Assembly: GCF_030464365.1 (NCBI RefSeq)
Contig: NZ_VCYI01000006.1
Location: 62,001 to 126,000, forward strand
Direction: 5' to 3'
Length of the DNA stretch: 64,000 nt
Origin: Methanoculleus methanifontis
GTDB taxonomy: Archaea; Halobacteriota; Methanomicrobia; Methanomicrobiales; Methanoculleaceae
Part shown: piece by piece, positions 1 to 64,000 of the stretch
Numbering within the stretch: the stretch's first letter is position 1
How the letters are laid out: each line of letters starts with the position of its first letter
Notes under the pieces: model-generated
What the model was told of the DNA's origin: nothing
What the model saw: only the letters and a program-made list of their open reading frames with translations
The model's database searches: none
Translations under genes and position numbers: made by a program

Positions 1-173
1 GAAGTCTCCATCGGTGATACCGCACGCGGTATCCCGCGGGAGCCGGGTGTCTCGATTGGCGTCGTGCCCCGGCCCCCACCGCGTGCCCGGAGGCTAATGG
101 TGCTGTTGGCTATCATCAGAGATAGCCGTTGCGGTTCCACGGCCTCCCGGAGCACGCATCGAGGTGTGGAACC

Positions 174-1004
174 ATGAAACCAAAATTCCTTTCCGGAATC
201 GGCGCAATGTTTGCGGCGCTGATGATCGCAGGCGCAGCCTTCGTGCTGGCGGTGGGTGCCGAGGCAGTTCTCTCTACGAGTACTGCTCAGGAAACGCTGC
301 GAATTGCCCCCAATAGTTCAGGCATGTCTGAAGATGAATTTATGGCCTACGCCGGGAGAATGGAGCAGAAATACGGTTCGGAGGCCGTGAGCGCATTAAG
401 ACTGCACATCCCTGACGAAACCCGCGGTCCATCTCAGGGGGCGGGTGCGACGCCGAATATCCGGTATGTGTCGGCATGGAGCGGCAGTCTGGAGATCAGG
501 AACAATGACGGCGTGGTCCTGGCAGATTCCGACAATGCACTGGTTCTCTATGCGTTAGACCTGACCGACGAGCAGGGCAGAGATCATTACTACTGGTGGC
601 AGTGGGGCGCTGCGAAAAACCGCGAGGATACCTGGATAGGCGACGACTCAAACCTTCGGAACTTTTGGAGCCGGGTAGAGTTCGAAAATTCCACATCAAA
701 CTTGCTATGGTACGCCCCCGATGGGGATATGCGTGGTGTTGAAAATACAGTTACATTACGGTTCGGACTCGAGTTTTCGGGTCCGGATTGCCACAACATC
801 AGCAAGGACTTCATCCTGCACCAGGGCAAGATCAGGCCGAAACCGGGTGAATGCCGGGTGGGAAACGCCGGGAAGTATGCGGTTGACTGGGTTGGAAGTT
901 ATGAAGGAACACAGTCTATCTATGGTATCTGCGAAGAGAGGCGGCAGGACAGCGCGGGTTCGGCAGTTCTATGGACATATTGCCTGACGGCAAGTCAGTT
1001 TTAG
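174..1004 (+). CDS. Exported protein of unknown function
   Basis: I do not recognise this 276-residue protein. It begins with a positively charged start and a hydrophobic, Ala-rich stretch at about residues 6-30, which reads as a signal peptide or membrane anchor, so the rest is probably outside the cell. The mature part is rich in Trp, Tyr, Asn and Asp, as in a beta-rich extracellular domain. Four cysteines lie in the C-terminal third (in the contexts PDCHN, GECRV, GICEE and TYCLT) and could form two disulfides. The ATG at 174 is chosen because GAGGTG lies just upstream and the signal peptide starts there; a TTG at 129 would only add a tail without SD. The next gene also encodes an exported protein on the same strand. 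The coding sequence looks more AT-rich than its neighbours. Confidence 0.7.
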   Translation: MKPKFLSGIGAMFAALMIAGAAFVLAVGAEAVLSTSTAQETLRIAPNSSGMSEDEFMAYAGRMEQKYGSEAVSALRLHIPDETRGPSQGAGATPNIRYVSAWSGSLEIRNNDGVVLADSDNALVLYALDLTDEQGRDHYYWWQWGAAKNREDTWIGDDSNLRNFWSRVEFENSTSNLLWYAPDGDMRGVENTVTLRFGLEFSGPDCHNISKDFILHQGKIRPKPGECRVGNAGKYAVDWVGSYEGTQSIYGICEERRQDSAGSAVLWTYCLTASQF

Positions 1005-1063
1005 GCTGTAGTAGCGAGTGCCGGAAGCAAATTGGGGGACGTAATGCACGTTCCCGTAGCGGG

Positions 1064-2113
1064 ATGAGTGAAGAGATGATGGAAAAGGAAAGGAGCAGGC
1101 TTAAAACGATAGTGTCGGCCCCTTTGCTCTCTCTTGCAATTCTAGGGTGTCTCCTTCTTATGGCCGGGTGTACGAGCGAGGGAGGACCTGACAGTGCGAC
1201 TCCAGTACCGACCCCTCCCACGTTCCAGCCCGATATCCTGGATAAGCCGATCATCAACGCTCCCCCTGGAAAGGAAGGCGCTCCTCCTTTCCTCTTTGAT
1301 TTCGATGCAGGGAACTCCTCGGGCTTCGAGGAAGTCAGGGCCGACCACCCGGGAGCGCCGACACTCATTCTGGGATCAAATGCATCGGCAACCCTCCCGA
1401 TCGTCGTCTCCTCGGAAGCCGATACCGGTGTTGATGTCAGGGTCGTTCGGACCGACGGGCTGCCCGATGATGTATGCGTCTCCTATGTCCCGGACACCTT
1501 CACCCTTCGGATAGGGGAGAAGGCACGCCTCAAGATGCACCTTACCGCCCTGGACAATCGAACCATGCCGGCAGAGGCGATCGTTGTCTGGATGGAGGGT
1601 GTGGGATGGGAGGTTGGGAGAGGTTTCTTCCTCGGACTGGATCATGGCGAGGCGTTGCCGGGAATGCCGGGGGACTGGACGCCTCGTCCGGCAGACAACC
1701 CCGGGGAGGATACCCCCTACATCGAGATTCACCGCGCAGGAGGCCTGAGCGTCTTCCTCCACCCGGAAGACCCCGGGTATCCCGCCATCGAAGCAGAATG
1801 CGGCGAGCAGATCCGGTGCATCTCTGCTCAGTACAAGACGGGGTTCTCGCCGGAGGAACTGGAGGCCATGAAACAGAACGGCACCTACGTCGCGATGAAC
1901 TTCCCGATCCCCACGACGTTTGAGACAGGTTATCTCGTTGACGGGTCGCCGAAGGTGGTCACGGTAAACGAGGTGATAATTTTTCTGGATCTCGAAGATT
2001 ATCCAGAGGCCATGATCATCACGCGGGCAGATGATGAACCCGGGGTCTGGGACACATCGCGCGACCGCAGGGAACTCCGCGACCTGGTCGCGCCGGACGT
2101 GCACGGGTCATAA
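1064..2113 (+). CDS. Predicted lipoprotein, unknown function
   Basis: A 349-residue protein with a basic N-terminus, a hydrophobic stretch and a lipobox LMAGC that puts the lipidated Cys at about residue 36, so it is probably anchored to the outer face of the membrane. A Pro/Thr-rich linker (TPVPTPPT) follows, then a soluble domain I cannot assign. ATG 1064 is used; ATG 1079, preceded by GTGAAGAG, is equally plausible and keeps the whole signal. It follows the exported protein at 174-1004 after 59 nt, so the two may be co-transcribed and act together at the cell surface. No function is proposed. Confidence 0.75.
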   Translation: MSEEMMEKERSRLKTIVSAPLLSLAILGCLLLMAGCTSEGGPDSATPVPTPPTFQPDILDKPIINAPPGKEGAPPFLFDFDAGNSSGFEEVRADHPGAPTLILGSNASATLPIVVSSEADTGVDVRVVRTDGLPDDVCVSYVPDTFTLRIGEKARLKMHLTALDNRTMPAEAIVVWMEGVGWEVGRGFFLGLDHGEALPGMPGDWTPRPADNPGEDTPYIEIHRAGGLSVFLHPEDPGYPAIEAECGEQIRCISAQYKTGFSPEELEAMKQNGTYVAMNFPIPTTFETGYLVDGSPKVVTVNEVIIFLDLEDYPEAMIITRADDEPGVWDTSRDRRELRDLVAPDVHGS

Positions 2114-2205
2114 GGACCGGGAGGGATCATCACGCGGCATGGCTCCCCGGCCACAGCGCTCCTGAAGCACTGACGCAGCGGAGGATGATCCGGACCCACC
2201 CATAC

Positions 2206-2213
2206 CTATATAC
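2206..2213 (+). promoter_or_regulatory. TATA box of the rpoL operon
   Basis: CTATATAC lies about 28 nt before the ATG at 2241. With the usual archaeal spacing of about 25 nt, transcription would start within a few bases of the start codon, giving a leaderless or nearly leaderless mRNA. No SD is visible before 2241, which fits. Confidence 0.55.
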
Positions 2214-2240
2214 TCCTCACAAAACCAAACATAGTTGCGT

Positions 2241-2525
2241 ATGGCCATGAAACTCAAACTCCTGGAGTTAACCGACGATAAGGCCCGGATCCTCTTTGAA
2301 GGCGAAGGCAACACCTACGTAAACGCGCTCGCCGCCGAGCTCATCAACGATCCCGGGGTGGACGTGGCGCACCACAAGCAGGCATTCCAGTTCTCCGACC
2401 CCGAACTCGTCGTCACCACGATCGGCGGCCGGCCCCCTCTTCTTGCAGTTACGGATGCGGCAAAACGGCTCTCCGGCTACGCCGGCGAACTCCTCCAGCA
2501 GATGGAAGCCCTCGAGACCGCGTAG
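2241..2525 (+). CDS. rpoL: DNA-directed RNA polymerase subunit L (Rpo11)
   Basis: The 94-residue product matches archaeal Rpo11/RpoL, the relative of eukaryotic Rpb11 and of the bacterial alpha N-terminal domain. It pairs with Rpo3 in the assembly platform of RNA polymerase. The family signature is visible as FEGEGNTYVNALAAEL near the N-terminus, followed by the PGVDVAHHK stretch, and the length is normal. ATG 2241 is preferred over 2247; the TTG at 2235 is rejected because the TATA box at 2206-2213 would leave no room. A methyltransferase gene follows after 6 nt on the same strand, so the two are probably one transcript. Confidence 0.93.
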   Translation: MAMKLKLLELTDDKARILFEGEGNTYVNALAAELINDPGVDVAHHKQAFQFSDPELVVTTIGGRPPLLAVTDAAKRLSGYAGELLQQMEALETA

Positions 2526-2531
2526 AGAGCC

Positions 2532-3143
2532 ATGAAGAAGAGCGCTGAAGGCTTCACCCGGATTGCCCGGGAAGTCTTTGCCCCCATCTACCCTGTCATC
2601 GCTGAGCAGGTGCTTGCGTGGTCCGGGATACGGGACGGTCTCGCACTCGACCTCGGGAGCGGCCCCGGCCTCCTCTCGGTCGCGCTTGCAGAGAAGAGCG
2701 ACCTCTCCGTCATCGCGCTCGATGCCGAGCCGGCGATGGCGCGGATCGCGCAGGAGACTGCCGCCGGACGTACTGACCGGGTAGCCCCGGTCATCGGCGA
2801 CGTCCACTGCATGCCGGTCAGGGATGACGCCGCATCACTCATCGTCAGCCGCGGCTCGATCTTCTTCTGGGAAGACCGGGTGCAGGCGTTCCGGGAGATC
2901 GAACGGGTCCTCCGGCCCGGCGGGGTCGCGTTCGTCGGCGGCAGCTTTGGGACCGCCGAGCTCCGGGACAAAATCTTTGCCGAGATGCGGCGGCGCAACC
3001 CGAGCTGGGACCGCGACGTCGCACGGAGGAGCGGGCGGGCGACTCCCGATCTGCTCCGCCGGGAGCTCGCGGCAAGCGCTGTTGCCAGCTCCCGGATACG
3101 GGAAGAAGAAGCAGGGTTCTGGGTGGAGATCAGGAAAGACTGA
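2532..3143 (+). CDS. Class I SAM-dependent methyltransferase
   Basis: A 203-residue protein with the Rossmann methyltransferase fold. Motif I is DLGSGPGLL at residues 40-48. An acidic residue at the end of strand 2 (ALDAEP) would bind the SAM ribose. A post-I motif region (VIGDVHCMPV) and a LRPGG loop typical of UbiE/Methyltransf_11 proteins follow. The substrate cannot be read from sequence. It starts 6 nt after rpoL and is likely co-transcribed. Its stop codon is 7 nt from the convergent aIF2-beta gene, with a short T-run between. Confidence 0.85.
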   Translation: MKKSAEGFTRIAREVFAPIYPVIAEQVLAWSGIRDGLALDLGSGPGLLSVALAEKSDLSVIALDAEPAMARIAQETAAGRTDRVAPVIGDVHCMPVRDDAASLIVSRGSIFFWEDRVQAFREIERVLRPGGVAFVGGSFGTAELRDKIFAEMRRRNPSWDRDVARRSGRATPDLLRRELAASAVASSRIREEEAGFWVEIRKD

Positions 3144-3150
3144 TCTCTTT

Positions 3151-3768
3151 TTAGTCAACACGCTCGGTGAAGATGATCGTCCCGGCGATCCGGGTGATCT
3201 TTATCTTCACCGTCTGGCCCGGTTTTGCATTTGCAACGTACATCGTGTAGCGATCAATCTTCACCACACCGTCACCGCGCTTCGAGAGGAACTGTGGGGT
3301 GACGTCCATGATCGCGCCCTCGGTCGGCTTCGACGCTGCAGAGGGGTCGACGATTGCTTTTCGCTTCCGCACCGGCCGGTGACCGCCGCAGGCGTCGCAC
3401 TTGAGCGTCAGGATACGGTCGGTCTTGACCAGGCGGGTGTCGGGCTTCCCGCACTCCGAACAGATGACGTAGTCGTCGACGTAGCCCTTGATGATCGTGT
3501 TGATCTGCTCCCGCTCGAACTTCCCGGAGAAGACCGCCCGTGTCCCCTCCACCTTGCCGGCGGTGCCGAGCTCGCCGAGGAGGTGCTTCATCAGGTGATC
3601 CTGGTCGCGCCGGAGGGTACTCGCGATCTCGGCGAAGTTCTCGAGAACCGTGGTCTTCCCCTCGATAAAGGCGCGGGCGGTCGGAACCGTGAACCGGTCT
3701 TCGAACTCCGTCGGTTCCGTGATATTGGTATACGCCTTCTTCAGAAGGTCTTCGTATGACGGGCTCAT
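3151..3768 (-). CDS. eif2b: Translation initiation factor aIF2 subunit beta
   Basis: This 205-residue protein is aIF2-beta, part of the heterotrimer that brings initiator Met-tRNA to the small ribosomal subunit. The N-terminal helix and central alpha/beta domain are followed by a zinc ribbon with C103, C106, C124 and C127. Residues 145-205 form an additional domain that looks like a TRAM-type RNA-binding fold ([20 protein letters not shown], then KIKIT). Such a C-terminal TRAM domain is found on aIF2-beta of some methanogens, but many archaea lack it and end soon after the zinc ribbon. It is convergent with the rpoL-methyltransferase unit. The start codon agrees with the usual N-terminus of the family. 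Confidence 0.92.
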
Positions 3769-3889
3769 ACCTCACTATTGATCGCGCGACGTCAAAAAGT
3801 GGTTACCTTGCACCGGGACTCGCACACGTATGCAGGTGGGCGGCCCACCAGGTCTTCAATATGCTGCCGGCAGAAGACCGTGCGGTGCG

Positions 3890-4384
3890 TTACTGAGCAG
3901 CCATCTCTCTTCGCGACTGCCGGACGAGATCGATCAGCGGTTTCACCGCCTCCGGTCTCTTCGCGGTGCGTGCAGTGAGCGGGACCGCGCCCCTGACGTC
4001 GGCACCCCTCTTCGCGAGCATCACCGTCAGCGTATCAAGCGTCCTTCGCGGTGACCCGCCCGACGTGCAGAAGACGACCGTGGGTTTCCCCTCGATGCCC
4101 CGGAGGGCGTTGACCGCGGCGTTGATCGCGGGAGTAGGGTTTCCTGCCCATACAGGGGTTCCGACGACGACTGTCTCGTAGCCGGAGACGTCGATAGCCG
4201 CGGGTTCGATATCGGCAGAATCTCCCCTCATGGCCCGGCGAGCGCCCTTCAGGTACATCCCCACCTTCGAGTAGTTCGCAAGGTCCCTGACCCCGATGAG
4301 ATCGCCGCCGGACGCAGTGGCGACCTGTTCGGCGACCGCCCGGGTGTTGCCGGTCTCCGAGTGATAGATGATGCAGACGGACAT
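3890..4384 (-). CDS. Flavodoxin family protein
   Basis: A 164-residue flavodoxin-like protein. The N-terminal strand runs straight into an FMN phosphate loop (IIYHSETGNTRAVAEQV, loop residues about 8-14). The middle holds VVVGTPVWAGNPTPAIN, the family's second flavin-contact region. The C-terminus is VVFCTSGG followed by a helix. It should carry electrons or reduce quinone-type substrates in the cytoplasm; the partner is unknown. The Met at 4384 is chosen over a start 19 codons upstream because the FMN-binding strand should be close to the N-terminus. The gene lies downstream of ilvC on the same strand, separated by an inverted repeat, so it probably has its own promoter. Confidence 0.85.
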   Translation of the reverse strand: MSVCIIYHSETGNTRAVAEQVATASGGDLIGVRDLANYSKVGMYLKGARRAMRGDSADIEPAAIDVSGYETVVVGTPVWAGNPTPAINAAVNALRGIEGKPTVVFCTSGGSPRRTLDTLTVMLAKRGADVRGAVPLTARTAKRPEAVKPLIDLVRQSRREMAAQ

Positions 4385-4495
4385 ACCGGAGGGTGACGCG
4401 GCCGGGTATAAACGGGTATCGGGTGGGGCCGCGTGGAGCAATGCTCACGGCCCTCACACGAACTCCGGCGCAGGTACCGGCAACTTCCCTTCGCG

Positions 4496-4547
4496 CCTTC
4501 GCGTGAGGTTACCGGTTCAAGGACGGCGATGTAGTTTCACGCGAAGG
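4496..4547. repeat. CTTCGCG inverted repeat, copy A
   Basis: An 11-bp perfect inverted repeat, CCTTCGCGTGA at 4496-4506 and TCACGCGAAGG at 4537-4547, with a 30-nt loop. A further CTTCGCG unit lies just outside the left arm, near 4489-4495. It sits just beyond the 3' end of ilvC. The same TGAG-ended CTTCGCG modules recur near 13.1 kb and 27.4 kb. Confidence 0.75.
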
Positions 4548-4551
4548 ACGG

Positions 4552-4557
4552 AAAAAA
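4552..4557 (-). terminator. Poly-T terminator of ilvC
   Basis: On the minus strand, six T residues follow the ilvC stop codon at a distance of about 10 nt, just before the inverted repeat. T-runs of this kind terminate archaeal transcription. Confidence 0.5.
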
Positions 4558-4567
4558 GAGGAGGGCC

Positions 4568-5563
<996 letters not shown>

Positions 5564-5686
5564 TCACTCCCGATTGGGTAGCAAACCAGATAAACATTAT
5601 ATCAAAGAACCCGGGTGGTGCACTGAGGGTCATTTTAAGGTTGATGAAGAGAAACCTTACTCTCAATACGCTATTGAGGATTTGTA

Positions 5687-6628
5687 ATGGAACTGCCAGA
5701 TGTCCAGTCCAGCCTGCCGGAAGTCCGGATTAACCTGACCAGGGTGGGTGTCAAAAACGTCCAAAAACTCGTTGAAGTCGCCCGGCCCGGTAAGCGGCCG
5801 GTCATCTTCATCTCCAACTTCGACGTCTTCGTCGACCTCCCGGGAAGCCTCAAAGGGGCGAACCTCTCCCGGAACTTCGAGGTGATCGACGACGTGCTGC
5901 AGCAGGCCATCGATGGGGATGTAAACGAGATCGAGGAACTCTGCAGCGCAGTGGCGAGGAAACTCCTCGACCGGCATGAATACGCGGAACGGACCGAGGT
6001 CCGGATGCGGAGTAAGTTCATGGTCCGGCGGGAGACGCCTGTCAGCGAGACGGGCTGCCATGAGGTCGTGAACGTCCACGCACGCGCAATAGCCCAGAGG
6101 AACGAAGGGAACCCGATCATCCGAAAGAGCATCGGCGCCGAAGTGACCGGAATGACTGCCTGCCCCTGCGCCCAGAACATCATGAAGGATCATGCCCTGC
6201 ATGTCCTCGAGAATCTCGGGGTGGAGGAGGATAAGATTGCGACGTTCCTGGAAGAGGTGCCGATGGCCACACACAACCAGCGTGGTCGGGGCTTCCTCTG
6301 CATCGAGATCGACGACGACCAGCACATCAGTCTCGAAAAAATCATCAAGATCCTGAAGGACTCCATGAGTGCACGTATCTACGAGCTCCTCAAGCGGGGT
6401 GACGAGAGTTACGTGGTGATGGAAGCTCACAAGAACCCCCGGTTCGTCGAAGACTGCGTACGTGAGATGGCTCGCAAGGTGATCGCGCAGTTCCGCGAGC
6501 TGCCCGGAGACTCCGTGGTCACCATAAAACAGACGAACGAGGAGAGTATCCACCAGCATAATGCGTACGCGGAGCGAAAAGCAACGATAGCCGAACTCGT
6601 CTCAGAGATGGACAAGGGCACACTGTAA
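5687..6628 (+). CDS. mptA: GTP cyclohydrolase MptA (archaeal type)
   Basis: A 313-residue member of the FolE2/MptA (type I-B) cyclohydrolases, which are Fe(II)- or Zn-dependent and make 7,8-dihydroneopterin 2',3'-cyclic phosphate from GTP. This is the first step to the pterin of methanopterin, the C1 carrier of methanogenesis. Visible signatures are the N-terminal DVQ, the GANLSR segment, SKFMVRRETPVSETG, and MTACPCAQN, whose cysteines lie at the metal site. A conserved His-rich stretch (MATHNQRGRG) follows. The ATG is preceded by GAGGAT at normal spacing. It is divergent from ilvC; the 129-nt gap between them holds the promoters of both. Confidence 0.93.
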   Translation: MELPDVQSSLPEVRINLTRVGVKNVQKLVEVARPGKRPVIFISNFDVFVDLPGSLKGANLSRNFEVIDDVLQQAIDGDVNEIEELCSAVARKLLDRHEYAERTEVRMRSKFMVRRETPVSETGCHEVVNVHARAIAQRNEGNPIIRKSIGAEVTGMTACPCAQNIMKDHALHVLENLGVEEDKIATFLEEVPMATHNQRGRGFLCIEIDDDQHISLEKIIKILKDSMSARIYELLKRGDESYVVMEAHKNPRFVEDCVREMARKVIAQFRELPGDSVVTIKQTNEESIHQHNAYAERKATIAELVSEMDKGTL

Positions 6629-6730
6629 ATCAGATATAATCCCACATTTTTATACGTGCCCGGAACGTCCTGACATTAAGTATTACCATTTTACAACATC
6701 GTATTATCAGTGAATGACCTGAAGCGAAAG

Positions 6731-6738
6731 ATATAAAC
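6731..6738 (+). promoter_or_regulatory. TATA box of the frh operon
   Basis: ATATAAAC preceded by a purine-rich stretch (GAAGCGAAAG) resembles BRE plus TATA. Expected transcription starts would lie near 6757-6762, about 90 nt before the frhA start codon, so the operon would carry a long leader. Confidence 0.55.
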
Positions 6739-6762
6739 TCTGTTTTCTTCATAATCCTTGTT

Positions 6763-6826
6763 AACGTACTCATGTACGTTTTCAGTACAGAATTGTGTGG
6801 TAACACCAGTATAGTGTTCAGAACAC
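6763..6826 (+). promoter_or_regulatory. frh leader with two inverted repeats
   Basis: Between the TATA box and frhA lie AACGTAC-TCAT-GTACGTT (6763-6780, 7-bp perfect arms) and GTGTTC-A-GAACAC (6814-6826, 6-bp perfect arms). Either may be an operator or an RNA hairpin in the leader. The SD GAGGCGAT follows at about 6841-6848. No long reading frame fills this leader. Confidence 0.45.
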
Positions 6827-6852
6827 CAAAATATCGGAATGAGGCGATATAT

Positions 6853-8220
6853 TTGTCGAAAGTTGTAGAGATTTCCCCAACTACGAGACATGAAGGCCAT
6901 TCTAAGCTCGTTCTGAAGGTCAATGATGAAGGCATCATCGAGCGCGGAGACTGGCTTAGCATCACCCCGGTGAGGGGAGTCGAGAAACTCGCCATCGGCA
7001 AGACGATGGAACAGGTTCCAAAGATCGCATCGCGCGTCTGCGGTATCTGTCCTATCGCGCACACCCTGGCGGGCATTGAGGCGATGGAAGCATCCATCGG
7101 GTGCGAGATCCCCGAGGACGCAAAACTGCTGCGTTACATCCTGCAGTGTGCCAACAGGATGCACAGCCACGCCATCCACAACATCCTGTCCCTCCCGGAC
7201 ATGTACATCCCCGGAACCGACGTGAAGATCAACCCGTTCACCAAGGAAGAACCAGTCAGGAGCGTTGCTCTCCGGATCCAGCGGCTCCGTGAGATCGGTC
7301 AGACCATCGGCGAGATCGTCGGCGGAGAGGCCATCCACCCGAGCAACCCCCGGGTCGGCGGTATGTACAAGAACATCTCCCCGCGGGCGAAGGCGAAGAT
7401 CTACGACCTCGCGAAGGAAGCCCGGGTGCTCACTCAGGAGCACATGGAGTTCATGATCGCGGTCTTCCGGGACTTCCAGACACGCGGCACCACCGAAGTC
7501 GGCGGCGTCGAAGTCCAGATCCCCGACGATCTCGGCTACCACAGACAGGGTTACATGGCCACCGCGCCGGTCTACGGCAGCTCGAGCCTCGACGAGACCC
7601 CGATGTGGTTCCCCGACCGGTTCACCGAAGTCCGCCCCTGGGACTGGTACATGGGCGAGGTTGAGATCAGCGAGGCCGACCCGAACTACCCGATCGGCGG
7701 CACCACCCCCGTAGGGAACAAGGCCTGGCCCCAGATGGAGGCCTGCACCGGCGTCCCGCTCTACGACGGACAGCCCGTCGAGGTCGGACCGCGTGCACGT
7801 CTCGTCCAGTTCAAGAACTACGACGAGAAGGGCGCCATGGGCCTGCAGATCGCACGCCAGATGGAGTTCCCCGAGACCGCCTACGGCATCATCGACGCGC
7901 TCGACGCGCTCGACACGTCCGGATCGGTGCTCGCGGACGAGATCCCGCAGGGCGACGGATCCTTCGGATGGGCCGCGAACGAGGCTCCCCGTGGAACCGA
8001 CGTCCACATGGCCAAGGTCAAGGACGGCCGGGTGGAGTACTTCGGCATGCTCGTCCCGACGACCTGGAACTTCCCCACCTGCAGCCGTGCACTGACCGGT
8101 GCACCCTGGCGGCTTGCGGAAGTCATCATGCGTGCATACGACCCCTGTGTCTCCTGTGCGACGCACATGTTGGTGATCGACGAAGACAAGAGACTGGTGG
8201 CCCAGAAACTCATTCAGTGA
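6853..8220 (+). CDS. frhA: F420-reducing hydrogenase subunit alpha (NiFe large subunit)
   Basis: FrhA carries the NiFe site of the cytoplasmic hydrogenase that reduces coenzyme F420 with H2. The product starting at TTG 6853 has 455 residues. The N-terminal Ni ligands are in RVCGICPIAHT (C63, C66), the C-terminal ones in DPCVSCATH (C432, C435). The 17 residues after H438 should be removed by FrhD once nickel is inserted. The TTG start is chosen because GAGGCGAT lies 4 nt upstream and homologues begin with SKVVEISPTTR. The ATG at 6772 would add 27 residues translated from leader hairpin sequence. The gene order frhA-frhD-frhG-frhB is the standard one. Confidence 0.95.
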   Translation: MSKVVEISPTTRHEGHSKLVLKVNDEGIIERGDWLSITPVRGVEKLAIGKTMEQVPKIASRVCGICPIAHTLAGIEAMEASIGCEIPEDAKLLRYILQCANRMHSHAIHNILSLPDMYIPGTDVKINPFTKEEPVRSVALRIQRLREIGQTIGEIVGGEAIHPSNPRVGGMYKNISPRAKAKIYDLAKEARVLTQEHMEFMIAVFRDFQTRGTTEVGGVEVQIPDDLGYHRQGYMATAPVYGSSSLDETPMWFPDRFTEVRPWDWYMGEVEISEADPNYPIGGTTPVGNKAWPQMEACTGVPLYDGQPVEVGPRARLVQFKNYDEKGAMGLQIARQMEFPETAYGIIDALDALDTSGSVLADEIPQGDGSFGWAANEAPRGTDVHMAKVKDGRVEYFGMLVPTTWNFPTCSRALTGAPWRLAEVIMRAYDPCVSCATHMLVIDEDKRLVAQKLIQ

Positions 8221-8230
8221 GCGTACACGC

Positions 8231-8779
8231 ATGCTATTCCGTGAGATCGTGATCGCAGGATGCGGCAACCCCCTCTATGCAGACGACGGGTTCGGTCCTG
8301 CAGTCGTCGAGGAACTCCAGAAACTACAACTGCCCGACAACGTCAAGGTGTTCGATGCCGGCCTTGGCGCCCCTCACTTCCTCTTTACCCTGATGGAAGA
8401 TGCAGAGGTGCCGGTCAAGAAGCTGATCATCATCGATATCGCCGACTTCGGCGCCAACCCCGGTGATGTGACGAAACTCCGGCCCGAGGACCTGCCGCCG
8501 GGCACTTACCGGGACGCCCATTCGTGGGATCTCTCAGAACCGCTACAACGATTGAAAGACGTTATCGATATCACGATCATCGGGTGTCAGCCCAAGCGTG
8601 TCGCGAGCCATGAGTTTGAACTGGGGCTCACTGAGGAGGTTGAGGGTGCCATTCCCAAAACAGTGCGTATCGTACTGGAAGAGATTGGGGTAGAATATGG
8701 GGCTACTATCAACCATCAAGGAACGCATCTTTGGGCGTCGCCGGGAGAAGCCACCGGAGATGCCGGGGAGAACCCCTGA
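8231..8779 (+). CDS. frhD: F420-hydrogenase maturation protease
   Basis: A 182-residue member of the HycI/HoxM hydrogenase maturation endopeptidases, which trim the C-terminus of the large subunit after nickel insertion. The N-terminal IAGCGNPLYADDGFGPAVVE is the family signature; its acidic residue and a later Asp in the LIIIDIADFG strand would sense nickel. The C-terminal half is longer than in many homologues, and its last 27 codons overlap the annotated start of frhG in another frame. It starts 10 nt after the frhA stop. Confidence 0.92.
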   Translation: MLFREIVIAGCGNPLYADDGFGPAVVEELQKLQLPDNVKVFDAGLGAPHFLFTLMEDAEVPVKKLIIIDIADFGANPGDVTKLRPEDLPPGTYRDAHSWDLSEPLQRLKDVIDITIIGCQPKRVASHEFELGLTEEVEGAIPKTVRIVLEEIGVEYGATINHQGTHLWASPGEATGDAGENP

Positions 8780-9656
8780 GAAAAGGCCTGAGGCGAAGCC
8801 GGCGGCAACTCAGCCGCAGGAAAAGCCCGCGGTGAAGCCCTCTGATGTGATTGTAGAAGAAAAGGTGGAAGTTGTACAAAAGGAGGAAAAGCCTGTGGCA
8901 GAAAAGATTACGATAGGTGAATTACACCTGAGCGGATGTACGGGATGCCTCGTTACGCTTGCGGATAACTACGAGGGTCTCTTCAAGCTGCTCGATGATT
9001 ACGCGGACCTGGTCTACGCGTTGACCCTGGTCGACGTACGCCACGTGCCCGAGATGGATGTGTGCCTGGTCGAGGGTTCGTGCTGTCTGAACGACAAGAT
9101 CTCAGTAGAGGAACTGAAGGAAGCAAGGGAGAAGTCGAAGGTGCTCGTCGCCTACGGCGGCTGTGCGGCCTACGGCAACATCACCCGGTTCTGCCGTGGC
9201 GGTCAGTGGAACCAGCCCGGTCAGGAAGCGTTCGTGCCGATCAGCGAAGTCGTCGACGTCGATCTCTACATCCCGTCGTGTCCCCCGTGCCCCCAGCAAG
9301 TCAGGAACGTCGCCGTCATGGCCTACCTGCTGCTTCGCGGCAACGACGAACAGAAGAACCTCGCGACCGCCTACCTGACGCCGCTGATGCAGCTTGCACA
9401 GCGCGGCAACGAGGCATGCGGCTGCGACCTGATGTATGATGTCATCAACCAGGGTCTCTGCATGGGATGCGGAACCTGCGCCGGCACCTGCCCGGTCCGT
9501 GCCATCACCATGGAGTACGGAAAGCCGAACGTGAACCGCGACCTCTGTATCAAGTGTGGCGCCTGCTACGCGCAGTGCCCCAGGAGCTGGTTCAACTTCG
9601 ACGTCATGAACAACTACGAGGGCATCATGGATGCCATCAAGGGAGCCATGGAGTGA
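8697..9656 (+). CDS. frhG: F420-reducing hydrogenase subunit gamma
   Basis: FrhG is the small subunit that carries [4Fe-4S] clusters from the NiFe site to FrhB. The proximal-cluster motif is SGCTGC (C81, C84 in this numbering), joined by GSCC and SCPPCP downstream. Two ferredoxin motifs follow near the C-terminus (CMGCGTCAGTCP and CIKCGACYAQCP). Compared with known FrhG it has about 66 extra N-terminal residues: a basic, amphipathic start (MGLLSTIKERIFGRRREK) and a Lys/Glu/Pro-rich linker. A strong SD, GGAGG at 8882-8886, lies 8 nt before an in-frame GTG at 8895, which would give the normal-length protein. Either start, or both, may be used. Confidence 0.92.
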   Translation: MGLLSTIKERIFGRRREKPPEMPGRTPEKRPEAKPAATQPQEKPAVKPSDVIVEEKVEVVQKEEKPVAEKITIGELHLSGCTGCLVTLADNYEGLFKLLDDYADLVYALTLVDVRHVPEMDVCLVEGSCCLNDKISVEELKEAREKSKVLVAYGGCAAYGNITRFCRGGQWNQPGQEAFVPISEVVDVDLYIPSCPPCPQQVRNVAVMAYLLLRGNDEQKNLATAYLTPLMQLAQRGNEACGCDLMYDVINQGLCMGCGTCAGTCPVRAITMEYGKPNVNRDLCIKCGACYAQCPRSWFNFDVMNNYEGIMDAIKGAME

Positions 9657-9666
9657 GGTGAGAAAG

Positions 9667-10554
9667 ATGGACGTACTCGGTAACTACAAGTCCGTAATCT
9701 CGGCGCGCTCGACCGACAAGGACATCACAAAGAAGTCCCAGGACGGCGGCATCATCACGACGCTCTTCGCGTATGCGCTCGAAGAGGGTATCATCGACGG
9801 TGCCATCGTCGCAGGGCCGAGCGACGAGCCCTGGAAGCCGGAGCCTATGGTCGTGACCACGAAGGCCGAACTTCTGGCCGCCGCTGGAACGCGCTACACC
9901 ATCAGCCCGAACCTCGCCCTGATCAAGGAGGCGACCCGCAGCTACGGTCTCGACCGCGTCGGTATCGTCGGTGTGCCCTGCCAGATTCAGGCTGTCCGGA
10001 AGGCTCAGCTCTACCCGATCGGCATGCGTGACGTTGACGACAAGATTGCCCTCGCGCTCGGCATCTACTGTATGGAGAACCTCCCCTACCAGGCGCTCGA
10101 AGCAATCGTCGAGGACCACTGCAACCAGAAGATGGAGTCCGTCAAGAAGATGGACATCGGCAAGGGCAAGTTCACGGTCTACACCGAACGCGGTGCAGTC
10201 AGCCAGATGCCCTTGAAGCTGATCCACAAGTATGTGCAGCCCGGCTGCAACGTCTGTCTGGACTACGTCGCGAACCTCGCCGACATCTCCAGCGGCTCCG
10301 TGGGCAGCCCCGACGGCTGGAGCACGGTCTTCGTGCGGAGCATGAAGGGTAACGCCGTCTGGGACGGCGCGATCGCCGCGGGTCTCTTCGAGACCAAGCC
10401 GATGGATCAGGTCAAGCCCGGCCTCGACCTCGTGACGAAACTCGCCACGGAGAAGATCACGAAGAACCAGAAGAACGTGGATGCACGCAAGACAATGGGC
10501 CTCAAGGCGGACGGAACCCCCAAGGGTCTCCGGAACCCCTACGAGTCCCCCTGA
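9667..10554 (+). CDS. frhB: F420-reducing hydrogenase subunit beta
   Basis: The 295-residue FrhB holds FAD, a [4Fe-4S] cluster and the F420 site, and passes hydride to F420. Family features are the N-terminal KSQDGGIITTLFAYALEEG, GVPCQIQAVRKAQ in the middle, and CMENLPY with PGCNVCLDY, whose cysteines bind the cluster. ATG 9667 is preferred to the upstream ATG at 9631, which overlaps frhG, because GAGGTGAG precedes it and homologues start with a similar MxVLGxYK. It is the last gene of the operon and is followed by a T-run. Confidence 0.95.
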   Translation: MDVLGNYKSVISARSTDKDITKKSQDGGIITTLFAYALEEGIIDGAIVAGPSDEPWKPEPMVVTTKAELLAAAGTRYTISPNLALIKEATRSYGLDRVGIVGVPCQIQAVRKAQLYPIGMRDVDDKIALALGIYCMENLPYQALEAIVEDHCNQKMESVKKMDIGKGKFTVYTERGAVSQMPLKLIHKYVQPGCNVCLDYVANLADISSGSVGSPDGWSTVFVRSMKGNAVWDGAIAAGLFETKPMDQVKPGLDLVTKLATEKITKNQKNVDARKTMGLKADGTPKGLRNPYESP

Positions 10555-10559
10555 AACAC

Positions 10560-10567
10560 TTTTTTTT
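10560..10567 (+). terminator. Poly-T terminator of the frh operon
   Basis: Eight consecutive T residues begin 6 nt after the frhB stop codon, the typical form of an archaeal intrinsic terminator. Confidence 0.65.
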
Positions 10568-11161
10568 CGGTCGGTTCGGCCTCCCCTCAATCGAATATCT
10601 CCGTTGACTGAGTTTTACCGGGTTTACGTGAAATCGGTCGCCCAACCTCGGTCAAACTGCCCTGGTCGTCGCTGATTGGCATATCACCATGCAGTGGGCT
10701 GTGGGGATATCGCCACGCACTGCCCCCGCCCCTTGGAGTGGGGTGCGACGGGCCATGGGGCCGGAGCATGAGCACCGCAGGTGCGAATGAGGAGGCCGGA
10801 GGCCGGGCGGGGTGGGGTTTTCAGACATCGCTATAGTATGGTGGAGACAGGGGAGGGGGGATGCTCCCCCCTCGCACCTATCGGTGCTCAAGCTCGCTCT
10901 CGCTCGCACTCCCCGTCAGCCCCTCCCCCAATGGCGATAGCCACCACGGAATCCGTGCAACGGGGTTTTACAGAATAGACCCGTCAGGATTATCCAGCCG
11001 GGCGGGTCTACAGACCCGGAGGTCCAGGCTATTTTCTCCAGGAAAAATCGAGGGTGGGGGCCGCCTCGCCGCGGTTATCCGGTCAGACCGGCGGGAGATG
11101 GCAGTGGCTCTCTACTGTCGTACGTTACCGTTGAAGTGTTTTCCGGGTATTATGTTCGTAT
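10568..11161. other. GC-rich non-coding stretch with strong hairpins
   Basis: About 590 nt between frhB and the SpeD-like gene have no credible coding frame on either strand. Two strong hairpins stand out. One pairs GCAGTG...GTGG with CCAC-G-CACTGC at 10691-10723. The other pairs GAGGGGGGA at 10853-10861 with TCCCCCCTC at 10865-10873, a perfect 9-bp stem with a 3-nt loop. TATCGCCA at 10708-10715 is also repeated inverted at 10932-10939, so the whole may fold back. A stretch of CTCGCTCTCGCTCGC lies just after the second hairpin. It could be a structured RNA or a decayed repeat element. Confidence 0.4.
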
Positions 11162-11608
11162 TCAGTCCCTGAACAGTACCTGGTGCGTTACCGATTCTGC
11201 TCCAAAAAAGTCCCTGCAAAACTCCGCTGCTTTCGAAGGCTCGTATTCTTTGCAGCTGAAGATGTCGAGGTAGGCTGCGTTGGTCTCGTTCGCGAAGTGA
11301 CCGGAGACGAGCGATGTCTCGATGAGCTGGGTCATGGAAAACCCTGCGACCCTCTCGTTCGGGCCGAAGTGGATGATCTGTGGTTCGCCGAATCTCTTCA
11401 TGTCGATGAGGTCGCACAGTTCGACGATGAACCGGTGGATCTTCTCTGCGTCCCTGATCGTTGCCGGATCGCACCCCTTCAGGTCCACGCTCGTGTACAG
11501 CCCCCAGCACCCGCGTTGTTTGAACTGTGCAACGATCTCTACGTCGCTTACGGTCTCTGCCATAACGTTGCTTGCAGCAGCGTTGTTTGCCATTACTTTA
11601 CTAGCCAT
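11162..11608 (-). CDS. SpeD-like (AdoMet decarboxylase family) protein with altered processing site
   Basis: The 148-residue product resembles the class 1 S-adenosylmethionine decarboxylases (SpeD), which cleave themselves at a Glu-Ser bond to make a pyruvoyl cofactor. Aligned by eye, TSLVSGHF (around S99) sits where ESHLSIHT is in SpeD. S99, S102, H104 and the later Cys (DIFSC, C119) are kept. The Glu before the cleavage serine is Thr and the His after it is Leu. It may therefore process differently or not at all. The Met at 11608 has GGTGA at good spacing. It stands alone, with long non-coding DNA on both sides, and no spermidine synthase gene is nearby. Confidence 0.7.
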   Translation of the reverse strand: MASKVMANNAAASNVMAETVSDVEIVAQFKQRGCWGLYTSVDLKGCDPATIRDAEKIHRFIVELCDLIDMKRFGEPQIIHFGPNERVAGFSMTQLIETSLVSGHFANETNAAYLDIFSCKEYEPSKAAEFCRDFFGAESVTHQVLFRD

Positions 11609-11830
11609 GATCTCACCTTCGAGACAAACTCTGATCGAATGATCTCTGTAGATTTTGATAGTTCTGATTTTAAACCTATCCATGCTGCTAATGAAAAATA
11701 GCCCTTATTTCCCGGTTAGGCGTGAGCAATTCCGAGTTATCCAAAATTCTAAGGCACATTCTTGACAGATTTTTAAATCGGTGCCTTTACTCGACCAATT
11801 CATCATTTAGTAGTCAAAAGCCAATGCAAG

Positions 11831-11849
11831 ATTCATACCAAGTATGAAT
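11831..11849. promoter_or_regulatory. Perfect palindrome in a long intergenic stretch
   Basis: ATTCATAC-CAA-GTATGAAT has perfect 8-bp arms around a 3-nt centre. It lies in the AT-rich upstream region of the SpeD-like gene, about 220 nt before its start codon. The remaining non-coding DNA, 11609-12164, shows no convincing frame; it includes a T-rich patch near 11861-11870 and becomes GC-rich after 12000. An operator or a small RNA hairpin is possible. Confidence 0.4.
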
Positions 11850-12164
11850 AAACCCTGTCGGCAAATTTTTTCCGCGGACTTTGCTCCGGGGGTTTTCAGG
11901 CAGAAGGGGCCTTAAAAGACAGATCTTTTTTCAGCACGGCTTCCCGATATCATTTCGGATGTGAAAAACCAATAAGTTGGAGATAGGAAATATCCGCCCT
12001 CGCACCGGCCTCGATCCCGACCGAAAAGCAGCCGGGCGACGACTACGGAACCCCTCTCCCGGCACCTGAAATTAGAGCATCTCTGCCGGGCGACGCGCAC
12101 CCCCGGCCTCCCGTCATGCACTTCGCCGGGGTTTTTGGGCACGACCTGCCGCAGGTGGATTCCT

Positions 12165-12269
12165 TCACCGGACCTCCGGGGGCTGCCGGTGCGTGCGCCG
12201 GACGTGGGCATGAAGGGCTTCGATCGTGGGGTAGTGCCTGCCACAGAACGGACAGATGAACTCGCCCAT
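12165..12269 (-). CDS. Small C2H2 zinc-finger protein (34 residues)
   Basis: A 34-residue frame whose core is one classical zinc finger: C6-x2-C9-x12-H22-x4-H27, with aromatic Tyr13 and Leu19 near the core positions. A basic tail (HVRRTHRQ) follows. It would bind DNA, RNA or a protein partner. Single-finger C2H2 miniproteins are common in archaea and their roles are mostly unknown. It lies 47 nt after the 3'-phosphoesterase gene on the same strand, and GGTGGAG comes directly before the ATG. The full spacing of the zinc ligands makes chance unlikely. Confidence 0.65.
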   Translation of the reverse strand: MGEFICPFCGRHYPTIEALHAHVRRTHRQPPEVR

Positions 12270-12316
12270 CTCCACCGGGATATCGGGAGGCCTTCTCCTC
12301 CGTGGCGGTTCACCCG

Positions 12317-12910
12317 TCACATGCTCTCCTCCGCCGCTATCTCTTCGAGTGATCGGCCGGAGACAACCGATCGCGGCTCCGTCGCGACCGGGTTTCTGCC
12401 GGGGTCAGCCTCGGCATCGTCCATCTTCACGAGCAGCCAGGCCTCGCCCTTCCCGGTCCTGAAACGGGTGAGGGCGTACCCGCCCCGGAGTTTCTCCCCC
12501 TCGAGCCAGAAGGACACGTGACCCCGCCGGAGGGCCTCGGCAACCCCGACCCTCTCCCCCTCCTTCTCCGTGAGGTTCTGGTAGGTTCCCCGGTCCCAGA
12601 CAAGAACCGTCCCGGCCCCATAACTCCCCTCCGGGATGACGCCCTCGAAATCGGCGTAGTCGAGCGGATGATCCTCCGTCGGCACGGCGAGGCGCTTCTC
12701 CTTCGGGCTCATTGACGGCCCTTTCGGAACCGCCCAGGACTTCAACACCCCGTCGGCCTCCAGGCGGAAGTCGTAGTGGAGCGTGCTCGCTGCGTGCTTC
12801 TGGATGACGAAGATGGGATGGGCAGCCGCTTCCCGCTCTCCCGACGGCTCCGGCGTCCGGTAGAAATCCCTCTTCTCGCGATACTCATCGAGCGTGTCAG
12901 GGCCGGTCAT
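12317..12910 (-). CDS. LigD-type DNA repair 3'-phosphoesterase
   Basis: A 197-residue stand-alone phosphoesterase (PE) domain, related to the N-terminal domain of bacterial LigD. Such enzymes remove 3'-phosphates and single ribonucleotides from DNA ends before end-joining. The signature FVIQKHAASTLHYDFRLE contains the catalytic His and Asp/Arg residues. KSWAVPKGPS, the AVPTEDHPLDYADFEG segment and an EGSYGAG loop follow. The LigD polymerase and ligase domains are absent, as in other archaeal PE proteins. The Met at 12910 is chosen because the preceding residues are not family-like. Downstream is the C2H2 miniprotein; upstream on the same strand is the HerA-like ATPase. Confidence 0.88.
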   Translation of the reverse strand: MTGPDTLDEYREKRDFYRTPEPSGEREAAAHPIFVIQKHAASTLHYDFRLEADGVLKSWAVPKGPSMSPKEKRLAVPTEDHPLDYADFEGVIPEGSYGAGTVLVWDRGTYQNLTEKEGERVGVAEALRRGHVSFWLEGEKLRGGYALTRFRTGKGEAWLLVKMDDAEADPGRNPVATEPRSVVSGRSLEEIAAEESM

Positions 12911-13045
12911 ACCAGAACTCCGGCACGGCCTGAGATAAGGGTTTTCCCGGTCCCGGTGCTTCGCTGGAGCCTCCGAGGAAACCCGCCGGGGGTCAAACCA
13001 GCGACCCCCCTCGCACGAAGCGGGGCAACTCGTAACCAAACAGGT

Positions 13046-13128
13046 CTTCGCGTTCTTCGCGGCTTCGCGTGAGTTAACGGTTTATAAGCGATGATATGGC
13101 CTCACGCGAAGAACGCGAAGCCGCGAAG
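13046..13128. repeat. CTTCGCG inverted repeat, copy B
   Basis: The left arm, 13046-13073, is three CTTCGCG units with linkers TT then G, ending in TGAG. The right arm, 13101-13128, is the inverse and also ends in TGAG next to the loop, but read from its own strand the linkers come as G then TT. The arms pair over most of their length with unit-order mismatches. A 27-nt loop separates them. It lies 3' of the HerA-like gene. The DNA on either side (12911-13045 and 13129-13232) holds no gene; a degenerate CTTCGCGAGAGA unit lies near 13170-13180. Confidence 0.75.
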
Positions 13129-13232
13129 GGAGTTACAGATAACCCTCTACCGTCCCTCGCGGCTCGCACTTCGCGAGAGATGACAATCCTCCCCGCGCAT
13201 TGGGAATCACCGGAGCAACGTGCACTGCTTCA

Positions 13233-15626
13233 CTAATGGTTCCGCTCGGACGCCGGGACGATCCGGATGTTCATCTTCTCCGAACCAATGATCAGGATCC
13301 CCTCCCCCGGCTGGAAGTTGAGGAGATCCTTCTCGCTCACCTCGAAGAACTTGGCGTTCTCCTGGGCTTGCTTCTTGTTCTCGGAGCGCATGCAGAACTT
13401 CACGGCGATGTTCGCGAGGATCTCCTCGTTGAAGTGGGCGATCAGCTGCGATGCGAGGATCAGCGAGACCCCGAACTTCCGCATCTCGGTCGCGTACTTG
13501 TTCAGGACAGCCTTGATCGAGGTCTTCGAACCGCTCTTCTGGCTCACCAGGAGTTTCGCCTCGTCGACGATGACAAAGAGCCGGAACTTCGCCCGCTCGT
13601 CCTCCGCTCCACGCGGGATCTCGCCCGTCGCCTGGAGGGTATAGTAGATCCGCCGCAGGAAGAGGTCCGCGAAGAGGTAGCGCAGGTTCTCCGGGAGGGC
13701 GTTTAGGTTGATATGGGTGATCCCGCCGGAGAGGATCGTGGGAATCGAGATCTTCTCCTCGCCCGAGAAGAGCTTGTAGTCAAAGATGTCCTCGAGGTAG
13801 GCCGGGATCGCCTCGTCCTCGCAGTTCATGATCTCGCCCTCGATGTCGTCGAAGTCGAGCACCCGCGTCCAGGTCTCGGTCTTCCCCGTGATCCCGGACG
13901 TCCGGTAGCAGTCCTTGATGATGTTCTTAATCTTTCTGCGCTGCTGGATCCCGAGCGTCGGGAAGTTGATCGAGATGGCGTCGACGAAATCCGAGGTCGC
14001 CCGGAGCGGGGTGATCTCGTCGATATCGGAATCGAGTTCCAGCGGGTTGAAGTAGTACTCACCGCCCTCGCGGATCTTGTACGACCGGATATCTCCGTCG
14101 CTCGCGGCCATGTCCCCGTGAAAATCGATCAGGACGACCGGCATCTCCTTTGCCGCGAGTTCTGAGGCGACGCACCGGATCGTCTCGGTCTTGCCGGCGC
14201 CCGAACCGCCGAGGATGATCATGTGGCCGTTGTTGAGCCGGCCGGGCGACCAGTTGACCTGCTGCCCGTCCTGCGCATGCCCGAGGAAGATGTCGAACCC
14301 CCCCGCGCGGGGAACGTCTGCCGGCACGCGCGACGGTCTGTCAGAACCAGAGAAAACTGTAGGTTTCAAAGCAGGGGTTTGAGTACTGTCAGATGCGAGT
14401 GACGACGTTTCAACGGGAACGACGGGTCGAGGGGTTGGAGTTTGAGACGCCCGGGGTGTGGGCGGCGGCGTGATCGGGAGCGGTTCCTCAATCGTCTCCT
14501 CATCCTCCTCTTCGTCGGGGGAGATGAGTTCCTCCCACTCGTCCTCAACCGGGAGTACGGGCGTCAGGACGGGGGTCTCCTCCGCATCGAGAGACGGTTC
14601 CTCGGAGATGGGGGAGGAGGGCTCCTCCGCCGGAACAGAGCGGCCGATGACGATCTTCTCGGCGACCTCGGCCATCAGCGCCCGCCCGAGATCACGCAGG
14701 TGCATATCGTAGAGGTTCCGGTCCTTGACGATGAACCGGGCGAGGTCGACCCCGTCCTCCTCACGCACCCCTTCGAGGACGTAGATCGCGTCGTCGAGTT
14801 CCGCGAGCACCCTCGCGAGTTCGCGGCGGTGGGCGGCCGATGCGCGGATACGGTCGTAGTCCTCACCGCAGGCAAGGTAGCGCAGAACGGTGAACGTCGA
14901 GTAGAACGACTCGAGGAGCATGTCGTAGTGCTCCCTGATCGCCGGATCGATCCGCTCGAGCACCCCCTTGAGGATGTACGCGAACTCCGGCGGGAAGGTG
15001 TAGACGACGCCGTCGGCCCGTGCACCGTCGAGGTCGTAAGCGTAGGCGAGAACCGCACACCCGGCGGCCCTGAGCCGGGAAGCAAACCGTTCGCACTCGA
15101 GAAAGAGGCCCGGACAGTTATTGAGGAGGAAACTGATGAACGTCTCTTCGGTGCGGGGGAGCATGGACGGGAAGGTCTTGTTGACAAACGATCCCTTCAC
15201 CGTCCCTGCAAGAAGCGCCGGCACGACCTCGTGGATCTCGCGGGCCAGCCCACCGATATCGAGCGCCCGGAGCCGTGCCTCCATCAGCGGCCGGGCTATC
15301 GCTTCGCCGGTAGAGGTCGCGTTTAACACCGTCGTGCCGTGGCAGGAAGCGGACTCGATGAGGCCGACCTGCCTGAGCGCAAAGAGCGGCCCGGACGTGT
15401 AGGCATAACAGCTCTGTTCGACCACGCCCGCCCCTTCTCCCCGGGACGACGCGCTGTTCTGGGCGATGTAGATGTAGAGGAGCGTCTCGACGATGTCGCG
15501 AACCTCCTGCAGCCGGAAGTCCCGCAGGTACTCGGTGACGGCGGGAGGAAACGACTCCATCAGAACCGGAATCTCGGCATCTGCATAGCCTATGGCTTTG
15601 AGTGCTTTGGTAAGGTCTGTTGACAC
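13233..15626 (-). CDS. HerA-like ATPase with an unassigned N-terminal region
   Basis: A 797-residue protein in three parts. Residues 1 to about 330 are mostly helical, with several cysteines, and I do not recognise them. Residues about 330-430 are an acidic and Pro/Thr-rich linker. The rest is a HerA/FtsK-type motor: Walker A GGSGAGKTE at about 470, Walker B RLFVIVDEAKLL at about 685, and a sensor-like LILASQ after it. The motor resembles HerA proteins of DNA repair and of some defence systems, where it pumps or scans DNA. GTG 15626 is chosen because GGTGA precedes it. The longer form from 15707 has a poor, Arg-rich start. No NurA nuclease or other defence gene is adjacent. Confidence 0.85.
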   Translation of the reverse strand: MSTDLTKALKAIGYADAEIPVLMESFPPAVTEYLRDFRLQEVRDIVETLLYIYIAQNSASSRGEGAGVVEQSCYAYTSGPLFALRQVGLIESASCHGTTVLNATSTGEAIARPLMEARLRALDIGGLAREIHEVVPALLAGTVKGSFVNKTFPSMLPRTEETFISFLLNNCPGLFLECERFASRLRAAGCAVLAYAYDLDGARADGVVYTFPPEFAYILKGVLERIDPAIREHYDMLLESFYSTFTVLRYLACGEDYDRIRASAAHRRELARVLAELDDAIYVLEGVREEDGVDLARFIVKDRNLYDMHLRDLGRALMAEVAEKIVIGRSVPAEEPSSPISEEPSLDAEETPVLTPVLPVEDEWEELISPDEEEDEETIEEPLPITPPPTPRASQTPTPRPVVPVETSSLASDSTQTPALKPTVFSGSDRPSRVPADVPRAGGFDIFLGHAQDGQQVNWSPGRLNNGHMIILGGSGAGKTETIRCVASELAAKEMPVVLIDFHGDMAASDGDIRSYKIREGGEYYFNPLELDSDIDEITPLRATSDFVDAISINFPTLGIQQRRKIKNIIKDCYRTSGITGKTETWTRVLDFDDIEGEIMNCEDEAIPAYLEDIFDYKLFSGEEKISIPTILSGGITHINLNALPENLRYLFADLFLRRIYYTLQATGEIPRGAEDERAKFRLFVIVDEAKLLVSQKSGSKTSIKAVLNKYATEMRKFGVSLILASQLIAHFNEEILANIAVKFCMRSENKKQAQENAKFFEVSEKDLLNFQPGEGILIIGSEKMNIRIVPASERNH

Positions 15627-15951
15627 GGATTCACCAGTGGGTGGATTCTTCTCGTGGTGCACGGTGCGATACCGCGCCACGCGACGCGGCCCTGCAGGCA
15701 GCCGCATCAGTGAAGCAGGCAGTTAGAATAGTTTCGCTCTACGACCTATTAAACATAGGCAGTTTGCAGAAAACCGGCCGCATCCGGCAGAATGCTCTCG
15801 TATCGGGGAGGCGTTCCGTTGCACCCTCTGCGGGGGAGGGAGACCACATCCCCGCCGGATCTCCTGTGCCGGATCCCGCCTGAACTCATCCCATTAACCC
15901 CGATTTTCAACAACTCACCGGAATCCCCCGGATCTATTCATACTCATAATT

Positions 15952-15958
15952 TTATATT
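15952..15958 (+). promoter_or_regulatory. TATA box of the histidine kinase gene
   Basis: TTATATT in an AT-rich patch lies about 40 nt before the GTG at 15997. GAGGTGAG at 15983-15990 is its SD. The rest of the gap to the HerA-like gene (15627-15951) shows no coding frame. Confidence 0.5.
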
Positions 15959-15996
15959 ATTACGACCATATATTTGTCCGTCGAGGTGAGCACCCC

Positions 15997-17436
15997 GTGA
16001 CTACCCGTACCGAATACCAGCGAGTGGCCGTCATCATGGCACTCCTTGCAATCTCAGTCTTCCTGACCTACTACTTCCACGCCATCCTGATGCTCGGGAC
16101 CGTCTTTTCGCACTTCTTCTACATCCCGATCATCCTGACCGCACTCTGGTGGGAGAAGCGGAGCATACTGGTCGCTATCCTCCTGGGCGGGCTCGTCGTC
16201 ATCAGCAGCCTCTTTTATCGACCCGAACTCCTGACCCTGAACGACTACGGGCGCGCGCTGATGTTCGTCGTCATCGCCTTCGTCGTCGCGTCCCTCTCCG
16301 AGCAGCTCAAAGGACGGGAGCAGGAGGTGAAGAGACAGAGGGATCTCGTACAGCGTTACCTGGACGTGGCGGGTGTCCTCTTCGTCGCCATCGGCACCGA
16401 CCATACCATCCGGCTCGTCAACCGTCACGGGTGCGAGATGCTCGGCTACCGGGAAGAGGAACTGCTCGGGAAAGACTGGTTCGATACGGTCGTTCCCGGA
16501 GCGTTCCGGGAGGCGCGACGGCAGACCTTTAACGAGGCGATTGCCCGGAAAAACACCCTTCCTGAACAGCGAGAGCACCCTGTCGTCACGCGGAGCGGCG
16601 ACGAACTGATCCTCGCGTGGCAGGACACCGTGCTTACCGGTGACGACGGCGGGCCGATCGGGATCATCGGGTCGGGAGCCGACATCACCGACCGCATCCG
16701 GGCCGAAGAGGAACAGCGGGAGGCCCACGACGAGGCGAACCTCTACCTCGACATCATGACGCACGATATCAACAACGCGAACGCCGTCGCTCTCGGGTAT
16801 GCCGACCTGCTTGAAGCGACGCTTGACGGGGGGGAACAGGAGATGATCCGAAAACTCAGGAACGGCGTCGGCCGGAGCATCGAGATCATCCAGAACGTCA
16901 CGACGATACGAAGGCTGCACTCCCATGAGACGGCGACGAAGCCCGTCGACCTCGACGCTGTCATCAGGACCGAGATTGCCCACCATCCCGGTGCCCGGAT
17001 CGCCTACAGGGGAAAACCGGTCAGGGTCATGGCCGACGACCTCCTCTCCGAGGTCTTTGCAAACCTCATCGGCAACAGCATCAAGTTCGGGGATCCGGGA
17101 GTCGAGATCACCGTCAGGATCGAGGAGCAGGACGGTGAGATGCTGGTCTCGATCGAGGATACCGGGGTGGGGGTGCCCGATACGGTCAAACCAATCCTTT
17201 TCACCCGTTTTGCGCGGGGGACGAGCAGCAGGAGCGGGAAAGGGCTCGGGCTCTACATCACCCGCACCCTGATCGAACGCTACGGCGGTCGAGTATGGGT
17301 CGATGACCGGGTACCGGGGCGTCCCGAGTGCGGTGCGGCGTTCCGGTTCACCCTCCTCCAATCAGGCTCGAGACAGAAGCCGCCGGCTCCTCCCGCACCG
17401 CCGCCGGCCTGCCGGATGATCACTGCCAGACCTTGA
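15997..17436 (+). CDS. Membrane sensor histidine kinase with one PAS domain
   Basis: The 479-residue kinase starts with about four hydrophobic segments (residues 7-105), including a conserved-looking FFYIPIILTALWW. A short coiled region and a PAS domain follow (about 120-230, with NRHGCEMLGY and the GIIGSGADITDR exit). Then come the phosphoacceptor helix (MTHDINNANAVALGY, His in the HD pair) and a HATPase domain with N box NLIGNSIKFG, G1 DTGVGVPDT and G2 GKGLGLYI. It should sense a small or membrane-associated signal and pass phosphate to a response regulator, but no regulator is adjacent. The last 17 nt overlap the convergent DUF2124 gene. Confidence 0.9.
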   Translation: MTTRTEYQRVAVIMALLAISVFLTYYFHAILMLGTVFSHFFYIPIILTALWWEKRSILVAILLGGLVVISSLFYRPELLTLNDYGRALMFVVIAFVVASLSEQLKGREQEVKRQRDLVQRYLDVAGVLFVAIGTDHTIRLVNRHGCEMLGYREEELLGKDWFDTVVPGAFREARRQTFNEAIARKNTLPEQREHPVVTRSGDELILAWQDTVLTGDDGGPIGIIGSGADITDRIRAEEEQREAHDEANLYLDIMTHDINNANAVALGYADLLEATLDGGEQEMIRKLRNGVGRSIEIIQNVTTIRRLHSHETATKPVDLDAVIRTEIAHHPGARIAYRGKPVRVMADDLLSEVFANLIGNSIKFGDPGVEITVRIEEQDGEMLVSIEDTGVGVPDTVKPILFTRFARGTSSRSGKGLGLYITRTLIERYGGRVWVDDRVPGRPECGAAFRFTLLQSGSRQKPPAPPAPPPACRMITARP

Positions 17437-17902
17437 CCGGGTCGATGGCGGCGTCGATGATCAGGTCGAAGTCGAAAACGTCGAGCCAGCCCATCTTCTC
17501 AAACATCTGCATGAAACAGATGCCCACTACCCTGGCCCCGGGATGGGCGGCGACGACCGCCTGCACTGCTTCTTTCTCGACCGGGACGCCCGGCATCGAG
17601 AGCCCGCCCATCAGGACGATCACCTTCGGGTCGAGGCTGACCGCGTCGCCGGAGATCTGCATCCCGACGCCCTCGACAGGGCGGACCGCCTTTGCCGCCG
17701 CCTCGTCCACGTAGGGCACGTAGACCTGCTCAAGGGAAAGATCCCGGACGGCGAACCCCAGGAGTTCGATGAAGGGGGTGCAGGTTCCGGGGCAGCCGTA
17801 GTAGACGACCTGGTCGCTCTCGTTGAGTCCTGCCTCGCGGAGGTACGCTTTGAACGGCCGGAGCATCCCGGGGACACCGGAAAGTTGCTCTTTTAATTCC
17901 AT
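17420..17902 (-). CDS. DUF2124 family protein
   Basis: A 160-residue protein that I place in DUF2124, a family largely restricted to methanogens and of unknown function. It has a Rossmann-like alternation, with GCPGTCTPFIELLGF carrying two cysteines, a PKVIVLMGGLSMPGVPV strand-loop, and GICFMQMFEKMGW near the end. The Met at 17902 is preferred to 17950 because the extra 16 residues look non-coding. Its 3' end overlaps that of the histidine kinase gene by 17 nt in opposite orientation. Confidence 0.75.
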   Translation of the reverse strand: MELKEQLSGVPGMLRPFKAYLREAGLNESDQVVYYGCPGTCTPFIELLGFAVRDLSLEQVYVPYVDEAAAKAVRPVEGVGMQISGDAVSLDPKVIVLMGGLSMPGVPVEKEAVQAVVAAHPGARVVGICFMQMFEKMGWLDVFDFDLIIDAAIDPVKVWQ

Positions 17903-17953
17903 GAAAGTCTGGTTGTCGCCGCGGCATATACCGTTTCCGGATGCGGCCAAGTA

Positions 17954-18301
17954 TTAGAGCAACCCGCACCCGGAGAGGTGGTAGAGCCGCTCGACCCGTT
18001 CGGCCGCCTCCTCCGATACCGCTTGCCGAATGCGAACGATGATGGTCTCGATATCCTCCTCGGGCATGCACCCGAGGTCTTCCCGGCCGGCGAAGATCTG
18101 GTCGGCAAGGTATCTCCAGTCCTCGTCCGAGAGCCGGGCAACCCGTTTTGCAAAATCCTCCTCGTTCACTGCGATGTGGTTGGAGACCGGCGGGAGGATC
18201 GAGTGGAACTCGTGGCCCGACTCCGGGCAGAGGATACCGCTGTACTCGGGAGCCAGTTTTCTCAGGATGGCAAAGTCCTTCTCGTCAAGTTCGCGTGCCA
18301 T
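17954..18301 (-). CDS. Conserved-looking hypothetical protein
   Basis: A 115-residue acidic, helical protein. It has two cysteines in the first half and near the middle (GILCPESGHEF and LGCMPEEDIE) and one at the end (LSGCGLL). No family is recognised. Codon use matches the neighbours and the stop lies 51 nt before the DUF2124 start, on the same strand, so they may share a transcript. Its role is open. Confidence 0.65.
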   Translation of the reverse strand: MARELDEKDFAILRKLAPEYSGILCPESGHEFHSILPPVSNHIAVNEEDFAKRVARLSDEDWRYLADQIFAGREDLGCMPEEDIETIIVRIRQAVSEEAAERVERLYHLSGCGLL

Positions 18302-18351
18302 GGTTCTCCCCGTTCATGGGAGGCATCTTTTAGCAAAAAAAGTGTTTGCAG

Positions 18352-18537
18352 TTACGACTCCGAGAGGAGTTTTCCCGCCCGGGCGATGCTCTCGGTGCTG
18401 AGTTCCTCGAAGAAGATGGTGACCACCTGTGGGTCGACACCGAACGTCTTCGTGACCGCGGCGGTGATCTCGTCTGCGAGTACCCGTTTCTGCTCAAGCG
18501 TCCGACCTTCGCCCATACGAATGGTTATTACCGGCAT
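18352..18537 (-). CDS. 4-oxalocrotonate tautomerase family protein
   Basis: A 61-residue protein of the tautomerase superfamily (4-OT/DmpI type). After removal of Met, the catalytic Pro is residue 1 (PVITIRMGEGRTLEQKR). The usual Arg residues at about positions 7 and 12 and the C-terminal beta hairpin region (DPQVVTIFFEEL) are present. These proteins tautomerise 2-hydroxy-dienoates or related keto acids as hexamers; the substrate in methanogens is unknown. It is monocistronic in appearance, with 50-nt gaps on each side. Confidence 0.85.
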   Translation of the reverse strand: MPVITIRMGEGRTLEQKRVLADEITAAVTKTFGVDPQVVTIFFEELSTESIARAGKLLSES

Positions 18538-18588
18538 GATCTCTCAGAAGAGGGTAGGGCGGGACGGTATTTATCGTTGCGCAGGTCG

Positions 18589-19476
18589 TCATCCGACCAG
18601 CACTTCCTCCCCCATCGTGAGCCCCACGATATCCCTGACCGCCTTCCCGAACGGCTCCCACGCTTCCGGCGGAACCCGGCGCCGTCCGGCGTCCGCGATC
18701 CGGGCAGCCGCACCGCTCACCTCCCGCTCGAGTATCCGTCCCAGCGCCTGCCGGGTTCCGTTATTTTCCGGGACGCACCGGAGAAGGAGCGCCTCCGACC
18801 CCGGCCGGGAGTCCCGGGCCCCCGTGCCGGGTGCGCGGAGATCCGTGATGTCGTCGGCGACCTGCATCGCCTTCCCGGCGGCGAGACCAAACTCACTGAA
18901 CGCGGCGACGGCCGCATGTTCCTTTCCCGTCGCCATAGCTCCCCAGGCGGCCGCGAGCGAGAAGAGGCATCCTGTCTTTCTGGCGACGACCGCGTCGTAG
19001 AGTTCAGCCGCCGGGAGGTCAGGCCCCCCGAGCATCTCCCAGGCCACGCCCCGCGCCATCCTCCGCTGGGCCGACGCGAGCATCGTCACGTATCCGGCAC
19101 CGTACGGGGCGGCGAGCCCGTAGGGGAGGGCGAGAATGCCGACGGCATCGAGAACCGCCCGCCCATTTCCCCGGGTGAGATGGAGGGACGGGGCTCCCCG
19201 CCGGGTGGTATCCCCGTCCAGCATGTCGTCAAGGATGAGGCTTGCGGCGTGCGCAAGCTCGACGGCGCAGGCGAGGTCGAGTGCCTGCCGGGTGGGCGCC
19301 GCCGCAGGGGCGAGACCGGCGTGGATGTAGAGGAGGAGTCCCGCCCGCATCCGCTTCCCCTTCAGGAGGAGAGGGAAGACACCGGGATCGATATCGGCCT
19401 CGCCTCCTGCCGTCTCCGCGATACGGCGATTGACTGCAGGACGTATCCTCTCGAGGAACTCGCGAAACGGTATCAT
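18589..19476 (-). CDS. Polyprenyl (isoprenyl) diphosphate synthase family protein
   Basis: A 295-residue class I trans-prenyltransferase. The first Asp-rich motif is DDMLDGD (D83-D89, DDxxD) and the second is DDITD (D208-D212). KGKRMRAG at about 40-46 replaces the usual GGKRxRP. Such enzymes add isopentenyl diphosphate to an allylic primer for lipid side chains or quinone-like tails. The sequence is Ala-rich and looks diverged from the main archaeal GGPP/FPP synthase, so it may be a paralogue. Chain length cannot be read with confidence. It faces the kinase gene at 19537 divergently. Confidence 0.85.
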   Translation of the reverse strand: MIPFREFLERIRPAVNRRIAETAGGEADIDPGVFPLLLKGKRMRAGLLLYIHAGLAPAAAPTRQALDLACAVELAHAASLILDDMLDGDTTRRGAPSLHLTRGNGRAVLDAVGILALPYGLAAPYGAGYVTMLASAQRRMARGVAWEMLGGPDLPAAELYDAVVARKTGCLFSLAAAWGAMATGKEHAAVAAFSEFGLAAGKAMQVADDITDLRAPGTGARDSRPGSEALLLRCVPENNGTRQALGRILEREVSGAAARIADAGRRRVPPEAWEPFGKAVRDIVGLTMGEEVLVG

Positions 19477-19536
19477 GGCTCATCACTCACGCTGATGCCG
19501 GTGCACCCGGTTAAGACGCCCGGACGGTAAAAAGGT

Positions 19537-20526
19537 GTGGGTCTGGTGCCGGGGGTATCTTCATTGCCCTGCAGGCCCCCGTGTCGTTCAGTGGTACAGC
19601 AGGTGATCACCAGGAAAGGATACCTGAAGACCGACGATGCGTTCGGGGACTGGCTCGCGGGCGTCCTCGCCGGCCGGCTAGCCGGGTGGCACGGGGAGAT
19701 CCGGGTCTACCGGATAGAGCCCGCTTCCCACGTTGTCTGCCGCTATGAGTTCGGGACAGGACTCTCTGTGGTCGGCAAATTCTTCGGTGCGCCGACGGGT
19801 GCGAAGACCCGCTACAACACGGATGCGGCGATGAAAAACGAGTTTCACAGGCTCCGACAGGCGTCCGGCTGGATCCGCGTCCCCCGTGCCATCGCCACGA
19901 ACAGCCGGTTTCAATCCGTTCTCGTGACCGAGTACGTCCCCGGCCCGACCGTGCGGGAACTCCTCGATGCAGGGGTATCCCTGTACGACCCCCTGACCGG
20001 CATCGCGCACCTGCTCCGCCGGCTCCACGACGGCACACGAACTTCCTGCAAACGGGAGCGCGATTTCGCTTACTTCCACGCGATCCTCGACCAGAACAAC
20101 CTCCCGGGATCCCGGAGGAAGCGGTTCGACCGCCTGCTCGGGGCGTGGTGGCACAGCACACGGCTCGGCCGGGAGGGGTGCATGGTTCACGGCGATGCCA
20201 CGCTCGGCAATTATCTCTTCAACGGCGAGATCTGCGCGATCGACTTCGAGGGAGCCCGGAACCACGTCCACCCGGTCCGTGACCTCGGCATCCTGGCCGC
20301 AGAACTCAAGGCATCGGGCGGGAGCACTACGACTGCCGAAGACTACATCGGCCATCTGCTCTGGCATTACAGTGGTAGTGAGGAGGAGTTCCGGCATCAT
20401 ACTGCCGTCCTCCCCTTCTTCATGGCGCTCGGCTACCTCAGGATCGCGCGGCTGCCCTGGCGGGCGGCGGAACGCGACTGGCTTTTAGCGGAGGCGGAGG
20501 CGTGTCTCGGCGCGATCCATCGATAG
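19537..20526 (+). CDS. Aminoglycoside-phosphotransferase-fold kinase
   Basis: A protein of up to 329 residues with the APH/choline-kinase fold. The catalytic loop is MVHGDATLGNYLF and the metal-binding motif is AIDFEGA; TEYVPGPTVRELL is the hinge. It should phosphorylate a small molecule, but the substrate is unknown. The start is uncertain: GTG 19537 is the longest, GTG 19591 is possible, and neither has a clear SD. The HAD hydrolase gene downstream overlaps it by 25 nt, which suggests coupled translation and a shared pathway. Nothing links it to antibiotic resistance. Confidence 0.8.
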   Translation: MGLVPGVSSLPCRPPCRSVVQQVITRKGYLKTDDAFGDWLAGVLAGRLAGWHGEIRVYRIEPASHVVCRYEFGTGLSVVGKFFGAPTGAKTRYNTDAAMKNEFHRLRQASGWIRVPRAIATNSRFQSVLVTEYVPGPTVRELLDAGVSLYDPLTGIAHLLRRLHDGTRTSCKRERDFAYFHAILDQNNLPGSRRKRFDRLLGAWWHSTRLGREGCMVHGDATLGNYLFNGEICAIDFEGARNHVHPVRDLGILAAELKASGGSTTTAEDYIGHLLWHYSGSEEEFRHHTAVLPFFMALGYLRIARLPWRAAERDWLLAEAEACLGAIHR

Positions 20527-21164
20527 CGGGGGTTCTCTTCGACTGCTACGGGACGCTCATCGACGTCCTGACCGACGAGCACGATATCGAGACCTACCGG
20601 TGCCTCTCCCGGTGGCTCATCTACCAGGGGGTCCGGATCGCTCCCGGAGACCTGCGGGATCTCTACACCTGCCGGGTCAGGGAGGGTCTCGAACAGACCG
20701 GGGAACCCCACCCGGAGGTACGGGTCGAGGAAGTTTTTGCCGGCATCTGCGCCGAACACGCCGTCTGGGAGATCGATACGGCCCGGCTCGGCGCCGAGTC
20801 GGCCCGGGCGTTCCGGGCCGCGTCGCTCAGGCGCCTCGGCGTCATCAGAAAAAGCAAAAAACTGCTCGACCTCTTCAGCGCGACGAAGACGGGGGTCGTC
20901 TCGAACGGTCAGCGGGTCTTCTCGGAGCAGGAGATGCGGATGCTCGGCCTCTACGGCCGTCTCGGCTTCGTCATCTTCTCTTCAGACCTCGGCTACCAGA
21001 AACCGGATGCCCGGATATACGCAGCGGCGCTCGGGCGGATGCGGCTTCCCACCCCCGAAGTCCTGTTCATCGGGGACAACGCCGAGAATGACATCGATGC
21101 TCCCCGGAAGATCGGGATGCAGGCGTTGCATGTCGAGGAGGCATGGAGGCGCTACGGCGTCTGA
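20502..21164 (+). CDS. HAD superfamily hydrolase
   Basis: A 220-residue haloacid-dehalogenase-type phosphatase. Motif I is VLFDCYGTLID, motif II VVSNGQ, motif III Lys in YQKPDARIY, and motif IV FIGDNAENDI. A helical cap lies between motifs I and II. The probable activity is removal of phosphate from a small metabolite. The GTG start at 20502 lies inside the preceding kinase gene, so the two are translationally coupled. Confidence 0.87.
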   Translation: MSRRDPSIAGVLFDCYGTLIDVLTDEHDIETYRCLSRWLIYQGVRIAPGDLRDLYTCRVREGLEQTGEPHPEVRVEEVFAGICAEHAVWEIDTARLGAESARAFRAASLRRLGVIRKSKKLLDLFSATKTGVVSNGQRVFSEQEMRMLGLYGRLGFVIFSSDLGYQKPDARIYAAALGRMRLPTPEVLFIGDNAENDIDAPRKIGMQALHVEEAWRRYGV

Positions 21165-21250
21165 TACAGCGGGCCCGGTGGGTATATGGTACCCGGTCTA
21201 CCATTCCTCTTCACGCAAGATCATGGAGATGTTTCACAGTCGGAAGGGTG

Positions 21251-21844
21251 ATGCCGGTTTTTGCGGATAACACCCCGTCCGGTGACTGGATCGGGGTCGA
21301 CCTGAACACCACCGATCACCTTGCCGTCGTGGCCCACCCGGCGAGCGGGGGCGTGGTGACGCTCGGTGAGTTCCCCGATGACGCCGAACACCGGGAGCAG
21401 CGCGGCAGCGCCCTGAAGGGCAAAAGGTACAGGACTGAACGGGATCGCGAGAGCCGTATCCGGGGCGACCAGAACAGAAGAGTCGCAAGCGAGATCGTAA
21501 GGATGGCCCGGCAACTTCAGTGCGGCATCAAACTGGAAGACCTCGCCGGCGCAGGTTTTACCGGGCGGGAGAAGCCGGGCACCCCCCTCCCGTTCTCCCG
21601 GCGCGACGGGTCGTTTTACCACCTCCAGAACCTCATCGAGGGACGGGCTCACGACGCCGGGGTTCCGGTTGCCCTCGTGGATCCGGCGCTCACGTCCCGG
21701 CGCTGCAGCCGGTGCGGAAAGCGGGGCGCTCGCAAGGGCAAACGATTCCTCTGCCCACACTGCCGGTATACTGGTCATGCCGATACAAACGCGGCATTCA
21801 ACATAGCAGCGGCACGGGTTTCGCAGGGGTCCCGCGAGCGGTAG
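21251..21844 (+). CDS. Miniature TnpB-like RuvC protein
   Basis: A 197-residue protein that corresponds only to the C-terminal nuclease half of IS200/IS605 TnpB (usually about 400 residues). RuvC-I is WIGVDLNTTDHLAVV (D17). A basic bridge-helix-like segment follows, then RuvC-II IKLEDLAG (E96). A zinc knuckle C152-x2-C155...C168-x2-C171 comes next, and RuvC-III is GHADTNAAFNIAAA (D178). The N-terminal recognition and wedge domains are absent. All catalytic acids remain, so it may be an active nuclease or a domesticated derivative. No TnpA gene or obvious element ends flank it. ATG 21251 follows GGAAGGGTG; an open upstream extension to 21143 overlaps the HAD gene. Confidence 0.78.
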   Translation: MPVFADNTPSGDWIGVDLNTTDHLAVVAHPASGGVVTLGEFPDDAEHREQRGSALKGKRYRTERDRESRIRGDQNRRVASEIVRMARQLQCGIKLEDLAGAGFTGREKPGTPLPFSRRDGSFYHLQNLIEGRAHDAGVPVALVDPALTSRRCSRCGKRGARKGKRFLCPHCRYTGHADTNAAFNIAAARVSQGSRER

Positions 21845-21854
21845 CGAACCGCTA

Positions 21855-22679
21855 TCACCCCATCTGCGCCCGGATGTGCTGCACCGTCTCGGGATACCGC
21901 TTCTCGAGCCGGTTCTTCTTGAGATTCTCCCTCACGATCCACCGAATATCCTGATCGTCGAGGGTCGCAAGTTGCCGCAGGTACTCAAAACCAGGCGCGG
22001 GAAGGGCGGCGATGACTACGCTGAGCGTGTGGCCAAGCGACTTTCGGAGTGCACGGAAGGCCTCGGACCGCCGCTCTTCTGCGGTGTAGATCCGGATCAG
22101 GATCTTCCTGTGGAACCGGAGCGCCGCCGCTGCAAGATCGGGCTCATCCAGAAGCTCCGGTTCGGCAATCCCCGCGACCGCGGCCCGCATGGCAAGCCAG
22201 GAACCCCCCTCCACCCAGCCTTCCAGCTCCGGAACCGTCGTACCGCGCTGCCGGGAGAGGAGGTCCTGAAGCCCCGTCGCCACCGCTTCCCTGATCCGCC
22301 ACCGCGGATCGGCGGAGGCCTCCCCGAGGTGCTTGAGCGCCGTCTCGACGCATGCCGGCGAAACCGACCCGATCACCCCGATCCCCCTGACGCCGCAGAT
22401 CCCGAGGACCTCATGCGGATCGCCTGTTGGAGCATCTTCCGGCGAGACAAAGGCAAGCTCGACGCAGAGGTCCCACAGCAGGTGCAGGTCGTGGGGATCA
22501 GCAACGGCAAACTCCTGCACGGTTTCGGCAAACGCCGCCGCAAGTTCCAGGTTTGCCCGGGGTCCGGGAAGGCGGCTCTCCGCGACAAGGTAGGCAAGCA
22601 GATCCCCGGCATCGCCGCTCGAGAAAAAACCCGTGAGCAGCCGGGCAACCTCCTTGATATGGGTCTCTTTGCGGGTCAT
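21855..22679 (-). CDS. HEAT-repeat-like helical protein
   Basis: A 274-residue, nearly all-helical protein with repeat pairs reminiscent of HEAT/armadillo units: EASADPRWRIREAVATGL, then GWVEGGSWLAMRAAVAGI, and LATLDDQDIRWIVRENL near the end. Such scaffolds bind proteins. The small GTPase gene is 42 nt upstream on the same strand, so the two may form an operon and interact. The function is not known. Confidence 0.75.
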   Translation of the reverse strand: MTRKETHIKEVARLLTGFFSSGDAGDLLAYLVAESRLPGPRANLELAAAFAETVQEFAVADPHDLHLLWDLCVELAFVSPEDAPTGDPHEVLGICGVRGIGVIGSVSPACVETALKHLGEASADPRWRIREAVATGLQDLLSRQRGTTVPELEGWVEGGSWLAMRAAVAGIAEPELLDEPDLAAAALRFHRKILIRIYTAEERRSEAFRALRKSLGHTLSVVIAALPAPGFEYLRQLATLDDQDIRWIVRENLKKNRLEKRYPETVQHIRAQMG

Positions 22680-22721
22680 TGTCTGTAGAGAAGAACGACT
22701 TCGAGGCAGTAAAAATGATCG

Positions 22722-23207
22722 CTACCGCGCGGTTAGGGTTGCGACAAAGGCGTCAAGAGCCGCATGGACGTTCTCACCGTTCCGCGCTGAGATCGGATGT
22801 ACCATCTCCCCCGGGAGATCCCGGCTGACGGCCTGGGGCACCGCACCGGGACTGTCGCACTTGTTCGCCATGAACACGAGCGGCACCTTGAGGGCTTTCA
22901 ACTGATCGTAGAGGTGCCTCGTCATCGCGTCCACTCCCGTAGTGGCGTCCACGACGATGATCGCCCCGTCCATCCCCCGCGAGAGGATCTGCCGGACAAA
23001 CTCGAACCGCTCCTGTCCCGGTGTCCCGAAGAGGAAGACGGCCTTGTCTCTTACCGTCAATCTGCCGAAATCAAATGCAACGGTCGTGTGCCCCTCTTCC
23101 GAGGACGCCTCGATATGACGGCTGCGGGGGTCGAGCGCCTGGATGAAGCTGGACTTGCCCGCATTGAAGGAACCGAAAACGACAATCTTGAGCCTGCCTT
23201 CTGCCAT
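22722..23207 (-). CDS. Small Ras-like GTPase (COG2229 type)
   Basis: A 161-residue GTPase. The P-loop is GSFNAGKS (about 12-19), switch II is LFGTPGQERF in place of the usual DTAGQ, and the base-specificity motif is MANKCD. The G-T-P-G-Q form is typical of the COG2229 group found in bacteria and archaea. It probably acts as a molecular switch; its regulators are unknown. Met 23207 is used because the N-terminal tail from 23387 is non-coding in appearance. HEAT-like protein 21855-22679 follows. Confidence 0.88.
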   Translation of the reverse strand: MAEGRLKIVVFGSFNAGKSSFIQALDPRSRHIEASSEEGHTTVAFDFGRLTVRDKAVFLFGTPGQERFEFVRQILSRGMDGAIIVVDATTGVDAMTRHLYDQLKALKVPLVFMANKCDSPGAVPQAVSRDLPGEMVHPISARNGENVHAALDAFVATLTAR

Positions 23208-23416
23208 TAAACTTTTATTTGCACCAGGATGTTTTAGGGTTTCGCTATTGCGGTGCCATGACGATGATAACGACGAACCGGCTACCGCTGTGAGAGATAA
23301 TTTCCTTCGTGCGCCGATAGAAGGGAAATGATTGCTCCGCCATCCCGCAGAGGCTTTTACCGTCTCCCCGGCGCAAGCGCCCAACATCCATATAACCGCA
23401 GATCCAAGGTACGGGT

Positions 23417-23770
23417 ATGGAGCCGAACGGAATGGATTCGGTCGTGCAGGAGATCATGGTTACCCTGGACAGCCTCTTCCTTGCGGAGAAACAGGCGCGG
23501 CTCCAGGTATCTGCACTCGAGGAGCGGCAGTACCCCCTGGCCGCGACGTTCGAGATGGTCAGGGAAATGGGTGCAGGCAGCGCCATCGAGGATGCGCTTG
23601 CCGGGTTCGGCTTTGAATACTACAGCGTCGATGAAGATGCCGAACTCTGGATCTCGGACGAGCACGGGCTGATGGTCTTTCTCTTCTTCACCGCCCCGGA
23701 CGGCCGGTACTACAACTACAGGATCGTCGCGTTCGACGTCGTCGGCGAGGAAGAAGAAACGTCCGCGTAA
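23417..23770 (+). CDS. Hypothetical acidic protein
   Basis: A 117-residue protein of unknown family, with a helical N-terminal half (residues 5-50) and a second half rich in aromatic residues that reads as beta strands (FGFEYYSVDEDAELWIS, then VFLFFTAPDGRYYNYRI). A TATA-like CATATAAC lies at about 23389-23396, so the mRNA may be nearly leaderless. It is divergent from the GTPase gene and could share regulation with it. No function is proposed. Confidence 0.65.
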   Translation: MEPNGMDSVVQEIMVTLDSLFLAEKQARLQVSALEERQYPLAATFEMVREMGAGSAIEDALAGFGFEYYSVDEDAELWISDEHGLMVFLFFTAPDGRYYNYRIVAFDVVGEEEETSA

Positions 23771-23880
23771 CCGGCGCGGGGGACGGCGGATCCTCCGCCG
23801 GCAGGACAGGAAGATGCCGTGCCAGGTGCTATATACCGTAAACGACATCAGGTGTGCGGCAAAAATCTGGAGGGATTGAG

Positions 23881-24411
23881 ATGGAGCGCTCGGTAAAACG
23901 CCTCATGGAGGACAGGGAGAAGCGGCGCGAGGAGAACATCGGCAGGTACATCGAACAACTCCTGGACGAGAGCACGCCCTACCGGCTGCGGGCAGCGGAG
24001 GCGCTTGGGGAGTGCGCCGATCCGCGTGCAGTCGAGCCGCTGATCGCCGCCCTCGCGGACTGCGAGAACGAGGTCAGGTGGGTCGCTGCGCAGGCACTCG
24101 GGAAACTCCGTGACGGACGGGCGGTCGAACCGCTCCTTGTTCTCCTCGGTGACCGCGACCGGTGGGCACGGCGCGGCGCCGCCTGGTCACTCGGTGAACT
24201 CGGCGATCAGCGCGCGGTCGAGCCCCTCCTCCCCCTTCTTGCCGACAGAAAGAAGGACGTCAGGGCTGCCGCCGCTGACGCGCTCGGGAAACTTCGCGAC
24301 CGGCGGGCGGTAGACGCCCTTGCCGCCGCGCTCGAGGGAGAGGAGGAACCCGAGGTCCGGACGGCGATCCGCCGCGCTCTCCGCGAGATCACCGGCGAGG
24401 TGGGATTTTGA
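23881..24411 (+). CDS. PBS-lyase HEAT-like repeat protein
   Basis: A 176-residue protein with four clear repeats of about 31 residues, each with a core like RAVEPLIAALAD...VRWVAAQALGKL (from about residue 40). The N-terminal 40 residues are a charged helix. These short HEAT-like repeats mediate protein contacts and appear in phycobilin lyase relatives and many archaeal scaffold proteins. Met 23881 is preceded by GAGGGATTGAG. The stop codon overlaps the TTG start of the aminopeptidase gene, so translation is probably coupled. Confidence 0.88.
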   Translation: MERSVKRLMEDREKRREENIGRYIEQLLDESTPYRLRAAEALGECADPRAVEPLIAALADCENEVRWVAAQALGKLRDGRAVEPLLVLLGDRDRWARRGAAWSLGELGDQRAVEPLLPLLADRKKDVRAAAADALGKLRDRRAVDALAAALEGEEEPEVRTAIRRALREITGEVGF

Positions 24412-27266
24412 CCGGGAGAGTAAGCAGAGAGCAGAGGCTCTTCCGCTACTACCCGGAGGACTTCGGGGCACTCCCTGTCCGCATCGTCCACATGGATCTC
24501 GTCTTCGACGTCTACGACGGCCACACCCGGGTCGTCTCCGCCCTCACCGCCGAAACCCCTGAGACGCCGCTCTCATCGCTCTCCCTGAACGCCCGCGACC
24601 TGGACATCCTCCGCGTGGAGTCCGCCGGATACGCCGTCACCCATACCTACGACCGGGACGCCGCGCTCCTCACCGTCACCTTCGATCCCCCCATCCCGCC
24701 CCGGACACAGTTCACCCTCGAGACCGAGACGATCTGCCGGCCGAGCACCCACGTCCTCGAAGGCCTCTACTATGACGGGGTCTGCCCCGGCGGGCCGCCC
24801 ACCCAGATCACCCAGTGCCAGCAGTGGGGGTTCCAGCGGCTGGTTCCCTGTCTCGACGACATGACCGCGAAGTGCACCTACACGACGACAATCGTCGCGG
24901 ATAACGGGTATACGGCCACCATATCGAACGGGGATCCTGCAGGAGCCCGGATCCCCTGCGCTCCCGGGCGCTCCGTGCAGAGGTACGAGAACACCAAAAC
25001 CCCGATGGCACCCTACCTCTTCTTCCTCGGGGTGGGGTGCTACGACACCTACCAGCGCGAGTTCGAGTACCCCGACGGACGGACGTTCGCCCTCGAAATC
25101 CTCGCAAAACCCGGATCCGACCCGGAGGGTGCAGAGTGTGCGCTCGATATCCTCGCGGACGCGGTGATGTGGGTCCACCTCTTCACCGGCCCGGCGCAGT
25201 ACCGCGACCGCGAGACCCGGGAGGAGGTGTGGCGGCTTGTGCGGGTGCGCGATGAGGCAAAACGCACCGGCGACGCTCAGACGCTCGGAGAGACCAGGAA
25301 GATGCTCAAAGACCTCATCTCGACTATCACACCGGGCTACGCCTACACCGGGGCGGTCTACCGGGAGATCGCCATGCAGAACTCCGACTTCGGCGGGATG
25401 GAGAACGTCGGGAACACGACGATCGCCGCGAACCGGCTTATGCCCGGACCCGATACCACCGACCCGGCCTTCGAGTACCTGATCCGGGTGAAGGTCCACG
25501 AGTACTACCACAACGAGAACGGCTCCGAGGTGACCGGGTGGAGCCCGTTCGAGATCTGGCTGAACGAGGCCGTGACCGTCCACATCGAGAACCAGCACCA
25601 CGCCTTCCTCTTCGGCGAGGCCTACTCCCGCATCAAGACCGTGCTCGACCTCCTCGACCCCGCGGCCGGGACGCTCACGCTCGATAGGGGCGCGGGCTCG
25701 ATGCCGATCGAGCCGGACGGGTTCAATGATCCGAACGACCTCATCACGGGCGTCACCTACGTGAAAGCCCCCGAGTTCGTCAGGATGATCGAGACACTGA
25801 TGGGGAAGGAGGCATTCGCCGAAGCGCTCGCCCGCTACCACGACCGGTTCCGGCACGCAAACGCTTCCCGCGACGACTGGATACGCTGCATGGAGGAGGT
25901 CGCGGGGCAGGATTTCACAGGAATGGCTGCGGTCTGGCTGAAGGAGAAGGAGTACCCGGTTCTCACGGTATCCCCCGCGTATGACCCGGCCGGCCGCCGG
26001 TTCACCCTCACCTACCGCCAGAGTCGCTCGCCCGGCGGCCGTCTCTGGGAGTTCCCGTTCCGGTTCGCGCTCGTCGATGCCGAAGGCCGGGATATCAGGG
26101 AGGTGACCGTCCGGATCGCGGACGAAACCGGAGAGATCGTCCTCGACGGCGTCGACCGGCCCGCGTTCCTCTCGCTCAACCGTGGCTACTCTTTCTACGG
26201 CAGGACCGCATACCGGGCGCCGGAGGACGAACTCTACCTCCAGGTCGAGAGAGACCCTGATATCGTCGGCCGATTCACCGCGTTCCTCGCGCTCGCCGAT
26301 CGGGAGATGCTCCGGCTCCTCGAGGATCCGGGTGCAGCCGTCTCCGACCGGTTCGCCGACCTCTGCGCAGCCCTCCTCGCCGACGAATCTCTTATGGAGG
26401 AGGCGGGCGGACAGTTCCTGACCATCTTCCCCTCGGTGGAGGACGAGCGGTTTGCCCACCACTACCGGGCACTCCATGACGTCCGGCAGACGATCTATGC
26501 CGCCGCCGCACGGGGCGGCGGCGAGGCCCTCCTTCGTGTTTACCGGCAGGCGGCAAACGCGTCCCCCGCCGCGCCAGGCAGCCTGGAGGAAGAGGCCGCG
26601 GCGATCCGGCGCCGGCAGCGCAAAAACGCCTGCCTTTCGATCCTCGCGACCCGGGACACCCCCGAGATTCACCGGCTGCTCCTTCGCCAGTTCCAGGAAG
26701 CAACGGCCGCAACCGACCGGCTCACCGCGTTTTCGCTGATCCTCGAAAGCAGCGCTCCGGAACGGCAGGAGATCCTCGAATCGTTCGCGGTAGAGTCAGC
26801 AAAGAGCCCCGTCGCGTGGGAATCCTTCCTCGCCGCCGTCGCCGGAAGCGACTGCGACGACCTCGTCCCCATTCTGGAGCGGATCGAGTCCTCGCCCACC
26901 TTCGTATCCGAGCAGGCCGACCAGCAGCGGGCGCTCTATGGGCGGTTCGCGCTGAACAGGAAACGGTCGCTCGAGACCGAGGAAGGGCGGGCCTACCTTA
27001 CTGAGGTGCTCCGGCGGCTCGCCCCGGTCAACGAGTACAGCACCGTCCGGGCTCTCGATGCGTTTGCATTCATCGATGCAATGGAGCCCCGCCACCGGGT
27101 TCCGGCGGTCGCGGTGCTCGCGGATCTCCTTGCCGGCCTCGATCCCGGTGCGCAACCCGCGGTCTACAACAACGCCCGGCGCTTCCTCCTCGGCGCCCCG
27201 GAGGCAGTCCGGGCCTACGAGGTGGAGCACGGAACGATCCCGGCCCTCGGGGGGTCCAACTCCTGA
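24408..27266 (+). CDS. M1 family (aminopeptidase N-like) metallopeptidase
   Basis: A 952-residue zinc aminopeptidase. The exopeptidase motif appears as GGMEN at about residue 329 in place of GAMEN. The zinc site is HEYYH at about 364, with the third ligand Glu in NEAVTVH about 20 residues on. The C-terminal half is helical and long, as in the aminopeptidase N/ERAP group. It trims N-terminal residues from peptides in the cytoplasm; no signal peptide is seen. The start is TTG 24408, within the stop of the preceding HEAT-repeat gene (TTGA overlap), which is good evidence of coupling. Confidence 0.92.
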   Translation: MTGRVSREQRLFRYYPEDFGALPVRIVHMDLVFDVYDGHTRVVSALTAETPETPLSSLSLNARDLDILRVESAGYAVTHTYDRDAALLTVTFDPPIPPRTQFTLETETICRPSTHVLEGLYYDGVCPGGPPTQITQCQQWGFQRLVPCLDDMTAKCTYTTTIVADNGYTATISNGDPAGARIPCAPGRSVQRYENTKTPMAPYLFFLGVGCYDTYQREFEYPDGRTFALEILAKPGSDPEGAECALDILADAVMWVHLFTGPAQYRDRETREEVWRLVRVRDEAKRTGDAQTLGETRKMLKDLISTITPGYAYTGAVYREIAMQNSDFGGMENVGNTTIAANRLMPGPDTTDPAFEYLIRVKVHEYYHNENGSEVTGWSPFEIWLNEAVTVHIENQHHAFLFGEAYSRIKTVLDLLDPAAGTLTLDRGAGSMPIEPDGFNDPNDLITGVTYVKAPEFVRMIETLMGKEAFAEALARYHDRFRHANASRDDWIRCMEEVAGQDFTGMAAVWLKEKEYPVLTVSPAYDPAGRRFTLTYRQSRSPGGRLWEFPFRFALVDAEGRDIREVTVRIADETGEIVLDGVDRPAFLSLNRGYSFYGRTAYRAPEDELYLQVERDPDIVGRFTAFLALADREMLRLLEDPGAAVSDRFADLCAALLADESLMEEAGGQFLTIFPSVEDERFAHHYRALHDVRQTIYAAAARGGGEALLRVYRQAANASPAAPGSLEEEAAAIRRRQRKNACLSILATRDTPEIHRLLLRQFQEATAATDRLTAFSLILESSAPERQEILESFAVESAKSPVAWESFLAAVAGSDCDDLVPILERIESSPTFVSEQADQQRALYGRFALNRKRSLETEEGRAYLTEVLRRLAPVNEYSTVRALDAFAFIDAMEPRHRVPAVAVLADLLAGLDPGAQPAVYNNARRFLLGAPEAVRAYEVEHGTIPALGGSNS

Positions 27267-27353
27267 AATCACTTCAAAACCCTCAAGACGGGGAGGGAGA
27301 GCCGTTCGCAATGGCAGGTGCAACCCGGAGCATAGGAGCGTGTTGATACATCC

Positions 27354-27484
27354 CTTCGCGGCTTCGCGCTCTTCGCGTGAGGCCTATTTGCCATCCCGAT
27401 GACAACCTCGCGCGAAGCCGCGAAGAGCGCGAAGTTCGGTATGTCGCTGAGAGGAACTCCTCTTCGCATCTTCGCGTGAGCCAG
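27354..27484. repeat. CTTCGCG inverted repeat, copy C, with an extra half-copy
   Basis: The left arm (about 27353-27382) has three CTTCGCG units with linkers G then CT, ending in TGAGG. The right arm (about 27406-27435) reads in reverse with the linkers in the other order. A third fragment with TCTTCGCATC and CTTCGCGTGAG lies at about 27461-27480. The element sits between the convergent 3' ends of the M1 peptidase and the MBL gene and fills that 300-nt gap, which has no coding frame. Confidence 0.75.
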
Positions 27485-27568
27485 TAATGCATGGATCATT
27501 GGGAGGGGATTCGATCTCAGGAAAAAGGCGTCTACAGATACCGGCCCTCCGGGAACCCGCCCCCTGAC

Positions 27569-28408
27569 TCACCCGAACTCCAGGTGCAGCCCGACGCCGG
27601 TCTCCCGGACGTCCGCTACCCCTGCAAGGGCAATCTTCGCCGCGAGGTCGGTGCAGTGGCAGGGGTGGAGAGCAGCCGGTCGCACCTCCGCGAAATAGTC
27701 GAGGATACCCTCTATCTGCTCCGGCGGCGCATCGAGGAGATGAAACCCGCCGATGACGTCGGCAATCCGGTCTTCGTCGCAGACCTCCCGGGCCTGCTCG
27801 ACGATCGAACAGATCCCTGAGTGAGAACAGCCGGTTATGACAACGAGCCCCTCCTCGGTCTTGCAGGCGAGCGCGGTATCGTCAGGGACGGTGTCGTCCC
27901 GGATACCGTCCGGCGTGTAGATGTAGCCGCACGGGGGCGCCTTCTCGAACTCAAACCGCCGCTCGATCTCGCCCAGGAAGACCAGGTTCTCGGTCAGCCA
28001 GAGAGGGGGCGCGGTCAGGAGAACGTTCCCGTGCCGGAAGAGTTCCTCGACCGAGAGATGGCACCCGATCTCCCCGACGCCGTCGCAGCTCCGGGTGAGG
28101 AACGCATCCGGATGGGCAATGAACGTGGGTTCGACACGTTCATGGCCTTCGAGGATAGCCTCGGTATGGAGCCGGATGAGAGCGTCGAGGCCCCAGGTGT
28201 GGTCGAGGTGGCCGTGGGAGATGACGACGTCATCAACACGGAGAAGGTCGATCCCCATCTTCCGGGCATTGGTGACGAAGATGTCCGAGTAGCCTGCGTC
28301 GAAGAGAACTTGGGTTCCACCGTCCTCGATGTAAATAGAGAGCCCGGGTTCCGCGAGGAAGTAGCGGTCGGTGAGGGTGGCGTTATCCACGAGGACGGTC
28401 AACCTCAT
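27569..28408 (-). CDS. MBL-fold metallohydrolase (COG1237-like)
   Basis: A 279-residue metallo-beta-lactamase-fold hydrolase. The metal motif is ISHGHLDHTWG (HxHxDH), and later ligands are in TGCSHSGICSIVE and GGFHL. The arrangement matches the group annotated as 7,8-dihydropterin-6-methyl-(ribofuranosyl)aminobenzene-phosphate synthase-like, so a link to methanopterin is possible but not shown. Met 28408 with GGAGGTG upstream is chosen over the GTG three codons earlier. It faces the M1 peptidase convergently. Confidence 0.88.
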   Translation of the reverse strand: MRLTVLVDNATLTDRYFLAEPGLSIYIEDGGTQVLFDAGYSDIFVTNARKMGIDLLRVDDVVISHGHLDHTWGLDALIRLHTEAILEGHERVEPTFIAHPDAFLTRSCDGVGEIGCHLSVEELFRHGNVLLTAPPLWLTENLVFLGEIERRFEFEKAPPCGYIYTPDGIRDDTVPDDTALACKTEEGLVVITGCSHSGICSIVEQAREVCDEDRIADVIGGFHLLDAPPEQIEGILDYFAEVRPAALHPCHCTDLAAKIALAGVADVRETGVGLHLEFG

Positions 28409-28574
28409 GTGCGGCACCTCCGGCAGGTAGCCGCGAAAGGGATCATCCGGGGCGCTGCTTCGGCCGCAAACGAATCCATGCAGATACTGGGGACTCCGCG
28501 ATTAAGAAAGTATCCTGCGGCTGCCGAAGAAAAGAAGCCTCTCCCCGCGAAACGCTATGAAGGAGGAGTACGTG

Positions 28575-28964
28575 ATGGAATCAGGTTATGAGACCTTCTT
28601 CCCCGGAGAACCGGCGGAACTCAAACGGGTCGGCCTCGCAGCCGGGATGCAACTCGGGCTCGATCGCCTGAAAGACCTGCAGGAACACCGCGATGTTGAG
28701 GTCATCCTCTACTTCGACGAAGACCTCGCCCGGAACTCGACGCTTGACGCCGACTATGCGGACTTCTGGATCGTCCCGGTGCAGGCCCGGCCGTTCATGC
28801 CGCTCACGGTCTTTTTTCGGACGATCGCGGAGTGGGATCCGGAGTTTTCGGAGTGCATGCACCGGGAGCCCCCGACAGTCGAGGTTCTCGAAACCGGGAC
28901 GCTCAACCGCTACTCGGGGTGCGTCGCCTGCACACGGCCGTACGTGAAGGCACTGCTGCTGTAG
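28575..28964 (+). CDS. Hypothetical protein
   Basis: A 129-residue protein that I do not recognise. It is alpha/beta in appearance (RDVEVILYFDEDLARN, then DFWIVPVQARPFMPL). A Met at 28557 would add six residues; ATG 28575 is chosen because GGAGGAG lies at correct spacing. The C-terminal CVACTRPY contains two cysteines. It is divergent from the MBL gene and convergent with the 2H phosphoesterase. Coding use is normal for the window. Confidence 0.65.
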   Translation: MESGYETFFPGEPAELKRVGLAAGMQLGLDRLKDLQEHRDVEVILYFDEDLARNSTLDADYADFWIVPVQARPFMPLTVFFRTIAEWDPEFSECMHREPPTVEVLETGTLNRYSGCVACTRPYVKALLL

Positions 28965-28971
28965 CCCCGGA

Positions 28972-29637
28972 CTACCGGCGGGCCGCCGTCCCGCCGCGCC
29001 CCCCGTGTGCCCGAAGACCGAGATCGAACGTTGCAAGAACCCGGTGGCAGGTGCAATGGCTCCCAAGGTGACAGAGAGCAGCCTTCGTCACCTCGAACCG
29101 GACGGGAAAGTCGATCCCGGGGATGATCTCCGGGAGGTCGCCGAACCCGAGCGTGATGTGCGGCGAGTAGCGTTCGTACGCGGAAGTCTTCGGGAACCGC
29201 AGGAGACAGTCGACGGACGGCGCGGACGCTTCCCCGGAGAACATCGAAGGCCCCGCCGGGGGTGCCTGATACGGCTTTACCTCGTTCATCACGGTCTTGT
29301 GAAAGAGTTGGAGGATCTCCGCCTTGAGGATGTGGAACGTGGAGACGGTCTCACCCGCGTTTTTACGGTGTTTTGCAACGGCGTCGATCGTCAGGGACAT
29401 TGGGGAGCAGCGCCGCGTAATTTGCTCAATCTTCGCGGCGATATCCGTAATATCCCTGCGCTTTGCCGGGAACATCGCGACCGATATATGCGGGAGGCAA
29501 CCCTCCCTGTCGAGGCGTATCCCTCCATCCGGGTTGCCGGCGAGCAGTGTCCGGTTCGCACCGATCGCTATATCCATGATCGGGCCGGGCGGAAGGAAGA
29601 CAACATCAACGGCGATCGTTTCGGGAAGTTCATGCAT
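28972..29637 (-). CDS. 2H phosphoesterase (2'-5' RNA ligase-like)
   Basis: A 221-residue protein with two HxT/S motifs, PHISV and PHITLGFG, separated by about 108 residues. This is the signature of the 2H phosphoesterase superfamily (LigT, cyclic phosphodiesterases, and 2'-5' RNA ligase-like proteins). It should act on 2',3'-cyclic or 2'-5' phosphate bonds in RNA ends or small nucleotides. The tail is Gly/Arg-rich. Its exact substrate is not evident, and the neighbours do not help. Confidence 0.85.
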   Translation of the reverse strand: MHELPETIAVDVVFLPPGPIMDIAIGANRTLLAGNPDGGIRLDREGCLPHISVAMFPAKRRDITDIAAKIEQITRRCSPMSLTIDAVAKHRKNAGETVSTFHILKAEILQLFHKTVMNEVKPYQAPPAGPSMFSGEASAPSVDCLLRFPKTSAYERYSPHITLGFGDLPEIIPGIDFPVRFEVTKAALCHLGSHCTCHRVLATFDLGLRAHGGRGGTAARR

Positions 29638-29727
29638 GGTGCCGAAGAGAGCGGTAGGGTAAAAAGCGTTTTCCCACCGGAATTTACTCCCCGCCGCCTA
29701 GCGCCTGCAGGCTCGCCACGGCCGCTA

Positions 29728-29928
29728 TCACCACCTTACACCGAAGATTGGCTCCTCCTCGACGAGGTTCGTGATCCTTCGGACGCTCGCTTCCATTGGC
29801 ATATCTTTTCCGCTGCAAAGCCCGAATTTGAGTTGTTCCAGGCCTGCAGCCACCGAGTCGTCCTTCGAACGAACGCCGCTTACCGTCACCTGAAACGTCA
29901 GCGTCACCAGCCATTGGGTCGTCTCCAT
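29728..29928 (-). CDS. Small hypothetical protein (66 residues)
   Basis: A 66-residue frame with a plausible ATG preceded by a purine-rich GGGGGGAGAG, and a TATA-like GTATAC about 30 nt further up. It begins METTQWLVTLTFQVTVSG, which reads as a beta strand, and has a C-terminal helical part. It is neither a known family nor excluded as a chance frame. An overlapping minus-strand frame (29684-29914) is less likely. Confidence 0.4.
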   Translation of the reverse strand: METTQWLVTLTFQVTVSGVRSKDDSVAAGLEQLKFGLCSGKDMPMEASVRRITNLVEEEPIFGVRW

Positions 29929-30173
29929 CTCTCCCCCCTCACAATGTGGACGGAGTATACCGTCGCCGGGTCATAAAGGCAGCTCACGACCGGGGAGGTT
30001 GTATGTCGGATATCCCTTGCGGCGAGAATGGCGAAAAATGGTGGACTGATGAGTGAGAACGGAGAGCAGCACGGCGTTATGAGAACGTACAGAGAGGTGT
30101 TAAGCGTTGCATCACGAATGGAGGTATCGTTGCAGTCACGCATTCTGTCCGTACCGGCTCACCCGCATCCCGA

Positions 30174-30189
30174 GCACAATATATTGTGC
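30174..30189. promoter_or_regulatory. 16-bp perfect palindrome
   Basis: GCACAATATATTGTGC is its own reverse complement over 16 bp. It lies about 85 nt before the TATA box of the ABC operon. The rest of 29929-30322 holds no credible gene. A dimeric repressor or activator site is the natural reading. Confidence 0.45.
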
Positions 30190-30264
30190 AGGCAATAAAA
30201 ATGTTTTCGCGATACCCGGCGTAACGCACCACCCTGAACAGGCGGGAGCAGCCATGCACAACGA

Positions 30265-30275
30265 TTATATATAAA
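30265..30275 (+). promoter_or_regulatory. TATA box of the secreted-protein/ABC operon
   Basis: TTATATATAAA lies 48 nt before the ATG at 30323, a clear archaeal TATA element. A leader of about 25 nt with a GGGGG tract just before the ATG would follow. Confidence 0.6.
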
Positions 30276-30322
30276 CACCAGGGACTCCAGGACTCCGACG
30301 ATCTGTCCGGGAGAGATGGGGG

Positions 30323-31600
30323 ATGATCCAGGTATCCACGGCTGCGCCCCAGAGGTGCATAAAAAGGCAAACGAGCGGTTGCTTCACAGGCGCACTCATT
30401 CTCATCCTGGTGCTCATCCCGGCAGCGGCGTCCGCTGCCGCTCCATCGGTGATGGTCTCCAACTACACCGTCACCCCTGCTGTCCTGATGCCCGGCGACG
30501 AGGGGACGATCACCGTGGTGCTCACGAGCACGGCCCTGCCGGCCACGGGATCGCCGCTCAGCATCCGGCTCGACCCCGGCACCGGGGAGATGAACACCTC
30601 TCCGGAGACGGAGGAGAACGCCTACATCGAGAATGTGCTCCTGCACAGTACGGACGTCGAGGTCATGAGCGGAAGTTTCCAGGATATCGGCGAGATCGGC
30701 CCCGGCCAATCCTTCCCGCTCACGTTCCGGATTCGCGCCCCGGGCGAAGAGGGGATCTACTTCCCGGAGGTCTGGGTCAGCGTGCGGGACGGCGCCAACG
30801 TACGGTATCCCGTACCGGTGAACGTCAACTCCGCACACGCCCTGATCAAGAGGCCCGCGCTCCGGGTGGAGAGAACCGTCCCGGCGTCCGTTGACCCGGG
30901 CGAGCCCTTCAACGTCACGTTGACCATCCATAACGATGGCCAGGCCACCGCAAGTGACATCTCCGTCGGCGTCAACGCGACCTCCGGCGGGATCGCGCCG
31001 CGGAACTCGGAGAACTACTACATCCCCGAGATCGAGGCGGGGAAAAACGCCGTCCTGAACCTGGCCTTCGAGACCGATACAAGCGCACCGCTCGGGCTTA
31101 CCCCGATCCTCGTCACCGTCGACTACCGGGGCGCCGATCTCGCGCCGTCCAGGCAGATCGCGACGATCGGGATCCCCGTCGTCGGCAGCGCCGAGATGGG
31201 CGTCGCCTCCATCAGAACCGAGCCCGCCCGGATAACCGCCGGGGACACGGTCGACCTGACGATCCGGCTGGAGAACACCGGGACGGCGGACGCGGAGTCG
31301 GTCAGGGCGACGATCGAGGATCTCGCTCTCCCGGGCTCAAAAGAGGCGTTCCTCGGGACGATCGAGCCGGGGAACGACGGCCCCGCCATCTTCTCCCTTG
31401 ATGCCGACGAGGCGGGGGAGTTCGGCTACACCCTCGTCGTCCGGTATACCGACGACTACGGTGAACATACGGTCAGGCAGGCCCTGCAGGTCGTCGTTAC
31501 CGGACAGAGCCCGGTCCCGATGATCGCAGCCGCGGTAGCCGTTCTCATCGTCGCCGCCGCGATCGCGATCTACTGGTACCGGCGACGAAAGGAGGAGTGA
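30323..31600 (+). CDS. Exported protein with CARDB-like repeats (COG1361 type)
   Basis: A 425-residue membrane-anchored outside protein. A signal peptide (hydrophobic about 22-40, ending AAASA) is followed by immunoglobulin-like repeats. Each has an NVTLTIHNDGQATASD or VDLTIRLENTGTADAE motif, typical of CARDB/COG1361 domains. A single transmembrane helix at about 400-418 ends in a basic tail. It overlaps the FtsX-type permease gene by 4 nt and so is part of the exporter operon. It may be the extracellular partner or adaptor of the permease, by analogy with periplasmic MacA, though it is unrelated to MacA in sequence. Confidence 0.88.
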   Translation: MIQVSTAAPQRCIKRQTSGCFTGALILILVLIPAAASAAAPSVMVSNYTVTPAVLMPGDEGTITVVLTSTALPATGSPLSIRLDPGTGEMNTSPETEENAYIENVLLHSTDVEVMSGSFQDIGEIGPGQSFPLTFRIRAPGEEGIYFPEVWVSVRDGANVRYPVPVNVNSAHALIKRPALRVERTVPASVDPGEPFNVTLTIHNDGQATASDISVGVNATSGGIAPRNSENYYIPEIEAGKNAVLNLAFETDTSAPLGLTPILVTVDYRGADLAPSRQIATIGIPVVGSAEMGVASIRTEPARITAGDTVDLTIRLENTGTADAESVRATIEDLALPGSKEAFLGTIEPGNDGPAIFSLDADEAGEFGYTLVVRYTDDYGEHTVRQALQVVVTGQSPVPMIAAAVAVLIVAAAIAIYWYRRRKEE

Positions 31601-32808
31601 CCGCGGTGCTTTCAGGCCTCAAGGTCTCCGCGTTCCTGGCGTGGAAGTCGATCCAGCGCGGGAGCAGGGGGACGCTCGCCCTCACCATCATGATCATCGC
31701 CCTCATCTTCGTGAACCTGGTCTTCCTTCCCTCCATCATCTCCGGGGTCGTCGTGACCTTCGATACCCAGTCAATCGACTTCGACGTCGGAAACCTGGTC
31801 ATCGAGCCCCGGGAAGGCAACCAGTACATCGACGACGTGGACAGCCTCCAGAGGAAGGTCGAGCAGATCCCGGGAATCACAGGCACGTCGCCCCGCATAA
31901 CCGCCGGGGCAACGTTCTTTTACCGGGGCCACAACGCCGCGAGCACGCTCTACGGCATAAATCCAGAGGGCGAGCGATCGGTGACCAGGATCGCCGAATA
32001 CATGACCGCGGGAGAGTTCCTCTCGGGCGGCGATACCGGTGCGATCATCATCGGCGCGACCCTCGCGGGGATGGAAGGGGAGGAAGAGGGAGGTCTCCCT
32101 TCACTCCAGGGGGTCGATGTCGGCGATTCGATCAAGGTGGCCTACCCGAACGGCGAGACGCGGACCTACCGGGTGAAGGGGATCTTCGAGACCCAGTCCT
32201 TCGGCGTCGATACGGCGGCGTTCGTCACCACCCGCGAGATGAGCGAGGTGCTCGGACTCGACAACCAGGCGTCTGCGATCCTGGTCAAGACCGCGGTCAA
32301 CGGCAGGGAGGAGGAATACAAGAGGGAGATCCTCTCCTACGGCATCCAGGAGGATGTCCTGACGTTCCGGGAGAAGTCGGGAGGGTTCGTCGAGCAGGCG
32401 ATCCAGAGTTTCAACATCATCAACGCCATCTCGACGCTCGTCAGCCTGATCATCGCCATCGTGGTGGTCTTCATCGTGATCTTCATCAACACCGTGAACC
32501 GGCGGCGCCAGATCGGGATCTTGAAAGCAATCGGGATCGACCAGCAGATCATCATCAACTCCTACGTCCTCCAGGTGCTCTTCATCACCGCCGTCGGGGC
32601 GCTCGTCGGGATCGGGCTGAACACCGGGGTGACGACCTACCTGACTGCCTACCCGCTCGTCTTCCCCGGCGGCCCGGTCTACCCGGACGTGGAGGCGTCG
32701 GCCATCCTCCGGAGCATCGCGAGCCTCTTTGGAGTCTCGGTGGTGGCGGGTTACATCCCGGCATGGCGGATCGCGCGGGAGGATATCCTCACCGCAATCA
32801 GGGGGTGA
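31597..32808 (+). CDS. FtsX/MacB-type ABC transporter permease
   Basis: A 403-residue permease of the MacB/LolC/FtsX group. One transmembrane helix lies at about 25-48, followed by a large extracellular domain (about 50-270). Three more helices lie at the C-terminus: VSLIIAIVVVFIVIFI, LQVLFITAVGALVGIGL and SLFGVSVVAGYIPAW. The coupling sequence before the second helix (RRRQIGILKAIGID, after it) is the family's signature. GTG 31597 overlaps the upstream stop and has GAAAGGAGG; GTG 31606 would be better spaced. It works with the ATPase gene that follows by 4 nt. Confidence 0.92.
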   Translation: MTAVLSGLKVSAFLAWKSIQRGSRGTLALTIMIIALIFVNLVFLPSIISGVVVTFDTQSIDFDVGNLVIEPREGNQYIDDVDSLQRKVEQIPGITGTSPRITAGATFFYRGHNAASTLYGINPEGERSVTRIAEYMTAGEFLSGGDTGAIIIGATLAGMEGEEEGGLPSLQGVDVGDSIKVAYPNGETRTYRVKGIFETQSFGVDTAAFVTTREMSEVLGLDNQASAILVKTAVNGREEEYKREILSYGIQEDVLTFREKSGGFVEQAIQSFNIINAISTLVSLIIAIVVVFIVIFINTVNRRRQIGILKAIGIDQQIIINSYVLQVLFITAVGALVGIGLNTGVTTYLTAYPLVFPGGPVYPDVEASAILRSIASLFGVSVVAGYIPAWRIAREDILTAIRG

Positions 32809-32812
32809 AGGA

Positions 32813-33511
32813 ATGATCGTCGCAAAAGACCTCATGAGGGTCTACACGATGGGGAGGGTGGAAGTCCGGGCCCTCGCGGGCGTCTCGCTCGAGGTCGCGA
32901 AAGGCGAATTCGTCGGGATCATGGGGGCGAGCGGCAGCGGCAAATCGACGCTCCTCCATATCCTCGGGCTTCTCGACCGCCCCACCTCCGGTTCGGTCAC
33001 GATCGACGGGACGGATGTCCTGTCCCTCTCCGACCGTCGGCGAACCCTCTTTCGGCTGAACCGGCTCGGCTACGTCTTCCAGGACTACGCGCTCATCGGG
33101 GAACTCACGGCGCTCGAGAACGTCTACTTAACCTCGCTCGTCCGGGGCGCATCGAAGGACGAGTACCTCGAACGCAGCGCCGATATCCTCCGCCGGGTAG
33201 GCCTCGGTGATCGGATGGATCACCGGCAGAGCGAACTCTCCGGCGGCGAGCAGCAGCGTGTCGCGATAGCCCGGGCGCTCGTGAACAATCCGAGCATCCT
33301 GCTCGCCGACGAACCCTGCGCGAACCTGGACAGCCAGACCTCGAAGAGTATCCTCGACCTCTTTGCACGGTTAAACGAGGAACTTGACCAGACGATCGTG
33401 ATGGTCTCGCACGAGGACTGGCACAAAGAGTACTTCTGCCGGATCGTCACCCTGCGGGACGGACTGATCGAGGAAATGGTGGAGTGCAGGAGGGGCCAGA
33501 ACCCTCCATAA
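32813..33511 (+). CDS. LolD/MacB-type ABC transporter ATP-binding protein
   Basis: A 232-residue ATPase with Walker A GASGSGKST, signature LSGGEQQR, and Walker B ILLADEPCANLD. It matches the LolD/FtsE/MacB subgroup, which powers export or extraction of lipoproteins and peptides, not import. Met 32813 is used, 4 nt after the permease stop (TGAAGGAATG), which gives an SD of AAGGA. The upstream in-frame frame from 32729 overlaps the permease gene and lacks family similarity. The operon ends here. Confidence 0.93.
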   Translation: MIVAKDLMRVYTMGRVEVRALAGVSLEVAKGEFVGIMGASGSGKSTLLHILGLLDRPTSGSVTIDGTDVLSLSDRRRTLFRLNRLGYVFQDYALIGELTALENVYLTSLVRGASKDEYLERSADILRRVGLGDRMDHRQSELSGGEQQRVAIARALVNNPSILLADEPCANLDSQTSKSILDLFARLNEELDQTIVMVSHEDWHKEYFCRIVTLRDGLIEEMVECRRGQNPP

Positions 33512-33634
33512 CGTGAGCGGCCCGGCACCAGCCCCCGAATACGAGGATGCGTCCAGCCTCACGGGTCAGGCTGAAAAAAACGGCACCGATATTTTTATAT
33601 CGAACCCAGCATACAACCCCGGCCGGTGAGAGGC

Positions 33635-33811
33635 ATGCAGGAACAGAAGTCATTCAGGTGCAAAGATCTCGGTCTTGAGTGCGAGTTCGAGGAGAAGGCG
33701 GAGAACGAGAACGAGTTGATGAAGCGGGTCGAGGGGCATGTTCAGACCGCCCACCAGATGAACCTGGAACAGCCGGAAGTGCAGGAGAAGATCCGCAAAG
33801 CGATGAAGTGA
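33635..33811 (+). CDS. DUF1059 family small protein
   Basis: A 58-residue protein of the DUF1059 family. It starts with the characteristic SFRCKDLGLECEFEEKAENENELMKRV pattern, in which Cys and His residues (C11, C17, and H in VQTAHQM) may bind a metal. These small proteins are widespread in archaea and bacteria, and their function is not established. ATG 33635 follows GGTGAG. The gene seems to be transcribed alone. Confidence 0.85.
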   Translation: MQEQKSFRCKDLGLECEFEEKAENENELMKRVEGHVQTAHQMNLEQPEVQEKIRKAMK

Positions 33812-33944
33812 GGGAGCATCGTGCTCCCGAAACTCTTTTCCGGATTTCGGCGTCGAACACCCCTGAAACCCTGCCACAGAGAGAACTCCGGCGCTCTCGC
33901 CGGGGGACGGCAGGTTCATCAGGGTGGACGCACCGTGACATCGT

Positions 33945-34571
33945 ATGGCGCAACATCCGCATTCCAAAAGACACCTGCCCGAGGATGAAGCCGCCCGGCG
34001 GCGCTGGCAGCACCCCGAGTCTATCCTCGAAGGAGTCGGGCTCAAGCCCGGCTCGACCTTCATCGACGTCGGGTGCGGGGAGGGGTTCTTCGCGCTTCCG
34101 GCTGCGCGGATGGTCGGGCCGCACGGTCGCGTCTGCGGGATCGATATCGATGCTGAGGCTCTCGACCTCCTGCAGGAGAAGGCGTTTCGCGAGGGGTTCG
34201 ACAACGTCGTCCTCCATAAGGGGATGGCCGAGGAGATTGTTCTCTGCAAGGGCTGTGCAGACATCGTCTTCTTCGGCATCGACCTCCACGACTTTGTCGA
34301 CCCGGTCCAGGTGCTCCGGAACGCAAACCGGATGGTATCCGGGTCCGGCGTGATCGTCGACGTGGACTGGAAGAAGGAGCCGCTCCCTCTCGGCCCGCCG
34401 ACTGCAAAGAAGTTCAGCCTGGAGTACGCAGCGGCGTTGATGGTGGAGGCAGGGCTCCGGGTTACGGCGGTTGCGGAGTCAGGACCGTATCACTACACCG
34501 TCACGGCCGTGCCGGAGGATAAAAAAGGGGAACTAGGGGTCACTTCAGGTATCCAATGCCGCCGTAGTTGA
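33945..34571 (+). CDS. Class I SAM-dependent methyltransferase (UbiE-like)
   Basis: A 208-residue methyltransferase. Motif I is FIDVGCGEGFFALPAARMV (about 39-57), the ribose-binding acid is in GIDIDAEALDLL, and the post-I strand VVLHKGMAEEI follows. VIVDVDWKKEPLPLGPP corresponds to the substrate-facing region. The substrate is unknown. Its last 32 nt overlap the convergent lipoprotein gene. Confidence 0.85.
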   Translation: MAQHPHSKRHLPEDEAARRRWQHPESILEGVGLKPGSTFIDVGCGEGFFALPAARMVGPHGRVCGIDIDAEALDLLQEKAFREGFDNVVLHKGMAEEIVLCKGCADIVFFGIDLHDFVDPVQVLRNANRMVSGSGVIVDVDWKKEPLPLGPPTAKKFSLEYAAALMVEAGLRVTAVAESGPYHYTVTAVPEDKKGELGVTSGIQCRRS

Positions 34572-35163
34572 CGGCGTTCACGAGTGCGTCGAGATCCTGC
34601 TTGGATCCGCCTTCGACATTGACGTAGACCATGAACCGCTCGTTCACACCGACCCAGGTTCCGTAGGAGTCGGGTTTGCTGAAGAACTCCCTGGACGGGT
34701 GGCCGCTGACCGTGCGCTGCTTGTAGTAGCCCTCGGTCGTCTCGAACGAAACAAACGAGTCCCAGGACCCCCAGTAGCCCACGTCCTGGTAGGCCGAGTC
34801 CTGAATTATGATTGTCGCCCAGGCATCGTCCTTGCTGTAGTCACGAGACGCCCAGGTCCACTGGTCGTCCTCGACTGCCAGTGACGCCCCTACAGGCTCT
34901 TCTGCAGACCACCCTGCAGGCGCATTCGGGAGGAATGGGATCAACCCCGTGTACGAAACCGCGGCTACGCTTCCCTCTGCAGCCCCGGAGACGGTGGTGC
35001 CGGCGGCGGCAGGAGCTGTCGTGGCCTCAGCGGTGCCTGTCGAGGAGGTTTCATAAGGGGTCGTCTCGATCGTATCCGACGTACCTGTACAGCCTGCTGC
35101 CATGAGGCAGAGCGCGAGCAGCGCAAAGAGTGCCGGGATCATTGCTGGAGAGATATTTCTCAT
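34540..35163 (-). CDS. Predicted lipoprotein of unknown function
   Basis: A 207-residue protein with a signal sequence ending in the lipobox LMAAGC (C25), then a Thr/Ala-rich linker. The remainder (about 75-207) is a beta-rich domain with many Trp and Tyr residues, such as DQWTWASRDYSKDDAW and YYKQRTVSGHPSREFF. It resembles the secreted beta domains of Methanomicrobiales lipoproteins but I cannot assign a family. It is convergent with the methyltransferase, overlapping by 32 nt, and divergent from the chagasin-like gene, which is also a lipoprotein. Confidence 0.75.
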   Translation of the reverse strand: MRNISPAMIPALFALLALCLMAAGCTGTSDTIETTPYETSSTGTAEATTAPAAAGTTVSGAAEGSVAAVSYTGLIPFLPNAPAGWSAEEPVGASLAVEDDQWTWASRDYSKDDAWATIIIQDSAYQDVGYWGSWDSFVSFETTEGYYKQRTVSGHPSREFFSKPDSYGTWVGVNERFMVYVNVEGGSKQDLDALVNAVNYGGIGYLK

Positions 35164-35382
35164 AATAATGCCCTTAGGCAGACCTGCCTGAACAAATTCT
35201 TATTTATAGATTGCTTTTTTGCAATACCGGGTGGGCAAAACTACCTGAATCCTTTTTGAGGGATGTGTAGAATTCAGATCTGGAAGCAATATCGAAATAA
35301 TAGAGCAAGATGTGGCCCGGCACCGAATATCGTTTCCAGAGGTTTAAGAAAAGTATTTAACAATTCTGAGATATATTATCGC

Positions 35383-35829
35383 ATGGTTCTGAGAAAGAGC
35401 ATCTCCAGCGTCCTGGTTGCAGGACTGCTGGCCCTGTGCCTCCTCGGTGCCGGCTGCACGTCGCAGCCGACGGAGGAGGGGACCCCGACCGCGACGCCCA
35501 CGCACGCCGCAGCTGAGGAATACGCCTTTAACGAGACGAACAACAACGAGATCGTCACCGTCTCCACCGGAAGCGAGATCACCATCAGCCTCGATGAGAA
35601 CCCGACGACCGGCTACGAGTGGAACATCACCTCGTCCGCCGGCCTCGAGTACGTGAACGACACCTACATCACGCCGGAGACCGAGCTCGTGGGTGCGGGA
35701 GGGATGCACGTATGGCAGTACCTCGCCGCTGAGCCCGGTGCCGCCGGGTTCACCGCGATCTACAAGCGCCCCTGGGAAGAGACGACCGGAAACGAGACCA
35801 CGTTCTCGATGGCCTTCACCATCGAGTAA
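35383..35829 (+). CDS. Chagasin-like cysteine protease inhibitor, lipoprotein
   Basis: A 148-residue secreted protein with a lipobox LLGAGC (C25) and a Thr-rich spacer. The mature domain has the three loops of the chagasin/I42 inhibitors: NPTTGYEW (73-80), GAGGMHVW (104-111) and KRPWE (128-132). These loops block papain-type cysteine proteases. A surface-anchored form could guard the cell's own envelope proteins or control a secreted protease. ATG 35383 is used; upstream in-frame codons from 35263 look non-coding. Promoter elements lie in the 220-nt gap it shares with the divergent lipoprotein gene. Confidence 0.88.
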   Translation: MVLRKSISSVLVAGLLALCLLGAGCTSQPTEEGTPTATPTHAAAEEYAFNETNNNEIVTVSTGSEITISLDENPTTGYEWNITSSAGLEYVNDTYITPETELVGAGGMHVWQYLAAEPGAAGFTAIYKRPWEETTGNETTFSMAFTIE

Positions 35830-35855
35830 CAACCTCCCTCTTTTGCGCATCCCCG

Positions 35856-36257
35856 TCACCGGCCGTTCCCGAACCGCCTCAAAACCACCGCACCCCGCCA
35901 CGGCCCCCCGTGTGCCGCGTAGACCCGTTCCGGCCCGAAGGCAAGAAGAATCTGGATGCTCCTCCTTGCCGCCGCGGGATCGTCCATCCTGAAGGGTAAC
36001 CGGGGCCTCCCGCCCGGGACAAGGGTGGAGAGGAGATCGCCGACGATGGCGACCCCGCTGGCGATAAGAATCGAGACGGAACCGGGGGTATGCCCCGGTG
36101 TGGGGACGATCCTGCCCCGGACACCGAAGATCCCGAGGTCGGCGACGCCTTCGATGACGATATCGGGCTCAACACCTCCTGAACCGGAGACAAACTTCCT
36201 CTCGCGTGCAAACCGGATCAGGCGCGGGATGACCCTGGCAGGGAGTCCTCGCGATCG
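35856..36257 (-). pseudogene. 5'-truncated MBL-fold hydrolase gene (remnant)
   Basis: This minus-strand frame is open for 134 codons between an upstream in-frame TGA and its own stop, but has no usable start codon in its first 50 codons. The translation is clearly a metallo-beta-lactamase C-terminal half: GRIVPTPGHTPGSVSI, then VAIVGDLLSTLVPGGRPR and VYAAHGGPW. The N-terminal HxHxDH half is missing; fusA ends about 150 nt upstream on that strand. It is most easily read as a decayed gene that lost its 5' part. Confidence 0.7.
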
Positions 36258-36406
36258 TCACTCCTGGTATCTGCGGGCTGCTTGCGGCGGCACGGAGACA
36301 GTAGACGTATCCGCGGCAGGACGGCCCTGCACTTTTTTTCGTCAAAACCGCTACGATTGCGCCCATCGGCGGGCGAAAAAGAAAAGGGAGGGTATATCGA
36401 TACTCG

Positions 36407-38599
36407 TTACGCCAGGTAATCGTCTGGACGCGGGACCTGTTCTTTGAGGCCCTTGCGCTGGCGGATGCTCTTGACGACCTCGTCGACGACACCAGCCGGA
36501 ACCAGTTCGAACCCGGCAAACTCGGTGCTCCACATCGCACGCCCTTCGGTTGCGGACCTGACGTCGCCGGCAAACCCGAAGAGTTCGGCGACCGGCGCCT
36601 TGCCGACGATCGTCATCGTGTCGCCTTCGCTCAGCATGTCGAAGACCTGACCGCGCCGACCCTGGATCTGTGAGGTCGCTGCACCCATCTGCTCGCTCGG
36701 AACCGTGATCTGGATCTTCTGAACCGGCTCGAGAAGCGAGTCGCCGGCCATCAGTATACCTGCCTTGACGGCACTCCTGACCGCCGGGATGACCTGCGCG
36801 GGGCCGCGGTGGATAGCGTCCTCGTGGAGTTTCACGTCCACCAGCCGGATCTTCAGGTTCTGAACCAGTTCGTCGGCGAGCGGGCCGCCGCGGAGTGCTT
36901 CGCGCCAGCCATCGAGGACCAGTTCCATCGTCTCGTTGAGGTACTGGATACCCTTCGTCATGTCGATGAACATGTTGGTACCCTCGATCGCCTTGACGTT
37001 CTTGGCCTCGTCCTTGTCCATGCCGGCTGCAGCGAGGACGTCACGGCGCTCGATCGCCTGCTGGTTCATCGAGACCTCGCCGTCCTGGATCATCTTCACG
37101 ATTGCCGGATCCATCGGTTCGAGCTCGATGTAGAACCGGTTGTGGCGGTTCGGCGACTTCCCTTCGACCGGGCCTGCCGCGCCCGTGACCGTCTCGCGGT
37201 AGACGACGATCGGCGGAGAGGTGATGATATCGACGCCCTTGTCGCGCTTGATACGGCCGGTGATGATCTCGAGATGAAGTTCGCCCATACCGCTGATCAG
37301 GTGCTCGCCGGTCTCCTCGTTGATCGAGACCTGCACCGTCGGATCTTCCTTTGCTACCTGACGGAGAACCTCAACGAGTTTCGGGAGGTCCTTCATGCTC
37401 TTCGCCTCGACGGCGACGGTCATGACTGGCTCGGAGTAGTGCTTCAGCGACTCGAAGGGAGCCATCTCAAGCAGAGTCGTAACGGTCGAACCGACGACGG
37501 CATCCTTCAGGCCCGTCACGGCGGCGATGTTGCCTGCTGGGAGCGCTTCCACCTCGATCCGCTCGGCACCCATGAAGATACCGACCTGAGCGAGACGGTT
37601 CGTGCGCTTCGCCGCACCTACGATGTAGCACTCGGTGCCCCGGCGGAGCGTCCCCGAGAAGAGACGGCCGGTGGCGACCTCGCCCGCGTGCGGGTCGAAC
37701 GAGATGTCGGTGACCATCATACAGACCGGCCCGTTCGGATCACAGTCGACCATGGCCTTACCCTCGGGGGAGGTGTAGTCGCCGTGCCAGATGATGTGGA
37801 TACGCCGGTCCTGGGCCTGGAGGGGATTTGGCAGGTGCTTGACCACCATGTCAAGGAGGACGGCGTGCAGGGGGCTGTTCTTCCCCAGCCACTTCATGTC
37901 GCCGGAGTTGCACTTCTCAAAGACATCCTTGAACGAGACGCCGCTCTTCTGCATGAAGGGGACGGAGACCGCCCAGTTGTAGAGCGCGGAACCGAAGGCG
38001 ACGGTGCCCTTCACGGCATCGAGCTTCCAGCCGTCGTTATACATCTTCTCGTTCATGCCCTTGATCAGCTTGTTGACCTTGTCAATCACCTTCGCAAGGC
38101 GGATCTGCATCTCCTGCTCGTCCACCTTCAGCTCGTTGACCAGCCGGTCCACCTTGTTAATGAAGAGAACCGGGCGGACACCCTCCTTCAAGGCCTGCCG
38201 GAGAACGGTCTCCGTCTGGGGCATGGTGCCCTCGACCGCGTCCACCACGACGACGGCGCCGTCCACCGCACGCATCGCCCGGGTCACGTCACCGCCGAAG
38301 TCCACGTGGCCGGGGGTATCGATCATGTTGATAAGGTACCCCTCCCCGCCGTACTCGTGGACCATCGAGACATTGCTCGCATCGATGGTGATACCGCGTG
38401 CCTGCTCCTCCTCGTCGGAGTCCATGAAGAGCTGCCGACCGGCGAGTTCCTCACTGATCATCCCTGCGCCGGCGAGCAGGTTGTCTGAGAGAGTTGTCTT
38501 TCCGTGATCGATGTGGGCGACGATACCGATGTTCCGGATGTGCTCCGGATTGTCCATCAGCTCCGTCACCCGCTCTACCATCTTCTTTCGTCTAGTCAT
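36407..38599 (-). CDS. fusA: Translation elongation factor aEF-2
   Basis: The 730-residue GTPase translocates the ribosome. Motifs are AHIDHGKTT (P-loop), RGITIDAS (switch I), DTPGHVDF and NKVDRL. Domain IV carries the diphthamide target His in [10 protein letters not shown]. It is the last gene of the str operon (rps12, rps7, fusA); tuf (aEF-1A) is not in the window. The next minus-strand feature after its stop is the MBL remnant. Confidence 0.96.
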
Positions 38600-38629
38600 G
38601 AAAATACACCGAAAAAATAATAGGGAGTT

Positions 38630-39226
38630 TTAGCGGGCTGCCTTTGCAATACGCTCTCTTTCTTCTTTCTTTGAAACGGCGTAGGAACGAGTGTCGCCGT
38701 TCGCCGCAGCGATCAGTTCGTCGGCAAGCACTTCGCTCACGCTCCTCTTCTTCTTGTGGCTCGCCTGCAAGACACCGCCGGTGATGAACCGGAGCGCGGT
38801 GTCGACACGGCGCTGGGGAGCGGTATCGACCGACTTCGGGACGTTGATGCCGCCGTACTTCAGCCGGACGGTCTCCTCACGGGGCCCGGTGTTCGCGACC
38901 GCATCCACCAGCACCTGGACCGGGTTCTTCTTGGTCTTCTTGTTGACGATCTCGAAGGCGTCCCGGACAATGCGGATAGTGAGTTCCTTTTTGCCGGTAT
39001 TGTTCTCAGTCTGCATCATCCTGTTGATCAGCCGCTCGACGATCAGCATATTGCTCTTGTTGAACTGCTGGCCGACAAGCTTACCGCAGGAGTGCGGCAC
39101 GATCATCGCATGCAGGTTCACGTAACGGGCAAGGCTCGGATCCCGGATCTCCACCTCGCTCATGTCCCAGCGGTTAAAGAGGAGCTGCTGGGACTGCTCT
39201 GCTCCTGCCTCTGCTGCTTCTACCAT
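38630..39226 (-). CDS. rps7: 30S ribosomal protein S7
   Basis: A 198-residue S7, which nucleates the 3' head of 16S rRNA and lines the E-site. Recognisable segments are [32 protein letters not shown] and [13 protein letters not shown]. The C-terminus is basic. It lies 5 nt from rps12 and 30 nt from fusA in one operon. Confidence 0.95.
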
Positions 39227-39231
39227 ACCAC

Positions 39232-39660
39232 TTACCTCCGCGGCTTCTCCTTGCGGCCCGTGACCATTTCACGCAGGCTGACATCGTTTACCTTGGTCAC
39301 GACAAACCGGACACCGGGGATATCACCCTTCGACCTGCCCAGTCTGCCGCCGATGCCCTCAATCTCGACCTCATCGTGCTCGTCGATGAAGTTGATGGCT
39401 CCGTCGCCGACGGCGAACGCCGTTACCTGACGACCGTTCTTGATCAGCTGTACGCGGACGCACTTTCTGATCGCAGAGTTCGGCTGCTTTGCCTCGACAC
39501 CCACCTTCTCGAGAACGATCCCGCGACCCTGCGGTGCTCCCTCAAGGGGGTCAGCTTTTACATCAAGCCCGAGCTGGCGGCGCGCGTAGCCGGTGTCATG
39601 CCACCGGTTATTATTTGCGTCGCGCTTCAGTTTTCGGGCTGCAAATTTTCCATTTCCCAT
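39232..39660 (-). CDS. rps12: 30S ribosomal protein S12
   Basis: A 142-residue S12 at the decoding centre. [19 protein letters not shown] is the conserved core, and [15 protein letters not shown] is near the C-terminus. It is the first gene of the str operon, and its promoter lies just upstream, near 39740. Confidence 0.95.
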
Positions 39661-39719
39661 CGAATACCCTCGAATTAGCTAAATTTGTGGATAGGAGCAA
39701 CTCCTGGTGTGCTATAAAA

Positions 39720-39745
39720 CAACGCGCGTTGCGGATTTATATATT
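39720..39745 (-). promoter_or_regulatory. str operon promoter with a palindrome
   Basis: On the minus strand AATATATAAAT (about 39736-39746) is a strong TATA box. It is followed 5-16 nt downstream by CAACGCGCGTTG at 39720-39731, a perfect 12-bp palindrome lying between the TATA box and the expected transcription start, about 39713. Confidence 0.5.
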
Positions 39746-39797
39746 GTGGAACCCGCTTGCACGCCGATCTTCCGCCTTAGGTATTAGATCGGGAGCT

Positions 39798-39813
39798 GAT
39801 ATAATATTATATC
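39798..39813 (+). promoter_or_regulatory. queD promoter: TATA box inside a 16-bp palindrome
   Basis: GATATAATATTATATC is a perfect 16-bp palindrome, 20 nt before the ATG at 39834. It contains the TATA element, so the mRNA may be nearly leaderless. The symmetry may be chance, given the low complexity of an A/T element. Confidence 0.45.
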
Positions 39814-39833
39814 CTGACGGGCAACCTTCATTG

Positions 39834-40247
39834 ATGACAACCCGGATATACAAAGAGGTTTTTTTCGAGGCGACCCACCGCCTGATCCATTACCGGGGGA
39901 AGTGTTTCCAGCTCCACGGTCACCAGTGGCGCGTGGAGGTCTGGATCGAAGGGACGGCCGACGAACGCACGGGAATTGTTCTCGACTACAACTGCATCAA
40001 AGAAGTCGTCGGGCAGTTCGACCACCAGGTGATCCTGAACGAAGACGACCCCATGGCGGCGTGCATCGAGGAGTTCCACCCGGTCGTCACCACCTCTGGC
40101 GACCCGACGAGCGAACACCTCGCGGGGCTGGTCGCGGAGATGATCGATGCCGAAGCCGCGCGGCAGGGACACGACGCCCGCGTCAAAAAGATACGGGTCT
40201 GGGAGTCGACGACCTGCTACGCTGAGCGTATCTATGATCGTCAGTGA
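39834..40247 (+). CDS. queD: 6-carboxytetrahydropterin synthase / PTPS family (QueD)
   Basis: A 137-residue member of the PTPS family that makes 6-carboxy-5,6,7,8-tetrahydropterin from dihydroneopterin triphosphate, the first dedicated step to preQ0 (the precursor of the archaeosine base). Zinc ligands are the His in FFEATHRLIHYRG and the two in QLHGHQW; the catalytic Cys is in GKCFQLHG. The His in QFDHQVIL and the Glu near the end (VWESTTCYAE) complete the site. The ATG at 39834 fits the promoter. It overlaps queE by 14 nt. Confidence 0.92.
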   Translation: MTTRIYKEVFFEATHRLIHYRGKCFQLHGHQWRVEVWIEGTADERTGIVLDYNCIKEVVGQFDHQVILNEDDPMAACIEEFHPVVTTSGDPTSEHLAGLVAEMIDAEAARQGHDARVKKIRVWESTTCYAERIYDRQ

Positions 40248-40842
40248 GATTTTCCGCAGCCTCCAGGGGGAGGGGAAGAACCAGGGGCGGCCCTGTACGT
40301 TCGTCCGGCTCGCCGGGTGCAACCTCAGGTGCACCTGGTGCGACACCGCCTACGCCCGGGAAGGCGGGGAAGAGATGAGTGTTACGCAGGTTCTCGACCG
40401 GGTCTGGCTGCTCCGCGGGACGCATATCAGCATCACCGGCGGGGAGCCGCTCCTGCAGCGGGAGGATGTACTCAAACTCCTCGAGAAGTTCAGCCTGCAC
40501 GGCTATACCGTCGAGATCGAGACGAACGGCACCCGCGACTTCCGCGAGATGCAGGCATATGCCTCCATCTGCATGGACGTCAAGTGCCCTTCATCGGGCG
40601 AGAAGAGCGATCTTTCGCTCCTCACCTACATCACCCCGCGCGACTGCGTCAAGTTCGTGGTGGCGGACGAGGACGACCTCCTCTACGCCCGGGCGGTGAT
40701 GAGCCGGTGCGAGATCCGTGCCGAGGTCTTCATCTCGCCGGTAGAAGGATCCGACTACCGCGCCATCGCGGACTACATCGTCGAAGAGAACCTCCCGGTG
40801 AGGTTTCAGTTGCAGCTCCACAAAATCCTGGGGGTAAAATGA
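40234..40842 (+). CDS. queE: 7-carboxy-7-deazaguanine synthase (QueE, radical SAM)
   Basis: A 202-residue radical SAM enzyme that converts carboxytetrahydropterin to 7-carboxy-7-deazaguanine. The cluster motif is CNLRCTWC (CxxxCxxC), with the FRSLQGEG opening, ITGGEPLLQ and IETNGT as family marks. The protein is short for a radical SAM enzyme, as QueE is. It overlaps queD (14 nt) and queC (4 nt), so the three are coupled. Confidence 0.95.
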
Positions 40843-41507
40843 AGAAAGCAGTATGCCTTCTCTCGGGCGGGATGGACTCCACCACGCTCGCCTACGTCGC
40901 AAAAGATGCGGGCTACGAGATCATCGCGCTCCACTTCACCTACGGCCAGCGGACGGAAGCAAAGGAACGCGAGTGCGCCCGCACCGTCGCCAGAAGGCTC
41001 AACGCAGTTGAGTTCGTCGAGATAAGCCTCGAACATTTCACAAAGATCGGGGCATCGAGCCTGACGGACGAGAGCATCCCGGTCGAGGAGTACGCCGGCA
41101 AGGAAGAGGAGGTACCGAGCACCTACGTTCCGTTCCGCAACGCGAACCTCCTCGCTATCGCAACAAGCCTCGCGGAAGCCCGGCGGGCAGAGGCGATATT
41201 CATAGGCGTCCAGACCGGAGACTACCCGGGATACCCCGACTGCCGGCCGGAGTTCATTGAGGCGTTCCAGCGAGCGGTCGACCTCGGCACGGTGGCTGAC
41301 CCGCGGATCGTCCTGATGACGCCGTTCGTCCGGATGTCGAAGATGGATATCGTTCGGAAGGGGCTCGCGCTCGGCGTCCCCTATGAACTGACCTGGTCGT
41401 GCTACCAGAACAACGACCGGGCTTGCGGGGTCTGCTCCTCCTGCCACTACCGGCGGGAGGCGTTCCGGGAGCTCGGGTTCGAAGATCCGATCGAGTACGA
41501 GGTGTGA
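40839..41507 (+). CDS. queC: 7-cyano-7-deazaguanine synthase (QueC)
   Basis: A 222-residue ATP-dependent enzyme that turns 7-carboxy-7-deazaguanine into preQ0 with ammonia. The PP-loop is [10 protein letters not shown], and [12 protein letters not shown] contributes to the ATP site. The zinc ligands are in [16 protein letters not shown]. It closes the queDEC set; the archaeal tRNA-guanine transglycosylase that uses preQ0 for archaeosine is not in this window. Confidence 0.96.
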
Positions 41508-41509
41508 CG

Positions 41510-42004
41510 ATGGAGATCTACCACGGCAAACGTCTCAGTATCGAGACGAGGGATTTTACGCTCCCGAACGGCAAGAAGAAGGAGCGGATCGTCGTCCACC
41601 CCGGCGGCGCGGTCGCAATCCTCCCGATCGAGGGGGACGACTGTTACCTCATCCGGCAGTACCGGTTCGCCGTCGACGACTACATCTACGAAGCGCCGGC
41701 AGGCACCATCGACGAGGGTGAGGAGCCACACGAGACCGCGTACCGGGAACTGATCGAGGAGACCGGGATGAAGGCTGAGACCTTCGTCCCGAAAGGCTGG
41801 ATATACCCTTCTCCCGGCTACACCGACGAGCGGATCTGGCTCTACCAGGCCGAAGGGCTCTCGCCGTGCTCGGACTACGCGATGGACGACGACGAGGTGA
41901 TCGAGGTCGTCCGCGTCCCGGCAAGAGAGCTCGCGGCGATGGTCGCGGACGGGAGGATCGTCGATGCAAAGACGATCTGCCTGGTCTGCCGGTGCCTGGA
42001 GTGA
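41510..42004 (+). CDS. NUDIX hydrolase (ADP-ribose pyrophosphatase-like)
   Basis: A 164-residue NUDIX protein. The box is complete, G-x5-E-x7-REL-x-EE-x-G (starting GTIDEGEEPHETAYREL). The surrounding sequence (YEAPAGTIDEGEEP, and PGYTDERIWLY) matches ADP-ribose/nucleoside-diphosphate-sugar pyrophosphatases. It starts 2 nt after queC with an in-frame TGACGATGG junction, so it is co-transcribed. Its link to deazaguanine synthesis is unclear and may be house-cleaning. Confidence 0.9.
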   Translation: MEIYHGKRLSIETRDFTLPNGKKKERIVVHPGGAVAILPIEGDDCYLIRQYRFAVDDYIYEAPAGTIDEGEEPHETAYRELIEETGMKAETFVPKGWIYPSPGYTDERIWLYQAEGLSPCSDYAMDDDEVIEVVRVPARELAAMVADGRIVDAKTICLVCRCLE

Positions 42005-42071
42005 GGGCATGAAGGGGATCGGCGAATGTGCGCAGATTTATGCCGTCCCCGGCGAAAGATCTAGTAGCTCC

Positions 42072-42079
42072 GATATATG
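42072..42079 (+). promoter_or_regulatory. TATA box of the prf1 cluster
   Basis: GATATATG lies 31 nt before the prf1 ATG at 42111, in good position for a short leader. Confidence 0.5.
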
Positions 42080-42110
42080 AACAACACCCAGCTGGCCTGG
42101 TGAAACCCCC

Positions 42111-43382
42111 ATGGAAGAGACGCAAGAGATGGATACCGCGCGAAAGCGCTACGAATTTAAAAAGATGCTTGAGAGGCTTGCGGAGAAGGAGGGGAGCGGC
42201 ACCGAGCTGATAACACTCTATATACCTCCGGACAAGCAGATATACGACGTGACCGCCCAACTCCGCGACGAGTTCGGGCAGTGCGCGAACATCAAGAGCA
42301 AACAGACCCGGACGAACGTCCAGAGTGCCATATCCTCCATCCTCTCCCGCCTGAAATACTACAAGCGCCCGCCGGAGCACGGCATGGCGGTCTTCTGCGG
42401 CACGATCAACACCGGCGGTGACCGCACCAACCTCGAATGCGAGATCATCGAGCCGCCCGAGCCGCTCAACACCTACACGTACCGGTGCAGCTCCTCGTTC
42501 GAACTCGAGCCGCTGCAGCAGATGCTCGGGGAGAAGGAGATCTACGGCCTCATCGTCCTCGACAGAAGAGAGGCCTACGTCGGATTTCTCCGGGGCAGCC
42601 GGATCGAGCCGATCCGCGGCGTCACCTCGACTGTCCCCGGCAAGCAGCGGAAAGGTGGTCAGTCGAGCGCCCGTTTCCAGCGGTTGCGGCTGATCGCCAT
42701 CAACGAGTTCTACAAGAAGATCGGCGACCTCGCGAGCGAAGTCTTCCTTGCCGAGAAGGACTTCTTCGAGCGGTTCAAAGGCGTGCTGATTGGCGGCCCG
42801 ACCCCGACCAAGGAGGAGTTCGAGGCCGGCAATTACCTCCACCACGAACTGCAAAAAAGGATCATCGGGCTCTTCGACGTATCTTACACGAATGAGTCCG
42901 GGCTTGCCGAACTCGTCGAGAACGCATCGGATGCCTTAAAAGGCCTCGACATCATCAAGGAGAAGAACATTATGAACCGGTTCCTCCAGGAACTGGTCAA
43001 GGACGACGGAGCGGCCGCTTACGGGGAAGAAAGTGTCAGGAAGAATCTGGAGCTCGGCGCTGTCGATACCCTCCTCCTCTCCGACAAACTCCGGAGAGCC
43101 CGGCTGAAACTCGCCTGCCCGAACGATGACTACACCGAGGAGCGGACGATCAGTATTGAGCCAGGCATGCATATCAAAGACCTCGACCTCGGCACCTGTC
43201 CCAAAGACGGTGCATCGCTCTACGTGGCCGAGGAGACCGATATCATCGACGAACTGACCGAGCTCGCCGACCAGACCAGCACGGTGGTCAGGATCATCTC
43301 GGACGATTTCGAAGAAGGCTCGATGCTTTCCAACGCATTCGGCGGGATCGCTGCAATTCTGCGCTACAGGACAGGATACTGA
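42111..43382 (+). CDS. prf1: Peptide chain release factor aRF1
   Basis: A 423-residue class I release factor. N60-I61-K62-S63 decodes all three stop codons. G182-G183-Q184 (KGGQSSARFQ) triggers hydrolysis of peptidyl-tRNA. The C-terminal domain, with two possible zinc-binding cysteines (CPNDD and CPKDG), binds the aPelota/aRF3-like GTPase. It is the first gene of a cluster where argS starts in its stop codon (TGATG). Confidence 0.96.
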   Translation: MEETQEMDTARKRYEFKKMLERLAEKEGSGTELITLYIPPDKQIYDVTAQLRDEFGQCANIKSKQTRTNVQSAISSILSRLKYYKRPPEHGMAVFCGTINTGGDRTNLECEIIEPPEPLNTYTYRCSSSFELEPLQQMLGEKEIYGLIVLDRREAYVGFLRGSRIEPIRGVTSTVPGKQRKGGQSSARFQRLRLIAINEFYKKIGDLASEVFLAEKDFFERFKGVLIGGPTPTKEEFEAGNYLHHELQKRIIGLFDVSYTNESGLAELVENASDALKGLDIIKEKNIMNRFLQELVKDDGAAAYGEESVRKNLELGAVDTLLLSDKLRRARLKLACPNDDYTEERTISIEPGMHIKDLDLGTCPKDGASLYVAEETDIIDELTELADQTSTVVRIISDDFEEGSMLSNAFGGIAAILRYRTGY

Positions 43383-45049
43383 TGATGTATCAGGAGAAGT
43401 ACCACCAGATCGAGCGCATGCTCCGGGCATGCACCAGCGAGGAGGACATCCTCCTTACGACAGGCGGGGATCATGCCGATCTCGCCTCGACGATAGCGTT
43501 CAAACTCGCGAAGATTGAGAAGCGGGCTCCCCAGAAGATCGCCGCCGATATCGCGGAGAAACTCTCAGGGAACCCCGAACTCGGCGACGTCCGTGTCGAG
43601 GCGACAGGGCCTTACGTCAACTTCCGGTTCGGCCCGACGCTTCTCGGCGAAGCCGTCAGAGAGGCGATCGAGCCTGGTTACGGGGCCCTTCAGCGCCGTT
43701 CCGGCAGGGTCGTGCTCGAACACACGAGCGCCAACCCGAACGGCCCCCTCCATGTCGGCCACATCCGAAACACCGTCATCGGCGATACCCTCGCCCGGGC
43801 GTTCCGCAAGGCCGGGCACTCGCTCGAGGTGCAGTATTATCTCAATGATATGGGCCGCCAGATCGCCATCGTCTCATGGGGGTTCGACCACCTCGATATC
43901 CCCCGCGAAGAGGGCGAGAAGGAGGATCACTACGTCGCCCGGGTCTACGTCGCGGCGAACCGTGAAATCGAGAAGAACCCCATCATCACCGAGGAGATCG
44001 ACCACCTCATGCAGAAGGTGGAGCGCGGCGACGCCGAGACCGTCACAAAATTCCGTAGAGCCGTTTATCTCTGCGCGGAGGGGATCAAGGCGACTCTTGC
44101 TGCCTTAAATGCCCACCACGACCGGTTCGTCTGGGAGAGCGACTTTGTGCGGATCGGCGACGTCGACCGGATCGTCGAGCAGGTCCGGCGGCTGCCGCAG
44201 GCCCACGAGGACGAGACGCTCTGGGTCGACCTCACCGAACAGGGGTTCGAGAAGAAGTATATCCTCCGGCGCAGTGACGGCACCTCGGTCTACAGCACCC
44301 GCGACCTCGCCTACCACACCTGGAAGGCGCGCAACTACGACCGGATGATCGACGTCCTCGGAGCGGACCACAAACTGATCGGCGCCCAGCTCCGCGCCAC
44401 CCTCGGACTCCTCGGCGAGAAGCCGCCCGAGATCGTCTTCTTCGAGTTCGTCTCCCTCCCCGAAGGCTCGATGAGCACCCGGGCGGGCAAGTTCATCTCG
44501 GCGGACGAACTGATCGAAGAGGTTGCCGCGAAGGCCTACGAAGAGGTGACCGCCCGCCGGCCGGAACTCCCCGAAGCAGAGCGGTTTGCTATCGCGAAGT
44601 CGGTCGCCATCGCCGCCATCCGTTACGACATTGTGAAGGTCTCTCCGGAGAAGAGCACGGTCTTTAACTGGAAGGCGGCGCTGGACTTCGAGCGGCAGAG
44701 CGGGCCCTACATCCAGTACGCCCACGCCCGCGCCTGCAGCATCCTCGAGAAGGCCGGCGAGTTCGAGCGGGCCTACCACTACGAGACCGACCACGAGGTC
44801 GCGCTCGCCCGGCATCTCGCGAAGTTCCCGGTCGCCATCGAGCATACCATGCAGGAACTCCGCCCGCACCTGCTCGCTTCCTACGCCCGCGAACTCGCCG
44901 ACCTCTTCAACGCCTTCTACCACTATGACCCGGTCTTGAAGAGCGAGGGAGAGACCCGGAACAGCCGCCTCGCGCTTGTGGACGCGGTCAGGAACACCTT
45001 AAAGGAGTCGCTTGAGACTCTCGGAATCGATGCGCTCAGAAGCATGTAA
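43382..45049 (+). CDS. argS: Arginyl-tRNA synthetase
   Basis: A 555-residue class I synthetase. The HIGH motif is HVGH, in NPNGPLHVGHIRNT; the KMSK region is in the form MSTRAGK. The DALR anticodon-binding domain is at the C-terminus. The Met at 43382 or 43385 (MMYQEKY) is preceded by the prf1 stop. The 3' end overlaps the taw1 start. Length fits euryarchaeal ArgRS. Confidence 0.95.
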   Translation: MMYQEKYHQIERMLRACTSEEDILLTTGGDHADLASTIAFKLAKIEKRAPQKIAADIAEKLSGNPELGDVRVEATGPYVNFRFGPTLLGEAVREAIEPGYGALQRRSGRVVLEHTSANPNGPLHVGHIRNTVIGDTLARAFRKAGHSLEVQYYLNDMGRQIAIVSWGFDHLDIPREEGEKEDHYVARVYVAANREIEKNPIITEEIDHLMQKVERGDAETVTKFRRAVYLCAEGIKATLAALNAHHDRFVWESDFVRIGDVDRIVEQVRRLPQAHEDETLWVDLTEQGFEKKYILRRSDGTSVYSTRDLAYHTWKARNYDRMIDVLGADHKLIGAQLRATLGLLGEKPPEIVFFEFVSLPEGSMSTRAGKFISADELIEEVAAKAYEEVTARRPELPEAERFAIAKSVAIAAIRYDIVKVSPEKSTVFNWKAALDFERQSGPYIQYAHARACSILEKAGEFERAYHYETDHEVALARHLAKFPVAIEHTMQELRPHLLASYARELADLFNAFYHYDPVLKSEGETRNSRLALVDAVRNTLKESLETLGIDALRSM

Positions 45050-45923
45050 AGCCCTCAAAAAACAGGGCTATCAGTTCATCAGCCCGGACTCTTCGGCGGC
45101 CGTAAAACCCTGCATGTGGAACAAGCGGGCGCTCAAGGGCGGGGAGATGTGTTACAAGGCACAGTTCTACGGCATCGAGAGCCACCGCTGCGTCCAGATG
45201 ACACCGACCCTCCGGTGCAACCAACAGTGTCTCTTCTGCTGGCGGTCGTTCGAGCACGAGGTCGTGGAGGAGGAGGAGTGCCCGCCGGACGTCATCGTCG
45301 CAAACCTCCGCCGCGTCCAGAAGAAGGCGCTCTCGGGCTACAAGGTCTCGCCCTACGTCGCACCGGAACAGTTCGCGGAAGCGCTCGACCCCACCATGGT
45401 CGCGATATCCCTCTCGGGAGAGCCGACCTGCTACTCGCGCCTCCCGGAGCTGGTCGATGGCCTCAACGGAGAAGGGTATACGACCTTCCTCGTCTCGAAC
45501 GGCACCCGGCCCGACGTTCTCGCCCGGTGCCGGCCCTACCAGACCTACGTCTCGTTGGACGCTCCCGACCGGGAGACCTACCTCTCCCTCTGCCGGCCGA
45601 AGGAGGACTACTGGGACTGCATACAGGAGAGCCTCGCCGGACTTCGGGACCGCCGATCGGCCATCCGCACCACGGTGGTGCGCGGCTACAACGACTTCTC
45701 CCCCGAGCGGTATGCGGCGATCTACCAGGACTCCGGCGCCCGGTTCGTGGAGGTAAAGGGTTATATGTATCTGGGGTACAGTAGAAATCGACTGCAGAGG
45801 ACGCAGATGCCCGAACACCGCGAAGTGAGGGCATTTTCAGAGCTTATTGCAAAGCACTGCGACTATAGTATCAGGGACGAGAGCCCGGTGAGCCGGGTCG
45901 TCTGCCTGGAGCGAGATGTATGA
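45012..45923 (+). CDS. taw1: tRNA 4-demethylwyosine synthase (Taw1)
   Basis: A 303-residue radical SAM enzyme that condenses N1-methylguanosine-37 of tRNA-Phe with pyruvate to form the tricyclic wyosine core. The cluster motif is [10 protein letters not shown] second cluster is likely to use C in KPCMW, MCYK and [16 protein letters not shown] and [10 protein letters not shown] are conserved segments. The start is TTG 45012, preceded by AAAGGAG but at short spacing; ATG 45030 would lose six residues and align as well with homologues. It overlaps argS by 38 nt. Confidence 0.92.
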
Positions 45924-47515
45924 GATTCGATGTGGAAGAGTTCAAAAAGAGGGCGAGAGAGGACTTCGAGCACGCATGGCACGAAGGGCCGTCGGTGCTG
46001 ACCCCGCCGGGAGTCTCGGGAAGTTACCCGCGGCTGAGGTACACCCGGGCGACACCGCACCCGATCTTCGAGATCGTGCAGCGGCTCCGCGAGACCTACC
46101 TCGCGATGGGGTTCGACGAAACAATCAACCCCTTGATTGTTGAAGAATCGGACATCTACCGGCAGTTCGGCCCTGAAGCAATGGCCGTCCTTGACCGGGT
46201 CTTCTACCTCGGCGGGCTTCCCCGCCCGAACGTCGGGATTGCACGAAAGCAGCTTGATGAGATCGAGGCCATCCTCGGCCGTGCGGTGCCGTCCGGGATC
46301 GAGGGGAAACTCCGCGAGACCCTTCACGGCTACAAGAAGGGGACGATCGACGGCGACGAACTGGCGCACGAACTCGCGGCCGTCCTCGAGGCCGACGACG
46401 CCACCGTGGTGCATATCCTGGACGCGGTCTTCCCCGAGTTCCGGGAACTGGCTCCCGAGTCGTCGCGCAACACCCTCCGGAGCCACATGACGAGCGGCTG
46501 GTTCCTGACGCTTTCCTCGCTCTGGGAGAAACGCCACCTCCCGATAAAGCTCTTCTCGGTCGACCGCTGTTTCCGGCGTGAGCAGGAGGAGGGGGCCACC
46601 CGCCTGATGACCTATCACTCGGCCTCCTGCATCGTCGCAGGCGAGGACGTCACCCTCGAGGAGGGGAAAGCCATCAGCGAAGCCCTCCTCTCGGCGTTCG
46701 GGTTTACTGAGTTCCGGTTCCAGCCCGACGAGAAGCGGTCGAAGTACTACATGCCCGAGACCCAGACGGAGGTTTACGCCCGCCACCCGGCCCTCGGCTG
46801 GGTCGAGGTCGCCACCTTCGGCATCTACTCCCCCTCGGCGCTCGCGGAGTACGGGATCGGCGTGCCGGTGATGAACCTCGGCCTCGGGGTGGAGCGGCTT
46901 GCGATGATCGCCTACCAGTCAAATGACGTGCGCCAGCTCACCTACCCGCAGTTCTTCCCGAAGGAGGTCTCCGACCGCGAGATCGCCGGTGCCATCCACC
47001 TCCGCGAAGAGCCGACGTCCGCAACCGGAAAGCAGATGGCAAAAGCCATTCGCGCCACAGCCGCCGAGCACGCAACCGCGCCGGGACCGTGCGCTTTCAC
47101 CGCGTGGAAAGGCGAGATCGCCGGGAGGGAGGTGGAAGTGATCGTCGAGGAGCCCGAGTCCAACACGAAACTCTGCGGGCCGGCCTGCGCAAACGAGGTC
47201 TTTGTTCACGACGGCTCGGTGCTCGGTGTCCCGGACATCGAGAAGTGGGCGAAGGTCCGGGAGGAAGGCGTCTCCACCGGGATAACCTACCTCGACGCGG
47301 TATCGAGCCTCGCCGCCACCCGGATCGAGGAGGCGGCACGGTGCGGCGAAGGGACGCACGTCCAGGTGAAGATGTCGAAACTCCCTTCAGACGTCAACCT
47401 GCGCATCGAGGACTATGCGATGCGCTACGTCACCGACCACAACAAAAAGGTGGACCTCCGGGGCCCGGTCTTCCTGACGGTCAGGTCTGTCATCCTGGAG
47501 CAGCCGACTCAATAA
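45920..47515 (+). CDS. sepS: O-phosphoseryl-tRNA(Cys) synthetase (SepRS)
   Basis: The 531-residue class II synthetase charges tRNA-Cys with O-phosphoserine; SepCysS then makes Cys-tRNA. The pathway is found in most methanogens. Motif 2 is near [18 protein letters not shown] and motif 3 near [10 protein letters not shown]; the N-terminal [18 protein letters not shown] is a family mark. SepCysS is not in the window, and no cysteinyl-tRNA synthetase is seen either. It overlaps taw1 by 4 nt and the convergent otsAB by 26 nt. Confidence 0.95.
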
Positions 47516-49748
47516 CACTCTTCTCCTTTCCCGGCCTCTCTTTTTTTCTGGAAACTCCTTTCTTGTCGCTCTCGATGCACTTTTTCAAGAGGGGCAGCAC
47601 GTCCCGCTGGCCGACCAGGTTGAACCGGGCCCTGCTCGGGGCGAGCCCGACCTTTATCGAGTAGGCTTCCGGCGGCATCGCCTCGAAGAGGTCTTCGTCC
47701 GTCCGGTCGTCCCCGATGGCAAGTATGAAGTCCCAGGCGTGCCGGGACACCCAGTTCAGCGCTGCTCTGCCCTTGTTGACGACGTTGTTCTTGATCTCGA
47801 CGACCTTGTTCCCGTCCATGACCCCGACGTTCAGGTTCGACGTCAGGTGCAGGAGGTCGTCCTTGAGGTCTTTCGCCCGCTGCGCACCGAGCAGCGGCTC
47901 GGTTCTCCGGTAATGCCAGACGAGCGAGTAGTCCTTCTCCTCGATGAAGGCGCCAGGCGTGCGATCCGTGTAGAGTTCGAGGAGCGGGTAGATCTCCCCT
48001 TTCCACTCGTCCGAGAGGGGCTCGGGCATCCGCCATTCCCCGGAGCGCTCCCTGACCCAGACACCGTGCTCGGCGATGATCCCGATATCCAGCTCCCCGA
48101 ACCAGTCATCCAGCGTTGAGCGGTCCCTGCCGCTGATCACCACCACCTCGTTTCTGGGCGTCCGGGCGAGGGACTTGAGCACTTCCCGGGTTGCGTCTCC
48201 GGGAACCGCCTTCTGCGGCCTTGCGGCGAACGGCACCAGGGTGCCGTCGTAGTCGAGGAGGAGGAGACGATCCTTGCCGGCAGCGTAGTCGGAGACCAGC
48301 TCGTCCCTGATAGCGGGGGTGACGACCTGTTCAGAGCGTTCAACCCGGACCGCCCGGGCGTCGCCGAGGCGTGTGAGGAAGTCGCCGACCCAGTGCTCGA
48401 TGTCGTAGCGCATCAACCTCCTCTGCATCGTCCGGTTCCGCTCGATCTGCTCCTTCTCCGGCATGGCGAGCGCAGTCTCGATCGCCTCGATCACCGCGTC
48501 CTGGTCGTTCGGGTTGACGATGATCGCTTCGCCGAGTTCCTCGGCCGCCCCTGCCATCTCGGAGAGGATGAGCACCCCTGTGCCATCGGTCCTCGTGGCA
48601 ACATACTCTTTCGCCATCAGGTTCATGCCGTCCCGGAGCGGCGTCACCAGGGCGACATCGGCGGCGCTGTAGAACGCCACCAGCGTCTCGAACGGGAGGA
48701 AGTTGTAGAAGTAGCGGACGGGAACCCAGTCTGTCGTCCCGTACTTCCCGTTGATCCGGCCGACAAGCTCGTCGATCCGTTTCTTCAGTTCCCGGTAACT
48801 GCTGACGCCGGTCCGGGACGGGACTGCGACAAGAACGAGGGAGACCTTCCCCCGGTACTCCGGCTTCTTCTCGAGAAGCGCATCGAACGCCTCGAGGCGG
48901 AGCGGGATCCCCTTCGTGTAGTCCATGCGATCGAAGGAGAGGATGATCTTGTGCTTCCCGTATTTCTGCCGGATCCGGGCTATCTCCTTCTGGACTGGAG
49001 CGCTGCCCGCGGAGTCGGCGAACCGGTGGTAATCGATGCCCATCGGGAAGAGATCGGTCCGGATCACCCGGGTGCCGGTCCTGACCTCCCCGAAGGTATG
49101 CTCGTACCCGAGGAGACGCCGGACACTGGAGAGGAAATGGCGGACGTAGCCGTAGGTATGGAACCCGATGAGGTCCGCTCCAAGCAGGCCGGAGAGGATC
49201 TCCCTTCTCCAGGGCAGGTGCCGGAAGACTTCGAACGACGGGAAGGGAATGTGGTGGAAGTAGCCGATCTCGGCATCGGGGAGACGCTCCCGGAGCATCT
49301 GCGGGAGGAGCATCAAGTGGTAGTCGTGAACCCAGATGGTGTCGTCGGGCCGGGCCACCTCCATCACGGCGTCGCAGAACTTTTCGTTCACCCGCTGATA
49401 GACCTGCCATGTCCTGGGGTCGTACTCTGCATGGAGGTTGAAGTAGTGAAGGAGCGGCCAGAGGGTGTTGTTGCAGAACCCGTCGTAGTAGTGCCTGATG
49501 TCGTACGGGGAGAGGAATACCGGGTGGCACTGCTCTTTTCTGAGCACATCGACGATCCGGTCTTTCTCTTCGTTCTGCTGCTTCTGGACGTTCATGCCGG
49601 GCCACCCAACCCAGAGGCTCTCGTAGGATTTGTAAAACGAACCAACCCCGGTGGCAAGGCCGCCGACGCTCCGCTGGAGACGGAGATCGCCGTTTTTGCG
49701 GGATACGCTGATCGGAAGCCTGTTTGAGACTATCAGTAACCGTTTCAT
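47490..49748 (-). CDS. otsAB: Fused trehalose-6-phosphate synthase/phosphatase
   Basis: A 752-residue bifunctional protein. Residues 1 to about 480 are a GT20 trehalose-6-phosphate synthase, with the N-terminal [11 protein letters not shown] and [13 protein letters not shown], and a C-terminal glucosyltransferase region ending [19 protein letters not shown]. Residues about 500-735 are a HAD-type trehalose phosphatase, with [13 protein letters not shown] and [14 protein letters not shown]. Trehalose is probably an osmolyte or stress protectant here. The gene is convergent with sepS and ends inside it. Confidence 0.94.
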
Positions 49749-50051
49749 GGTTCGACCCTGTTCACACTCGTGGTATGATCCATCTAAAGATTCTCAACCA
49801 AAATTAAGGTTTTGGCGAAATCTCAAGAGATTGCAGATATCGAAGATCGGGAAGTCAACCCTTCTCCCCGGCTCCGCCGTTCCCCGGAGACCCCACGCAT
49901 GCCGTGCACGCCCGAACGCGGCGATCCCGCCGGGACATCCGCGGCAGCGGGAGCGTTTCAGGACGCTAATCCCCCCGAAACGTGAGCAGGACAGGTAGTT
50001 ACGGCCGGTCGGGCGTCTCGTCCCCGGAGCCTGACCGCTCAAGACCGATAA
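49749..50051. other. Intergenic stretch without a recognised gene
   Basis: About 300 nt between the divergent otsAB and the membrane-protein gene. It starts AT-rich with a possible otsAB promoter and becomes GC-rich around 49850-50040. The longest frame here has no family-like features. I see no RNA gene. Confidence 0.4.
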
Positions 50052-50062
50052 AGTTATATTTT

Positions 50063-50079
50063 TCTAACACAATGTTAGA
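50063..50079 (+). promoter_or_regulatory. Palindromic operator downstream of a TATA box
   Basis: TCTAACA-CAA-TGTTAGA has perfect 7-bp arms around a 3-nt centre and lies a few bases after a TATA-like GTTATATTTT (50052-50060). It is close to or across the transcription start of the membrane-protein/XRE unit, so it is a likely repressor site, possibly for the XRE protein itself. Confidence 0.6.
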
Positions 50080-50099
50080 TATACATAACAGGTGCAACG

Positions 50100-50486
50100 A
50101 TGAAGAGACGATACGCGGTTCAGATTGCGGCGGGAGCGGTTCTCGGTGCTGCAGGCATCCTCCTCCCGTTCCTCGTAGACGGGACGGAGGCGCTCTCCTC
50201 GCTTATGGTGACGATCGGTCTCGTGATCCTCGCGGTGGCCGTGGTCCGGCACTGGAGGTTCCGGGACGAGCCGGAGAGAGACGAGCGGACGCAGAAGATC
50301 GGAGCATACGCCATCTCCTACTCCTGGCTTCTCACCATCGTCTTCCTCGCGCTCCTCTTCTGGGTGGACTATCTCGGCGTGGTCGCCCTCACGGTCGAGG
50401 CCGTGCTGCTCTCCGCAATCCTGCTGATGGGGCTCTCCGCACGGATCTTCCAGTGGCACCTCTTCCGGCAAGGGGACGTGGCGTGA
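50100..50486 (+). CDS. Four-helix membrane protein paired with an XRE regulator
   Basis: A 128-residue protein with four hydrophobic segments, at about 7-25, 32-47, 71-88 and 92-110. Between the second and third is a charged loop ([19 protein letters not shown]). The arrangement and the XRE partner downstream recall the DUF2178 family, often found next to a small HTH repressor in archaea. Function is unknown. The ATG is preceded by AGGTG. The operator at 50063 probably controls it. Confidence 0.8.
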
Positions 50487-50535
50487 GGCCGGCAAGCGTC
50501 GTCAAAAAGCGTCTTTCCTGGAAGGGGGACACGAT

Positions 50536-50742
50536 GTGAAGACCCGGATCCGGGAACTCCGGGCGAAGATGGGGATCACCCAGGAGGAGCTGGCACAACA
50601 GGTCGGGGTCCGGCGGGAGACGATCGTCTTCCTCGAGAAGGGAAAGTACAACCCCTCCCTGAAACTCGCCTACAAGGTGGCCCGCACGCTCGGCTCCACC
50701 ATCGAGGAGGTCTTCATCTTCGAAGAGGAGGATCTGGCATGA
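50536..50742 (+). CDS. XRE-family transcriptional regulator
   Basis: A 68-residue HTH protein: [40 protein letters not shown] spans the five helices of the XRE fold (about 11-50), with the recognition helix at [11 protein letters not shown]. The C-terminal [11 protein letters not shown] is acidic. It probably represses its own operon through the palindrome at 50063. The start is GTG 50536, preceded by GGGGGA at good spacing. Confidence 0.9.
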
Positions 50743-50952
50743 ACATGAGGTCTTTTTGAGGAGACTTCCGTATCAACAGAGCCAAAAAAAGATATTGGGG
50801 GCAGTTTTTAATGTCTGAACACGGAGTTGAAAAACATTGTGCTTCCTCTTTCCGGAGCAATTACCCCCAATTCATTAAAAGAAGACTTTTTTAGAGCGCA
50901 AGAGCAATTTGGCGTTTTAATAAACACATAAATATAATATCTGTCGACACCC

Positions 50953-52113
50953 TTAACGTTCGGGCTTAGCGCGGTACGGAGGAAGTATTTTTTCGGCACC
51001 CTGCGATTTCAGTGCAACATTTTCCGCGCCCCCTCCCCTTCCCGGCCGGTCCCGACCGGGTGCCGCACCGCCGCCGCCATCCCCCCGGAGAAGCGCGAAG
51101 AGCCGGGCAAGCGAGACGATATCCTGCCGGTTATGCTCCACGACCGGGACAAGCGGCCCGGGGTTTCCTGTCCGGCGGTAGGTCTCGTAGAACTCCGGCA
51201 CCATCCTGCTCGGGACGTCATCCGCCCGGGCGACACCGAGAACCCCGGTCTCGAGTGCATCAAGCCGGCAGGAGGGGAGCAAGTCCTTCCAGCGCCGGCG
51301 TGCGAAGTGGAGAACGTCGAAATGAGGAACAGCGAGGTATGCCGGGATGCCGTGGCAGGCGAGCCGATCCCGGATGTAGGGAACATCGAACGCCCGCCCG
51401 TTGAAGGTGACAAAAGCCGTGCCCTCCGCCTCCAGATCGGGAAGGACGGCGGCGAGCACCGCTTCCTCTTCTTCGGCCGACCTCGAGAGGTACTGGCGGA
51501 CGGCGATCGACCCGCCGCTCACCCGTGCAAGGCCGATGAGGATGATCGGCCGTGAGGAGAGCCCCAGCGTCTCGATATCGAGGAAGACAAACTCTTCGGG
51601 TGCGTGGAACCGGCTGGCCTCGAGGAGGAGCGGATCACTCCTTCGCCGCCGCCGCGCGATCTCTTCCACGAGTTCGCAAGTGTCCCCTCCCGCTATCGAA
51701 TCGAGGAGCCGGGCGGCATCCCGGCAGTAGAGAGGGTGGTCTGCAAGATCAATGATCGTCCGACAACCTCGCTCCTCCAGTCGCCGCCGGGTCGCTTCGC
51801 CGATGCCGCGGACCAGGGTGAGGTCGCCGAGAAGGGCAGCTGCCGCCCGGTCAGGGTCCCGACCATCAAGGCTCATGGGGCTTTCGGACTCGATGACGTA
51901 GCACGTCCCGGACGGGCATGCTACCTCCCGGCCGCAAAAAACGTCCTCGAGCACCCGGCCCCGGTATCCGGCGACGAGGTCGTCCCGGAGCCTCCGGGCT
52001 TCCTCATCATCCGGGCAGGCGCTGAACGGTGACCGGATGCCCGGAGCGTACCTCCCCGCCCGATTAAACGCGCGAACCATCTTCTCGACAGACGGTTTGA
52101 ACTCCGCCCGCAT
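50953..52113 (-). CDS. YprB-like RNase H-fold nuclease with helix-hairpin-helix
   Basis: A 386-residue protein. Residues about 90-135 hold a helix-hairpin-helix-like segment (LVRGIGEATRRRLEERG), which contacts nucleic acid. Residues about 175-345 are a DEDD-type exonuclease fold: FLDIETLG (Asp and Glu), VTFNGRAFD, and EHNRQDIVSLARL near the end. The group is the YprB/RNase_H_2 family; its substrate is unknown. The C-terminal tail is Gly-rich and looks disordered. The 210-nt gap to the XRE gene has no gene I trust. Confidence 0.85.
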   Translation of the reverse strand: MRAEFKPSVEKMVRAFNRAGRYAPGIRSPFSACPDDEEARRLRDDLVAGYRGRVLEDVFCGREVACPSGTCYVIESESPMSLDGRDPDRAAAALLGDLTLVRGIGEATRRRLEERGCRTIIDLADHPLYCRDAARLLDSIAGGDTCELVEEIARRRRRSDPLLLEASRFHAPEEFVFLDIETLGLSSRPIILIGLARVSGGSIAVRQYLSRSAEEEEAVLAAVLPDLEAEGTAFVTFNGRAFDVPYIRDRLACHGIPAYLAVPHFDVLHFARRRWKDLLPSCRLDALETGVLGVARADDVPSRMVPEFYETYRRTGNPGPLVPVVEHNRQDIVSLARLFALLRGDGGGGAAPGRDRPGRGGGAENVALKSQGAEKILPPYRAKPER

Positions 52114-52165
52114 TCAAGATGACCACCGCACGGTGAAAGTGAACGGGGGGGTGTGCCCTCCCGTG

Positions 52166-52666
52166 TCACTGCCCTGCAGGCCTCACCGCGATCGAGCACG
52201 TTTTGTCGCCGGCACAGATGGCGCTCAGGTACTTCGGGGCGTAGTTCGGGTTCAGGCCTGATATCGCGGCGTTCGTGTAGGCATGGCAGGCGTTGCAGGC
52301 AGCGAGCGGGTTCTCCCCCTGCTCTTTTGCGCGGGCGTTCATCGCACACCCACTGACGGTCAGAACCGCCTCTCCCGGCACCGAGTCGTTGACCTCATAC
52401 CGGTATTCCGGCCCGAAGAGCAACCTCGTCGCCGCCGCAAACGCTTCCGTAACCTCCCGGGCGTTTCCGAGCGGCATTCTGAAAGCACGGGCTACGACAC
52501 CTGCTTCCCGGCCCTGCTCCTGCCACACCGCCCGCTCGACCTCGTTGTAGAGCTGGTCGTCGGCGCCGTCCCTGATGGCTCTCCGGTAGGCAAGCGGCAG
52601 CATGGAGACCTCCCGGGCGGCAAGTTTCCACCGCACGTCCACCGGGATTCGTTCGAATGCATCCAT
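52166..52666 (-). CDS. Conserved-looking Cys-rich hypothetical protein
   Basis: A 166-residue protein of unrecognised family. The N-terminal two thirds are helical. The C-terminal third has five cysteines in SGCAMNA, CNACHAY and ICAGDKTC, enough for a metal site or cluster. The gene lies 52 nt after the nuclease gene and may be co-transcribed with it; the start at 52666 is the first ATG. The resemblance to aminothiazoline-carboxylate hydrolase-type proteins is faint. Confidence 0.6.
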   Translation of the reverse strand: MDAFERIPVDVRWKLAAREVSMLPLAYRRAIRDGADDQLYNEVERAVWQEQGREAGVVARAFRMPLGNAREVTEAFAAATRLLFGPEYRYEVNDSVPGEAVLTVSGCAMNARAKEQGENPLAACNACHAYTNAAISGLNPNYAPKYLSAICAGDKTCSIAVRPAGQ

Positions 52667-52798
52667 ATCCTCATCCCCTCCTCATGGCGGTTTTCGGATC
52701 AGGGGCGGGTACACCTGCCACACCATGAAGGTTCTCACGAACCTGCCGCCCCTCCCGGACACCGCATAAATACTCCCACGGACAACAGAAGGGGAGAC

Positions 52799-53566
52799 AT
52801 GAAGATCGGAGCAGTCCTGATCGATATCGACGGCGTCCTCTACGTCGGCGACCGATCAGTCCCCGGAGCCGCGGGAGCGCTCCGGAAACTCGACCGGCGG
52901 GGGATACCCTACCGGTTCGTCTCCAACACCACCCGGCGCTCCCGCCGTTCGGTCGCGCAGCGCCTCAAGACCCTCGGCTACGCCGTCCCGGAACCCTGGA
53001 TCATCACCGCCCCGGTCGCCGCCGCCGCACATCTGCGGGACGGGTGCCGGATGCGGTGCTTCCTCCTCACCACCCCGGACACCCGGACGGACTTCGAAGA
53101 GGCCGGCATCACGTCCGTGGAGGATGGGGCCGATGCAGTTGTGGTCGCCGACGCGGCCGGCGAACTGACTTACGAACGCCTGAACAGGGCGTTCCGCCTC
53201 CTCATGGAAGGCGCTGACCTCGTCGCGCTCGAGAGAGACCGTTACTGGATGGGGGCGGACGGGCTGATGCTCTCGGCCGGCCCCTTCGTTACCGCGCTCG
53301 AGTATGCCGCCGGGAAAGAGGCGGAAGTGATCGGGAAACCCTCCCCGGCGTTCTTTCTGCGTGCGCTCCGGGAGATCGGGGTCGGGCCCCGCGAGGCGGC
53401 GATGGTCGGCGACGACATTGTCACCGATATCGGCGGCGCCCGGGCCTGTGGCATGAAGGGCATCCTGGTGAGAACCGGCAAGTACCGGGAAGAAACCGTC
53501 CGGGCATCAGGCATCGCGCCGGACCTCGTCATCGACTCGCTCGCGGACCTCCCGGAGTATATCTGA
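52799..53566 (+). CDS. HAD-IIA phosphatase (HDHD2/LHPP-like)
   Basis: A 255-residue HAD phosphatase of class IIA. Motif I is VLIDIDGVLYVGD, motif II FVSNTTRRS, motif III has Lys in VIGKPSPAFF, and motif IV is MVGDDIVTDIGGARACGM. The cap lies between motifs II and III. It probably removes phosphate from a small molecule or phosphohistidine. GGGGAG precedes the ATG. The transglutaminase-like lipoprotein gene follows after 4 nt and is likely in the same operon. Confidence 0.9.
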   Translation: MKIGAVLIDIDGVLYVGDRSVPGAAGALRKLDRRGIPYRFVSNTTRRSRRSVAQRLKTLGYAVPEPWIITAPVAAAAHLRDGCRMRCFLLTTPDTRTDFEEAGITSVEDGADAVVVADAAGELTYERLNRAFRLLMEGADLVALERDRYWMGADGLMLSAGPFVTALEYAAGKEAEVIGKPSPAFFLRALREIGVGPREAAMVGDDIVTDIGGARACGMKGILVRTGKYREETVRASGIAPDLVIDSLADLPEYI

Positions 53567-53570
53567 TCCT

Positions 53571-54674
53571 ATGTGGCGACGAATCCTCACCGTGCTCACC
53601 CTCATCGCCGCGATCCTCGGTGCCGGATGCCTGGGCGGCCTCCTCCATCCTGCGGCCGTCCCGCCGGCTATCGTGCCGGTCGAGGGGGCGGCCCCGGGAG
53701 AGGTGCCGGTCTACACCTTCCCCTTCGGGGACGGGGAGGAGACGATCCGGATCGAGCCAGATCCGGCAGTCTATGCCGGGGCGAAAGAGGCAGACCGGCA
53801 ACTCTACCTCTTCGATAACCTCACCAGAGATGAGTGGATCCCGATCTATTACCTGGCGTTCGCGAGCGACTCCCACCAGGAGCCCTTCTATACCGACCTG
53901 CTCGCGGCTCTCCGCGAGATCCGGGACCGGGAAGAACTCGACGACGATCGGTATCTTGAACTGATCGCCACGTTCGTGCAGTCAATCCCCTACAGAACCG
54001 ATGCCTCGATGACCGAACCGAAGTTCCCGATCGAGACCTACGTGGACACCGAGGGCGACTGCGACGACAAAAGCCTCCTCCTCGCCGGGCTCCTCGCACG
54101 GGAAGGTTACGGGGCCGCGCTCCTCTACTTCGGGGAGGAACAGCACATGGCCGTCGGGGTGAAGAGCGCCGGGTGCCGCTACCATAACACGTCATATGCC
54201 TACATCGAGACCACGAACCGGAGCTACGTGGGCATCCCCCCTGCGGCGCTCGGGGACGGGACGCACCTCTCCTCCAACCCGCTCGTGATACCGGTCGGGG
54301 ATGGAGACGGGTCTTACACAGCCTCTTCAGAGATCGAGACAATCGAGCGTGCCCTCTCCGCATCCCGCGACCGGGTCGAGGAACTCGAAGAGGAACTCGT
54401 GGTGCGCACCCGCGAACTCGAAGCGGACCGGGAGGCTCTCGCGGCCCTCGACGCGAAGATGGCAGGTCTCTTCCGATCAGGAGAGATCCAGGAATACAAC
54501 CGGTTCGTCCCGGAATACAATCGGATGATCGGGGACTACAACAAGGCGGTAGAGGTCTACAACTTCATGCTCGATGAGGCGGAGGCCGCCGCGGATCTCC
54601 ACAACCACATCGTCGGCCACGCCCACGACCGGCCCGGGTCGTACCTCCTGGCCCATGAGTATCTCTCGGGGTGA
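53571..54674 (+). CDS. Lipoprotein with a transglutaminase-like domain and coiled coil
   Basis: A 367-residue protein with lipobox LGAGC (C20). The central part (about 100-240) resembles a transglutaminase-like cysteine protease/peptidase fold: catalytic Cys in EGDCDDKSLLLAGLL (C164), His in QHMAVGV (H192) and an Asp/Glu in YAYIETT. The C-terminal third (about 260-345) is a charged coiled coil. It is probably a cell-surface enzyme acting on proteins or peptides. The gene begins 4 nt after the HAD phosphatase. Confidence 0.78.
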   Translation: MWRRILTVLTLIAAILGAGCLGGLLHPAAVPPAIVPVEGAAPGEVPVYTFPFGDGEETIRIEPDPAVYAGAKEADRQLYLFDNLTRDEWIPIYYLAFASDSHQEPFYTDLLAALREIRDREELDDDRYLELIATFVQSIPYRTDASMTEPKFPIETYVDTEGDCDDKSLLLAGLLAREGYGAALLYFGEEQHMAVGVKSAGCRYHNTSYAYIETTNRSYVGIPPAALGDGTHLSSNPLVIPVGDGDGSYTASSEIETIERALSASRDRVEELEEELVVRTRELEADREALAALDAKMAGLFRSGEIQEYNRFVPEYNRMIGDYNKAVEVYNFMLDEAEAAADLHNHIVGHAHDRPGSYLLAHEYLSG

Positions 54675-54679
54675 CCGGG

Positions 54680-54702
54680 AGAGAGCTTACGCGTAGCTCT
54701 CT
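54680..54702 (+). terminator. Hairpin after the transglutaminase-like gene
   Basis: AGAGAGCT-TACGCGT-AGCTCTCT has perfect 8-bp arms and a 7-nt loop, beginning 5 nt after the stop codon. No T-run follows, so a processing or stabilising hairpin is also possible. The remaining DNA to 55077 has no credible gene. Confidence 0.45.
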
Positions 54703-55077
54703 GCCTCAAGGAGGGTGCGGTTTGCCGGGGCGCTGGAAGCGAAATACGCCGACTTATGCATCTGACTTCGCCGAATAACAGTCGGATATCGGGCGGCCCG
54801 CTCAGCGAGAGAGGAAAACGTGGTAAATTCAGATCGTTCCATACATGAAACGGAGTGAGGGTGCTACTTAACCGTAGGCCGCGTGCGGGGTGAAAGTGAA
54901 GCGCCGGGATTTCACCCCCTATCCCAACCTCGTTCCGGCGAAAACTTCCAAACTACCAACACATTCTAAAAGTAACATCAAACTGACGCAGTTCAACCTT
55001 CCTTCGGGCGAAACAGCAACTGTTCTGTTGGCAAGTGTTAATGTATCCCCTGACAAATACATGGAGCGGAGTGCCGT

Positions 55078-55809
55078 ATGCTGGATATCAGTGATTTGCA
55101 CGTGGAAGTGGATGGCACCGAGAAGCTCCACGACATCAACCTCCATATCGGGCAGGGGGAGACCCATATCCTGATGGGGCCGAACGGTTCGGGGAAGAGC
55201 ACGCTGCTCAAAGCCATCATGGGGTTCGGCGGCTACACGATCACGTCCGGGTCCATCGTTTTCAGAGGAACGGACATCACCAGGATGCCGATCCACGAGC
55301 GCGCCCATCTCGGGATCGGCATGATGTTTCAGCACCCGCCCGCGATATCGGGGCTGAAACTCGGGAAACTGCTCACTGCCACGTCCCATCTCGGCAACGA
55401 CGCGCTGGAGGCGCTCGCGCAGACGGTCAACATGGACCACTTTCTCGCCCGGGACACCAACGTCGGGTTCTCCGGCGGAGAGATCAAGCGGAGCGAGGTC
55501 CTGCAGCTGAAAGTCCAGCAGCCCGATTTCCTCATGCTGGACGAGCCGGAGAGCGGCGTCGACCTCGAAAACATGGCCCTTATGGGCAAAGAGATCGCGA
55601 ATCTCCTTGAGAAGGATATCCATATCGTCAACCGCCGCAAGAGCGGTCTCATCATCACCCACACCGGCTACATCCTCGACTACCTCGAGGCCGACCAGGG
55701 ACACGTGCTCATCGACGGCCGGATCCGGTGCCATGGAAACCCCCGCGAGATCCTGCGCGTGGTCAAAGAAAAAGGATATGGAGAGTGTCTGCGTTGCAAA
55801 CAGATGTAG
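55078..55809 (+). CDS. sufC: Fe-S cluster assembly ATPase SufC
   Basis: A 243-residue ABC-type ATPase of the SUF system, which drives Fe-S cluster assembly on SufB. Walker A is GPNGSGKST, the signature NVGFSGGEIKRSEVLQL and Walker B FLMLDEPESGVDLENM. The Glu-rich signature and the SGVD form are SufC-type. GGAGCGGAG precedes the ATG. It overlaps sufB by 25 nt. In methanogens sufCB is the minimal SUF unit. Confidence 0.95.
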   Translation: MLDISDLHVEVDGTEKLHDINLHIGQGETHILMGPNGSGKSTLLKAIMGFGGYTITSGSIVFRGTDITRMPIHERAHLGIGMMFQHPPAISGLKLGKLLTATSHLGNDALEALAQTVNMDHFLARDTNVGFSGGEIKRSEVLQLKVQQPDFLMLDEPESGVDLENMALMGKEIANLLEKDIHIVNRRKSGLIITHTGYILDYLEADQGHVLIDGRIRCHGNPREILRVVKEKGYGECLRCKQM

Positions 55810-56906
55810 GCGATATCGAACGGCTCCCGGAGAAAGACCGGGAACGCCTTGCCCTGACCGGTCTTGAAGTTGGGATGCAGAACCGATGCGGGAGTTTCTT
55901 CCAGATCGACCAGGACGTGATCCAGACCACCTGCGGGGCCGAAGGGATCGAGATGATCCCCATCAAGGCCGCTCTCGAGAAGTACGACTGGGTCAAGGAC
56001 TACTACTGGAACGCCGTTCCGAAGGATAAGGACAAATACACAGAATACCTTGCGAAGCAGGAGAACCCGCAAGGTCTCGTCGTCATCGCCCACGAAGGGG
56101 TGAAGGTCGAGATGCCGCTTCAAGCCTGCCTCTTTCTGCGCGACGAGCCGGTGCAGCATGTCCACAACCTCTTCATCGCAAGAGAGGGCTCAGAGATCAA
56201 CATCATCTCGGGCTGCGCGAGTTCCTGGCAGAAAGAGCACGGGGCGCATATCGGGGTGACCGAGATCTACGTCGGCAAAGGCGCCAAAGTCACGTCCACG
56301 ATGATCCACAACTGGAAGGAGGGGATCAGCGTCTTCCCGCGGAGTGCCACCGTCGTCGAGGAGGATGGAACGTTCCTCTCGAACTACGTCTGCATGCAGC
56401 CCGTCAGGAGGATCGACATGTACCCGACGGCCCGCCTGGTCGGGAAGAACGCCGTCGCCCGGTTCTCGAGTATCGTTGTCGCGACACCGGGCTCGACCCT
56501 CGATCTCGGCTCCCGCGCCATCCTCGGCGCCGAGAACGCGAGCGCCGAACTGATCACCCGGGCGATCACCACCGGCGGCACCATCATATCCCGCGGTCAC
56601 ATCCTCGGCGAGAAGGACAACACACGCGGCCATATCGAGTGCAAGGGCCTGATCCTGAAAGATGGCACCGTCCACGCCATCCCGGAGATCGAAGGAACGC
56701 TGACCGGCACCGAACTCTCCCACGAAGCCGCCGTAGGAAAGATCGCCCGCCACGAGATCGAGTACCTTATGGCCCGCGGACTCTCCGAGGAGGAGGCCAC
56801 CGCAACCATTATACGCGGGTTTTTGGATGTGAAGATCAGCGGTCTGCCCGCAGTCCTGCAGGAGCAGATCGACGCTGCGATCGATAAAGCAGAATCAGGC
56901 TTCTGA
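55785..56906 (+). CDS. sufB: Fe-S cluster assembly scaffold SufB/SufD
   Basis: A 373-residue SufB/D family scaffold on which the cluster is built. It is mostly a right-handed beta helix (GTLDLGSRAILGAENASAEL region), with the C-terminal helical part VGKIARHEIEYLMARGLSEEEATATIIRGFL, the family hallmark. Cys and His residues are present but the assembly-site Cys cannot be fixed by eye. GTG 55785 with AAGGA upstream is chosen over ATG 55728, which lies deep within sufC. Confidence 0.92.
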   Translation: MSALQTDVGDIERLPEKDRERLALTGLEVGMQNRCGSFFQIDQDVIQTTCGAEGIEMIPIKAALEKYDWVKDYYWNAVPKDKDKYTEYLAKQENPQGLVVIAHEGVKVEMPLQACLFLRDEPVQHVHNLFIAREGSEINIISGCASSWQKEHGAHIGVTEIYVGKGAKVTSTMIHNWKEGISVFPRSATVVEEDGTFLSNYVCMQPVRRIDMYPTARLVGKNAVARFSSIVVATPGSTLDLGSRAILGAENASAELITRAITTGGTIISRGHILGEKDNTRGHIECKGLILKDGTVHAIPEIEGTLTGTELSHEAAVGKIARHEIEYLMARGLSEEEATATIIRGFLDVKISGLPAVLQEQIDAAIDKAESGF

Positions 56907-56922
56907 TTCAGGAGACGGGAGG

Positions 56923-57585
56923 ATGGAGACCGATCCCTACAGAAGGGAGCGCGAGGAGATGGTGGAGTTCCAGGTTCGGGCCAGGGGGATCAGGAACGAA
57001 CGGGTGCTCGCCGCGATGCAGAAGATCCCTCGCCACCTCTTCGTACCGAAGAACTTCGAACGTGCAGCCTACGAAGATCGGCCGCTCCCCATAGGCGAGG
57101 GGCAGACCATCTCCCAGCCCTACATCGTCGCCGTCATGACCGAACAACTGGAGATCCGCTCCCACGACCGTGTCCTCGAGATCGGAACCGGCAGCGGCTA
57201 CCAGGCGGCGCTCCTCGCCGAACTCGCCGAGAAGGTCGTCTCCGTCGAACGCCTTGCCCACCTCGCCGATCAGGCGCGGGAGAATCTCGCGCGGGCAGGA
57301 GTCAGTGGTGTTGAGATCGTCGTCGGCGACGGCACGGAAGGCTATCCGCCGGAGGCGCCCTACGACGCTATCATCGTCACGGCGGCATCGCCGGAGATCC
57401 CCCAACCCCTGATCGACCAGCTTGGCAAGGGAGGGCGGCTGGTCGCTCCCATCGGGCCGCGGGAATGCCAGGACCTCGTCAAACTCGTCAAACGCGAAGG
57501 CAGGGTGGAGACGATCCCGCTCGGCGGCGTCTGCTTCGTGCCGCTGATCGGGCAGTTCGGGTGGCAGGGAGAGGTATCCCCGTGA
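56923..57585 (+). CDS. pcm: Protein-L-isoaspartate O-methyltransferase
   Basis: A 220-residue repair enzyme that methylates isoaspartate residues in damaged proteins. It has IGEGQTISQPYIVAVMTEQL and the SAM motif VLEIGTGSGYQAALLAEL. GDGTEGYPPEAPYDAIIVTAASPEIP is also family-typical. It starts 16 nt after sufB and overlaps the next gene by 4 nt. Confidence 0.95.
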   Translation: METDPYRREREEMVEFQVRARGIRNERVLAAMQKIPRHLFVPKNFERAAYEDRPLPIGEGQTISQPYIVAVMTEQLEIRSHDRVLEIGTGSGYQAALLAELAEKVVSVERLAHLADQARENLARAGVSGVEIVVGDGTEGYPPEAPYDAIIVTAASPEIPQPLIDQLGKGGRLVAPIGPRECQDLVKLVKREGRVETIPLGGVCFVPLIGQFGWQGEVSP

Positions 57586-58196
57586 CGGTCTACGACATCA
57601 CCCGGGATCTCTCCGCGGACGCCGTCCTCTACCCGGGAGACGTCCGGCCCCGGTTCCACGAGATCGACAACGGGCAGTACCGCGTGACCGAGATGACCCT
57701 TGGAAGCCATACCGGGACGCACCTCGACGCCCCGTCGCACTACATCGAGGGAGGCATGACAGTCGACGAGATCCCGCCCGCGGTGCTGATGGGGGCCGCA
57801 CGGGTCCTCGACTGCAGCGACGTAAGCGAGATCATCGAACCAGGCCACCTCACCGGCCGCCTCGACGGTGCGAGGACGATCCTCGTAAAGACCTGGTTTT
57901 CGGAGCGGCGGGAGTTCGATCTCGGGTACCCGTCGTTCTCCCTCGAAGCGGCGAAGATGGTCGTCGAGGCCGGGATCACCTGCCTCGGGATCGATACCCC
58001 ATCAATCGAGTCGTTTGACTGCGACGGTTCCGTTCACCGCCGGCTGCTCGGGAGCGGGACGTTCATCCTCGAACTGCTCGATCTCTCCGCCGTGCCGGAA
58101 GGAGACTATGTTATGACAGCGCTTCCGATGCGGCTCAAAGGAATCGACGGGTCGCCCGTGCGGGCTATCCTGTCGGATAGGGAGGAAGAACCATGA
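57582..58196 (+). CDS. Cyclase/kynurenine formamidase-like hydrolase
   Basis: A 204-residue member of the cyclase/formamidase family, with the metal site HTGTHLDAPSHYIEGG and a later DTPSIESFD. It hydrolyses amide or lactone bonds; kynurenine is unlikely here because the pathway is not suggested. GTG 57582 overlaps the pcm stop by 4 nt and has GGGAGAGG upstream. Confidence 0.85.
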   Translation: MTVYDITRDLSADAVLYPGDVRPRFHEIDNGQYRVTEMTLGSHTGTHLDAPSHYIEGGMTVDEIPPAVLMGAARVLDCSDVSEIIEPGHLTGRLDGARTILVKTWFSERREFDLGYPSFSLEAAKMVVEAGITCLGIDTPSIESFDCDGSVHRRLLGSGTFILELLDLSAVPEGDYVMTALPMRLKGIDGSPVRAILSDREEEP

Positions 58197-58798
58197 GTTT
58201 CTGGCACGATGCAATTGAGAGACTGGAGACGATCCTCGCGGACAGCGGGTGCGAGGACGGTATCGTGACGCTTGGAGTGAACCACGACGCAGACACCTGC
58301 CAGTACCCGAAAGGCGTCACTCTGGAAGGGCACTTCGGCGGCCGGAGCGGGCAGTTCGTCACGAGCGAGCCGGTCCGGGCGAACACCCGGATCTCCTTTA
58401 TGTTCGGTGCGCCGCTCACGAATCAGAAGCAGCGAGGTGCGGCGGGCGCCATCATCAACACCGTCTCGGCGTTCCTCTGCCTGGCACGGAGGCTCCAGCC
58501 CTGCACCCCCGACTGCTACACCCCCTGCCTTGCGGAACTCTCCCGCGAGGTCGCCGGAAAGAAGGTCTACTTCGTCGGCCCGATGCCGCTACTCGAGCGG
58601 GCGCTTGCGGAGCAGATCGTCGATACACCAGAGGCGGCCGAGATCCTCCTGGTCGGCGGAGACGGCATGACGAGCGATGCAGGGGTCGCCTGCATCGAAG
58701 AGTACCGGGAGAAGAAACGGACGATATTCCTCGGACCGTCGGCCGCCGGGGTCAGCGGCCTGATAAATCTCGAGCACTGGTGCCCCTACGGACGATGA
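58193..58798 (+). CDS. Hypothetical protein, possibly DUF364-like
   Basis: A 201-residue protein overlapping the cyclase gene by 4 nt. It has alpha/beta features (KKVYFVGPMPLLERAL, and EILLVGGDGMTSD) and four cysteines in the middle (CLARRLQPCTPDCYTPC) that could bind a metal. The last part, GPSAAGVSGLINLEHWCPYG, recalls proteins with the DUF364 or putative chelation domain, but I am not sure. It ends the sufC-to-58798 run, followed by a T-run. Confidence 0.65.
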   Translation: MSFWHDAIERLETILADSGCEDGIVTLGVNHDADTCQYPKGVTLEGHFGGRSGQFVTSEPVRANTRISFMFGAPLTNQKQRGAAGAIINTVSAFLCLARRLQPCTPDCYTPCLAELSREVAGKKVYFVGPMPLLERALAEQIVDTPEAAEILLVGGDGMTSDAGVACIEEYREKKRTIFLGPSAAGVSGLINLEHWCPYGR

Positions 58799-58803
58799 AT
58801 ACC

Positions 58804-58810
58804 TTTTTTT
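58804..58810 (+). terminator. Poly-T terminator before glmM
   Basis: Seven consecutive T residues begin 6 nt after the stop codon at 58798. ATTATACA, 18 nt further on, may be a promoter element but is too close to the glmM ATG for the usual spacing. Confidence 0.5.
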
Positions 58811-58835
58811 AGGAAAGAAAGGATTATACAGGAGT

Positions 58836-60092
58836 ATGCTTTTCGGCTCTTCCGGCATCCGGCAGGAGTTCGGCCCCGGTCTCGTCGACCTCGCGCTCCG
58901 CATCGGAGCGGCTATCGCAGCCGGAGCCCCGGGGATCGCCGTCGGCCGGGACACCCGCACGACCAGCGAACTGCTTGAGCACTGCGTCGTCTCCGGGATG
59001 CTCTCGGCCGGCGCAAGCGTCTATTCCTGCGGCATCGCGCCCACGCCGACGGTCGCGCACGCGACGCGGCAGACGGACGCGGGATGCATGATAACCGCCT
59101 CTCATAACCCCGAGTCCTACAACGGGGTCAAACTCCTCAACCCCGACGGGTCGTCGTTCACTCTCCGGCAGCAGGCGGCGATCGAGGATGCAATCGAGAA
59201 GACGCACTGGAAGAACTGGGACGAACAGGGGCACGTCCAGTCGATAGACGCGGTGGACGCGCACCAGGAGGCAATCCTCGATAAGGTCAGTTTTTCCCGC
59301 CCCATCACCGCCGTGCTCGACTGTGGTAACGGTGCCGGAAGCGTCATCACCCCCGACCTCCTTGCCGCGGCCGGGGCGACCGTGATCGGCCTGAACTGCA
59401 ACGTCGCAGGCAGGTTTGCCCGGCCGTCGGAACCGCTCGAGGCAAACCTCCCCTACATCGGCGAGATCGTCCGCAAGCGGGGAGCCGCGTGCGCGGTGAT
59501 CCACGACGGCGACGCCGACCGGATGATGGCGTTCGACGAGCGCGGCCGCTACATCGACGGAGACCACCTCCTCATGCTCTTTGCGAAATATCTCGACCGC
59601 AAGCGCGTCGTCACCACCGTCGACGCCTCGATGGCGATCGAGGAGGTCGCGGAAGTCCGCCGCACACCGGTCGGTGACAGTTTCGTCTCCGAAGAACTCC
59701 TCTCCTGGGGAGACTTCGGCGGCGAGGCGTCGGGGAGCTGGATATTTCCCCAGCATTCCTACTGCCCGGACGGGGTCTACGCCGCGGCCCTCCTCTGCGA
59801 GATCGCTTCGGAGTGGTCGATCGCTGAGGAACTCGACCGGATGCCCCGCTATACCCTTCTGCGGGAGTCGTATCGCATCGCCTCCCCGCGGGAGGTCATG
59901 ACGGGGATGGGAGCCGATGAACCGACGCACGGAGTCCGGTTCGAGGATGAAGACGGCTGGTACCTGATCCGGGCAAGCGGCACCGAACCGAAGGTCCGGA
60001 TCACGGCCGAGGGAAGAACACCCGCAAAGGCGAAAGAGATGCTTGAAGCGGGGCATGCCGCCCTTGAGCGGGCAAACCATACTCTGGAGTAG
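58836..60092 (+). CDS. glmM: Phosphohexomutase, probably phosphoglucosamine mutase
   Basis: A 418-residue alpha-D-phosphohexomutase. The phosphoserine loop is TASHNPESYNG (S89), the metal loop HDGDADRMMAF (about 223-228), the sugar loop GEASGSWIF and the phosphate loop RASGTEPKVRI. It interconverts glucosamine-6-P and glucosamine-1-P if the operon reading is right; phosphomannomutase activity cannot be excluded. GGAG precedes the ATG. The next genes, two nucleotidyltransferases and glmS, support GlmM. Confidence 0.9.
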   Translation: MLFGSSGIRQEFGPGLVDLALRIGAAIAAGAPGIAVGRDTRTTSELLEHCVVSGMLSAGASVYSCGIAPTPTVAHATRQTDAGCMITASHNPESYNGVKLLNPDGSSFTLRQQAAIEDAIEKTHWKNWDEQGHVQSIDAVDAHQEAILDKVSFSRPITAVLDCGNGAGSVITPDLLAAAGATVIGLNCNVAGRFARPSEPLEANLPYIGEIVRKRGAACAVIHDGDADRMMAFDERGRYIDGDHLLMLFAKYLDRKRVVTTVDASMAIEEVAEVRRTPVGDSFVSEELLSWGDFGGEASGSWIFPQHSYCPDGVYAAALLCEIASEWSIAEELDRMPRYTLLRESYRIASPREVMTGMGADEPTHGVRFEDEDGWYLIRASGTEPKVRITAEGRTPAKAKEMLEAGHAALERANHTLE

Positions 60093-60096
60093 ATAT

Positions 60097-61296
60097 ATGC
60101 AGTGTGTCGTACTGGCAGCAGGAGAGGGGAAACGGATGCGGCCCCTGACCACCCGGCGCCCGAAGGTGATGCTTCCGATCGCGAACCGCCCAATGATGGA
60201 GCACCTGGTCGTCGCGGCCCGCGACGCGGGAATCACCGACTTCACCTTCGTCGTCGGATACTTCGAACGCGAGATCCGGAACCACTTCGGGGACGGCAGC
60301 AGCCTCGGCGTGAATATCACCTACGTGACCCAGCGCCACCAGCTCGGCACCGCCGACGCCCTGCGGGCGACGGCAGGGATGATCGACGAGCGGTTCCTCC
60401 TCTTGAACGGGGACATGATCCTCAAATCCGACGATATCAGGAAATTCTGCCGGATGGATGCTCCGTGCGTGGGGATTCACGAGACCGACCACCCACAGGA
60501 CTACGGCGTGGTGACCATTGAGGGAAACCGCATCACCGGTCTTGAGGAGAAGTCCGAGGAGCCGAAGAGCAACCTGATCAACGCGGGCGCCTACCTCTTC
60601 GAACCCGGCATCTTCGACCTCCTTTCGGGGCTCAAGATATCGGGCCGGGGCGAGTTCGAGCTGACCGACGCGCTCGACACCTATATCAGGGAAGGGACGC
60701 TCAGAGCGTATTCGCTCGCCTACTGGCTCGATGTCGGGCAGCCATGGGATCTCCTCGACGCAAACGAAGGGCTTCTCGCCTCGCTCCGCCACGAACGGCA
60801 CGGAACCGTCGAAGACGGATGCACCGTCCCGGAGACGGTCAGCATCGGGAAAGGGACAATCATCCGGGCCGGAACCTATATCGAAGGCTCCTGCGTCATC
60901 GGCGAGAACTGCGTCATCGGCCCCCACGCCTATATCCGGGGCTCCACCGCGATCGGGGATAACTGCCACATCGGGCACGCGACGGAACTCAAGAACACCA
61001 TCGTCATGCCGGGGACGAAGATTCCCCACTTCAACTACATCGGCGACAGCATCATCGGGAGCGGGTGCAACTTCGGAGCGGGCACCAAGGTCGCGAACCT
61101 CAGGCACGACAACGGAGCGGTGAAGGTCTGCGGGAAGACTACCGGGCGGAGGAAGTTCGGCGCCATCATCGGCGACGACGTCCTCTTCGGGATCAACTGC
61201 TCGGTCAACGTCGGGAGCCTCGTCGGCAGTGGTACCCGGGTGGCTCCCCACTCTCTCGTTGAAGGGTGCATCGAGGACAATTCGATAATCAGGTGA
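60097..61296 (+). CDS. glmU: Bifunctional sugar-1-phosphate nucleotidyltransferase/acetyltransferase (GlmU-like), copy 1
   Basis: A 399-residue two-domain protein. The N-terminal nucleotidyltransferase has LAAGEGKRMRPLT and KPVMLPIANRP-like loops (here RRPKVMLPIANRP). The C-terminal part (about 245-399) is a left-handed beta helix with hexapeptides (IGENCVIGPHAYIRG) and the acetyl-CoA-type NYIGDSIIGSG and FGAGTKVANLRHD segments. It could acetylate glucosamine-1-P and couple it to UTP, as archaeal GlmU-type proteins do. It starts 4 nt after glmM. Confidence 0.9.
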   Translation: MQCVVLAAGEGKRMRPLTTRRPKVMLPIANRPMMEHLVVAARDAGITDFTFVVGYFEREIRNHFGDGSSLGVNITYVTQRHQLGTADALRATAGMIDERFLLLNGDMILKSDDIRKFCRMDAPCVGIHETDHPQDYGVVTIEGNRITGLEEKSEEPKSNLINAGAYLFEPGIFDLLSGLKISGRGEFELTDALDTYIREGTLRAYSLAYWLDVGQPWDLLDANEGLLASLRHERHGTVEDGCTVPETVSIGKGTIIRAGTYIEGSCVIGENCVIGPHAYIRGSTAIGDNCHIGHATELKNTIVMPGTKIPHFNYIGDSIIGSGCNFGAGTKVANLRHDNGAVKVCGKTTGRRKFGAIIGDDVLFGINCSVNVGSLVGSGTRVAPHSLVEGCIEDNSIIR

Positions 61297-61297
61297 T

Positions 61298-62452
61298 ATG
61301 ATGCAGGCAGTCATTTTAGCAGCGGGAGAAGGGAGCCGTCTGCGGCCGCTGACGAGAAGCAAGCCCAAGGCCATGCTCCCGGTCGCAAACCGGCCGATCA
61401 TCGAGTACGTCATCGATGCACTCCTGGAGAACGGGATCCGCGACATCGTGGTGGTGGTCGGGTATCGCAAAGAGGAGGTCGTCCGGCACCTCAACAGGCT
61501 CGACGCTCCGATCCAGGTCGTCGTCCAGGAGCGGCAGCTCGGGACCGCTGATGCTCTCCGGGCGGCCGAGCCGGAGATCACGGAAGACTTCCTGGTTCTT
61601 CCCGGCGACAACTACATCAACGCCGAATCGATAGCCCGGATCAAGGAGGAGCGAAACGCCATGCTCGTCGCCGAGCACCCGAACCCCTCGAACTTCGGGG
61701 TCGTGGTGATCAGGAACGGCATCGTCCGCGAGATCGTCGAGAAACCCGAAGACGCCCCGACGTTCACGGTATCGACCGGCGTCTACTCCTTCACCCCCGA
61801 CATCTTCTCCTACCTCCAGACAAACGAGATCCCCGACGCAATCGCCGCCATGATCGCGTCGGGCCGGCGGATACGGGCGATCCCGGCAGACGACTGGCAG
61901 GACGCCGTCTACCCCTGGGATCTCCTGAAGATGAACAGCCGGATGCTTCGGGGGATCACGCCCGGGATCGCGGGGGCGGTCGACGCATCCGTCATCCGCC
62001 GGGGCGCCGTGCGTATCGGCACCGGGACGACCGTGGGACCGAACACCGTGATCTGCGGCCCCGTCACCATCGGGAACAACTGTACCATCGGGCCGAACAC
62101 CGTGATCATGCCCGACACGAGCATCGGCGACGGGGTGGTGCTCGAACCGTTCACCTACGTCGCCGACTCGCTCGTTATGAGCGACGTTACGATCGGGTCG
62201 CATTCGAGGATCGTCTCGGCGGTCTTCGGCCAGGGGTGCATCCTTGCCGACCACACCACCACCTACCCGTCCACGACCCTCCTTGAGGTCGGAGATCGCA
62301 TCCAGAAGGAGGAGTTCGGTGCAGTCCTCGGCGAGGGAGTCCGCGCGGCACCATTCACAACGTTTAAGAACTGTATCGCCGGTAACAGTGTCACCGTCGG
62401 GGAGGGGAAGACGGTGATCGGCATCCTCGAGGACGGCACGCGGGTGATGTAG
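61298..62452 (+). CDS. Bifunctional sugar-1-phosphate nucleotidyltransferase (GlmU-like), copy 2
   Basis: A 384-residue paralogue of the preceding protein. The N-terminal LAAGEGSRLRPLTRSKPKAMLPVANRP is the nucleotidyltransferase motif. The C-terminal hexapeptide region is shorter, and the HNYIGDS-type stretch of copy 1 is replaced by FTYVADSLVMSD. It may be specific for another sugar or nucleotide, or supply one half-reaction of UDP-GlcNAc synthesis. Start ATG 61298, one base after the stop of copy 1; ATG 61301 is also possible. Confidence 0.88.
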   Translation: MMQAVILAAGEGSRLRPLTRSKPKAMLPVANRPIIEYVIDALLENGIRDIVVVVGYRKEEVVRHLNRLDAPIQVVVQERQLGTADALRAAEPEITEDFLVLPGDNYINAESIARIKEERNAMLVAEHPNPSNFGVVVIRNGIVREIVEKPEDAPTFTVSTGVYSFTPDIFSYLQTNEIPDAIAAMIASGRRIRAIPADDWQDAVYPWDLLKMNSRMLRGITPGIAGAVDASVIRRGAVRIGTGTTVGPNTVICGPVTIGNNCTIGPNTVIMPDTSIGDGVVLEPFTYVADSLVMSDVTIGSHSRIVSAVFGQGCILADHTTTYPSTTLLEVGDRIQKEEFGAVLGEGVRAAPFTTFKNCIAGNSVTVGEGKTVIGILEDGTRVM

Positions 62453-64000
62453 ATGTGCGGAATCGTCGGCTATATCGGGAGACGGGATGCAACGCCGGTC
62501 TTGATCCAGGGGTTGAAGCGGCTCGAGTACCGGGGCTACGACTCCTTCGGCATCGCGACGGTCGGGAGCGCAATCGAGGTTTACAAGAAGAACGGCCGCA
62601 TCTCGGACGGTGAGGCCGGGGTGGTCGGTCTACGGGGATGCACCGGGATTGGACATACCCGGTGGGCCACCCACGGCGAGCCGAGTGACCTCAACGCCCA
62701 CCCGCACACCGACTGCTCGGGCAGGATCGCCGTGGTGCACAACGGGGTCATCGAGAACTACGGCGAACTGAAGCGGCAACTCGCAGGACGCGGCCACACC
62801 TTCAGGTCGGAGACCGACACCGAGGTGATCGCCCACCTCATCGAGGAGCACTACGACGGCGATCTCCTCGCGGCGGTCAACGCGACCCTCCCCCTGCTCC
62901 GGGGCTCGTATGCTGTCCTCGCGATCGCGGAGGACACCCCGCAGATCGTCGCCGCACGCGACGCAAGCCCGCTCGTCCTCGGCGTCGGAGATGCCGAGAT
63001 CTTTGCCGCCTCGGACATGACACCGCTCCTCGAGTACACCGAACGCGTGATCTTCCTCGAAGACGGCGACGTCGCCGATCTCGCGCCCGGCCGCTACACC
63101 GTCTACCACGGCGGCCAGACAGTGGAACGCCCGATCGAACTGATCAACTGGTGCGTCGAGGACACCCGGAAGGGTGGGTTCGCCCACTACATGCTAAAAG
63201 AGATCTACGAGCAGCCCCAGTCCTTCTACGAGACCATCAGGGCGGGCATCGACGAGCACGTGCGGCAGATGGTCATGGAGGCCGACGAGATCACGCTGGT
63301 CGCATGCGGGACGTCCTACCACACCGCCCTGGCCTTCAAGTACCTGGCCGAGCCGCTCTGCAACATACCGGTACGGGTCGAGATGGGATCGGAGTTCAAG
63401 TACTTCACCCCGCCCCTCCGCGGCCTCGCGATCGCGGTCTCGCAGTCAGGGGAGACGGCGGACACGATCGCCGCCCTGAAGATGGCGAAAGCCCGCAACT
63501 GCCCGACGCTCGCCATCACCAACATGCAGGGGAGCACGGTCACCCGGGTTGCAGACGAGACCCTCCTGATGCGGGCCGGGCCCGAGATCGGCGTCGCCGC
63601 GACCAAGTCCTACACGGCGCAGCTTGCGGCGCTGATGGAGATCGTCAACCTGCGCTGCGAGGGGGCGTTCGACGACGTCCTCTCGCACGCGCACCTGGCC
63701 ATCGGCGACGTCCTCCTCCAGGACATCAACGAGGCGGTCGCCCTCTGTTCAAAGGCCGAGCATGTCTTCTTCGTGGGAAGAGGGGCGTTTTACCCGGTCT
63801 CGATGGAAGGCGCCCTGAAGATGAAGGAGATCAGTTACGTCCACGCCGAGGGGTATGCGGCCGGAGAACTCAAGCACGGCCCGTTTGCCCTGCTCACCCC
63901 CGAGACGCCGGTGGTCGCCGTCTGCACCCCGGGGCCGACCTACGGCGTGATGGCCTCGAACATCAAGGAGATGAAGGCACGGAAAGCCCCGGTCATCGCT
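62453..64000 (+). CDS. glmS: Glutamine-fructose-6-phosphate aminotransferase, incomplete at the window end
   Basis: The first 516 codons of GlmS, which makes glucosamine-6-phosphate from fructose-6-phosphate and glutamine. The nucleophile is Cys2 (MCGIVGYIG). The glutaminase domain (about 1-235) has GHTRWATHGEP and VVHNGVIENY. The first sugar-isomerase domain starts near 275 (ACGTSYHTAL), with the SQSGETADT loop; the second begins near 430 (VFFVGRGAFYPV, and ELKHGPFALL). The C-terminal end lies outside the window. The ATG follows the tag stop of copy 2 directly, so the four glm genes form one unit. Confidence 0.96.
   Translation, partial: MCGIVGYIGRRDATPVLIQGLKRLEYRGYDSFGIATVGSAIEVYKKNGRISDGEAGVVGLRGCTGIGHTRWATHGEPSDLNAHPHTDCSGRIAVVHNGVIENYGELKRQLAGRGHTFRSETDTEVIAHLIEEHYDGDLLAAVNATLPLLRGSYAVLAIAEDTPQIVAARDASPLVLGVGDAEIFAASDMTPLLEYTERVIFLEDGDVADLAPGRYTVYHGGQTVERPIELINWCVEDTRKGGFAHYMLKEIYEQPQSFYETIRAGIDEHVRQMVMEADEITLVACGTSYHTALAFKYLAEPLCNIPVRVEMGSEFKYFTPPLRGLAIAVSQSGETADTIAALKMAKARNCPTLAITNMQGSTVTRVADETLLMRAGPEIGVAATKSYTAQLAALMEIVNLRCEGAFDDVLSHAHLAIGDVLLQDINEAVALCSKAEHVFFVGRGAFYPVSMEGALKMKEISYVHAEGYAAGELKHGPFALLTPETPVVAVCTPGPTYGVMASNIKEMKARKAPVIA

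What the first reader, a model, noticed from the sequence alone, without database searches (positions are those of the whole stretch)
21251..21844. Half-size TnpB-like protein that keeps the RuvC triad and zinc knuckle
The 197-residue frame contains the RuvC-I, bridge, RuvC-II, zinc-knuckle and RuvC-III parts of TnpB with D17, E96 and D178 intact, but lacks the N-terminal domains that bind guide RNA. No tnpA or element ends are seen nearby. It could be a minimal RuvC nuclease, a domesticated regulator or a truncated relic. Intact catalytic residues and zinc ligands speak against simple decay.
Basis: partly seen in the sequence, partly recalled or inferred. Interest (0 to 1): 0.62.

Follow-up and report, generated by a model that had tools for sequence, protein, structure and literature searches.

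The report
Host-kept, guide-less TnpB nuclease core
A gene in a methane-producing archaeon encodes only the cutting half of a transposon's RNA-guided DNA cutter; across its archaeal order the same half-protein has been kept at stable chromosomal positions with its cutting residues intact, which suggests that hosts adopted a transposon nuclease after it lost its guide-RNA parts.

Summary
The frame (best start GTG 21248; 198 aa) is a RuvC-I/II/III plus zinc-ribbon core of a TnpB, with D18, E97, D179 and four zinc cysteines intact and no WED/REC half. It is not a private relic. Of 232 genomes of the order, 55 carry the short form (four families). All short forms compared form one clade, sister to compact full-length 'GVD[LR]NTTGH' TnpBs. 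The triad and cysteines are invariant in 22 aligned sequences. In Methanoculleus the gene sits between HAD and channel/HEAT genes; in another family it follows a DUF2070 gene with the same channel gene nearby. Purifying selection matches that on neighbouring genes (dN/dS 0.01-0.15 in other families, 0.26 for the nearest pair here). No N-terminal half exists elsewhere in the genome, no Y1 TnpA, no element ends, no conserved RNA. About half of Methanoculleus species lost the gene, so it is dispensable, and constraint is weakest in this genus. Best reading: an immobilised, domesticated TnpB that dropped its WED/REC lobe but kept its nuclease, roughly the reverse of TldR. That it cuts, and what it cuts, is inferred. 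It is neither functional TnpB nor simple decay.

The parts
21248..21844 (+). Short TnpB-derived RuvC/zinc-ribbon protein, 198 aa from GTG 21248 (197 aa from ATG 21251)
   Evidence: ORF; family matches; start conservation; order-wide orthologues
21299..21301 (+). RuvC-I catalytic Asp (D18; motif GVDLNTT)
   Evidence: Invariant in A1 and A2
21536..21538 (+). RuvC-II catalytic Glu (E97; motif GIKLEDL)
   Evidence: Invariant in A1 and A2; lies on the fourth predicted strand, 93-97
21704..21763 (+). Zinc ribbon CSRCG...CPHC (C153, C156, C169, C172), TNB domain
   Evidence: All four Cys invariant; Pfam PF07282
21782..21784 (+). RuvC-III catalytic Asp (D179; motif HADTNAAFNIA)
   Evidence: Invariant in A1 and A2
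21180..21189 (+). Probable own promoter: TATA box GGGTATATGG, followed by the conserved CACCAGTCT-type start region
   Evidence: Conserved across 10 Methanoculleus orthologues; sequence
21242..21247 (+). Shine-Dalgarno-like GGAAGG just before the GTG start
   Evidence: Sequence; similar in orthologues
20502..21164 (+). HAD-family hydrolase, conserved upstream neighbour
   Evidence: Pfam PF00702; syntenic in Methanoculleus and in the second genus g5
21855..22679 (-). Conserved downstream neighbour, labelled HEAT in my notes (no Pfam match); a channel-like gene lies between it and the short gene in many relatives and is missing here

Best explanation
It is a domesticated, immobile descendant of a compact archaeal TnpB. 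The ancestor lost its N-terminal WED/REC lobe, which in TnpB holds part of the guide RNA and reads the target-adjacent motif, together with its transposon ends, and became an ordinary host gene with its own promoter. The remaining RuvC fold plus zinc ribbon probably still binds nucleic acid and cuts by two-metal-ion chemistry at D18/E97/D179. Without WED/REC it should act without a guide, on single-stranded, flapped or branched DNA or on RNA, in some house-keeping or regulatory role. Shown here: the architecture, conservation, selection, synteny and absence of a split partner. Inferred: cutting activity, lack of guidance and substrate.
For: Short form in 55 of 232 genomes of the order, in four families; the other TnpB hits score far lower. 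Short forms make one clade (SH-aLRT 98) beside full-length GVDRNTTGH TnpBs. Triad and four Cys invariant in 22 sequences; if invariant columns fell at random the chance that all seven are invariant is about 5e-6 (my arithmetic from 37 of 198). Stable loci: APH-HAD-short-channel-HEAT-GTPase in Methanoculleus and a second genus; DUF2070-short with the same channel gene in another family. dN/dS 0.01-0.15 in most close pairs of other families, 0.26 for window/L007 against 0.13-0.23 for its neighbours. The parental N-terminal half occurs only in full-length (or broken full-length) copies in 6 genomes; just one of the 55 has it. AlphaFold2 gives a RuvC fold (pLDDT 77, pTM 0.75) matching AsCas12f1 at TMq 0.70, with Thermus RuvC as a weaker match. 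The stretch around RuvC helix alpha-1, whose basic residues hold guide RNA in ISDra2 TnpB (PMC10097598), is about 27-30 aa shorter in three Methanoculleus orthologues while the triad stays.
Against: No expression or biochemical data. The gene is missing at the intact HAD-HEAT locus in about half of Methanoculleus species, and constraint is weaker in this genus (dN/dS 0.1-0.6 between pairs). A few copies elsewhere are decayed (L029, L127, L129, L136). Known TnpB RuvC domains cut DNA after guide-target pairing, so a bare core might be inactive on its own.
Confidence: 0.55

Rival explanations
1. RNA-processing or autoregulatory RNase: the RuvC core cuts RNA, perhaps its own mRNA leader, as TnpB's RuvC processes its own transcript.
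For: RuvC-dependent processing of its own mRNA is shown for AmaTnpB (PMC10278001). In family f5 the short gene has a long conserved leader (AGGAGG about 80 nt before the start, then TGTACAGCGGTTGAA). With one mismatch allowed, that second element occurs once per genome in six genomes, always upstream of this gene.
Against: The leader is not found in Methanoculleus, including this window, and shows no conserved fold. A conserved leader may bind another regulator.
Confidence: 0.17
2. Still RNA-guided: a minimal effector that takes a guide RNA made elsewhere, using the basic RuvC helices alone or as a dimer (the closest folds are Cas12f, which works as a dimer).
For: Strongly basic core in most families; closest solved folds and sequences are Cas12f and TnpB; in ISDra2 TnpB part of the guide-RNA scaffold is bound by RuvC itself (PMC10097598).
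Against: No WED/REC; no conserved structured RNA in the flanks; no parental full-length TnpB in 54 of the 55 genomes to supply a guide; the guide-binding helix region is eroded in Methanoculleus.
Confidence: 0.1
3. Truncated relic in slow decay.
For: Losses, decayed copies elsewhere and weaker constraint in Methanoculleus.
Against: Order-wide conservation with the triad invariant, dN/dS like that of neighbours, conserved promoter and locus.
Confidence: 0.07
4. Regulator without catalysis: it binds DNA or RNA, or interferes with other TnpB proteins, and the acidic triad serves metal or structural needs only.
For: TnpB-derived regulators (TldR) exist (PMC13418256); this genome holds eight other TnpB-type genes by the OrfB_IS605 model.
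Against: TldRs lost the triad and kept the guide, the opposite of this; the invariant triad argues for catalysis. The short form neither avoids nor accompanies its parental TnpB (1 shared genome, about 1.4 expected by chance).
Confidence: 0.11

Closest known systems
Compact archaeal/viral TnpB with GVD[LR]NTTGH motif (full-length parent clade, about 335-350 aa; L023, L025, L185, L218-L225)
   Same: RuvC core about 35-45% identical, same D-x-N RuvC-I motif, zinc ribbon and RuvC-III; early-branching short forms keep the parental tail (DRDxCxGSTDxP)
   Different: The parent has a roughly 135-aa N-terminal WED/REC part, is multicopy in some genomes and sits beside a Y1-TnpA-like gene in some (L048, L050); the short form is single copy, immobile and lacks all of these
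AsCas12f1 / Cas12f
   Same: Closest solved fold and among the closest sequences for the nuclease half
   Different: Cas12f has REC/WED and CRISPR guides; none here
TldR (TnpB-like nuclease-dead repressors)
   Same: TnpB descendants taken over for non-transposon roles (PMC13418256)
   Different: TldRs lost the nuclease and kept RNA guidance; this family kept the catalytic residues and lost the guide-binding lobe
RuvC Holliday-junction resolvase
   Same: RNase H-type fold without a guide; weak fold match (Thermus RuvC TMq 0.36-0.43)
   Different: No zinc ribbon; sequence descent is from TnpB, not RuvC

Membership tests
TnpB (RNA-guided IS200/IS605 nuclease) | RuvC D-E-D triad and zinc ribbon | tested here: met
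   Invariant in 22 short forms; Pfam PF07282 over cut-off
TnpB (RNA-guided IS200/IS605 nuclease) | N-terminal WED/REC lobe; match over the guided_TnpB family cut-off | tested here: not met
   Only model positions 194-388/389 match, 80.4 bits against cut-off 100; parental N-terminus absent from this genome
TnpB (RNA-guided IS200/IS605 nuclease) | Carried by a mobile element (TnpA, ends) or present in several mobile copies | tested here: not met
   Single copy of this subfamily, syntenic across genera, no element-like repeats, no Y1 TnpA in the genome
TnpB (RNA-guided IS200/IS605 nuclease) | omega/reRNA at the 3' end | tested here: inconclusive
   No conserved structure in 3' flanks or leaders and no Rfam match, but the shuffled controls had near-zero energies so the test has little power; RNA-seq needed
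TldR | Inactivated RuvC triad with retained guide binding | tested here: not met
   Triad intact; guide-binding lobe absent
Cas12f (type V-F effector) | Full-length effector beside a CRISPR array | tested here: not met
   Half-length; no array in 20400-22900; below the Cas12f2 cut-off (83 of 450 bits)
Domesticated transposon gene | Vertical inheritance at a stable locus, purifying selection, loss of mobility | tested here: met
Active RuvC nuclease | Metal-dependent nucleic-acid cleavage | not testable with these tools
   Needs purified protein

The most novel reading that the evidence does not exclude
A second route of TnpB domestication: an archaeal order keeps a guide-less RuvC/zinc-ribbon enzyme derived from a transposon's RNA-guided nuclease, used as a structure- or RNA-specific host nuclease (in one family perhaps controlling its own leader mRNA), the mirror image of TldR.
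Probability: 0.5. Interest if true: 0.75.

Novelty: new variant of a known kind. Interest (0 to 1): 0.62.

Why it matters
The TnpB domestications described in the papers read here (Cas12, TldR) keep RNA guidance. A natural lineage that discards the guide-binding lobe and keeps the nuclease would show that the RuvC/TNB half can work, and be selected, alone. It gives a tractable natural test of what the TnpB nuclease core does without a guide (ssDNA, junction or RNA cutting) and a roughly 200-aa scaffold of interest to enzyme engineers. It also corrects a likely misannotation ('transposase', 'TnpB') of a conserved methanogen gene.

Tried and rejected
Split TnpB (N-terminal half as a separate gene): none in the order outside genomes with full-length or broken full-length copies. 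Local guide RNA: no Rfam match, no conserved structure in leaders or 3' flanks. Functional partner by neighbourhood: neighbours differ between families (HAD/HEAT, DUF2070, gate-type permease, histidine kinase), so no operon partner was found. Leader peptide in the f5 5' region: frames, starts and stops are inconsistent, so a uORF was dropped. Avoidance of or dependence on parental TnpB: overlap as expected by chance. Plasmid carriage: only distant ordinary TnpBs. Short forms outside the order: hits in other classes of the phylum were full-length or fragments in the copies read. PADLOC matches are to Cas12 nuclease halves only. Literature: six searches found no description of a RuvC-only TnpB family, but the library lacks most subscription journals. 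RNAalifold shuffles had near-zero energies, so that test has little power beyond 'no strong conserved fold'.

Full report
OBSERVATION. The open frame at 21251-21844 (+) is real. It matches the TNB zinc-ribbon family of Cas12f/TnpB over the Pfam cut-off and the C-terminal half of the guided-TnpB model below that model's cut-off (positions 194-388 of 389). D18, E97 and D179 (numbered from GTG 21248) and cysteines 153, 156, 169, 172 are in place. The GTG at 21248 is the likelier start: the nearest orthologue has GTG there and no ATG at 21251. Only 84 bp separate it from the upstream HAD gene, so no TnpB remnant lies upstream. The host is a Methanoculleus-like archaeon (closest named record: Methanoculleus sp. 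Afa-1, 91% protein identity).

DISTRIBUTION. A search of 232 genomes of the order with a profile of short forms gave 60 genomes at E <= 1e-45; five of these (G040, G044, G065, G102, G191) carry only full-length relatives, leaving 55 with the short form, in families f1, f2, f4 and f5 (the count of 55 is mine from those tables and includes a few broken copies). Outside the order, hits in the phylum were full-length, sometimes multicopy TnpBs or their fragments in the copies I read. Viral contigs carried full-length relatives. The N-terminal part of the parent (about 130 aa) occurs in only six genomes of the order, those with full-length or broken full-length copies; only G217 has both forms. So the short protein is not half of a split TnpB and does not live off a parental copy.

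DESCENT. A maximum-likelihood tree of the RuvC cores puts 52 short forms in one clade (SH-aLRT 98) beside the full-length GVDRNTTGH TnpBs. The short forms group largely by family. Some short forms (L016, L017, L019) keep the parent's C-terminal tail (DRDxCxGSTDxP), which shows what was cut away: the front half.

LOCUS. In Methanoculleus and a second genus of the family the order is polyprenyl synthase, APH, HAD, short gene, channel-like gene, HEAT, GTPase. In family f5 the short gene follows a DUF2070 gene and the same channel-like gene lies downstream in many genomes. In families f2 and f4 some copies share a gate-type permease upstream, and in one f2 genome APH-HAD lies 6-7 kb upstream. Shared neighbours across families point to one old locus with later rearrangement (inference). 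In about half of Methanoculleus genomes the short gene is simply missing between HAD and channel or HEAT, and one copy has lost RuvC-II by an in-frame deletion (L029). In this window the channel gene is the one that is missing.

SELECTION. Nei-Gojobori estimates on the RuvC core give dN/dS of 0.011 (f2 pair L020/L021), 0.015 (f5 pair L026/L100) and 0.045 (f5 pair L112/L115); most other close f5 pairs are at or below about 0.15. In Methanoculleus values are mostly 0.26-0.6 (0.1-0.2 for a few close pairs), and 0.26 for the window against its nearest relative, where neighbouring genes give 0.13-0.23. The C-terminal tail evolves several times faster than the core. The triad and all four zinc ligands are invariant in 22 sequences and, by eye, also intact in the further translated copies, except copies that are visibly broken (L127, L129, L136) or interrupted by unread bases (L130). 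A TATA box and start region upstream are conserved in Methanoculleus and a different promoter and leader in f5. Constraint therefore acts on a protein with a nuclease centre, more strongly in f2 and f5 than in the genus of this window. Synonymous rates in these GC-rich genes may be underestimated by codon bias, which would raise dN/dS in Methanoculleus.

STRUCTURE. AlphaFold2 on an alignment of the window protein, its relatives and viral full-length cores gives a RuvC fold (mean pLDDT 77, pTM 0.75). The best solved matches are AsCas12f1 complexes (TMq about 0.70, E 1.9e-11); Thermus RuvC is a weak match. In ISDra2 TnpB, WED and REC read the target-adjacent motif, and the guide scaffold is bound by WED together with RuvC helices alpha-1/alpha-2 (PMC10097598). 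The short forms lack WED and REC, and three Methanoculleus orthologues have also lost about 27-30 residues around alpha-1. I infer that canonical guide binding is gone.

MECHANISM. The simplest consistent account is a domesticated nuclease: RuvC chemistry retained, guidance lost. TnpB's RuvC is known to cut RNA as well as DNA, including its own mRNA (PMC10278001), so RNA is as plausible a substrate as ssDNA or branched DNA. In f5 the gene has a conserved leader with AGGAGG about 80 nt upstream of the start and an element TGTACAGCGGTTGAA that, in six genomes tested with one mismatch allowed, occurs only there (the exact joint pattern was found in two of six). This makes cis-regulation of the f5 gene likely and self-cleavage possible, but the window has no such leader. 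No step of the catalytic mechanism has been shown here.

COMPARISON. It is not TnpB by membership: WED/REC and mobility were tested and not met, and no guide RNA was found. It is not TldR, which lost the triad and kept guidance (PMC13418256). It works, by inference, more like a stand-alone RuvC-type nuclease, with TnpB ancestry. I found no published description of such a family, but the library is incomplete, so novelty is provisional: a new variant of a known kind (domesticated TnpB descendants).

Noticed in passing
Family f5 loci, e.g. L104, L109, L112, L115 (about 35-140 nt upstream of the short gene): Conserved 5' leader with AGGAGG about 80 nt before the start and TGTACAGCGGTTGAA about 35 nt before it; the second element occurs once per genome in six genomes. 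No conserved fold or consistent uORF; unexplained.
   Followed up: partly
Downstream of the short gene in relatives (e.g. L036:5615-6376, L047, L053); missing in this window and in L038: Channel-like gene (two-TM pore-like N-terminus in f5, reduced N-terminus in Methanoculleus, no Pfam match in the latter) that travels with the short gene across two families and is lost in the window's lineage.
   Followed up: partly
L029 (G015): Short-form copy with an in-frame deletion of about 56 residues that removes RuvC-II and joins RuvC-I to the zinc ribbon; a natural loss-of-catalysis allele or an assembly collapse.
   Followed up: no
G172 (L106 and L120): One f5 genome has two short forms, one in each of two f5 sub-lineages with different loci, hinting at an old duplication or transfer.
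   Followed up: no
G000, eight places listed: The genome holds eight other TnpB-type genes (OrfB_IS605) but no Y1 TnpA, so none looks autonomously mobile by a Y1 transposase.
   Followed up: partly
Viral and metagenomic contigs L175-L206: A clade of compact (about 335-350 aa) TnpBs with a RuvC-I motif D-[LR]-N-[TSA] instead of D-hydrophobic-G and a short N-terminal part with a conserved GLKSxISNQILRKYG segment.
   Followed up: partly
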